Shown: positions 1 through 28,130 of the stretch, piece by piece
Layout: each line of letters begins with the position of its first letter
Numbering within the stretch: the stretch's first letter is position 1
From: a virus
DNA length: 28,130 bases
IMG/VR virus record: IMGVR_UViG_3300030202_000110
Span: 1-28,130 of that record
Reading direction: 5' to 3' (one strand)
Made by a program: the position numbers and the translations under genes
Notes under the pieces: generated by a model
The model's database searches: none
What the model was told of the DNA's origin: nothing
What the model saw: only the letters and a program-made list of their open reading frames with translations

Positions 1-77
1 GTCCATCCTGTTACAGTTCCAAAACTACCTAATGTTGAAACTGATTGATTATCTGCCTTTAAATACGCTATCCCTGT
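1..77. repeat. Left copy of the 77-bp terminal overlap
   Basis: Bases 1-77 match 28054-28130 at 76 of 77 positions. The single difference is T at 6 versus C at 28059. On the coding strand it changes GGA to GGG (both Gly) in the fibre gene. The overlap indicates a circular or circularly permuted molecule of about 28,053 bp. Confidence 0.93.
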
Positions 78-734
78 TGCTCTTAATAATATTCTATCAT
101 AAACATTTCCTGCTGCTGTACCTCCTGTTCTTACACCCATTACATTAGCTTCAAAACCTGTGAATGATGTTGAAGAAGAATCAGAATCTCTAGCAATTGT
201 TGTTATACCGCTAATTCCATTAACAAATAGATTTGTTGGTGCTTCATTAGTAGTAGTGCCTGATAAATGCACAATAGAGCTTTGACTTTTACCAGCAATA
301 TTACCGCCACCACCCATTACCACTTCTCCGTCTCTTTGAGCTAAACCACGAGAACCTAAAACAGTAGCATTGTTTACGCCACCTCCTATTTCATTTAATA
401 TGCCTATTTGATTATTATCGCCAACTACTATGTTGTTTCTTGACAAGCCCCTAACGCTATTAGATTCGCCTATTATGTAAGTATTGTTTACTCCTTTTTC
501 AGTTGTGTTATTAGCACCTCTAACAAAATTATTTTCATCAATTAAAGATTGACCTAAGTTTCGGCTAAAATTGTATGCCTTGCACATTCCAGATGCTTTG
601 TCATATTTATATCCGTATGCCTCACACGCTGCTTGGTTAGGTTTTACACTATCAGTTCCATCAGTAAATAAAACTTCTCCTGATGTTGAAATAAGTGCTG
701 GTTTAATTGAGTATCCTGATAAAAAATCTGCCAT
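1..734 (-). CDS. Tail fibre / adhesin, N-terminal 244 codons (gene crosses the contig joint)
   Basis: The gene starts with ATG at 734 in a TAATG overlap with the stop of the 990-aa baseplate gene. It reads off the left edge and continues in frame at 28130-27942, giving about 281 aa in total. The N-terminus (MADFLSGYSIKPALIS) and a short Cys pair around residues 36-51 look like an anchor to the baseplate. Residues about 75-145 carry repeated N-x-x-[VI]-[VI]-G units (NNTYIIGE, NNIVVGDNN, NNATVLGSR), as in the beta-roll head of YadA-like trimeric adhesins. I infer a trimeric fibre or receptor-binding protein at the tail tip. Its position directly after the baseplate gene supports this. The exact receptor role cannot be read from the sequence. 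Confidence 0.75.
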   Translation of the reverse strand, partial: MADFLSGYSIKPALISTSGEVLFTDGTDSVKPNQAACEAYGYKYDKASGMCKAYNFSRNLGQSLIDENNFVRGANNTTEKGVNNTYIIGESNSVRGLSRNNIVVGDNNQIGILNEIGGGVNNATVLGSRGLAQRDGEVVMGGGGNIAGKSQSSIVHLSGTTTNEAPTNLFVNGISGITTIARDSDSSSTSFTGFEANVMGVRTGGTAAGNVYDRILLRATGIAYLKADNQSVSTLGSFGTVTGW

Positions 735-3706
735 TATGGTATAAGTATAAATTCAACAGTTGATAAATCGTTTGGCTTATAGTCTATTTTGTTAACTCTA
801 AATTCTCGGTTTTTAATAAATACAGTATCATACATATCAAAAGTTGATATATCTGCAGCTGATAAGTCCACTTTTATAGACATTGTTCTAGTATCTGGAT
901 TATATAACTCTCCAAGATATGGTAACCAATATTTGTTAAATAAATTTAAAACAGGCGATAAACCCATTCCTGACACTAAATTATGCTCTCCAAAATTAAA
1001 ATCTCTTGTGTCACCTGATTGAGGAGGATTATTTACAACTGTCGGTATGCTTGATAAGTGACTAAATTGTAAGTATTGCGTTAAGTCAGCCGCACTAACT
1101 CCATTTTGAGCTGGTACTTTATAAGAAAATGGCAAGTCAACTCTTCCATTTAGATATAATATTCTAGGGCTGTTATCAAAAGATGATGAAACACCACTAG
1201 TTGAATCATAAGAATATATATTTGGAATTACAAAATCAGGAAATTGTGACATTAATGGCTTACAAAAAGTCGCAGCAAATGGCTCTGCAATTATTTCTTC
1301 TTCTCCATCTAATATGGTAAAGCCAGACGCATCATAAACTTTACTTCCAAATAAAGCACCACCATTGTCTCGCTTGTAAACATTAAAAGCATAATCATCA
1401 TCATCTTCTACAAATTTAAACGTAGTTGTTTTATTCAAATCTGTTAATGGTGTTAGCTTCATTTCTTCAACGCTAATTTTATCAGTCCAATCACGTGCTA
1501 TACCTCTAGAGGCTAAACTAGTACCACTTGTATTTTGTATAAATACGTCTTTATATGGTTCTATCAAAATATTAGAAGGATCAGATTTATCAGGTATTGT
1601 TATTAAATTAAACATTGTAAATATACCTTTTAAAAACTCCCATTGACCAAGCTCACCTCTTAATGTTTGTAATAGAGTAGCACTAACAGTATTATTAGCT
1701 GATGTATTTATAGTTATATTATTACCAGTATAAATCGAAGCACCACCTGAAACAAGCGCACCTTGTATTCCCATGTCTTGACCACTTATCTTTTTTGCTT
1801 TAAATTGTAAAGTATCGCCTGTATTCATTATTACAGTAAAAGAACCTGAGTAAACATAATTATTACTTTGTGGAATGGTTGATGTTCCACTTGTTGAAAA
1901 AGTTCCACTTTCATAATTAGTAACAATACCACCAGAAGTTGTATGTACAAATGTAGCTGTAAAAGTTGAAACAAATGTAGCATTTACTACAAAAAAATTC
2001 ATGTCGTAAGTAACATCATATAATTGATTGTCTGTAACAGCCGTAAATGTACCACCACTATATCCAAAAGTAGTATTTAATGTAGTCTGAGGACTACTAA
2101 ACTGAAAGTCAACTAATTCATTAAAATCAACAACTTGATAACTAGTCGTTAAAGGAAAATACGAAATATTAGGCGTTACAGTTGTAAGCGTGGTATCAAT
2201 AATACCAAGCCCTCCTGAATTTGAAAATACTGCTGGTGTTGTAGCATCTCCCCAATTAAAGTCCATGTATAGTCTTGCAAAATCTGACGTATTAAGGAAA
2301 GTACTTGTATAACTAAAAGGAAAAGCAGTTTGATTAAATATTCTATCTATTAAATATTTTACATTTATAAATGGTCTAAATGACCCCTCTAAATTTACTA
2401 ATTCAGGATTACCATTACTTTGTACTATATATTGATGCTCCCAATCACAAAAAGGGTACCTCACAGTTCCAGAATCTCTAAATCCTGATGTTCCTGCATT
2501 AGTATAAGATAAAGCACCTGTAAAGGTTTCTACAATAGAGTTTCTAGTATATGGGTGGTCTAATTCTGAAAGGTCTAAATCAGAAAATTTTCTATCTTTT
2601 AAAATGTCTGCTAATGCTACTGCTTCTGAATAAAGATTAACGCTAAAGCTTACTTCTCCTTGTTTATCTTGAATATCAATCAACCTTAAATATCCTTCAA
2701 ATAAAACTATACCATCTTCTTTTAATCTACATTGTGTCTTTATATAAGGATTGAAAGAGTTATTGCCTTGTGCTGATCTTGTTATTTCAAAGACATGATC
2801 AAATATTCTACTATTTCTTTTTGTTGCTGGTAAACTAAATGCTTTAGAATATGATTGTACTTTTTCAGCTACATTTTTAAAGTCATCAACTGATAAACTT
2901 AATGGAATGTCTTCGTCTTCATAAAGGTCACAAATAACAGAACCATCACCTAGTATTCCACTAAGTTGCCCACCATGAGAATAAATAACTGAAACGTTTT
3001 GAATTCCTAAAACAATGTTATTATCCAACTCAGCAGCTATAACTAAAACATCAGTCGTACTTTCAGCGACAAATTGTCTAGTATAAACTTGTCCAGCAGT
3101 TGATGAGTTTATTGGTGATATTGGCGAGTAAGCACCAGCAGCAAAAGGAGTTGATGTTAAAGGTGTTCCAGTCATAGCAGTAACACTATTGACAGGGGTG
3201 TTATTTCCAAATGTACATCCAAAATATAATTTATTATTAGCAGGAACTCCACCTACTGCTGCAACTGTTCCGATTGTTACTGTTATTGTATATTCTGTTC
3301 CAACTGTAAGACCTGATAATCTTTGAGCAATACCTGAAACGCAAGGATTATTATCACCTACTCCAGCACCTTTTAAAAAAACTTGATCTGTTGTTGCTCC
3401 AGAATTTAATACTGGATAATTAGTTGTAGTTCCAGTTAATGCTGGGTTTCTAAAAACCATCCAAGACCCTTGGAGTATTGAATAACCTATATTAAGTATA
3501 TTAAGAGCTACCATAGCATCTTGAATAGTTGGTAACGCACCGCCTGCTAATGATGAATTGACTGTAACTGCATAAAAAGATGGTGTTCCACTAAAAACTC
3601 CACTATTAAATTCTTCACCATCAACAACGTACTCAGGACTAGCAGGGTAATATTGTGCTAAAAATCCTTGATAATTTTGCGGTAATACTTCTAATTGTAC
3701 ACTCAT
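734..3706 (-). CDS. Large baseplate / tail-tip structural protein (990 aa)
   Basis: This is the longest gene of the genome. Its ATG overlaps the stop of the 478-aa gene at 3706, and its TAA overlaps the fibre start. Residues about 70-250 form a beta-rich, carbohydrate-binding-like segment rich in Thr, Ser and Gly. From about 255 onward the sequence (ICDLYEDEDIPLSLSVDDF, then SYSKAFSLPATKRNSRIFDHVF) resembles tail-hub proteins of Bacteroidetes phages. The C-terminus (FIKNREFRVNKIDYKPNDLS) is also typical of that group. I infer a baseplate hub that may carry an inserted sugar-binding domain and sit above the fibre. The domain limits are estimates, and no enzymatic motif was seen. Confidence 0.65.
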   Translation of the reverse strand: MSVQLEVLPQNYQGFLAQYYPASPEYVVDGEEFNSGVFSGTPSFYAVTVNSSLAGGALPTIQDAMVALNILNIGYSILQGSWMVFRNPALTGTTTNYPVLNSGATTDQVFLKGAGVGDNNPCVSGIAQRLSGLTVGTEYTITVTIGTVAAVGGVPANNKLYFGCTFGNNTPVNSVTAMTGTPLTSTPFAAGAYSPISPINSSTAGQVYTRQFVAESTTDVLVIAAELDNNIVLGIQNVSVIYSHGGQLSGILGDGSVICDLYEDEDIPLSLSVDDFKNVAEKVQSYSKAFSLPATKRNSRIFDHVFEITRSAQGNNSFNPYIKTQCRLKEDGIVLFEGYLRLIDIQDKQGEVSFSVNLYSEAVALADILKDRKFSDLDLSELDHPYTRNSIVETFTGALSYTNAGTSGFRDSGTVRYPFCDWEHQYIVQSNGNPELVNLEGSFRPFINVKYLIDRIFNQTAFPFSYTSTFLNTSDFARLYMDFNWGDATTPAVFSNSGGLGIIDTTLTTVTPNISYFPLTTSYQVVDFNELVDFQFSSPQTTLNTTFGYSGGTFTAVTDNQLYDVTYDMNFFVVNATFVSTFTATFVHTTSGGIVTNYESGTFSTSGTSTIPQSNNYVYSGSFTVIMNTGDTLQFKAKKISGQDMGIQGALVSGGASIYTGNNITINTSANNTVSATLLQTLRGELGQWEFLKGIFTMFNLITIPDKSDPSNILIEPYKDVFIQNTSGTSLASRGIARDWTDKISVEEMKLTPLTDLNKTTTFKFVEDDDDYAFNVYKRDNGGALFGSKVYDASGFTILDGEEEIIAEPFAATFCKPLMSQFPDFVIPNIYSYDSTSGVSSSFDNSPRILYLNGRVDLPFSYKVPAQNGVSAADLTQYLQFSHLSSIPTVVNNPPQSGDTRDFNFGEHNLVSGMGLSPVLNLFNKYWLPYLGELYNPDTRTMSIKVDLSAADISTFDMYDTVFIKNREFRVNKIDYKPNDLSTVEFILIP

Positions 3707-5142
3707 TATATTGATTGTGTTCTTAAGGTTCTACTTTTCTCTACTTCAAAAGTATATTGTATTAACTTATCATTAGCAATTGTCTTTGTAGTAAAGCTAG
3801 ATGTTTTTAGTGTTACAGGTGTTGCATACCTATTTAAAGTATCTGTATTATATGTTCTTTCTTGATAACCTTTTAAAATATAAACTTCAGGGCTGTTTGT
3901 AAGTTCTTCAAACATAACATTAAATTCTTCAGTCACAAAATCTGTATTCATAGTAATTGATTCGGTAGCGTTTTTCCTAAATGTTTTCTTTCCACCTTTA
4001 TAGCCATTTGTATTATAATTAGGAGAACTCCAATTCCCTTTAAGCTGATTATATGTAGTTGCTTTAGTAGATATTTTTCTAGTAGATTTTTGTGTAAATG
4101 TATAATAATCCCAAGCACCCCATTGGTTTAACCAACAGAGTCTAATACTTTCATAACCTTTTGTGTTAGGGCAGTTTAGTTGTATAGTGTAAGTTTTAGT
4201 ACTTTGACTGCCAATATAAGGAAGAAAATAGACCTCAATTTTACCGCCATCCATCAGTCCAGCATCATATTTTGTTTTAAAGGTACTATTCCAATTTCTA
4301 AGATTAGCAGGAAAACAACCAATAAATTGTTGTTGATTTTTAGAAAAAGGAATGCCTAAATTAGAACCCCAAAAACTAGAACCTGTTGAGGCTGCCCTAG
4401 TAATTAAATCAAACCCTTGCGAACCCCCACTACTATCTGTATAATCTAATCTTATTTCTTTAGCAGCTTGACTTACTGTAAAATTTCTAACTAAAAAAGA
4501 TAATGTTCCATAGTCATCAGGATTTGCATACTGAATAGAAGGTGCATTAGTTAAAAACCTCTGGGTCGCATCACTTGCTGTGATAAAAAATTTGTTCATA
4601 TTATAACCAAACCAATTATCAGGTGCTGATGTTGTTCTGTTTTCTAATTCATCTGTATATTTTAAATATCCATTCATAATTAAAAACGCATTTGAATTTA
4701 TTTCTGAACCTGCAATATCTTCTAATAAACCTGATGAGTTAAATCCTTCAGTCTTGAACTTACAAGCCAAAAATCTAGCACTATTTTTACTAAAAGAAAA
4801 CTTATCTATTAAGTGTATAGGGTGGTTTAAAAGGTCTGTTGTCGTGTCCCCTTTAAAAGTACTACCATTTGCAGCTAAGTTATCAGCACTAACATAATCT
4901 TCAACAATACTATTTAAATCAATCATTCCTACTCCAGAATTATTAGGTGTTACTTTAAATGTAGCTATTTTATCAGTACTAGAAGCTAAATTAATTGGTT
5001 CTTCACCTATATGCACATCAATAACATATTTAACTCTTGTATGACTTACCAAAGCTGGATTATTTGAAAGTGTGAATATTATTTCTTGACCTGCTACTAT
5101 TGTACTATATAATGGTTGCTGTTCTATTGTTGTTACTGCCAT
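3706..5142 (-). CDS. Tail structural protein, probably distal tail/baseplate (478 aa)
   Basis: The protein is beta-rich, with an N-terminal sandwich-like stretch (residues 1-70, including IVAGQEIIFTLSNNPALVSH). The middle part has many aromatic residues (WFGYNMNKFF, LCWLNQWGAWDYYTF). The gene sits between a gp10-like neck/tail-completion gene and the 990-aa baseplate gene, with TAATG coupling at 3706. That position and the lack of enzyme motifs suggest a distal tail or baseplate component. No named family was identified with certainty. Confidence 0.5.
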   Translation of the reverse strand: MAVTTIEQQPLYSTIVAGQEIIFTLSNNPALVSHTRVKYVIDVHIGEEPINLASSTDKIATFKVTPNNSGVGMIDLNSIVEDYVSADNLAANGSTFKGDTTTDLLNHPIHLIDKFSFSKNSARFLACKFKTEGFNSSGLLEDIAGSEINSNAFLIMNGYLKYTDELENRTTSAPDNWFGYNMNKFFITASDATQRFLTNAPSIQYANPDDYGTLSFLVRNFTVSQAAKEIRLDYTDSSGGSQGFDLITRAASTGSSFWGSNLGIPFSKNQQQFIGCFPANLRNWNSTFKTKYDAGLMDGGKIEVYFLPYIGSQSTKTYTIQLNCPNTKGYESIRLCWLNQWGAWDYYTFTQKSTRKISTKATTYNQLKGNWSSPNYNTNGYKGGKKTFRKNATESITMNTDFVTEEFNVMFEELTNSPEVYILKGYQERTYNTDTLNRYATPVTLKTSSFTTKTIANDKLIQYTFEVEKSRTLRTQSI

Positions 5143-5148
5143 TTTGTT

Positions 5149-5685
5149 TTATTTTGTAAATGTGGTTATATACGTTGAAACATCTTCTTTAAATGCCTTT
5201 AAAAGAGTTCCTTGCAATTCTTTATAATTAATTCCTAAAGGTCTTGAAAAGAAACTAATACTTTTTATTCCTTCCCTTTTTATTTTTTTACTTATCAAAT
5301 AAGCAAATCCTGATAAAAACTGTCCTGTCTTTTTGTCTCTACCTCTACCCAGTCCTTTTGGTTTTATGCCTTTCTTTTTTATCCACTTAGAAAGTATATC
5401 AATAGGCGGTCCTTTAGTTGTGTACTTGTAAGGGCTTGATTTTATTTTAGTGCCATCAGAATAAGATATTGGATTTTTATTTCCTGAAACTCCTTTATCT
5501 ACAAAAGTACCATAATCTGCCATGTAAAATTTTACACTATAACCATTAGGATCAGTTGTGACTTTAGCCCTTATCGACTTACCCAAAGACGTACTACCTT
5601 TTTTACTTTGCAAAAGTTTTTTAGAATCGCTTACAACTTGTTGTGCGAAACTATTAAGATACCTTTCTAAGTTTTCAGTTTTCAT
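5149..5685 (-). CDS. HK97 gp10-like neck / tail-completion protein (178 aa)
   Basis: The protein is basic and contains the signature DYGTFVDKGVSG at about residues 57-68. Further on it has Lys/Arg-rich stretches (WIKKKGIKPKGLGRGRDKKTG) and a C-terminal helix. This layout resembles the HK97-gp10-like family, which sits at the head-tail interface. The gene lies in the tail block next to the tail-terminator-like gene and directly abuts the 149-aa gene upstream. The family assignment comes from motif recognition only. Confidence 0.5.
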   Translation of the reverse strand: MKTENLERYLNSFAQQVVSDSKKLLQSKKGSTSLGKSIRAKVTTDPNGYSVKFYMADYGTFVDKGVSGNKNPISYSDGTKIKSSPYKYTTKGPPIDILSKWIKKKGIKPKGLGRGRDKKTGQFLSGFAYLISKKIKREGIKSISFFSRPLGINYKELQGTLLKAFKEDVSTYITTFTK

Positions 5686-6135
5686 TTACAGAACAGCTAC
5701 AAATATTTCTACATTTGCATCATCAGTACCTCTTGGCTTTACTTGTATGCTTGTTATATCTTCTAATGTAGGAAAGTTAGGAGATGTATCTGCTTCAGCT
5801 ATTGCTGCCGTGTCTGCTTGGCATAACATATGAGATGCACCAGCCGTTAATACAACTTGATAATTAGTGTTTTCAGTTACAATTGCCAAATCCAAAACTG
5901 CTGTTGAACTTGTATTTGTTACTCTGATATACTTAGTATTCTCTAAGTCTATTGCACCAGCACTTCCATACACATTACTATTAAAGGTTGCTATTGTGGT
6001 TACATTTGAATGAGGACAAGTTACAACTCTTTCAAAAGTGCTTGTAACATCTGCTACTGTTACTGTGTTTGATGATCCTCTTAATGCACCATTTATGGTT
6101 ACACTCTCGGATATTGTTACTACTAAATCTGCCAT
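5686..6135 (-). CDS. Small beta-rich structural protein (149 aa)
   Basis: The protein begins MADLVVTISESVTINGALRG and consists mostly of short Val/Thr/Ile strands, without charged clusters, membrane segments or catalytic motifs. It is likely a virion decoration or minor tail protein, judged from the structural genes on both sides and the composition. It starts 4 bases after the stop of the 125-aa gene and its stop is directly followed by the gp10-like start. I do not recognise the family beyond this. Confidence 0.45.
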   Translation of the reverse strand: MADLVVTISESVTINGALRGSSNTVTVADVTSTFERVVTCPHSNVTTIATFNSNVYGSAGAIDLENTKYIRVTNTSSTAVLDLAIVTENTNYQVVLTAGASHMLCQADTAAIAEADTSPNFPTLEDITSIQVKPRGTDDANVEIFVAVL

Positions 6136-6139
6136 AATT

Positions 6140-6517
6140 TTATTTTTTATCTATTTGTTTTAATTTATTAATTGCCCAATTGATTCCACTAGAACCACCC
6201 CACCCTAGCCACGCTACATAACCTTTGTCTTTCCAAGGCGTTGATTTATACTCAGGGTTTATCTCTGCATTTTTTTTGTGTCTTTTAAAAGAAGCCATGC
6301 GTGAAATCGTGTCTCTCGAAATCGGACGTTTTGAGCAGAGCTGGTTCGCTCTTGTAATTCCTACCCTCGTCATACCTTGCACCTCATCTCTACCATGCTC
6401 ATCTATCCAGCGTAAAACTTTACATGCGTTATTACTAGCTGCTTCAGGATAGTCATTATAAGATTCTAACTTAATGCTTACTGATTCTAATTTTTCTAAT
6501 AAGTCTTGATAGTTCAT
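6140..6517 (-). CDS. Phage structural-associated protein with RAxQL...RMxSFxRH...WLGWGG domain (125 aa)
   Basis: Residues about 50-120 hold a conserved pattern: GITRANQLCSKRPISRDTIS, then RMASFKRH, then YVAWLGWGGSSGINWA. I know this pattern from phage head-gene regions, where it often forms the end of larger capsid-maturation or portal-related proteins. Here it is a free-standing protein with a short helical N-terminus (MNYQDLLEKLESVSIKLES). The start is in an ATGA overlap with a 29-codon gene. Its molecular role is unknown; I infer a virion or assembly protein. Confidence 0.45.
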   Translation of the reverse strand: MNYQDLLEKLESVSIKLESYNDYPEAASNNACKVLRWIDEHGRDEVQGMTRVGITRANQLCSKRPISRDTISRMASFKRHKKNAEINPEYKSTPWKDKGYVAWLGWGGSSGINWAINKLKQIDKK

Positions 6518-6603
6518 AATCTTATTTTTATTGTTGGTGGTATTATCTTTATTTCTACTTTACCTATCTTTATCGTATTTAATCGTTTTAAGTATTCAAT
6601 CAT
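6514..6603 (-). CDS. Putative microprotein, 29 aa
   Basis: This small frame fills the gap between the tail-terminator-like gene and the 125-aa gene exactly. Its ATG is inside TAATG at the upstream stop (6603), and its TGA is inside ATGA at the next start (6517-6514). The product is very basic and rich in Ile and Lys (IKIGKVEIKIIPPTIKIRL). It may be a real microprotein, or it may serve mainly to carry ribosomes from one gene to the next. There is no homology evidence. Confidence 0.4.
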   Translation of the reverse strand: MIEYLKRLNTIKIGKVEIKIIPPTIKIRL

Positions 6604-7151
6604 TAGTATCCTGCTCCTTTAGCGTTAACAGGTATCTGACAAGTACTAAAGTCATTCATTACTTTAATACCTATTGTAAAAGTCCAACCACATAACAAAT
6701 TGTCAAACCTCTCTTGGAATGGTTCAATAGTAAACTGATCTTGCGTAAAATATAATGGAAAGTTTATATCATCAACCCCTTCTAATGATTGTCTTGAACT
6801 ATGTCTTAACATTCCAATAAAGTCAGTACATATCTCTAATGTTTGATTCCATACTTGCTGCTCATTATTCTTTGCGTCAATTAGTTTTGTAAGCAACTCG
6901 TTTTGTTTTACTTGCCAGTCGTCTTTCTCACTTACTAAGTCACAAATAAACAATTGAAAGTTGTATATCAACTCAGAATCTCCTGTTGTTACATTAGTAG
7001 GGTTTATATGTAATAATGGCAACTTCTCCATCTTCTCTAAATTGATGTCAAATATATCACCAACAGAAACAGTAGATATTTGATAGTGATACTCACCTAA
7101 TCTACATAAAGTGTTTATTACGTTATTATATGTCTTATTGTTTACTGGCAT
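6603..7151 (-). CDS. Tail-terminator/completion-like protein (182 aa)
   Basis: The protein has N-terminal helices (YNNVINTLCRLGEYHYQIST), then a beta part with SVGDIFDINLEKMEKLPLLH and NPTNVTTGDSELIYNFQLFI. The C-terminal half has a strand pattern ending FTIGIKVMNDFSTCQIP. This resembles a protein common in Bacteroidetes phages that sits beside the tail chaperones, at the position of tail-terminator proteins. I infer that it caps the tail tube. The start overlaps the end of the chaperone T frame (stop at 7135) by 17 bases. Confidence 0.45.
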   Translation of the reverse strand: MPVNNKTYNNVINTLCRLGEYHYQISTVSVGDIFDINLEKMEKLPLLHINPTNVTTGDSELIYNFQLFICDLVSEKDDWQVKQNELLTKLIDAKNNEQQVWNQTLEICTDFIGMLRHSSRQSLEGVDDINFPLYFTQDQFTIEPFQERFDNLLCGWTFTIGIKVMNDFSTCQIPVNAKGAGY

Positions 7152-7913
7152 GTTTTACTCTGTTTTGTAATTCTAAATCTGTTTCATAACTTAACCATGT
7201 TAATGCTTCTAAAAGATTAAGCTTTGTTATTGCATCTAATTTTGATATGTCTGCATTTGTTAACCTATACATTACTCCAAACCAACTCCATTTTTCTGCG
7301 AAGGATTCTGAGGCAATTGCTTCTTCATTTCCTTCAGACGTTCCATTAAATATAATGGCAAAGTCTTCAACAATTCGTTTCCTAAATTGTAAAAAAAAAC
7401 CAGTGCACTTTGCACTTGCTCTGCTGACATCTTCTTCATTTCCTCCGCCCTTATACTTATATTGCCGTCATACGCTTCAATAATATAAATATTATTCTTT
7501 TCTTCTACAATTGGTCTATACAGGATAGCCATTAATTCTGGTAAATTATTATCAATGTCATTCTTAACAAATGTTTCTATGTCTGCAAACTCACCTAGCG
7601 TAATATCATCTAAGTTCGGATGAAAGCCATATCTCTTACCCTCTATTTCAATTATCCTTTTTAAAGAACTATCTTGCTTCTCTTGAAGCTCTGCAATCTT
7701 TCCCATTAATACCGCAACATCTTTTAATTCCAATTGACTAAGCAAATTCTTTGGAATGTCAGACAATGCTGCTATTGTATCTTTCGCCTCTTCACTCTTT
7801 GTACCCTTTTGATAATCAATTAGCTTTAACCACTTCTCTAATGTTACTTCTTTCCAGCTACTAATTAATTTAAATTCCTTCTTCTCGCCCTTCTTCTTAA
7901 TTTTAACCTTCAT
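7135..7913 (-). CDS. Tail assembly chaperone GT fusion made by -1 frameshift (about 259 aa)
   Basis: The -1 frame is open from the T9 tract (7399-7391) to TAA at 7137-7135. It encodes about 85 extra residues, including SFAEKWSWFGVMYRLTNADI and TWLSYETDLELQNR. This Trp-rich segment looks like the T domain of chaperones in related phages, and it lies mostly upstream of the only ATG of this frame (7272). So frameshifting, rather than independent starting, should make the domain. The 45-codon frame 7135-7272 could also be translated on its own from the TAATG overlap. G and GT share about 174 residues. Confidence 0.65.
7272..7913 (-). CDS. Tail assembly chaperone, G-like (213 aa)
   Basis: This is the upstream member of a lambda G/GT-type pair, which coats the tape measure during tail assembly. 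The N-terminal part is Lys-rich, followed by SWKEVTLEKWLKLIDYQ and a helical body. Residues about 165-185 (QVQSALVFFYNLGNELL) are typical of Bacteroidetes phage chaperones. A run of nine T (7399-7391) crosses codons 171-174. A -1 slip there opens a second frame that continues to 7135. The normal frame ends TAA at 7274-7272, inside TAATG. A copy of the repeated late motif lies directly before the start. Confidence 0.7.
   Translation of the reverse strand: MKVKIKKKGEKKEFKLISSWKEVTLEKWLKLIDYQKGTKSEEAKDTIAALSDIPKNLLSQLELKDVAVLMGKIAELQEKQDSSLKRIIEIEGKRYGFHPNLDDITLGEFADIETFVKNDIDNNLPELMAILYRPIVEEKNNIYIIEAYDGNISIRAEEMKKMSAEQVQSALVFFYNLGNELLKTLPLYLMERLKEMKKQLPQNPSQKNGVGLE
7391..7400 (-). promoter_or_regulatory. 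Slippery sequence for -1 ribosomal frameshift (G followed by T9)
   Basis: On the minus strand the codons read GTT TTT TTT TAC. A tRNA-Phe pair on TTT TTT can slip back one base and read TTA next. Both frames stay open for about 40 codons downstream, which is unusual in AT-rich DNA. Confidence 0.65.
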
Positions 7914-7915
7914 AT

Positions 7916-7930
7916 ATTATATAATAGAAA
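7916..7930 (-). promoter_or_regulatory. Repeated late motif copy (before tail chaperone)
   Basis: The minus strand reads TTTCTATTATATAAT, 2 bases before the ATG of the chaperone gene at 7913. The same 15-mer occurs before TerS. It overlaps the -33 region of the divergent plus-strand promoter. A promoter here would give an almost leaderless mRNA; a role in translation is an alternative. Confidence 0.5.
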
Positions 7931-7962
7931 TTGTTGTTATTTAGTTTAATAGTGTATATTTG
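7931..7962 (+). promoter_or_regulatory. Plus-strand Bacteroidetes-type promoter P1
   Basis: TTG (7931-7933) and TATATTTG (7955-7962) are separated by 21 bases, matching the TTG / TAnnTTTG consensus of Bacteroidetes housekeeping promoters. It points right, against every gene of the genome, toward the hairpin at 7992-8055. Confidence 0.6.
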
Positions 7963-7991
7963 CCGTTAGTTTGTATTCATTTTTACTTTTG
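7959..7991 (+). promoter_or_regulatory. Plus-strand Bacteroidetes-type promoter P2
   Basis: TTTG (7959-7962) and TACTTTTG (7984-7991) are separated by 21 bases. The octamer TACTTTTG is identical to the -7 box of the early minus-strand promoter at 16328-16321. A start a few bases downstream would fall in the left arm of the hairpin. Confidence 0.6.
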
Positions 7992-8055
7992 AAGGGGAGT
8001 AGAACATTCTATTTTTTAAATTATTATATCTTCTTTCTGACTACTCCCCTTTTTT
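7992..8055 (+). terminator. Long-loop hairpin with T6, terminator for the plus-strand RNA
   Basis: The arms AAGGGGAGTAG (7992-8002) and CTACTCCCCTT (8041-8051) are perfectly complementary over 11 bp with a 38-base loop. On the plus strand six T follow (8050-8055), overlapping the TerL stop codon. On the minus strand the right arm is followed by A-rich DNA, so it is not an intrinsic terminator for terL. Confidence 0.5.
7995..8055 (+). ncRNA. Predicted small RNA between terL and the tail operon
   Basis: The RNA is predicted from tandem plus-strand promoters and an immediately following hairpin with a T tract. P2 gives an RNA of about 60 nt whose 5' end (GGGAGTAG) pairs with its 3' end (CTACTCCC). 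P1 gives about 90 nt. No ATG occurs between the promoters and the terminator, so it should be noncoding. The 38-base loop is AT-rich with a pyrimidine-rich end (TATCTTCTTTCTGA). I do not recognise an RNA family. Possible roles are regulation or packaging, given the location at the terL end. The coordinates are approximate at the 5' end. Confidence 0.45.
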
Positions 8056-9256
8056 ACTGCACAAAATATTTACCTGCATTAGGATTGTCTAAATGATATG
8101 TAATTGCATATCTCACTCCATCAATAGCATGATTCCAATTATCAATGTATAACTTTGACCCCTTGTCTTGATATGCGTAATTGTTTAGCTCTTTAGCTAT
8201 ATTGGTTGATTCAGGTGTTATGACTAAGTGATAATCTTGCATTCTTGTTATACCACTTTCAATAGTTCCCTTTTTAACAGGCTTTATGTTTACTCCCAAA
8301 TGCTTTAAGTCTGCTATTAGTCTAGGCTCGGCACTATCCGCTATAATTAACTTTTGCTCTACCTTTTCTAATATTAGCTGTGCTAAGTCATGTGACTTTA
8401 ATCCGTTCTTGTATATGTGTTCTTTTAAATATATCTTTTGTTTCTTTTTATCAATAGCTACTTCTGTTAAACTATCAGGATCAACACTAAATCCAAAGTC
8501 CATACCGCATGACGTTTGTAATCCATCAGGATTAAATTCGCCTATACTCCAATTATCAAACACAACACCTTCTGCTCGTTCTAACCAACCACCCATGATT
8601 TTATGCTGATACTTTTTAAAGTTGTTATGCTTTATGGTCTCTATACGTTCTAGGAAGCTCTTAGAGAGGTTTTCTTTGTTGTCTAGGTATGTACTATGGA
8701 TATAGCATACATTGTCTCTAACGCCATTAAAACCAGCTTCAACTCCTTTGTCTTCAAAGAATCTTTTGTATATCCAATGCTCTTTAGTAACAGGATTTAA
8801 TATAAGTATAATTCTGTTCTGTATTTCCTTCTCTCTAATACTTAAATCAATTGTGTCAAATATATCTTCGTCAATTAATTCTTCTGCCTCATCAAGAACC
8901 CAGTTGGATACGCCTGTCAATGATTTTAAACTTGCTGTTTGATTTCCTGCTGACGTTTTGATCCCTCTAAATAAAATATCAGACTTGTTCTTTAAATTGA
9001 CAACCTCAGCTTTATTTACGCTAAATATACTCTCATATCCTAATAGTGTTATCTTTTCTAAGAACTCAGGTATGATTGATAGGTGTGCTGATACCATTGT
9101 GTACCTTGTAAACAATACTCTAATGTTTCTTGACATTGTAAGTAATGTTAGAAAGACTGTAACAGCAAAAGACTTACCAGAACCCCTACCACCTGTTATT
9201 ATGTAATAACGACAGTTAGACGTAAATAATGGATTGTATTTCTCGCTAAGATTCAG
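8054..9256 (-). CDS. terL: Terminase large subunit (400 aa, CTG start)
   Basis: This is the DNA-packaging motor ATPase and nuclease, of the PBSX/Terminase_3 type. Counted from CTG at 9256, Walker A is GGRGSGKS (22-29), Walker B is WVLDEAEE (119-126), a coupling region follows at LILNP, and the nuclease acids are GMDFG (D253), IADSAE (D307) and HAIDG (D379). The first ATG in this frame is at 9136, which would remove Walker A. No ATG, GTG or TTG lies between the in-frame TGA (9262-9260) and Walker A. CTG gives the family-like N-terminus [M]NLSEKYNPLF. The gene overlaps the TerS stop by 11 bases. Confidence 0.9.
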   Translation of the reverse strand: MNLSEKYNPLFTSNCRYYIITGGRGSGKSFAVTVFLTLLTMSRNIRVLFTRYTMVSAHLSIIPEFLEKITLLGYESIFSVNKAEVVNLKNKSDILFRGIKTSAGNQTASLKSLTGVSNWVLDEAEELIDEDIFDTIDLSIREKEIQNRIILILNPVTKEHWIYKRFFEDKGVEAGFNGVRDNVCYIHSTYLDNKENLSKSFLERIETIKHNNFKKYQHKIMGGWLERAEGVVFDNWSIGEFNPDGLQTSCGMDFGFSVDPDSLTEVAIDKKKQKIYLKEHIYKNGLKSHDLAQLILEKVEQKLIIADSAEPRLIADLKHLGVNIKPVKKGTIESGITRMQDYHLVITPESTNIAKELNNYAYQDKGSKLYIDNWNHAIDGVRYAITYHLDNPNAGKYFVQ

Positions 9257-9503
9257 TTTTCACAAAGTTTATTAAAGGCATATTCAGACTTTCTTCGTTT
9301 GTAGTTACATCTACCCTTTGCTGAGGTTTGCCATAAAAGTATTCAAAGAATAACTTAACTGCCCATTGTTCTTTTTTCTCTAATCCTTTTTTTAGTGATT
9401 CTAATGCCATAGCGTTCATGGGTGTTAGATTCTCTATTAGCTTTTGTTCTTCTGCTTTTGCCTTTCTACCTGCTCCTTCTCTTTTGCCTCCGTGTGTACT
9501 CAT
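9246..9503 (-). CDS. terS: Terminase small subunit (85 aa)
   Basis: The N-terminus GGKREGAGRKAKAEEQKLIE is typical of small terminase subunits in Bacteroidetes phages. The rest is helical (MNAMALESLKKGLEKKEQWA) and ends in a short segment with YFYGKPQQRVDV. The protein should recognise phage DNA and load TerL, whose gene overlaps its end. It is short for the family. The late motif and a 12-bp palindrome lie in the 43-base gap in front of the gene. Confidence 0.75.
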   Translation of the reverse strand: MSTHGGKREGAGRKAKAEEQKLIENLTPMNAMALESLKKGLEKKEQWAVKLFFEYFYGKPQQRVDVTTNEESLNMPLINFVKTES

Positions 9504-9514
9504 TTTGAAATAAT

Positions 9515-9526
9515 TTGATTAATCAA
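9515..9526. promoter_or_regulatory. Perfect 12-bp palindrome before terS
   Basis: TTGATTAATCAA is its own reverse complement. It lies between the late motif (9532-9546) and the terS start (9503). It could be an operator for a dimeric regulator, such as the small HTH protein encoded at 10565-10774. A chance palindrome in AT-rich DNA cannot be excluded. Confidence 0.3.
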
Positions 9527-9531
9527 GTTTC

Positions 9532-9546
9532 ATTATATAATAGAAA
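9532..9546 (-). promoter_or_regulatory. Repeated late motif copy (before terS)
   Basis: The minus strand reads TTTCTATTATATAAT, beginning next to the NinB stop and ending 28 bases before the terS ATG. It is identical to the copy before the tail chaperone. I infer a promoter that starts packaging and tail gene expression. Confidence 0.5.
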
Positions 9547-9930
9547 TCACTTGAATTCGTTTGGTAGCATTAATCTTATACCTAATTCTGTTAAAGCCCA
9601 TATACGTATTTGGTCTGCATATACTTCGAACTCTTTTGTGTTCATTCTAGCTGTACTGTTTACTGTTTGTAGACCTATCTGTTTATCGTTTATCTCTATG
9701 CTTTGCCATTCACTTGAAAACTTAATCTTTAGTGTGTCGTGCATTTCGTCTGGGAAATAGCCTAGCTCTGCTGCTAATGGCTGTACTATACAAGCCCAGT
9801 AATAATTGTTTTGCATATTGCTTCTATTGTTTCTTTGTTTCTTAACCTTTACTATGTAATCACTACCAAGTTCTTTTAAGTAATTAAATAGAGTCTGTTT
9901 ATCTTGTGTGTTATTTATTACAAAGTTCAA
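9547..9930 (-). CDS. ninB: NinB-like recombination protein (127 aa)
   Basis: The protein resembles the lambda NinB/Orf family, which binds single-stranded DNA and helps RecF-type recombination. Visible features are the basic block VKVKKQRNNRSNMQNNYYWA (residues about 27-46), a middle helix, and the C-terminal EVYADQIRIWALTELGIRL. The length fits the family. The gene overlaps the methyltransferase end by 4 bases. A NinG gene in the same operon strengthens the assignment. Confidence 0.65.
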   Translation of the reverse strand: MNFVINNTQDKQTLFNYLKELGSDYIVKVKKQRNNRSNMQNNYYWACIVQPLAAELGYFPDEMHDTLKIKFSSEWQSIEINDKQIGLQTVNSTARMNTKEFEVYADQIRIWALTELGIRLMLPNEFK

Positions 9931-10568
9931 AATAGTTCAGTTTGATTAACATTCTCTTTTTTTACTATTCCTAACATAGTTTCAAATATTGATTTACCTA
10001 CTTCATAATCAACAAGGTTTCTAGCAATTTTTTGAATTGATTGATTCCCTTTATATTTTTTAAAATTGTAATCGTGAAATTCACACCATTGTACTACTTC
10101 ATTTTTACTTTCCATTATGCCACCCTTTCTTTCATCTAAATCATAAGGTAAAATAAAATTAGTCCAATACAAATGTCTACCTCTTTTATGCGCTTTAATT
10201 AATGGTTCATAGTATGGGATTACGTTTTCTACTACATATTTTGCTTTAACCCATTTTTGTAAAAATAATATTTCTTCGTAAAGCTTCATGTCTGGATAAG
10301 CTGGTCTTGTTGTTTCTCTTCTTGCAAATCTAGCTCTTGAATGTGTGGGGCAAGGTGGAGAACTCCATATAAAGTCATAATCTTTATAATTGTCTAACAA
10401 GTATTGGTGTGCATCAGCTATTACAACTTTATCATTAGGAAATCTTTCTTGATATAATCTTGCACACTCAGGATCAAGTTCTACTGCTGTTACTTCAATA
10501 TCATCTTTTACTTCGTTCCATTTATAACGATTTCCTCCAAGACAAGCGTATAGGTTAAGTATTTTCAT
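9927..10568 (-). CDS. DNA cytosine-5 methyltransferase (213 aa, compact)
   Basis: The protein shows C5-MTase motifs in order: I LNLYACLGGNR (4-14), the acidic ELDPE (30-34), IV SSPPCPTHS (69-77, catalytic C73), VI VVENV (112-116), and VIII-like HKRGRHLYW (127-135). The C-terminal GNQSIQKIARNLVDYEVGKS may be motif X. It is shorter than typical enzymes (over 300 aa), with little room for a target-recognition domain. It probably modifies phage DNA against host restriction. The gene is coupled by a 4-base overlap to the HTH gene upstream. Confidence 0.8.
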   Translation of the reverse strand: MKILNLYACLGGNRYKWNEVKDDIEVTAVELDPECARLYQERFPNDKVVIADAHQYLLDNYKDYDFIWSSPPCPTHSRARFARRETTRPAYPDMKLYEEILFLQKWVKAKYVVENVIPYYEPLIKAHKRGRHLYWTNFILPYDLDERKGGIMESKNEVVQWCEFHDYNFKKYKGNQSIQKIARNLVDYEVGKSIFETMLGIVKKENVNQTELF

Positions 10569-10774
10569 TGACGCATGTATTTACCCGCAAGACTGTTCTC
10601 TCTTCTTTTCTTTAATTCATTAGATATACCATCACTTATCGCTTTTTTATTTAGATTAAACATTTCTGATAGTTCTGTCAAGCTATTTGTTTCAGGGTTT
10701 TTAAAATAATAATCAACAACTTTTTTTTGTAAAGCTTTTAAATACCTAGTTGTCCTATACATTCTTTTTTTCAT
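10565..10774 (-). CDS. Small helix-turn-helix DNA-binding protein (69 aa)
   Basis: The protein is basic with an HTH-like segment at about residues 31-56 (SLTELSEMFNLNKKAISDGI), preceded by a Lys/Arg-rich N-terminus. It could be a regulator of middle or late genes, or an accessory DNA-binding protein for the methyltransferase next to it. It overlaps that gene by 4 bases, and it directly follows the 85-aa gene. No dimer domain is visible, and the target is unknown. Confidence 0.5.
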   Translation of the reverse strand: MKKRMYRTTRYLKALQKKVVDYYFKNPETNSLTELSEMFNLNKKAISDGISNELKKRRENSLAGKYMRQ

Positions 10775-11032
10775 TTAATCAAATGATTCGTTAACACCTC
10801 TTTCTCCTACTAGCTTTTCTTTAGCCCCTTCCCAGAGTTTATCATGTCTTTTCTTCTTACTTAATGATGCTTCTGTTCTTTTAAGACTAGGCATACCTTC
10901 AACAGGTCTAGAATCCATATACTTTTTACAGCTACACATAACATCTGCAACCCACTTTTTATCTCTATACACTATCTTAGCTTTTGAGACTTCTTTGGTT
11001 TCTTTTTTACATTCGCAAGTGTATAATGTCAT
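10775..11032 (-). CDS. Conserved hypothetical, Cys-containing phage protein (85 aa)
   Basis: The N-terminal half has C6, C8 and a CSC pair at about residues 33-35 (MTLYTCECKKE, VADVMCSCKKYMDS), suggesting a small metal-binding ribbon. The C-terminal part is Lys-rich, with KKKRHDKLWEGAKEKLVGER. I recall similar proteins in flavobacterial phages, but no function. The gene overlaps the DUF3310 gene by 4 bases. Confidence 0.5.
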   Translation of the reverse strand: MTLYTCECKKETKEVSKAKIVYRDKKWVADVMCSCKKYMDSRPVEGMPSLKRTEASLSKKKRHDKLWEGAKEKLVGERGVNESFD

Positions 11033-11286
11033 TTTGCTAATCCTCCAGTTAGTGTTTTACTTTCTTCATGTATCTTTTCTAATTCAAAGTGTAATACGTT
11101 TATTGCCTTTTGTATATCTTGCTCAGGAGAGTTGCCTTCCTTGTTTCCTGCTCGTAATATATACTGAACAGCTTGGGCTTTCCATGCACTTAAATCAAAG
11201 TCATCAACTATATCTTTAGCTGAATATCCATATAAGTTTCCTGTATAATAGTGTGGCTGTGGGTTTTTTTTATAATCTTTAGTCAT
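11029..11286 (-). CDS. DUF3310 family protein (85 aa)
   Basis: The pattern HYYTGNLYGYSAKDIVDDFD, then QAVQYILRAGNK, then EQDIQKAINVLHFEL matches DUF3310. This is a small phage family sometimes called nucleotide kinase-like, without proven activity. It lies among middle genes near the methyltransferase and NinB, which suggests a role in DNA or nucleotide metabolism. It overlaps the zinc-knuckle gene by 8 bases. Confidence 0.65.
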   Translation of the reverse strand: MTKDYKKNPQPHYYTGNLYGYSAKDIVDDFDLSAWKAQAVQYILRAGNKEGNSPEQDIQKAINVLHFELEKIHEESKTLTGGLAK

Positions 11287-11689
11287 TTTTATATTTTTTA
11301 TATAGTTTTTTTATTCCATCAAAGCAAGTGCTAATACATGATCCGCAATTAGTACCTGTTGAATAATTTGTTCCATGTATTGTGTTGTATGTTTCTATCA
11401 TTCTTGCTTTTGCTTGTTGGTCTTTTGCTCTTCCTGTTTTTAAGTCTTTCCACATATCTAATATTTCATCTATTATTTCTTGCGGTAAGTCTTCAGGCGT
11501 TTCCATTAGGATTGTTTTTTCCCATTTTTTTGGTTTGTCTGCACACTCCATAGGGGCGAGACGTGCCTTGACTTTCATAAAGCATTTACATATAGAGCAG
11601 TTTCCTAATAAGCTAAGATATTTATCACAAGCTCTGCATATTGCTATTCTATCTTCATAAACATTATTAGGAACAAAAAACTTATTCAC
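11279..11689 (-). CDS. Cys-rich zinc-knuckle-like protein, possibly split by a frameshift (GTG start proposed)
   Basis: The core is YEDRIAICRACDKYLS, then NCSICKCFMKVKARLA and MECADKP: CxxC...CxxCxC...C, as in small zinc proteins of many phages. The C-terminal half has a second Cys set (CGSCISTC). The frame is open from TTG at 11737, but the residues before NKFFVP look noncoding. GTG at 11689 is used here. The preceding 31-codon frame (11682-11777) reads like the missing N-terminus and stops at TAA just here. So this gene is either separate and coupled by GTGAATAA, or split by one extra base. Confidence 0.55.
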   Translation of the reverse strand: MNKFFVPNNVYEDRIAICRACDKYLSLLGNCSICKCFMKVKARLAPMECADKPKKWEKTILMETPEDLPQEIIDEILDMWKDLKTGRAKDQQAKARMIETYNTIHGTNYSTGTNCGSCISTCFDGIKKLYKKYKND

Positions 11690-11777
11690 TTTTGACTGCG
11701 TAATATGGTTCTCTCCAATCTGGGTGTTTAAAACCAAATTGCATAAAAAATAGGTCGTGTGTTTTTGGGTTATACAT
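11682..11777 (-). CDS. 31-aa frame, probable N-terminal part of the zinc-knuckle protein
   Basis: ATG at 11777 overlaps the stop of the sigma-like gene (TAA at 11772-11770). The product is MYNPKTHDLFFMQFGFKHPD followed by WREPYYAVKSE and TAA. Its regular composition and its position directly in front of VPNNVYEDR suggest one ancestral protein. Removing one T at the TAA (GAA TAA G to GAA AAG) would join the two parts as SEKFFVPNNV. A +1 frameshift, a sequence error or a true split are all possible. Confidence 0.45.
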   Translation of the reverse strand: MYNPKTHDLFFMQFGFKHPDWREPYYAVKSE

Positions 11778-12351
11778 CTTCATTTAATTCTTTTTTTAAA
11801 ATTGTTCTTACTTTGTCTATTGTTGTAAATATACTATTTCTGCTTATACCAGTCTTTGCGGCAAGTGAATCGAGAGTCTCTCCGCTATAATAAAGTTTAA
11901 ATAATTCACGATCATACCAAGATTCTAATTTGTCAAGCTCTACGTCAATTAATTCTAATTTATATAAAGACTTATTATGACTGACATCTTCTTCCTTATT
12001 AGGTAAATTATAAAGATGCTTGTTTGGTATAACTTCTCCAGTTTCAATCACGTCATAAGTTATTGTACTTGTAAACTCATCTATGTGCGTATAGTATTTA
12101 TCAAACTTATAATAAAAATTGCTACGCTTACTTGTCAAAGACCTTCGTAGTGCAACCGCACCATATCTTATCAATCCTTCTAAACCATCTTTTTCATATA
12201 TATTTGTAAGGGTTTCAGGATTCATTTGTAAAAAATAAAGCATAAGTTCTTGTACTGCTTCATTAACTTTGTTTTCATCAGTTGTAATACCATAAGCCAT
12301 AGTCCTAAACTTATCTGTTAGCTTTGATATTTTAACGTAAATATCAGTCAT
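11770..12351 (-). CDS. Sigma-70-like transcription factor (193 aa)
   Basis: The N-terminal half is helical with a region-2-like layout (KLTDKFRTMAYGITTDENKV, QELMLYFLQM, RYGAVALRRSL). The C-terminal part (about 135-190) looks like region 4: LDKLESWYDRELFKLYYSGE, then TLDSLAAKTGISRNSIFTTI, a helix-turn-helix. This resembles sigma-like proteins of Bacteroidetes phages. I infer that it redirects host RNA polymerase to phage promoters, with the repeated TTTCTATTATATAAT motif as candidate target. It overlaps its upstream neighbour by 8 bases. Confidence 0.6.
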   Translation of the reverse strand: MTDIYVKISKLTDKFRTMAYGITTDENKVNEAVQELMLYFLQMNPETLTNIYEKDGLEGLIRYGAVALRRSLTSKRSNFYYKFDKYYTHIDEFTSTITYDVIETGEVIPNKHLYNLPNKEEDVSHNKSLYKLELIDVELDKLESWYDRELFKLYYSGETLDSLAAKTGISRNSIFTTIDKVRTILKKELNEDV

Positions 12352-12700
12352 TGTCTGGCTCTAAAGCATCTAATCTTGTTACAGTTTCAGTAAGCATTTG
12401 TTCTAATACAACCTTGTATGCTCTAATAACTGCTGAGTTTGTTTTTGTTTCTATTCCTGCATAGAATCCACTTGTTGCAACTGATATGTTTATCGGTAAA
12501 ATTACTATCCAGTCGTAAAAATTATTTTCTCTTACTCCTTCACCATATCCGTTAGAATATTCTACTATTAAATCAATGACCTCTAAATAATTCTTGTATC
12601 TTGTTTGGGATGCTACCTCTTCTGTAAACTGTTTGCACATTGTAATATAAGACTCAACTATTAATCTATGTTCTTCGCTTGAATAAATTGCTGTGTGCAT
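12344..12700 (-). CDS. Hypothetical protein (118 aa)
   Basis: Family not recognised. The N-terminal half is helical (SSEEHRLIVESYITMCKQFT). The middle has a mildly hydrophobic stretch (YDWIVILPINISVATSGFYA) that may be a buried core. The C-terminal helix is acidic (TVTRLDALEPDND). It lies between NinG and the sigma-like gene and overlaps the latter by 8 bases, so it is co-translated with it. A role as partner of the sigma-like protein is only a guess from position. Confidence 0.45.
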   Translation of the reverse strand: MHTAIYSSEEHRLIVESYITMCKQFTEEVASQTRYKNYLEVIDLIVEYSNGYGEGVRENNFYDWIVILPINISVATSGFYAGIETKTNSAVIRAYKVVLEQMLTETVTRLDALEPDND

Positions 12701-12722
12701 ACGGCTAAATTAAAATAAAAGT

Positions 12723-13133
12723 TTATTCAATTCCCTTTTCTTTTTTTAAGTTTTTAACAGCTTCTTTGTAATAACTTATCTTTTCTTCGTAATCAACTCT
12801 AGACATTTTACATATTTGTCTTGATTTTATTTGTAATTCTTCTGCTGTACCTTCACCATATTTGTGATCTAATGCAATACTGAATTTATACTGTTCACCT
12901 TGACCAAATAAATTATCTGCGGCACTCTGTGGAGCTACATTAATTTCGCACCATCTAGTTGACATGTGACGTCTTGACATAAAATGACCTGCATGAATTT
13001 TTTTATAATGGTAAAGTCTTCCAGAGGTTATACATTGAACCATACCTTCATTAGTGGCGTCTCTTAGCCTAATAAAAAGACTAAACCATTTATCCAGTTC
13101 TTTTTTTAATTTACTTATTGACTTGGTAGCCAT
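12723..13133 (-). CDS. ninG: NinG/Rap-like recombination endonuclease (136 aa)
   Basis: Lambda NinG (Rap) is a nuclease acting on branched DNA. The typical core is visible: VQCITSGRLYHYKKIHAGHF (about 32-51), SRRHMSTRWCEINVAPQSAA, then DNLFGQGEQYKFSIALDHKYG. Two usual Cys positions are replaced (CITS for CxxC, QSAADN for QCxxCN), so the zinc site may be altered while the AGHF part is kept. The gene overlaps the 102-aa gene by 23 bases, and an early helix (SKLKKELDKWFSLFIRLRD) precedes the core. Confidence 0.7.
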   Translation of the reverse strand: MATKSISKLKKELDKWFSLFIRLRDATNEGMVQCITSGRLYHYKKIHAGHFMSRRHMSTRWCEINVAPQSAADNLFGQGEQYKFSIALDHKYGEGTAEELQIKSRQICKMSRVDYEEKISYYKEAVKNLKKEKGIE

Positions 13134-13419
13134 TTTCTTTTAAATATTCATTTTGTATTTCACCTTTCCTAAGCCTGTACTTTTCTCCCCTATATGTAGG
13201 AAATTCTTCTTGCAACTTTGCTCTAGCACGTCTAATGCTAGTGGCTGCTGTTAATTGTCCTGCTGCATATAATCTTAAAAAATCTCTGTAACTTGAATTT
13301 TTAACAATTATCATTTTTTTAATTTCTTCATTCCAAATGTTGCAGCATAGTTTGTTATCGTCATCTCTTAAATGAGGATATTTGTCTAACCAAAATTTTA
13401 CTTTTTCTTTTGTTTTCAT
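13111..13419 (-). CDS. Conserved hypothetical phage protein (102 aa)
   Basis: The sequence FWLDKYPHLRDDDNKLCCNI, then SIRRARAKLQEEFPTYRGE and YRLRKGEIQNEY recalls small proteins of Bacteroidetes phage replication regions that I cannot tie to a function. It is basic and helical and may bind DNA. It is preceded by a 20-codon gene in ATGA overlap and overlaps NinG by 23 bases. Confidence 0.5.
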   Translation of the reverse strand: MKTKEKVKFWLDKYPHLRDDDNKLCCNIWNEEIKKMIIVKNSSYRDFLRLYAAGQLTAATSIRRARAKLQEEFPTYRGEKYRLRKGEIQNEYLKENGYQVNK

Positions 13420-13478
13420 TCTCTTAAGTTTCTAATTAAAAACATTACAACAGCAGTTATTAATACCCATCCAATCAT
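13416..13478 (-). CDS. Putative 20-aa membrane microprotein
   Basis: The product MIGWVLITAVVMFLIRNLRE is a single hydrophobic helix with a charged tail. It is joined by ATGA overlaps on both sides: its start lies in the stop of the 122-aa gene and its stop in the start of the 102-aa gene. Exact packing and the clear membrane-helix composition argue for translation. The role is unknown; it might also only couple translation. Confidence 0.45.
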   Translation of the reverse strand: MIGWVLITAVVMFLIRNLRE

Positions 13479-13843
13479 GATAAAAGTTTTACTGGTTCTT
13501 GATAATATGGTACTGTCTTAGGGGCTTTCCCTAATGTTTTTACTTCATAATATGCGTTGTCACACATGCTTTTCATTTCGTATGTCCACTTATAAAACGT
13601 ACGTATGTTTAAAAAGGGTTCATCCTTGCCGAATCTAACACCATGATGGAAAGCATCTTCCACTTGGTTAAATGTCATATTTCCAAATCTTTTTTCTTGA
13701 ATTAAATCCTGAGCAAATATTTTACTAAGACTAGCCATAGTTTGCGGATCAGTTTTGTGTCCTATTTCAACTGAGGTCTTAGCAACTAGGTCTAATACCT
13801 TTTCGGTTAATTCTTTTAAATTTTCTTTCTTTAGTGGTTTCAT
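13475..13843 (-). CDS. Replication-region protein (122 aa)
   Basis: ATG at 13843 is in ATGA overlap with the stop of the winged-helix initiator and is preferred over TTG at 13867. The protein is helical, with SLSKIFAQDLIQEKRFGNMT, VEDAFHHGVRFGKDEPFLNI, then RTFYKWTYEMK. It resembles proteins found next to replication initiators in Bacteroidetes phages, possibly acting with the initiator or as a helicase-loading aid. The function is inferred only from the neighbour. Confidence 0.5.
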   Translation of the reverse strand: MKPLKKENLKELTEKVLDLVAKTSVEIGHKTDPQTMASLSKIFAQDLIQEKRFGNMTFNQVEDAFHHGVRFGKDEPFLNIRTFYKWTYEMKSMCDNAYYEVKTLGKAPKTVPYYQEPVKLLS

Positions 13844-14439
13844 ATTAATTTCTTTGCTTCTTGCCAAGCATTTATTTGGGAATCTAGCTTAGACATTGTA
13901 TTTGTTTTATTTTTTCCCCAATTTTTTTGATTTTTTTCCCAGCGCAATAATCTTAATTTTATTTCAAATGTGCTTTGCTTTTGGTATCTCATTTTCTTTT
14001 TACCTTCTGTCCAATAGTTTATAAAGTCCTCTAACATTTCTTTAGGATAATCAAAAGTCATAACCTCAGCAATAAATTTTTCCTTAGTTATATTTATATT
14101 ACTTGTATTATTAATACTTGTATTATTACCTTTCATCTTTTTCAGTATAGGGGTATCAATCTTTTTCGTGATACCTATACATCTTTTTATTATCTGCTTA
14201 TTAGAATTTCTTTCTATTAATACTGTTATAAAATTTAATTTTTTTAAATCAGTAATCCAACTGCTTATAGTGTTTTTACTAACGCCATACAATTCAGCAA
14301 AGTAATTGTTTGTTGCATAGCAATACCCTAGTTTTCCACTTAATGCTGTAATCTCTCCATATAATAATTTAGCATTAGGCTTTAAGTTTGAGTATCTTAC
14401 TTCAGCAGGAATGATAGCGTAATAATTAGGTTTTTCCAT
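13840..14439 (-). CDS. Winged-helix replication initiator-like protein (199 aa)
   Basis: ATG at 14439 lies in TAATG with the stop of the DnaA-like gene and is preferred over TTG at 14466. The N-terminal part is YYAIIPAEVRYSNLKPNAKL, then LYGEITALSGKLGYCYATNN and YFAELYGVSKNTISSWITDL. This is the usual pattern of phage and plasmid initiator winged helices (RepA/DnaD-like). The C-terminal part has WTEGKKKMRYQKQSTFEIKL, typical of primosome-type proteins. It probably recruits host replication proteins to the phage origin, since no helicase is encoded. Confidence 0.65.
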   Translation of the reverse strand: MEKPNYYAIIPAEVRYSNLKPNAKLLYGEITALSGKLGYCYATNNYFAELYGVSKNTISSWITDLKKLNFITVLIERNSNKQIIKRCIGITKKIDTPILKKMKGNNTSINNTSNINITKEKFIAEVMTFDYPKEMLEDFINYWTEGKKKMRYQKQSTFEIKLRLLRWEKNQKNWGKNKTNTMSKLDSQINAWQEAKKLI

Positions 14440-14948
14440 TATATTATTTCTAAGTTGTAATTGCAATCTGTCAATGCAAACTTACACTTTTCTAATTGAT
14501 CGTAAAATTCTCTATATGATACCTTAACATCAGCTTGAACATCACCAGAGGTAATTCTAATAATTGTTTGGTGCTTATCGCTATTAGTTATACCATTCTC
14601 TTTTAGATATTGCTTTAAATGACCTAAATCTGCAAATGTTTTCTTAGCACCTTTAATATTTGAATAAGCGTTATAGACCTTATTAAATATTTCTCGGTAT
14701 TTAGGGAATGATCTATAATTAGATTCGTGGCATTTTTCATAATGATAAACAGACACCCTGTCTCTTTTAATCTCTTTTGCTATTACAGTAGGGTGTATAT
14801 CATCTACCATTCTAGCTATAACACTAGCAACGCTTCTTGGGATTTGATACTTCTGCTCTCTGCTCTTATAAGAAAGTGAGCCTTTACGCAACCCCACTAG
14901 ACTTGTAGTAAGGTTGCATAAATTTTTAAAGTTTTCTTTTTCAATCAT
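14439..14948 (-). CDS. DnaA domain IV-like origin-binding protein (169 aa)
   Basis: Residues about 28-75 contain YKSREQKYQIPRSVASVIAR, then HPTVIAKEIKRDRVSVYHYE, resembling the DnaA C-terminal DNA-binding domain (helix-turn-helix plus an RDHSTV-like signature, here RDRVSV). The remainder is helical and has no AAA+ motifs, so it binds DNA but should not hydrolyse ATP. I infer a role in origin recognition or as a regulator. DnaA-box-like repeats lie at 16343-16375. It precedes the winged-helix initiator with TAATG coupling. Confidence 0.55.
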   Translation of the reverse strand: MIEKENFKNLCNLTTSLVGLRKGSLSYKSREQKYQIPRSVASVIARMVDDIHPTVIAKEIKRDRVSVYHYEKCHESNYRSFPKYREIFNKVYNAYSNIKGAKKTFADLGHLKQYLKENGITNSDKHQTIIRITSGDVQADVKVSYREFYDQLEKCKFALTDCNYNLEII

Positions 14949-14949
14949 T

Positions 14950-15276
14950 TTAAAATGGCATTATATCATCATCAGTAGTAACAAAACCCTCATTACTTTC
15001 TGAATTTTTATTGTTCCAACGCCAAGAATTTATATTTGTAAAATATCTGCCATTGAATTCATTACTCTTAATATTAACAGAAACCTCAACAGTATCGCCA
15101 ACATTAAACCCATTAAGCTTTTTTAATTCTTCGTCACCAAAAGCTGTAATACATACATCAGTTTCATATTTGTCAAACTGCTTCAAAATTACTTCTTTCT
15201 TTTTCCATTCTTTTCCTGCATTTGATATACCTGTTACAAGTGGTAAAATTTTAATGATTTTTCCTTTAATTTCCAT
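14950..15276 (-). CDS. DUF3127 / OB-fold single-strand-binding-like protein (108 aa)
   Basis: The pattern MEIKGKIIKILPLVTGISNA, GKEWKKKEVILKQ, then GDTVEVSVNIKSNEFNGRYF with INSWRW matches DUF3127, an OB-fold family common in Bacteroidetes. The last residues TTDDDIMPF copy the acidic tip of bacterial SSB, which binds partner proteins. It probably binds single-stranded phage DNA in replication and recombination, together with the possible annealing protein upstream. A 115-base gap with inverted repeats precedes it. Confidence 0.75.
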   Translation of the reverse strand: MEIKGKIIKILPLVTGISNAGKEWKKKEVILKQFDKYETDVCITAFGDEELKKLNGFNVGDTVEVSVNIKSNEFNGRYFTNINSWRWNNKNSESNEGFVTTDDDIMPF

Positions 15277-15313
15277 GTTTTAATTATTTATTATTTAGTT
15301 AGTAAAAAAGAAA

Positions 15314-15383
15314 GTGAAAAGGAGTTGGTAAAATACAAAGTATAACAGCTAATTATTAAATGTTTAATACCTAACCTTTTCAC
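15314..15383. repeat. Nested inverted repeats in the 115-base gap before the SSB-like gene
   Basis: An outer inverted repeat, GTGAAAAGG (15314-15322) and CCTTTTCAC (15375-15383), is perfect over 9 bp. Inside lies TATTAAATGTTTAATA (15354-15369), a 7-bp hairpin with a 2-base loop. The minus strand also reads TATACTTTG, close to a -7 box. It could be a regulatory site or part of an origin. No coding frame is seen in the gap. Confidence 0.4.
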
Positions 15384-15391
15384 AATCTATA

Positions 15392-15775
15392 TTATTTTCG
15401 CTTAAATTCTTCTGATTCATCTTCTCCAAAAACACCAAGCTCATAAAACCCAGTAAGCTTTAAGACAACACGACTCATTGCTCTTTTCTCCGCCATCTCT
15501 AATACGTACCAGCTATTGCAATTACCATCTTTAAAACTTCCTTTTAAAGCAGAGCCAAATGTTTCAATAGTTAATTCGTCTTTAACTCCTGTCGCTTTAA
15601 CTGCTGCAAAATCAGATTCACAATTAATACACTCATAAGTAATTCTAATATTTTCAAGAGCCTGTATTTTCTCTATTCCTGATCTAGTTATAATTAAGTA
15701 GTGCTGATGCTTAAAAACATCTTCTTTAGTTAAATTATATTTAATGTACTTTTCTTTTAAAATATCTGTTTTCAT
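15392..15775 (-). CDS. Possible single-strand annealing/recombination protein (127 aa)
   Basis: Features seen are a helical N-terminus (KEKYIKYNLTKEDVFKHQHY), a beta part (IRITYECINCESDFAAVKAT), and a strong motif WYVLEMAEKRAMSRVVLKLT followed by GFYELGVFGEDESEEF. The AEKRAxSRxxLKL motif resembles the last helix of ERF/Rad52-type annealing proteins, where an A[ED]xRAxxRAL pattern occurs. The protein is short, so it may be a reduced relative. Its place before the SSB-like gene fits recombination. The assignment is tentative. Confidence 0.4.
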   Translation of the reverse strand: MKTDILKEKYIKYNLTKEDVFKHQHYLIITRSGIEKIQALENIRITYECINCESDFAAVKATGVKDELTIETFGSALKGSFKDGNCNSWYVLEMAEKRAMSRVVLKLTGFYELGVFGEDESEEFKRK

Positions 15776-15776
15776 T

Positions 15777-16058
15777 TTATCTTAAATTTATTATTAATGC
15801 TTTGTTTTTATACTGCTCTGCATATTCTTTTAATTTATCTTTATCTTCAAAATCATAAACTTCGTCAAGATTAAGTCCTGATATATCGCAATAATCATCT
15901 AAAGCTTTATCTATTTGCTTTCTTGTACCAAATATTCTAATGGATTGACTATATTCTTTAATGTCATTATCATGACACTTTAAATGACTATCTCTTCTTC
16001 TTGATGTTGTATATAAACCGCTAGGGTAAAAATAACACGTATCGCATTCTAGTTTCAT
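15777..16058 (-). CDS. Hypothetical protein with Cys/His N-terminus (93 aa)
   Basis: The N-terminus MKLECDTCYFYPSG with SHLKCHDND (C5, C8, C28, H29) may form a small zinc site. The rest is charged and helical (TRKQIDKALDDYCDISGLNL). It lies 1 base after the next gene's stop codon limit and 2 bases from the membrane-protein gene, within the early operon. I know no family. A host-takeover role is possible for an early gene, but nothing shows it. Confidence 0.45.
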   Translation of the reverse strand: MKLECDTCYFYPSGLYTTSRRRDSHLKCHDNDIKEYSQSIRIFGTRKQIDKALDDYCDISGLNLDEVYDFEDKDKLKEYAEQYKNKALIINLR

Positions 16059-16060
16059 AA

Positions 16061-16291
16061 TTAGTAGTTAAATTGTAAGAATAAATAAATAGAAGCGTAA
16101 CCTAATGCAATAAGTGATGCAATTATTAAACAAAATTTAAAGTGACTTATTTCGTTGTCATAATTATGTATAATATACTCTTCCCTCCAGTTAATAAATT
16201 GACCTCTATTATCTTTCATGTAAAAAAAGTCTGCTGCTTCTTTAGGTGTTAAAGTAAATGTAATACCTGTTTGTTTGTTTGTTAGTTTCAT
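16061..16291 (-). CDS. Small early membrane protein (76 aa)
   Basis: This is the first gene after the early promoter. Residues 1-50 are hydrophilic (LTNKQTGITFTLTPKEAADF, then NWREEYIIHNYDNE), and residues 51-72 form one membrane helix (KFCLIIASLIALGYASIYLFL). The N-terminal part should face the cytoplasm or carry the function. Early membrane proteins can act in host takeover or superinfection exclusion, but the sequence gives no direct clue. The leader from the predicted start of transcription is about 25 bases. Confidence 0.5.
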   Translation of the reverse strand: MKLTNKQTGITFTLTPKEAADFFYMKDNRGQFINWREEYIIHNYDNEISHFKFCLIIASLIALGYASIYLFLQFNY

Positions 16292-16320
16292 TTTTCTTTT
16301 TTCTATTGATTAATATGGTA

Positions 16321-16354
16321 CAAAAGTAAAAAGAAATATTGATTATTAACACAA
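16321..16354 (-). promoter_or_regulatory. Early promoter (Bacteroidetes type, TTG-N23-TACTTTTG)
   Basis: On the minus strand TTG (16354-16352) and TACTTTTG (16328-16321) are 23 bases apart, within the range reported for Flavobacterium promoters (TTG / TAnnTTTG). A second box, TAACTTTG (16369-16362), lies upstream without a clear -33. The first early gene starts at 16291. This is the only strong host-type promoter on the coding strand that I found in a gap. Confidence 0.6.
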
Positions 16355-16375
16355 TTACTTACAAAGTTATTAACA
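16343..16375. repeat. Two DnaA-box-like direct repeats (TTATTAACA)
   Basis: TTATTAACA occurs on the plus strand at 16343-16351 and 16367-16375, 24 bases apart. It matches the DnaA box TTATCCACA at 7 of 9 positions. The repeats lie in the longest noncoding AT-rich stretch (16292-16412) and flank the early promoter boxes. They may be binding sites for the phage DnaA-like protein, as origin or operator. Confidence 0.35.
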
Positions 16376-16412
16376 ATTTAAGTGTTAAGAAGGGTTTTAC
16401 TAGATAAGATTT

Positions 16413-16490
16413 TTATAAACTTAATAGTAAAATAAGTAAGATAAGTAAGGAGTAAAGTGTGTAAACCTGCCAGTTTAGTTCTTCTTTCAT
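16413..16490 (-). CDS. Putative 25-aa membrane microprotein
   Basis: The ATG is in TAATG with the stop of the metallophosphoesterase gene. The product is a short charged head (MKEELNWQVY) and a Leu/Ile-rich helix (SLLILLILLLSL). It is the last frame before the early promoter region, at the end of the lysis block. It could be a lysis accessory peptide or a small membrane regulator. Confidence 0.4.
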   Translation of the reverse strand: MKEELNWQVYTLYSLLILLILLLSL

Positions 16491-17221
16491 TATAATGGCA
16501 TTAATAAATTTAAGGGGGTTTCACCATTTTTTAGTATTACAGCACAACCAACTGCTGGTCTTTTTCCGTATTTAGCATATGCCATAGCGTATGACTTATG
16601 ATTAATTCCACAGCCGACCTGAGTTCCAAAGACTCTAAACTTCTTTCCAACGTAGTGTTCTGTATAGCATTGGGTGTGTAGATGCCCTTGTACCGTATTC
16701 ATCATATCAGCACGACATTTAGTTCTAGCAGTACCGCCTTCACCGTGTATATATTGAACACCGTCTTGCTCAAATCTTTCTACAAAATCCCAGTTAGGAG
16801 TTCCTAGAACCTCTTTATAAGACTTAATCCATTTAGAAGGTATTGCTGATGTTTGTGCTTTACGCATTATTATTCGGTCGTGGTTGCCAATTATAACTTT
16901 AGTGCCAATATCGTCAAAAGCATCATACCATTTAGATATTTTGCTTATAGCTAAATCTAGCTCCTCTAAGCCACCCATTCCGTCTGCTGAGGTCTCATGG
17001 TAGCTACTGTAATGATTGTCGATTATATCGCCTATAAAGACTGTCTGTGTGCAATTAAATGCTTCGTATTGTTCTAAGCACCAATCTAAATAACCGTCTA
17101 GGCAAAACGGTTCGTGAAGGTCACCGATAACTAGAATATTTCTAGTCTCGGTTTCCCTCATTTTTTCTAATGCCACAATTTCATGCGGTTTTAGTCTGTA
17201 TCTATTATCTTTTAGCGACAT
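16490..17221 (-). CDS. Calcineurin-like metallophosphoesterase (243 aa)
   Basis: All metal-binding motifs are present when counted from ATG at 17221: GDLHEP (33-38), GDIIDNH (64-70), GNHDR (112-116), IHGEGG (158-163) and QGHLHTQ (178-184). The enzyme should hydrolyse phosphate esters with two metal ions; the substrate may be DNA, RNA or nucleotides. TTG at 17245 is an alternative start. The gene overlaps the end of the 60-aa holin-like gene by 17 bases and sits between the lysis genes and the early promoter. No signal peptide is seen, so it acts in the cytoplasm. Confidence 0.8.
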   Translation of the reverse strand: MSLKDNRYRLKPHEIVALEKMRETETRNILVIGDLHEPFCLDGYLDWCLEQYEAFNCTQTVFIGDIIDNHYSSYHETSADGMGGLEELDLAISKISKWYDAFDDIGTKVIIGNHDRIIMRKAQTSAIPSKWIKSYKEVLGTPNWDFVERFEQDGVQYIHGEGGTARTKCRADMMNTVQGHLHTQCYTEHYVGKKFRVFGTQVGCGINHKSYAMAYAKYGKRPAVGCAVILKNGETPLNLLMPL

Positions 17222-17387
17222 CTGCAATTCCTTGTCCAAGTACAAGAGTTAAAGCAGCATAGAATATTTCTTGTGCAGTCTCAGGAGAAACTCCTAGAAA
17301 TGTTACAATACCAGGAATGACAATTGATCCTACTGCATACCAAAACTTTTTCGATTTTAAAATCGTTGTGATTAACCACGTTTTCAT
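17205..17387 (-). CDS. Holin-like small membrane protein (60 aa)
   Basis: The protein has two hydrophobic stretches, at about residues 15-32 (FWYAVGSIVIPGIVTFLG) and 38-56 (AQEIFYAALTLVLGQGIADV), with a short acidic turn between and a basic N-terminus. Size, shape and position directly after the DUF5675 gene fit a phage holin that lets a cell-wall enzyme pass the inner membrane. A second holin-like gene lies at 18019-18174; one may be an antiholin. Confidence 0.55.
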   Translation of the reverse strand: MKTWLITTILKSKKFWYAVGSIVIPGIVTFLGVSPETAQEIFYAALTLVLGQGIADVAKR

Positions 17388-17389
17388 AA

Positions 17390-17875
17390 TTATTTATTTT
17401 TGATTATTAAATTTATATTTGTGCCTCCCAAATTTATAATTTCTTTCATAAGTAAATCCATAGCTAAAGTTGAATTATGAACAATATTTTGTTGACTACC
17501 TTGTCCAACGAGGATACATCCTCTAGTGTCTTTAGCTGTATTGCCTCTGTGAAATAATATATATGAGCGGTCTTTTACATCTTGAACTAATAAGTGCAAA
17601 TAGTTTCTTGTAGCACTTTCTCTAGCGTATCTTAATCTTACTTTATATTCTCCTAAAGGGATGCAAGATACACTTCTTTGATTATCTCTATATGGTAACT
17701 CTAAAGTATCGCAAAACCTTTCACCATTAACAAATAACTCACCGATAGTAGACTCATCAGTAAAGGTATCACGAATGATTAAAAGGTTTATGTTGTTAGG
17801 CTTAGAGATAGTAGGTTTTATAGATTTTGCAGCCTTTAACTTCTTTAACAAATTCTTGACGCATTTTAACCACAT
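17390..17875 (-). CDS. DUF5675 protein, candidate cell-wall enzyme (161 aa)
   Basis: Residues about 33-160 match DUF5675: RDTFTDESTIGELFVNGERF, CDTLELP, CIPLGEYKVRL, then FHRGNTAKDTRGCILVG (H109, C120). The H-x-GN...D-T-x-GC pattern resembles the His/Cys active site of YkuD-type L,D-transpeptidases, so I infer activity on peptidoglycan. The gene is flanked by holin-like genes, and no other lysozyme, amidase or peptidase is visible in the genome, so it may replace the endolysin. The first 30 residues are basic and overlap another frame. Confidence 0.6.
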   Translation of the reverse strand: MWLKCVKNLLKKLKAAKSIKPTISKPNNINLLIIRDTFTDESTIGELFVNGERFCDTLELPYRDNQRSVSCIPLGEYKVRLRYARESATRNYLHLLVQDVKDRSYILFHRGNTAKDTRGCILVGQGSQQNIVHNSTLAMDLLMKEIINLGGTNINLIIKNK

Positions 17876-17930
17876 TATCTTTGTTTTTGTTATACTTTGG
17901 GTTTGTGCTATTTAGCTTAGTCTTCTTCAT
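17802..17930 (-). CDS. Doubtful 42-aa frame overlapping the DUF5675 gene
   Basis: ATG at 17930 is in ATGA overlap with the stop of the Cys-rich 31-aa gene. The product is very basic (MKKTKLNSTNPKYNKNKDNV) and its last 25 codons overlap the DUF5675 gene in another frame. It fills an otherwise empty 50-base gap. It may be real or only carry ribosomes to the next start. Confidence 0.3.
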   Translation of the reverse strand: MKKTKLNSTNPKYNKNKDNVVKMRQEFVKEVKGCKIYKTYYL

Positions 17931-18022
17931 TTGCACCCTTTAAAACTACAATCACCACACCACTTTAGACAATACGTTTGCCCTGTCAATTTATATATAA
18001 GATTGCATATTAGTTTTCTCAT
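17927..18022 (-). CDS. Cys-rich microprotein (31 aa)
   Basis: The frame is packed by ATGA overlaps at both ends, with the holin stop before it and the 42-aa frame after it. Five of 31 residues are Cys (C6, C18, C22, C25, C30: YCLKWCGDCSFKGC), and the N-terminus is basic and partly hydrophobic (MRKLICNLIYKL). Such spacing fits one metal site or disulfides. I infer a small metal-binding or envelope protein in the lysis block; the function is unknown. Confidence 0.45.
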   Translation of the reverse strand: MRKLICNLIYKLTGQTYCLKWCGDCSFKGCK

Positions 18023-18174
18023 TTCTTAAATTTTATGAATTTATAAATAGTGAAACTTATCGCTAATAAAAGCGATAATAGAGTTAGATATTCATTAACC
18101 TCTCCTATTAAGGAAACGCCAATTGCTGATCCGTTAGCTAGTCCTACTTGTACTGTGTCTCTTAGGTCTGTCAT
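18019..18174 (-). CDS. Small holin-like protein (51 aa)
   Basis: After a polar N-terminus (MTDLRDTVQVGLANGSAIGV) the protein has one clear membrane helix at about residues 30-45 (LTLLSLLLAISFTIYKF) and a basic tail KFIKFKK. This layout is common for small class III-like holins. It overlaps the preceding 40-aa frame by 41 bases and the Cys-rich gene by 4 bases. It is too short for most automatic gene calls. Confidence 0.5.
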   Translation of the reverse strand: MTDLRDTVQVGLANGSAIGVSLIGEVNEYLTLLSLLLAISFTIYKFIKFKK

Positions 18175-18256
18175 TGTTTTTTATGTTTGGCTTTTTATCC
18201 AAGTAGGATTTTAGCTTAGTTATATTTATTGTTTTTGGTTTATAATACTTCTTCAT
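18134..18256 (-). CDS. Small basic protein (40 aa), uncertain
   Basis: ATG at 18256 is in TAATG with the stop of the connector gene. The product (MKKYYKPKTINITKLKSYLD, then a basic tail) is hydrophilic and could be a lysis regulator or a DNA/RNA-binding peptide. The last 13 codons overlap the holin-like gene in another frame. Evidence is the coupling and the filled gap only. Confidence 0.4.
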   Translation of the reverse strand: MKKYYKPKTINITKLKSYLDKKPNIKNNDRPKRHSTSRTS

Positions 18257-18831
18257 TATGTTAAGTCAGGAGTTAAAAAGTCTCTTAATGTAAGTTTTGT
18301 TCCTTGATTCATTGGTCTTTCAAGGTTTATGCCGTTGTAATATGCGTTTTTATCTGCTTTTACTTCACTACCAGTTGATTGTCCATATTCAGGAAAGAGA
18401 GATGTATTATTAGTTAAATAGCTAATCGTTCGTTCTGTATAATATTCAGATGTATTTCTGATTTCTTCACGAAGATGCTGTGCTTCTTCAGTAGAAAGAG
18501 CTGTACCAGTTTCTGATGACTTGGAATATATGTTTCCATTTTCTATTTTAAAACGTAAAAATGGCACAGCGTGGTAAAATGCCCAGTTAGGAAGCATATC
18601 ACCAATGTAATCGTCTAACAAAGTCTTATAAGCAGCATTTGCCACATCACCTATTGTTCCTGCCGTGATTAAGTCTTTTAATTTTTGATTTAACTGAGTG
18701 CCAAGTTTTGGTTCGAGATAGAGTTTTTGTGCCTGCCTTACATAAGGGAGTAACAATTCAGTATCTACATTTAAATTAATTGCAGTAGATTCTTTTAATT
18801 TTTGTTCTGATATAAATAGTACGTATGCCAT
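18256..18831 (-). CDS. Head-tail connector-like protein (191 aa)
   Basis: The protein is mostly helical: LISEQKLKESTAINLNVDTE, LLLPYVRQAQKLYLEPKLGT, then WAFYHAVPFLRFKIENGNIY and RNTSEYYTERTISYLTNN. It resembles the DUF6712-like connector proteins that follow portal genes in Bacteroidetes phages and probably join the portal to the neck. It starts 2 bases after the portal stop. It ends in the TAATG that opens the lysis block. Confidence 0.55.
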   Translation of the reverse strand: MAYVLFISEQKLKESTAINLNVDTELLLPYVRQAQKLYLEPKLGTQLNQKLKDLITAGTIGDVANAAYKTLLDDYIGDMLPNWAFYHAVPFLRFKIENGNIYSKSSETGTALSTEEAQHLREEIRNTSEYYTERTISYLTNNTSLFPEYGQSTGSEVKADKNAYYNGINLERPMNQGTKLTLRDFLTPDLT

Positions 18832-18833
18832 AA

Positions 18834-20813
18834 TTAATTGTAATATCCGTTATTTTTCATTTTTCTAGGTGGTATTGCTACAAGCCTGTCGTTCTTTTTA
18901 GCTGTAAACCCTTCTGATCTAGCCTTAGTGTAGCCAATTAAATCAGCATCTTCTATTTTAGTAGTCTTAGATTCTCCAATTACTGTCTTAAAGATTCTTC
19001 TAGTCCAAAAATGGAAACATTGTGGTCCTCCTTTGTAGAGCCAAATTGAATATGTATTAGCACCATTTATGCCAAAACCAGGATTAACAGGTTTATTACT
19101 CATAGCTAAAATATCCTCTTTACGATACATTTTCTTTGCACCCATCATTTGTCTGCAAAAATCTCTTTTAGTTCCTGACTTATTAGTTAAAAAATTATCG
19201 TTTTCATATACATATCTAACTCTAAAATAATCACCTGATTTTTTGGATAATCCGTCTTGCTCTGATTTTCTGTCAGGCAAAGCCCTACCTGTACTTGCTA
19301 ATTCTAATTTTTCACTAGCAGCATCATTTAAAACCGCCTCAAAGTCAAAGTCTTGGTGCTCTCCATCAACAATTTCTTCTTCTACTAATTCCCAATCTTC
19401 AGGAATATCCTCTCCAAATTCTTCAATAAACTTAGAAAGTTCAGTAGCCTCCGAATGCCCTTCACAAGCCATATAAGCCGTTCTACCCTCATATTCGTGT
19501 TCGTGATACCCACTACACCCTAAAGTCTTTGCGTGAGCCTCAGCCTCTTCTATTGTGCTAAAAACAGGCTTTCCATCAATCATACCGACTTTACTAAAGT
19601 CTTCCCTTACTTCAACATTTAATGGTTTAAGCCCCATTTCTTCTCTCAATTCGTCTTCCGTCATGATTCCTTTTAAGTCTTCTGACGTAAATTCTAATGT
19701 TATTGGCTTTAACTGTACAAACTCAACAGGTAAATCCATATCGTTTACTGAGAATATAGTTTGTAAAGTGTTTTTAATGTTTAACTGAAACGGAATTATT
19801 ACTGTGTTAAGATAAAAATTAAAGGCTGAATTAAGTTCATCAACATTTGACCCTAATCCTGTATCGTTTTTAATCCCCATAAGCATAGGGCTTGTTACAC
19901 GGTGTCCTGTAAGGATATTTTGAACAAGTAGCTCTTGTAGTGCTAAATACTGTTTATCTGCGTCAGAAACGCTTATAGGCGTTATCTCAGGCGTTCTAGT
20001 ACGGTCTTCTGAGAAACTTAAAATAAATTTGCCACTATTAGAAGCCCCTGTAAATTTTTCAACAAGACTTCTCTCTATTTGCATTCTCTCTTCCTGTGTT
20101 GGAATACCATTGGCGAAACTCACAAAGTAAGAGCCACTAAATCCGTTTTCTATATTATTGAGGTGGAACTCTGCAACTTTTTGATCCACTAAAGCCCAGT
20201 TGTTTGCAGCAACATAATCTGGCGTATGATATATGTCCATATTAGGACTATAAGAACCTGCATATAATAATTGGCTTGTTGCTGTTCTATCATTTCTATT
20301 AAAAGCTGAAATAGGATAAGGCTTGTGTGTTCTTGTGTTTGACCAGTCTGCTGAGATAAAATATGTATCTACTTGCCCCATCTCATTAGGTCTTCCTGCT
20401 CTTACTCTTTCAACAGGCACGTGGTAAACCTCAGAGATTTGCGTTCTTTCACGATTAAAAATAATGTGCAAAGCGTAAGCCCCTTGTAGTTTAAAATCAA
20501 AAGCAACCTTTTTAATTACTTGATGTAAAGATTCTTTAGAGTTTGCACTTTTTAAAAACTTTTTCAATCTTACGTAAGCGTCTAAATTAGTATCTTCATC
20601 AGAAGCGATTAGGTCTTTACCACCAATCATTTCAGCAGTAGCATTTACGATTGCAGCATGAGTTGAAGAATTGTAATAAAGATCAATTAGAAATTGTGGA
20701 TATAAATTTTTCCAATTTTCAGTTCCGTATTCTATATAATCTTTACCTCTAACTTCTTGCACTATTGGTGCTGTTGCTGTTTCTAGATTTATTGAAATGA
20801 TATTGTCTTTCAT
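18834..20813 (-). CDS. Portal protein with C-terminal fusion domains (659 aa)
   Basis: Residues 1-410 form the portal core. Typical parts are YPQFLIDLYYNSSTHAAIVN (38-57), YHVPVERVRAGRP, and ILTGHRVTSPMLMGIKNDTG (300-319). Then comes a small domain at about 415-460 (EEAEAHAKTLGCSGYHEHEY), known from head-region proteins, a linker, and a third domain at about 520-659 (GTKRDFCRQMMGAKKMYRKE, then NGANTYSIWLYKGGPQCFHF). The core makes the dodecameric DNA entry channel; the roles of the added domains are unknown. The gene lies far downstream of terL and after the capsid genes, an unusual order. Confidence 0.8.
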   Translation of the reverse strand: MKDNIISINLETATAPIVQEVRGKDYIEYGTENWKNLYPQFLIDLYYNSSTHAAIVNATAEMIGGKDLIASDEDTNLDAYVRLKKFLKSANSKESLHQVIKKVAFDFKLQGAYALHIIFNRERTQISEVYHVPVERVRAGRPNEMGQVDTYFISADWSNTRTHKPYPISAFNRNDRTATSQLLYAGSYSPNMDIYHTPDYVAANNWALVDQKVAEFHLNNIENGFSGSYFVSFANGIPTQEERMQIERSLVEKFTGASNSGKFILSFSEDRTRTPEITPISVSDADKQYLALQELLVQNILTGHRVTSPMLMGIKNDTGLGSNVDELNSAFNFYLNTVIIPFQLNIKNTLQTIFSVNDMDLPVEFVQLKPITLEFTSEDLKGIMTEDELREEMGLKPLNVEVREDFSKVGMIDGKPVFSTIEEAEAHAKTLGCSGYHEHEYEGRTAYMACEGHSEATELSKFIEEFGEDIPEDWELVEEEIVDGEHQDFDFEAVLNDAASEKLELASTGRALPDRKSEQDGLSKKSGDYFRVRYVYENDNFLTNKSGTKRDFCRQMMGAKKMYRKEDILAMSNKPVNPGFGINGANTYSIWLYKGGPQCFHFWTRRIFKTVIGESKTTKIEDADLIGYTKARSEGFTAKKNDRLVAIPPRKMKNNGYYN

Positions 20814-20824
20814 GTTTTTTTATT

Positions 20825-21508
20825 TTATAAACTTGCTAATCTAGCATTCACATTAGCTGTTAATGTAGCACTTGTAGAACTGTAAAATTGAAATTCTTCT
20901 GCTGTTCCTGTATAATCATTTAGACCACCACCTCTATGTCCTATTATGTTAATTTTTACAGTTCCAGTTCCTGTTTCAGTATCTGCCAATGCAGTTCCAT
21001 TTTTGTGTACAGTTATAAGGTTTGAAGAATCTCTAGTAACAACAATATAGTCATCACCCCAAGTACCACTAGATAAATCAAATTGTTTTGCAACATTGTC
21101 GATTTTTATTGTCATTCTTGTTGTACTCTGATATTTTATAAAATCAGCATCTGTACCTGATGAACCAGAATTACCAATTAAAGCACCCAATCCTGTTGGA
21201 TTAGCTATATAGCCAATAGTAAATTCTCCAGTAAAATCTAATGTTGATCCCATACTAAGAAAATCATCATTTGCACCTGTAAAGGTTAATACGCCACTAG
21301 AATAAGCAGGTCGATTACCAACACTTGTTGTTATATTATTACCATTAGTAGAACTATCTGACCAAGCAGTAATATCACCACCACTTTCAGTAACACCAAC
21401 ACCTCTTTGATACCAAGCCTCAAGACTTGATTCGTCAGTAGGTGACCACGCACCACTAGAAGGATACTTTGATGAATTTAAACTTAAAGCTAATTTTAAT
21501 GCTAACAT
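20825..21508 (-). CDS. LamG/concanavalin-like structural protein (227 aa)
   Basis: After a short N-terminus the sequence shows the LamG-type pattern: LEAWYQRGVGVTESGGDITA, WSDSSTNGNNITTSVGNRPA, FTGANDDFLSMG, FTGEFTIGYI, VHKNGTALADTETGTG, then EEFQFYSSTSATLTANVNAR. Such jelly-roll domains bind sugars. It lies in front of the portal with other beta-rich genes, so it may be a head or neck decoration that helps attachment to host polysaccharide. No signal peptide or enzymatic motif is seen. Confidence 0.65.
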   Translation of the reverse strand: MLALKLALSLNSSKYPSSGAWSPTDESSLEAWYQRGVGVTESGGDITAWSDSSTNGNNITTSVGNRPAYSSGVLTFTGANDDFLSMGSTLDFTGEFTIGYIANPTGLGALIGNSGSSGTDADFIKYQSTTRMTIKIDNVAKQFDLSSGTWGDDYIVVTRDSSNLITVHKNGTALADTETGTGTVKINIIGHRGGGLNDYTGTAEEFQFYSSTSATLTANVNARLASL

Positions 21509-21509
21509 A

Positions 21510-21773
21510 TTATTCTTTATAACAAATAGCCACTCCGCTAGTTATAGTTAAATCTGTCACATTAAGAAATAACGACGTTCCAGCGCTAAAGGTTGTTTGC
21601 AGACCACTTTGTACTGCGCCACCTACTTTTAAAACAGTAACTACTGTTTCAATAGGAAAGTTTACGCAGTAAAAGTCTTTACTAGTAACCGCAGTTGATC
21701 CTGATAAAATTTCTGTTCCTGGATTTTTACCTAGTTGTTCTGTTAATAATTGTTGTACGTTTTCTATTGCCAT
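21510..21773 (-). CDS. Small beta-rich structural protein (87 aa)
   Basis: Residues 1-25 form a helical start (MAIENVQQLLTEQLGKNPGT). The rest is alternating strands (FPIETVVTVLKVGGAVQSGL, SLFLNVTDLTITSGVAICYK). It is probably a minor virion or decoration protein, based on its neighbours. It ends 1 base before the LamG-like gene. I do not know the family. Confidence 0.45.
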   Translation of the reverse strand: MAIENVQQLLTEQLGKNPGTEILSGSTAVTSKDFYCVNFPIETVVTVLKVGGAVQSGLQTTFSAGTSLFLNVTDLTITSGVAICYKE

Positions 21774-21784
21774 TTTTTTTTATT

Positions 21785-22492
21785 TTATTGTCCGTAATAT
21801 ATATAATTTGTTTCTTCTATACTTGCTGTTATTGATGCGTCTATTGTTGCACCTCCGCCTGATACTGTTACAGTAGGGTTCTCTGTATAACCATTTCCAG
21901 CATTTGTTATTGTTACTGTATTCACAACACCATCTTCAACTGTTGCTGTTGCAGTTGCTTGTGTTATATTGTCTCCAACTATTGTTAAAGTTGGTGCTGA
22001 TGTATAACCTGCACCTCCATATTTTATTGTTAATGTTTGTACACTATTTGCACTTTGTATGTAAGACACTTCTTCCGTTCCACTTCTTTCATCTATATAC
22101 ATTTTTCCTTTAGTTACAAGTCCTTGTACAACTCCTCTTGTATCAGCAGTTGGTGTTAATACCGCTAACTCTGTTTCAGGTGCTCTACCAGATACTAATG
22201 AAGGTGCTGCAACCCAACTTACTTCATACACTTCATATTTCCAATATCCTGCTGGTGAAAGGTTTATTCTTCCTAATAATACATCAGGAGTAGAATTATA
22301 ATTAAACAGAAAATAAGTATATCTGTCATATATTATTTCAGTCTTTGCATAAGCATAAGCTACATTTCCATTTACATCATTAGTAAACTTAAACAAGTGC
22401 TTAATGTTAGAAGAAGTAACAGTAGTATTAATTCTGTTGTCCTCAGTTTGTAAGTAGGTTGTAATGTCAGTTTGTGTAAATCCTTGTATCAT
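21785..22492 (-). CDS. Structural/adhesin-like protein with two GxGYT repeats (235 aa)
   Basis: Residues 1-145 form a domain with YDRYTYFLFNYNSTPDVLLG and INLSPAGYWKYEVYEVSW, which I know from virion proteins of marine phages. Residues about 155-228 contain two similar units: IKYGGAGYTSAPTLTIVG and ITNAGNGYTENPTVTVSGGG, each followed by an Ala/Thr strand. This looks like an N-terminal virion anchor with two surface-exposed modules. It is the first gene after the terminator at 22533-22561 and has the late motif directly before its ATG. Confidence 0.5.
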   Translation of the reverse strand: MIQGFTQTDITTYLQTEDNRINTTVTSSNIKHLFKFTNDVNGNVAYAYAKTEIIYDRYTYFLFNYNSTPDVLLGRINLSPAGYWKYEVYEVSWVAAPSLVSGRAPETELAVLTPTADTRGVVQGLVTKGKMYIDERSGTEEVSYIQSANSVQTLTIKYGGAGYTSAPTLTIVGDNITQATATATVEDGVVNTVTITNAGNGYTENPTVTVSGGGATIDASITASIEETNYIYYGQ

Positions 22493-22494
22493 AT

Positions 22495-22509
22495 ACTATA
22501 TAATAGAAA
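22495..22509 (-). promoter_or_regulatory. Repeated late motif copy (before the adhesin-like gene)
   Basis: The minus strand reads TTTCTATTATATAGT, one base different from the terS copy, ending 2 bases before the ATG at 22492. It follows an intrinsic terminator, so the gene block downstream needs a promoter here. This is the best positional argument that the motif is a promoter. Confidence 0.55.
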
Positions 22510-22532
22510 AAGACTGATTTTATTTGCCTTAT

Positions 22533-22561
22533 AAAAGAAAAGAGTGACATTTAAGCCACTC
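22533..22561 (-). terminator. Intrinsic terminator after the tail-tube-like gene
   Basis: On the minus strand GAGTGGC and GTCACTC pair over 7 bp (one G-U) with a 6-base loop, followed by TTTTCTTTT. It lies 44 bases after the stop at 22605 and ends the capsid transcript. Confidence 0.7.
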
Positions 22562-22604
22562 CTCTCTAGAAATATTTGAAAACTACTAATTGTGTTTTTT
22601 AAAA

Positions 22605-23192
22605 TTAATCATTATCAATTGTAAGTCCTGATATACCTGCGTTAGAAAATGGTGCGTTACCTGCGGCAACATCTTCTAGCATAGCAAATGGTTCAGGCTC
22701 TAATCCGTCAAAGGTTAAAGTGTATCCATTTCTGTCTCCAAATGCTGCACCACTATCCATAGTACCTGCGTTTAGTTCCATACCATTTACCATTCCCATA
22801 CAAAGAATAACGTCATTACCTGTTCCTGTATGAGTTTGATTTAATTGAACAAAAATTCTTAATTTTGTTTGAGCTAAAAGTTTGATTTCGTTTTGATCTT
22901 CTTTGGTCAAACGATTAAGTATAATATTTACAGTTGGTGTGTAGAAAACAGTTCCGTTTTCACGACTACCTGTTATAGTATCTGTTATTGAAGCAACGCC
23001 AAGTGGCATTGTATATCTATAAATTGTTGATGTTTGAAAGTTAATAGTGTCAATCTCTAAAGGATGCGTACTATCGTATGCCCAATCAGCTCTTGCAAAA
23101 TCATCATAAACAGAAAAATAAACAAACTTAACACCACCTGATATTCTATTACAATCAAGCCCTCTACCTTTCGTTAATGCTGTACATGCCAT
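22605..23192 (-). CDS. Probable major tail (tube) protein (195 aa)
   Basis: The sequence begins MACTALTKGRGLDCNRISGG, VKFVYFSVYDDF, followed by TGSRENGTVFYTPTVNIILN and a C-terminal GDRNGYTLTFDGLEPEPFAM. This beginning and the SRENGT motif are typical of an abundant structural protein that follows the capsid gene in Bacteroidetes phages; I regard it as the tail-tube protein. A hairpin (23220-23243) separates it from the capsid gene and a terminator follows it. The lack of any other tube candidate supports the call, but a capsid-associated role remains possible. Confidence 0.55.
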   Translation of the reverse strand: MACTALTKGRGLDCNRISGGVKFVYFSVYDDFARADWAYDSTHPLEIDTINFQTSTIYRYTMPLGVASITDTITGSRENGTVFYTPTVNIILNRLTKEDQNEIKLLAQTKLRIFVQLNQTHTGTGNDVILCMGMVNGMELNAGTMDSGAAFGDRNGYTLTFDGLEPEPFAMLEDVAAGNAPFSNAGISGLTIDND

Positions 23193-23219
23193 ATTTTTTT
23201 ATGTTTTAAAGGTTAAAGG

Positions 23220-23243
23220 AGCAAGGGTTTTTACACCCCTGCT
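23220..23243 (-). terminator. Hairpin between capsid and tail-tube-like genes (weak terminator/attenuator)
   Basis: The minus-strand arms AGCAGGGGT and ACCCTTGCT pair over 9 bp (one G-U) around a 6-base loop. The following CCTTTAACCTTT is not a strong T tract, so partial termination or mRNA 3'-end protection is more likely than a full stop. Confidence 0.45.
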
Positions 23244-23260
23244 TCTATTAATTAAGTTAT

Positions 23261-24196
23261 TTACGATTGATGTACTATATCAGCACCTACTCCTAACTGA
23301 ACTCCCATAGCATATTTACAAACTAAACGAATGTTTGAACTTCCGTCTAATTGGCTCATATCGAGCAAATTAATACGCGTTGTATCTGAAATCAGGTCAG
23401 CCCCTACGAATAAATTACTTCTTTCTGCTGCTACCAATTGATTATCTGCCATTCCTGGACAAACAGCGATTTTGTATCCTTCGAATACAGGCTCGTAGTC
23501 TCCGTTCATATTGTAAGCATTAACATATCCTAATGTAGATACTGCTGAAATGTAGAAAGCATAAGTCTTAGGTGACATATAAATATGTAAGTCTTCTTTT
23601 CTTAATACAGGAGAAATGTTAGCCGCCATATCAGCCGTTAAAGTTTGTAAGTTTGCTATAATGTTAGTGGCTGTATAAGCACCTGAAGCTGTTGAAGATA
23701 CTACTGTACCATCTACTGCAAAAGCCCCTGTTGTACCTGTTAAGAATCCTTCAAACTCACCATTAGTTGCTCCTGTTCCTGTCCAAATGTTGTTCTCAGC
23801 GTGATTAGCTATAATCTCACCAATGTAAGAAATAACGTAATCATCAAAAGATGCTGGAGGTGGTGCACCTGCTCCTGCTCTCATTTCTAAAGCCTCCCAG
23901 CTAGATAACAAGTTTTTTGAACATAAATCCATATTAACTTGTAGATCCTTTACTTGTAAAACTTTTTCGGTCAATTCAAGTTTTCCTGCTCCAGTAAAAT
24001 CGCAAGTTGCGTTTCTTACTACTCCATTTCCTGAACCATCTGCTCCGTGTGACATTTTTTGAATAACTGACTTAAACTTTATGTTCTCCATTAAAGTTAA
24101 ATAGTCTAAACTTTTCGCTTCTTTTAAAGCTGCTGATATGTAGAATCCAGCCGCCTTCCCAGCAAACGAACTGCCTGTAATTGTTGGTTGTGACAT
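23261..24196 (-). CDS. Major capsid protein, HK97-fold type (311 aa)
   Basis: The N-terminal arm (SFAGKAAGFYISAALKEAKS, then LDYLTLMENIKFKSVIQKMS) leads into the body with EKVLQVKDLQVNMDLCSKNL. After that come LRKEDLHIYMSPKTYAFYIS and GYKIAVCPGMADNQLVAAER. The end is VCKYAMGVQLGVGADIV. This layout, the size and the place after protease and scaffold genes identify the capsid subunit. The protein lacks an obvious long propeptide, in line with a separate scaffold gene. Hairpin 23220-23243 follows, which would help high expression. Confidence 0.85.
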   Translation of the reverse strand: MSQPTITGSSFAGKAAGFYISAALKEAKSLDYLTLMENIKFKSVIQKMSHGADGSGNGVVRNATCDFTGAGKLELTEKVLQVKDLQVNMDLCSKNLLSSWEALEMRAGAGAPPPASFDDYVISYIGEIIANHAENNIWTGTGATNGEFEGFLTGTTGAFAVDGTVVSSTASGAYTATNIIANLQTLTADMAANISPVLRKEDLHIYMSPKTYAFYISAVSTLGYVNAYNMNGDYEPVFEGYKIAVCPGMADNQLVAAERSNLFVGADLISDTTRINLLDMSQLDGSSNIRLVCKYAMGVQLGVGADIVHQS

Positions 24197-24222
24197 AATT
24201 TTTGTTTTTTATTTGTTAATTA

Positions 24223-24954
24223 TTATTTATTTAAATTGTATATAAATCTCTCTTGCTTAGTAAGTTTATTGTATTGTTTTCTTGATAATACAGGTTTATC
24301 TGAGCTAAATTTATTTGTGTTGATTGGTGCATCAGCAGGTGATTCTGCTAATTCCGTTTTTAGTTTTTCATTTTCAGATTTTAATTTTTCAATTTCTTCT
24401 TCTGCTGAAAATTCTTTTACTTCAGTAGTCTTAGTAGTTACTGTTCTTGGTTTTTCACTAGGCTCTGCAACTTCTTCTGTCATTTCAACATCTTCAGTTT
24501 CTCCTTCGCCCATTCTTGCTTTTATATCAGCAATAGCATCTTCTAAGTTATCTACTCTGTCTTTCATTTCTTCGTAAGACTTAGCCCAATCTGCTTTCTC
24601 AGCAGGACTTTCATCTTCGTAGTTGTCTTCATCTTCTTTTGCCATTTCTTCTTTTTCTTCTTTATCGTCTCCTGCTTCAACTTCTTCTTCAGTTTCTGAT
24701 TCCATAACCTCAGCAACTACACCTTCTTCTTCTACTCTAAAAGACACGCCTTCTTCTGTCTTGTAAGTTCCGATTGGTAAAAGGATAGTTGTACCATCTT
24801 CTGTTAATACTGAGATGTCCACCCCAGCTTCAAGTTCTTCAGCAGTAGAAACGAAAATAGTACCATCTTCGCTTTTTGCTTGCCAAGCTAATTTGATTTC
24901 TTCTTCGGCTTTGTTTAAGCCAAGTGCTACTAGTATTTGTTCTTTTAAGTCCAT
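24223..24954 (-). CDS. Head scaffolding protein, acidic (243 aa)
   Basis: The N-terminal part has two short beta repeats (LAWQAKSEDGTIFVSTAEEL, LPIGTYKTEEGVSFRVEEEG). The middle is extremely acidic (about residues 84-115, mostly E, D and K), followed by a coiled coil (YEEMKDRVDNLEDAIADIKA) and a second one (EEEIEKLKSENEKLKTELAE). The last residues are basic (KQYNKLTKQERFIYNLNK), fitting contact with the capsid protein. It lies between protease and capsid genes, as scaffolds do. A copy of the late motif lies at 24965-24979. Confidence 0.75.
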   Translation of the reverse strand: MDLKEQILVALGLNKAEEEIKLAWQAKSEDGTIFVSTAEELEAGVDISVLTEDGTTILLPIGTYKTEEGVSFRVEEEGVVAEVMESETEEEVEAGDDKEEKEEMAKEDEDNYEDESPAEKADWAKSYEEMKDRVDNLEDAIADIKARMGEGETEDVEMTEEVAEPSEKPRTVTTKTTEVKEFSAEEEIEKLKSENEKLKTELAESPADAPINTNKFSSDKPVLSRKQYNKLTKQERFIYNLNK

Positions 24955-24964
24955 AGGTTCTTTT

Positions 24965-24979
24965 TTAATATAATAGAAT
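24965..24979 (-). promoter_or_regulatory. Repeated late motif copy (before the scaffold gene)
   Basis: The minus strand reads ATTCTATTATATTAA, a more divergent copy that keeps the core TTCTATTATAT. It begins just after the protease stop and ends 10 bases before the ATG at 24954. It could raise scaffold and capsid expression above that of the upstream protease. Confidence 0.45.
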
Positions 24980-24981
24980 AG

Positions 24982-25593
24982 TTATTTATTTATTTGATTT
25001 TCTTTTATTATCTCGTTTAAAGCTGATAGTATTTGCTCGTCAGTTGGAGTTTCTTTTTGCATAGATTCAAATTTATTGGTAAAGTATCCTTCTATTGAAA
25101 GCCCTTTAAGTTCACCTGCTTTTATCTTTTGCCAAAGTTCTTCGTTTTCTATTTTCATTTTAACGAACCACGTTCCATTAGGTAAATCAAATCCGTATAA
25201 TTTTGACTTATCGCTATCACCTTCTTTTATCCAAGACTCTACTGTTAGAACGCCTGATACTCTTTCGTTGTGTTCGTGAGTAGCTTTGTGGTGGTTATTA
25301 TGTTTTAAATATAACTCAGACGCCTTACGCACAGTCTCAGGGCTAAAATAAACATAGTATTCTGAATCTGTATTAGGATCATATCTAAATATCTGCTTGT
25401 TAGGTATAAGTGCTGGACTAACTAGCATTCTCTTTTCTTCGTCTACCTTAGCGAAAGTCAAGTTGTTTTTCTCTTTTCCAAAGAAAACAAAGTCTTGCTC
25501 TATTGCAGGAGAATTGACTAAAGATATTGCATCAATAGCTAGTTCTTGACTATCATCTGCTATTACTAATTCTACTATTTTAGTTTCTTTCAT
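24982..25593 (-). CDS. Prohead protease, XkdF-like (203 aa)
   Basis: The pattern AISLVNSPAIEQDFVFF near the start, then EEKRMLVSPALIPNKQIFRY, HHKATHEHNERVSGVLTVES (100-119), NGTWFVKMKI, and AGELKGLSIEGYF with S166 matches the XkdF serine-protease family. His in THEHNE (106/108) and the Ser in GLSIEG are the likely catalytic residues. It should cleave scaffold or capsid parts during head maturation. It precedes the scaffold gene and starts 3 bases after the coiled-coil gene. Confidence 0.75.
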   Translation of the reverse strand: MKETKIVELVIADDSQELAIDAISLVNSPAIEQDFVFFGKEKNNLTFAKVDEEKRMLVSPALIPNKQIFRYDPNTDSEYYVYFSPETVRKASELYLKHNNHHKATHEHNERVSGVLTVESWIKEGDSDKSKLYGFDLPNGTWFVKMKIENEELWQKIKAGELKGLSIEGYFTNKFESMQKETPTDEQILSALNEIIKENQINK

Positions 25594-25596
25594 ATC

Positions 25597-26322
25597 CTAT
25601 TTAGTAATTTTAACACTAAGCACTTCCCTAATATTTGCTAAAGCAGCTTCATAATCACTTACTTTGTTACTAACATTAACACCTAAATCTTTTGCTGACT
25701 TTTCAAATGCAGCAATTCCACTTTTTAACTCTGCTTCTATTTTTTTAGCTTTAGATATTTGAGTGTTTGCTACTTTAGATATTGTAGCATATTCTTTTTC
25801 TGCTTTTTTTAATAAGCCAGAAAATTCTTTTACTTCTGCTTTTCGTTCTTTTACCTGATTTTGGTGGGTTTTCACTTCTCCTTTCCAAAAATCAACTTCT
25901 TTTTTTGCTTCGTTCATTTTCTCTTGTTCCTCTGCTAAAATATTTGTAGATTCTTTTACTTCATCTTCTGCTTCCCCCATTTTTTCCTCTGAAAATTTTA
26001 TGTCTCCTCTATAATTCTCAACGTCCATATAAGCCATTTCAATATCATTATTTTCAGGCATAGCGTCATAAACAGCATATGCTTGGTCTTCTAATTTATC
26101 TAAAATCGCAATACTTTTAAATTCAAATCTTTGTGCTGAACTCAAATTATATTCTTTTAATTCTTTTGCGTATTCATCATACGACTTCTTTCCTAGTGGT
26201 GTTGGTCTCATTTTGTTATATTTTTTAGGATTAGCTTTTTCACAGGCTTCTTTGGTGTCGTATTTACACTCACCAGTTTTGCCCCATTTATATTTTCCAT
26301 CTTCGCATTTAGTACACGGCAT
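25597..26322 (-). CDS. Coiled-coil structural protein with Cys-rich N-terminus (241 aa)
   Basis: Residues 1-33 have a four-Cys unit (MPCTKCEDGKYKWGKTGECK, then YDTKEACEKA), a small domain I know from the start of phage structural proteins. Residues about 100-200 form a long charged coiled coil (SEEKMGEAEDEVKESTNILA and onward to KKAEKEYATISKVANTQISK). It lies between the tape measure and the head protease. It may be a virion core, head-internal or tail rod-like protein. The late motif lies directly before its ATG. Confidence 0.45.
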   Translation of the reverse strand: MPCTKCEDGKYKWGKTGECKYDTKEACEKANPKKYNKMRPTPLGKKSYDEYAKELKEYNLSSAQRFEFKSIAILDKLEDQAYAVYDAMPENNDIEMAYMDVENYRGDIKFSEEKMGEAEDEVKESTNILAEEQEKMNEAKKEVDFWKGEVKTHQNQVKERKAEVKEFSGLLKKAEKEYATISKVANTQISKAKKIEAELKSGIAAFEKSAKDLGVNVSNKVSDYEAALANIREVLSVKITK

Positions 26323-26337
26323 ATTATATAATAGATA
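26323..26337 (-). promoter_or_regulatory. Repeated late motif copy (before the coiled-coil gene)
   Basis: The minus strand reads TATCTATTATATAAT, one base different from the terS copy, adjoining the ATG at 26322. The gap to the tape-measure stop is only 36 bases. It would begin the head transcript if it is a promoter. Confidence 0.5.
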
Positions 26338-26358
26338 TTTAATTAATATATTTGATTT

Positions 26359-27930
26359 TTAAATTGTTGCTCTTCGTCTTATATTTGCTAACTGATTCTG
26401 ACTGTTAGTCATTTCGTCTGTAACTACAAACGCTTTGACTGGTTCTGGTTCTACTCCTCCTGTTAATTCAAAAGCCCCAGACATCATTTGAGGTGCTGGT
26501 GTCGCTGCTGCTGCTCCACCACCTCCACCTCCACCACCCCCTCCTGGTATAGGAGTTGCTGCGATAGACGCCACATTAGCCAAACCTGTCGTTATTGCTG
26601 TTGCTGCCGCTACAAATCTTGCAGGACCTACAAGCGTAGGATCTTTTAACACTTCGTTTGCTGCTGCATAAGCATTCATAACAGCAGTTGCGATAGCAAA
26701 CCCTTTATTATCTCCTGCTAATTTACCTAAAGCTCCTGTCAGTCCTGCATAAGCTGATAATTGACTGTTTACACTTGAAGCTACTAAAGCAGCCTTTTGC
26801 CCCTCATATTGTTTAGTAATAGCAGTAGTATCCACACCTGATTTTCTAGCCATATCTAATTTTTGCTGATAAGACGTTTCAAGTTCTTCTAGTTCTCTTT
26901 CTATCCCTGACAACCCTTCTGCTCTAAGTTCATTCTGCGTTTCTAAAAGTTCTCTTTCTAAAGATACTTGATTAGTCTTTTGCTCAGACAATTGACCAGT
27001 AATGGTTTCTTCAAGTTCAAGTTTTGCAACCTTAGCTTCTTGCAAAGCTATGAAATTTGCATCACTTTTGTTCATGTTAAATGCTAATTGAGCTGCTTTT
27101 TCTTGCTTGTCTAATTGCTCTCTTTGAAGGTCTTGTTGTTTTTCTAATACTTTGTTTAAATCTTCATTAGCTTTAATTCTTTGTGCATAAGTTTTAGTTT
27201 CATCATCTCTTATTTGTCTTTGGATTTCTGCATCTTTTAAGTATTGAGCATTTAATTTAGCAAACATTACCGCAGCTTTTTCCGCCTCTTTATTTGTTTC
27301 GGTAATTGCCTTAGCTGTATTAAGTGTTTCTTTAGTATAATCTGTTACAACTTCAACAGCCTCTGTAACTGTATCAACTACTTTGTCAAAAGAATCATCT
27401 ACTCCTGTTGCAACGTCTACTAATTCTTTACCTGCCATCTTAGCAAAGTCTGCTGCCTCACTAAAGTTTCCTTTGAATAAAGAAGACAAAGCACTTCCTA
27501 CATACCCAAAGGTATCTAATAGACTGTTAAACCTTTCTATAAGGTTGTCTTGAATCATATTAGAAAAATCTAACAAAGCTTGTTTAGGGTCTTCAAATAT
27601 AGATTTAAAAAATCCTGTAAACTTGCCTACATTTTCTGATAAGAAATTAAACAAATCATTGAAGGCTATGTTTAAAGCTGTCATAGCAGTATTAAATGTA
27701 TCTAATACTTTTTGATTTTTACTAAACACCTCCATAAGTTTAGCTATTAACGCAACAATAAGACCGATACCTGCTGCTTTTAATGCAGCACCCATACCTT
27801 TAATTACTCCTCCTAATCGCTTAAAACCTCCACCTGCTTTTCCTGTTGCTTTACCTAAGTCTTCTACGTCTTTAGTAACTGCACCAACATTTGATTTTAC
27901 TTCTAATTCTAAAACTTCTTTATCTGCCAT
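26359..27930 (-). CDS. Tape measure protein (523 aa)
   Basis: The protein has the typical layout. The N-terminus is LELEVKSNVGAVTKDVEDLG. A hydrophobic segment (about 45-69, AALKAAGIGLIVALIAKLME) follows. The middle is long and helical, with Gln/Glu/Lys-rich coiled coils (250-385). An Ala-rich hydrophobic part (410-460) precedes a run of ten Gly (463-472). It sets tail length and is bound by the G/GT chaperones. It is short, so the tail should be well under 100 nm. It follows the fibre gene rather than preceding the baseplate genes, which is unusual. Confidence 0.75.
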   Translation of the reverse strand: MADKEVLELEVKSNVGAVTKDVEDLGKATGKAGGGFKRLGGVIKGMGAALKAAGIGLIVALIAKLMEVFSKNQKVLDTFNTAMTALNIAFNDLFNFLSENVGKFTGFFKSIFEDPKQALLDFSNMIQDNLIERFNSLLDTFGYVGSALSSLFKGNFSEAADFAKMAGKELVDVATGVDDSFDKVVDTVTEAVEVVTDYTKETLNTAKAITETNKEAEKAAVMFAKLNAQYLKDAEIQRQIRDDETKTYAQRIKANEDLNKVLEKQQDLQREQLDKQEKAAQLAFNMNKSDANFIALQEAKVAKLELEETITGQLSEQKTNQVSLERELLETQNELRAEGLSGIERELEELETSYQQKLDMARKSGVDTTAITKQYEGQKAALVASSVNSQLSAYAGLTGALGKLAGDNKGFAIATAVMNAYAAANEVLKDPTLVGPARFVAAATAITTGLANVASIAATPIPGGGGGGGGGGAAAATPAPQMMSGAFELTGGVEPEPVKAFVVTDEMTNSQNQLANIRRRATI

Positions 27931-27941
27931 ATCTTTTTATT

Positions 27942-28130
27942 TTAAACTTTCATTTCATAAAGGTTAAGAGTACAACTCCATTCTATTTCCATAAATCTAC
28001 TTCCTGTGACTTCAATGTGCATATCGTTTGTACCACTAAATGCAACTGCTGCTGTCCACCCTGTTACAGTTCCAAAACTACCTAATGTTGAAACTGATTG
28101 ATTATCTGCCTTTAAATACGCTATCCCTGT
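27942..28130 (-). CDS. Tail fibre / adhesin, C-terminal part (continues from 1..734)
   Basis: This is the 3' end of the fibre gene. The frame at 28130 equals the frame at position 77 of the window, because 28054-28130 repeats 1-77. The last residues (MEIEWSCTLNLYEMKV) form a beta-rich ending, with TAA at 27944-27942. The tape-measure gene starts 11 bases further on. As an isolated piece it looks like a 63-codon open end without a start codon; it should be joined to 1..734. Confidence 0.75.
   Translation of the reverse strand, partial: TGIAYLKADNQSVSTLGSFGTVTGWTAAVAFSGTNDMHIEVTGSRFMEIEWSCTLNLYEMKV
28054..28130. repeat. Right copy of the 77-bp terminal overlap
   Basis: This is the second copy of the first 77 bases, with one synonymous mismatch at 28059. 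It lies inside the fibre coding sequence and keeps the reading frame, so it is more likely an assembly overlap of a circular map than a physical terminal repeat at a module boundary. Confidence 0.93.

Follow-up and report, generated by a model that had tools for sequence, protein, structure and literature searches.

Introduction

The pRNA of phage phi29 is a noncoding packaging RNA encoded by a phage, and its conserved fold is essential for packaging. A layout like that of the locus reported here is known from the OOP RNA of phage lambda (pO-oop-tO), a short RNA that is transcribed against its neighbouring genes from a promoter of its own and stops at a dedicated hairpin terminator where an opposing gene ends; 52 of its bases overlap the cII coding region (PMC5869508). 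The sar RNA of phage P22 and the aQ RNA of lambda are likewise phage-encoded antisense RNAs controlling phage genes; they have known target genes and belong to temperate phages (PMC12197685).

From Bacteroidota, short noncoding units have been mapped experimentally as the Rfp series of Flavobacterium psychrophilum. These are chromosomal, with a median length of 176 bp, and phage is not mentioned in the main text of that study, in which TAnnTTTG was described as the main sigma-A promoter box (PMC9723704). Promoters of Flavobacterium johnsoniae have a -7 element, TAnnTTTG, whose six defined bases scarcely vary, and show little of a -33 element; the RNA begins 4-5 nt past the -7 (PMC6847099). Neither Bacteroides nor Flavobacterium is mentioned in a review on small RNAs of phages from 2025 (PMC12197685), so that regulatory RNAs of Bacteroidota phages seem hardly described. 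Within the literature searched, the coverage of which was incomplete, no report of the unit or of the late motif presented here was found.

The window, meaning the whole analysed stretch of 28,130 nucleotides from an IMG/VR virus record, had been given a preliminary description that proposed a dedicated plus-strand small-RNA unit between terL and the tail operon. Comparison with the same gap in relatives strongly supported this proposal, and a real plus-strand unit for an untranslated RNA of about 89 nt very probably exists. In its sequence features, and in these only, the unit is like lambda OOP in that it has its own promoter, a short RNA and its own terminator at the 3' end of an opposing gene (PMC5869508). 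Unlike OOP, the predicted RNA extends no further than the terL stop codon, has no coding overlap beyond it and thus lacks a feature that defines OOP, and its promoter is of the Bacteroidota sigma-A type, whereas that of OOP is of the sigma-70 type. The unit therefore resembles OOP but is not claimed to be a member or homologue of it.

Genomic context

The ends of the 28,130-base record are near-identical (1-78 and 28053-28130, about 78 bases with one mismatch), and the genome is therefore probably complete and circularly closed. An ORF survey of the window placed all long ORFs that are consistent with genes on the minus strand, in agreement with the earlier statement that every protein gene lies there. 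The terminase large subunit gene terL (8054-9136, minus strand) was recognised by matches to Terminase_3 (E 3e-28) and Terminase_3C (E 2e-14), and the first gene downstream of the gap (7272-7913, minus strand) by a profile match to phrog_32199, to which no function is assigned. The gap between these two minus-strand genes spans 7914-8053.

Window TerL is 64% identical to the TerL of the Nonlabens phages P12024S and P12024L. Together with the promoter type, this identity suggests that the host is probably a marine flavobacterium or at least a member of the Bacteroidota. A search of bacterial genomes with TerL, undertaken for the host, gave a single match, a contig in a metagenome-assembled genome labelled Euryarchaeota. 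This 29-kb contig (L362) is a relative of the window phage and probably a misbinned phage contig.

A putative promoter and terminator opposite to the genes

The -7 element of the putative promoter P1, TATATTTG (7955-7962, plus strand), is of the Bacteroidota sigma-A type and fits the -7 measured in F. johnsoniae. Since transcription starts 4-5 nt after the -7 in that organism, the start from P1 is predicted at 7967/7968. A weak -33-like TTG (7931-7933, plus strand) lies 21 nt from the -7 and overlaps the region of a divergent late promoter; it corresponds to part of a -33 TTTG element and is not kept in relatives, much as the -33 is hardly evident in F. johnsoniae. With 53 occurrences against 46 expected, TAnnTTTG shows no enrichment in the window, and a generic sigma-70 scan is uninformative for Bacteroidota-type hosts. 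P1 is not convincing from one genome alone, and it is the relatives that supply the case.

Two tandem host-type promoters had been reported for the gap. The letters of both, the gap length of 140 bp, the 11-bp perfect hairpin and the T6 run could all be confirmed in the sequence, and P1 stood up to comparison, as its -7 is kept in relatives. The second candidate, P2, did not. Its -7-like TACTTTTG (7984-7991, plus strand) is present only in the window and in its closest relatives L001, L002/L081, L003 and L361, and its -33 box is the -7 box of P1 (TTTG at 7959-7962, followed after 21 nt by TACTTTTG). By the 4-5 nt rule, transcription from P2 would start at 7996/7997, within the 5' arm of the hairpin, and would destroy the stem. 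P2 is hardly conserved and its start would fall inside the stem, so it was rejected as a second promoter and is probably none; the RNA of about 60 nt with a base-paired 5' end that had been predicted from it is not supported.

The predicted terminator hairpin (7992-8051, plus strand) consists of an 11-bp perfect stem with the arms AAGGGGAGTAG (7992-8002) and CTACTCCCCTT (8041-8051) and a loop of 38 nt, which the preliminary description had not given; in many relatives the loop measures 3-15 nt. The T run (T6, 8050-8055, plus strand) lies partly on the complement of the terL stop codon (8054-8056) and shares two T with the stem, so that the structure may be counted as a 9-bp stem with six T or as an 11-bp stem with four T. 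With a GC-rich stem and, immediately behind it on that strand, a run of T, the structure has the hallmarks of an intrinsic terminator. The folding energy of the hairpin is -17.9 kcal/mol, lower than in all 100 of 100 shuffles (z -2.7), and P1 with this terminator forms the strongest promoter-plus-terminator pair of the window.

Two other readings of the gap were rejected. The hairpin was not accepted as a terL terminator on the coding strand, as its T run is on the wrong strand, and the ATG of a small coding-strand ORF in the gap is not conserved. In several relatives, a coding-strand stem with a T-rich tail is seen upstream of the head late promoter.

Relatives with and without the unit

Gaps between terL and the next gene were collected from 135 loci with the TerL family of the window (family 1), which gave 79 distinct sequences. 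Among these, 64 gaps are long, and all of them carry TAnnTTTG opposite to the genes. What they share is the opposite-strand TAnnTTTG, then a leader rich in A and U, a GC stem whose sequence differs from gap to gap and, at the terL stop codon, a run of T. Both the stem and the T run, which ends at that stop codon, were detected in nearly all 64; L086, L098, L102, L105, L124/L125 and L136 remained under the automatic hairpin criterion, with stems nonetheless visible. The other 15 gaps are short (36-52 bp) and contain neither promoter nor hairpin, and in them the late promoter is fused to the terL stop. As promoter and hairpin are missing together, they appear to be inherited or lost as a single unit.

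Antisense TAnnTTTG was present in all 61 long gaps tested, compared with 5 of 61 on the coding strand and about 20% of shuffled gaps; TA and TTTG were invariant and the nn bases variable across these gaps, which fall into about 19 clusters and are hence not independent. The z score of the hairpin had a median of -2.75 over the same 61 gaps and was below -2 in 52 of them. The fraction of T after the stem was 0.81 on the plus strand versus 0.35 on the coding strand (61 variants). Hairpin alignment was done by MAFFT, which is not structure-aware; 29 distinct outer stems occur in the relatives, including both GGGG..CCCC and CCCC..GGGG. In hairpins of the C type (e.g. L018, L104 and L130), the loop motif TTGTCGT is kept and the remaining loop is variable. 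No recurring phage site was found for its complement, ACGACAA.

A second TerL, of 390 aa, was found beside the same next gene at 79 further loci. In this family 2, many gaps were delimited by a set length wherever the late motif was missed or degenerate. The canonical unit is present in 44 of its distinct gaps, in six the hairpin is kept and the -7 is degenerate (TATATTCG or TATTATTG), the gap of L316 holds other sequence, and the remaining distinct gaps are cassette-free. About 10 gaps of family 2 lack both promoter and hairpin and have, like the short gaps of family 1, the late promoter fused to the terL stop. Over 105 distinct relatives, TA and TTTG are fixed and nn is variable, the pattern of a Bacteroidota sigma-A -7.

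The preliminary description had made its candidate depend on conservation of the promoter boxes and the stem. This was borne out for the -7 and for the layout of the stem, and not for the -33 TTG or the stem sequence. A stem whose sequence is free to vary, and which a few relatives pair with a degenerate -7, might suggest a mere terminator, in which hairpin and T run block stray antisense transcription into terL and TAnnTTTG is incidental. This is very unlikely, because the -7 is found in 61 of 61 gaps and in another 44, fixed at precisely those bases that the consensus defines, and because promoter and hairpin vanish together.

In complete genomes of relatives, the unit is usually the strongest promoter-terminator pair, and four genomes with short gaps have no such pair there. 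Pairs of moderate strength are also present elsewhere in Bacteroidota phages; strength alone is thus no proof, and the argument rests on conservation.

The clean loss in many relatives shows that the unit is dispensable. This bears on the earlier suggestion of a packaging-related RNA, such as one like phi29 pRNA, and also on the idea of a DNA site of the pac or cos type at the terL end. In favour of such an element, the unit always adjoins the terL stop codon. Against it, many relatives without the unit keep an intact terL and the tail operon, the unit adjoins two quite different TerL families, and stem, loop and length (44-95 nt) vary, with no Rfam match at the gathering threshold. Compared with phi29 pRNA, which combines a conserved fold with universal presence beside the packaging motor, the unit is merely near terL, is often absent and has no conserved fold beyond the terminator. 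A packaging role is consequently disfavoured and appears extremely unlikely.

On a TerL tree of 97 family-1 genes, the distribution of the cassette needs at least six changes, of which three are forced by well-supported branches. One relative, L361, combines a family-2 TerL with a cassette of the window type, which indicates that the cassette recombines independently of the TerL type. This, the clean presence or absence, and the additional plus-strand protein genes with their own early-type promoter that L003 and L023 bear in the same place would fit a moron-like mobile cassette, that is, a self-contained insert of promoter, RNA and terminator at a hot spot, with a benefit unrelated to its neighbours. 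Such a cassette would account for spread but not for action, and it leaves unexplained the overlap with the late promoter and the small number of fixed distances at which this occurs; it is considered unlikely. An origin as a mobile cassette can be compatible with a role in cis or in trans.

The extra proteins of L003 and L023 (77 and 73 aa) are unlike each other, and their genes lie between the small-RNA terminator and terL. They carry an TATATTTGTACCAT promoter, and in L023 the terL end is duplicated.

The predicted RNA and its leader

The predicted small noncoding RNA of about 89 nt (7967-8055, plus strand) would extend from the P1 start to the T run at the terL stop. The corresponding RNAs of relatives have predicted lengths of 44-95 nt, with a median of 60. 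The statement that the RNA has no start codon is right insofar as its 89 nt or so leave no room for an ORF of useful size. A search of the window against Rfam gave nothing at the gathering threshold and a single sub-threshold match, rox2, on the other strand with 27 bits versus the 55 needed; tRNA and tmRNA searches gave no match.

The 5' leader (7967-7991, plus strand) is AU-rich and mostly unpaired. In most relatives, GTTTT stands at positions 5-9 past the -7, which coincides with the predicted 5' end of the RNA: among 105 distinct cassettes, 103 have T at position 9, 96 have T at position 8 and 62 have G at position 5. The early promoter of the phage itself, TACTTTTG TACCAT (16321-16328, minus strand), is without GTTTT. 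Relative to fourfold sites of terL, divergence is about 2.4-fold slower in leader and hairpin and about fivefold slower at positions 5-9, in a comparison that used only pairs aligning at a level of at least 60%, which biases it towards conservation, and in which cassette swaps by recombination are possible. The slow divergence supports selection on leader and hairpin and is no clean measure of it.

The main rival to the role in cis proposed below is a trans-acting small RNA, in which the AU-rich GUUUU leader would pair with mRNAs of the host or the phage or would bind an RNA-binding protein of the host, and the position next to terL would be incidental. The 5' GUUUU is kept (the leader is often GUUUUCAU or UUCAUUUUAGUU) and diverges slowly, some leaders are complementary to a start context of the type AACUAAAAUGAAAA, and similar units are found elsewhere, in P12024S/P12024L and upstream of head genes in freshwater contigs. 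The complement of the start codon is, however, absent from many leaders, the best hybridisation energies with phage mRNAs in 19 genomes were about those of shuffled leaders with none consistently above background, and the freshwater units came from a search pattern that demanded GTTTTCAT. Action in trans is possible on this evidence but somewhat unlikely.

A late-promoter-like motif and possible control of the terL/tail junction

Upstream of the tail operon, a late-promoter-like motif, TTTCTATTATATA (7918-7930, minus strand), is divergent from P1 and overlaps it. The same motif is repeated on the minus strand before other late genes, at 9534-9546 (a small gene upstream of terL) and at 22497-22509 (the head operon), and its full form is AAATAAA-N8/9-TTTCTATTATATA. 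Of the exact copies of the motif in 22 related genomes, all but one are on the coding strand, and most have an AAA(C)TAAA box in front of them. From this distribution, the motif has the appearance of a late promoter. The ATG comes so soon after the core at two of the three TTTCTATTATATA sites that the mRNA may be leaderless.

A sigma-factor-like protein is encoded at 11770-12351 on the minus strand (phrog_1740, E 7e-4), and the protein at the corresponding place in P12024S is annotated with Sigma-70 region 2. Perhaps it is this protein that reads the late motif.

The spacing from the -10-like core of the late promoter to the -7 of P1 is 33-36, 45-47 or 57-58 nt, with none between, in 102 cassettes. 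These three classes lie about 12 nt apart. They are counted in favour of a role in cis, but common descent could account for them as well as helical phasing.

Because P1 and the late promoter before the tail genes diverge and overlap, and because any read-through mRNA from terL into the tail operon would be complementary to the RNA, control in cis of the terL/tail junction is proposed, tentatively, as the most likely role. Host RNA polymerase with sigma-A would fire P1 early in infection and produce the untranslated RNA of about 89 nt. Its synthesis would run against every phage gene and stop at the intrinsic terminator at the terL stop codon, which would keep P1 transcription out of terL. Polymerase on P1 would compete with firing of the overlapping late promoter and oppose read-through from terL, and the RNA itself would be fully complementary to the terL-tail read-through mRNA. 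Once late transcription by the phage takes over, the tail promoter would win; until then, the tail operon would be kept separate. Counting against a role in cis, look-alike units are not antisense in Nonlabens phage P12024S and in the freshwater phage L173. The explanation as a whole, with an early RNA made by the host, control in cis and an OOP-like layout, is favoured with moderate confidence from the sequence comparisons.

Similar units in other phages

Other units with promoter and terminator were noticed outside the terL gap. In Nonlabens phage P12024S (L363), a host-type promoter, an GTGTTTTT leader and a strong terminator are found at 10174-10250, and the same is present in P12024L; this unannotated unit lies between holin and gp15 and is co-directional with them. 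A second antisense promoter-terminator unit, possibly with an extra 5' hairpin, is located at about 17783-17880 of G012 (L258/L259), between a small-terminase-like gene and a DNA methyltransferase gene. In Bacteroides phage SJC10 (L368), within a gap that contains no genes, TAATTTTG is followed at 28894-28965 by an CTTTTCATTTTT leader and by a terminator that is very strong (-26 kcal/mol).

A wider idea would be a widespread family of minimal small RNAs in phages of marine Bacteroidota, made early by the host polymerase and directed in trans at mRNAs of the host or the phage, which spread as an RNA-only moron across TerL types and genome positions. Its features would be a length of 44-95 nt, a 5' GUUUU, an AU-rich leader and an interchangeable terminator stem. 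Such a family is regarded as improbable.

Implications

More than 100 different relatives keep the unit or have lost it cleanly, and it therefore looks like a real regulatory element and not like a product of chance. The unit occurs in more than 100 distinct variants and with two terminase types, its start and end are precisely predicted, and the cassette-free relatives provide natural controls. It thus offers a directly testable case for how such phages may switch to their late tail genes.
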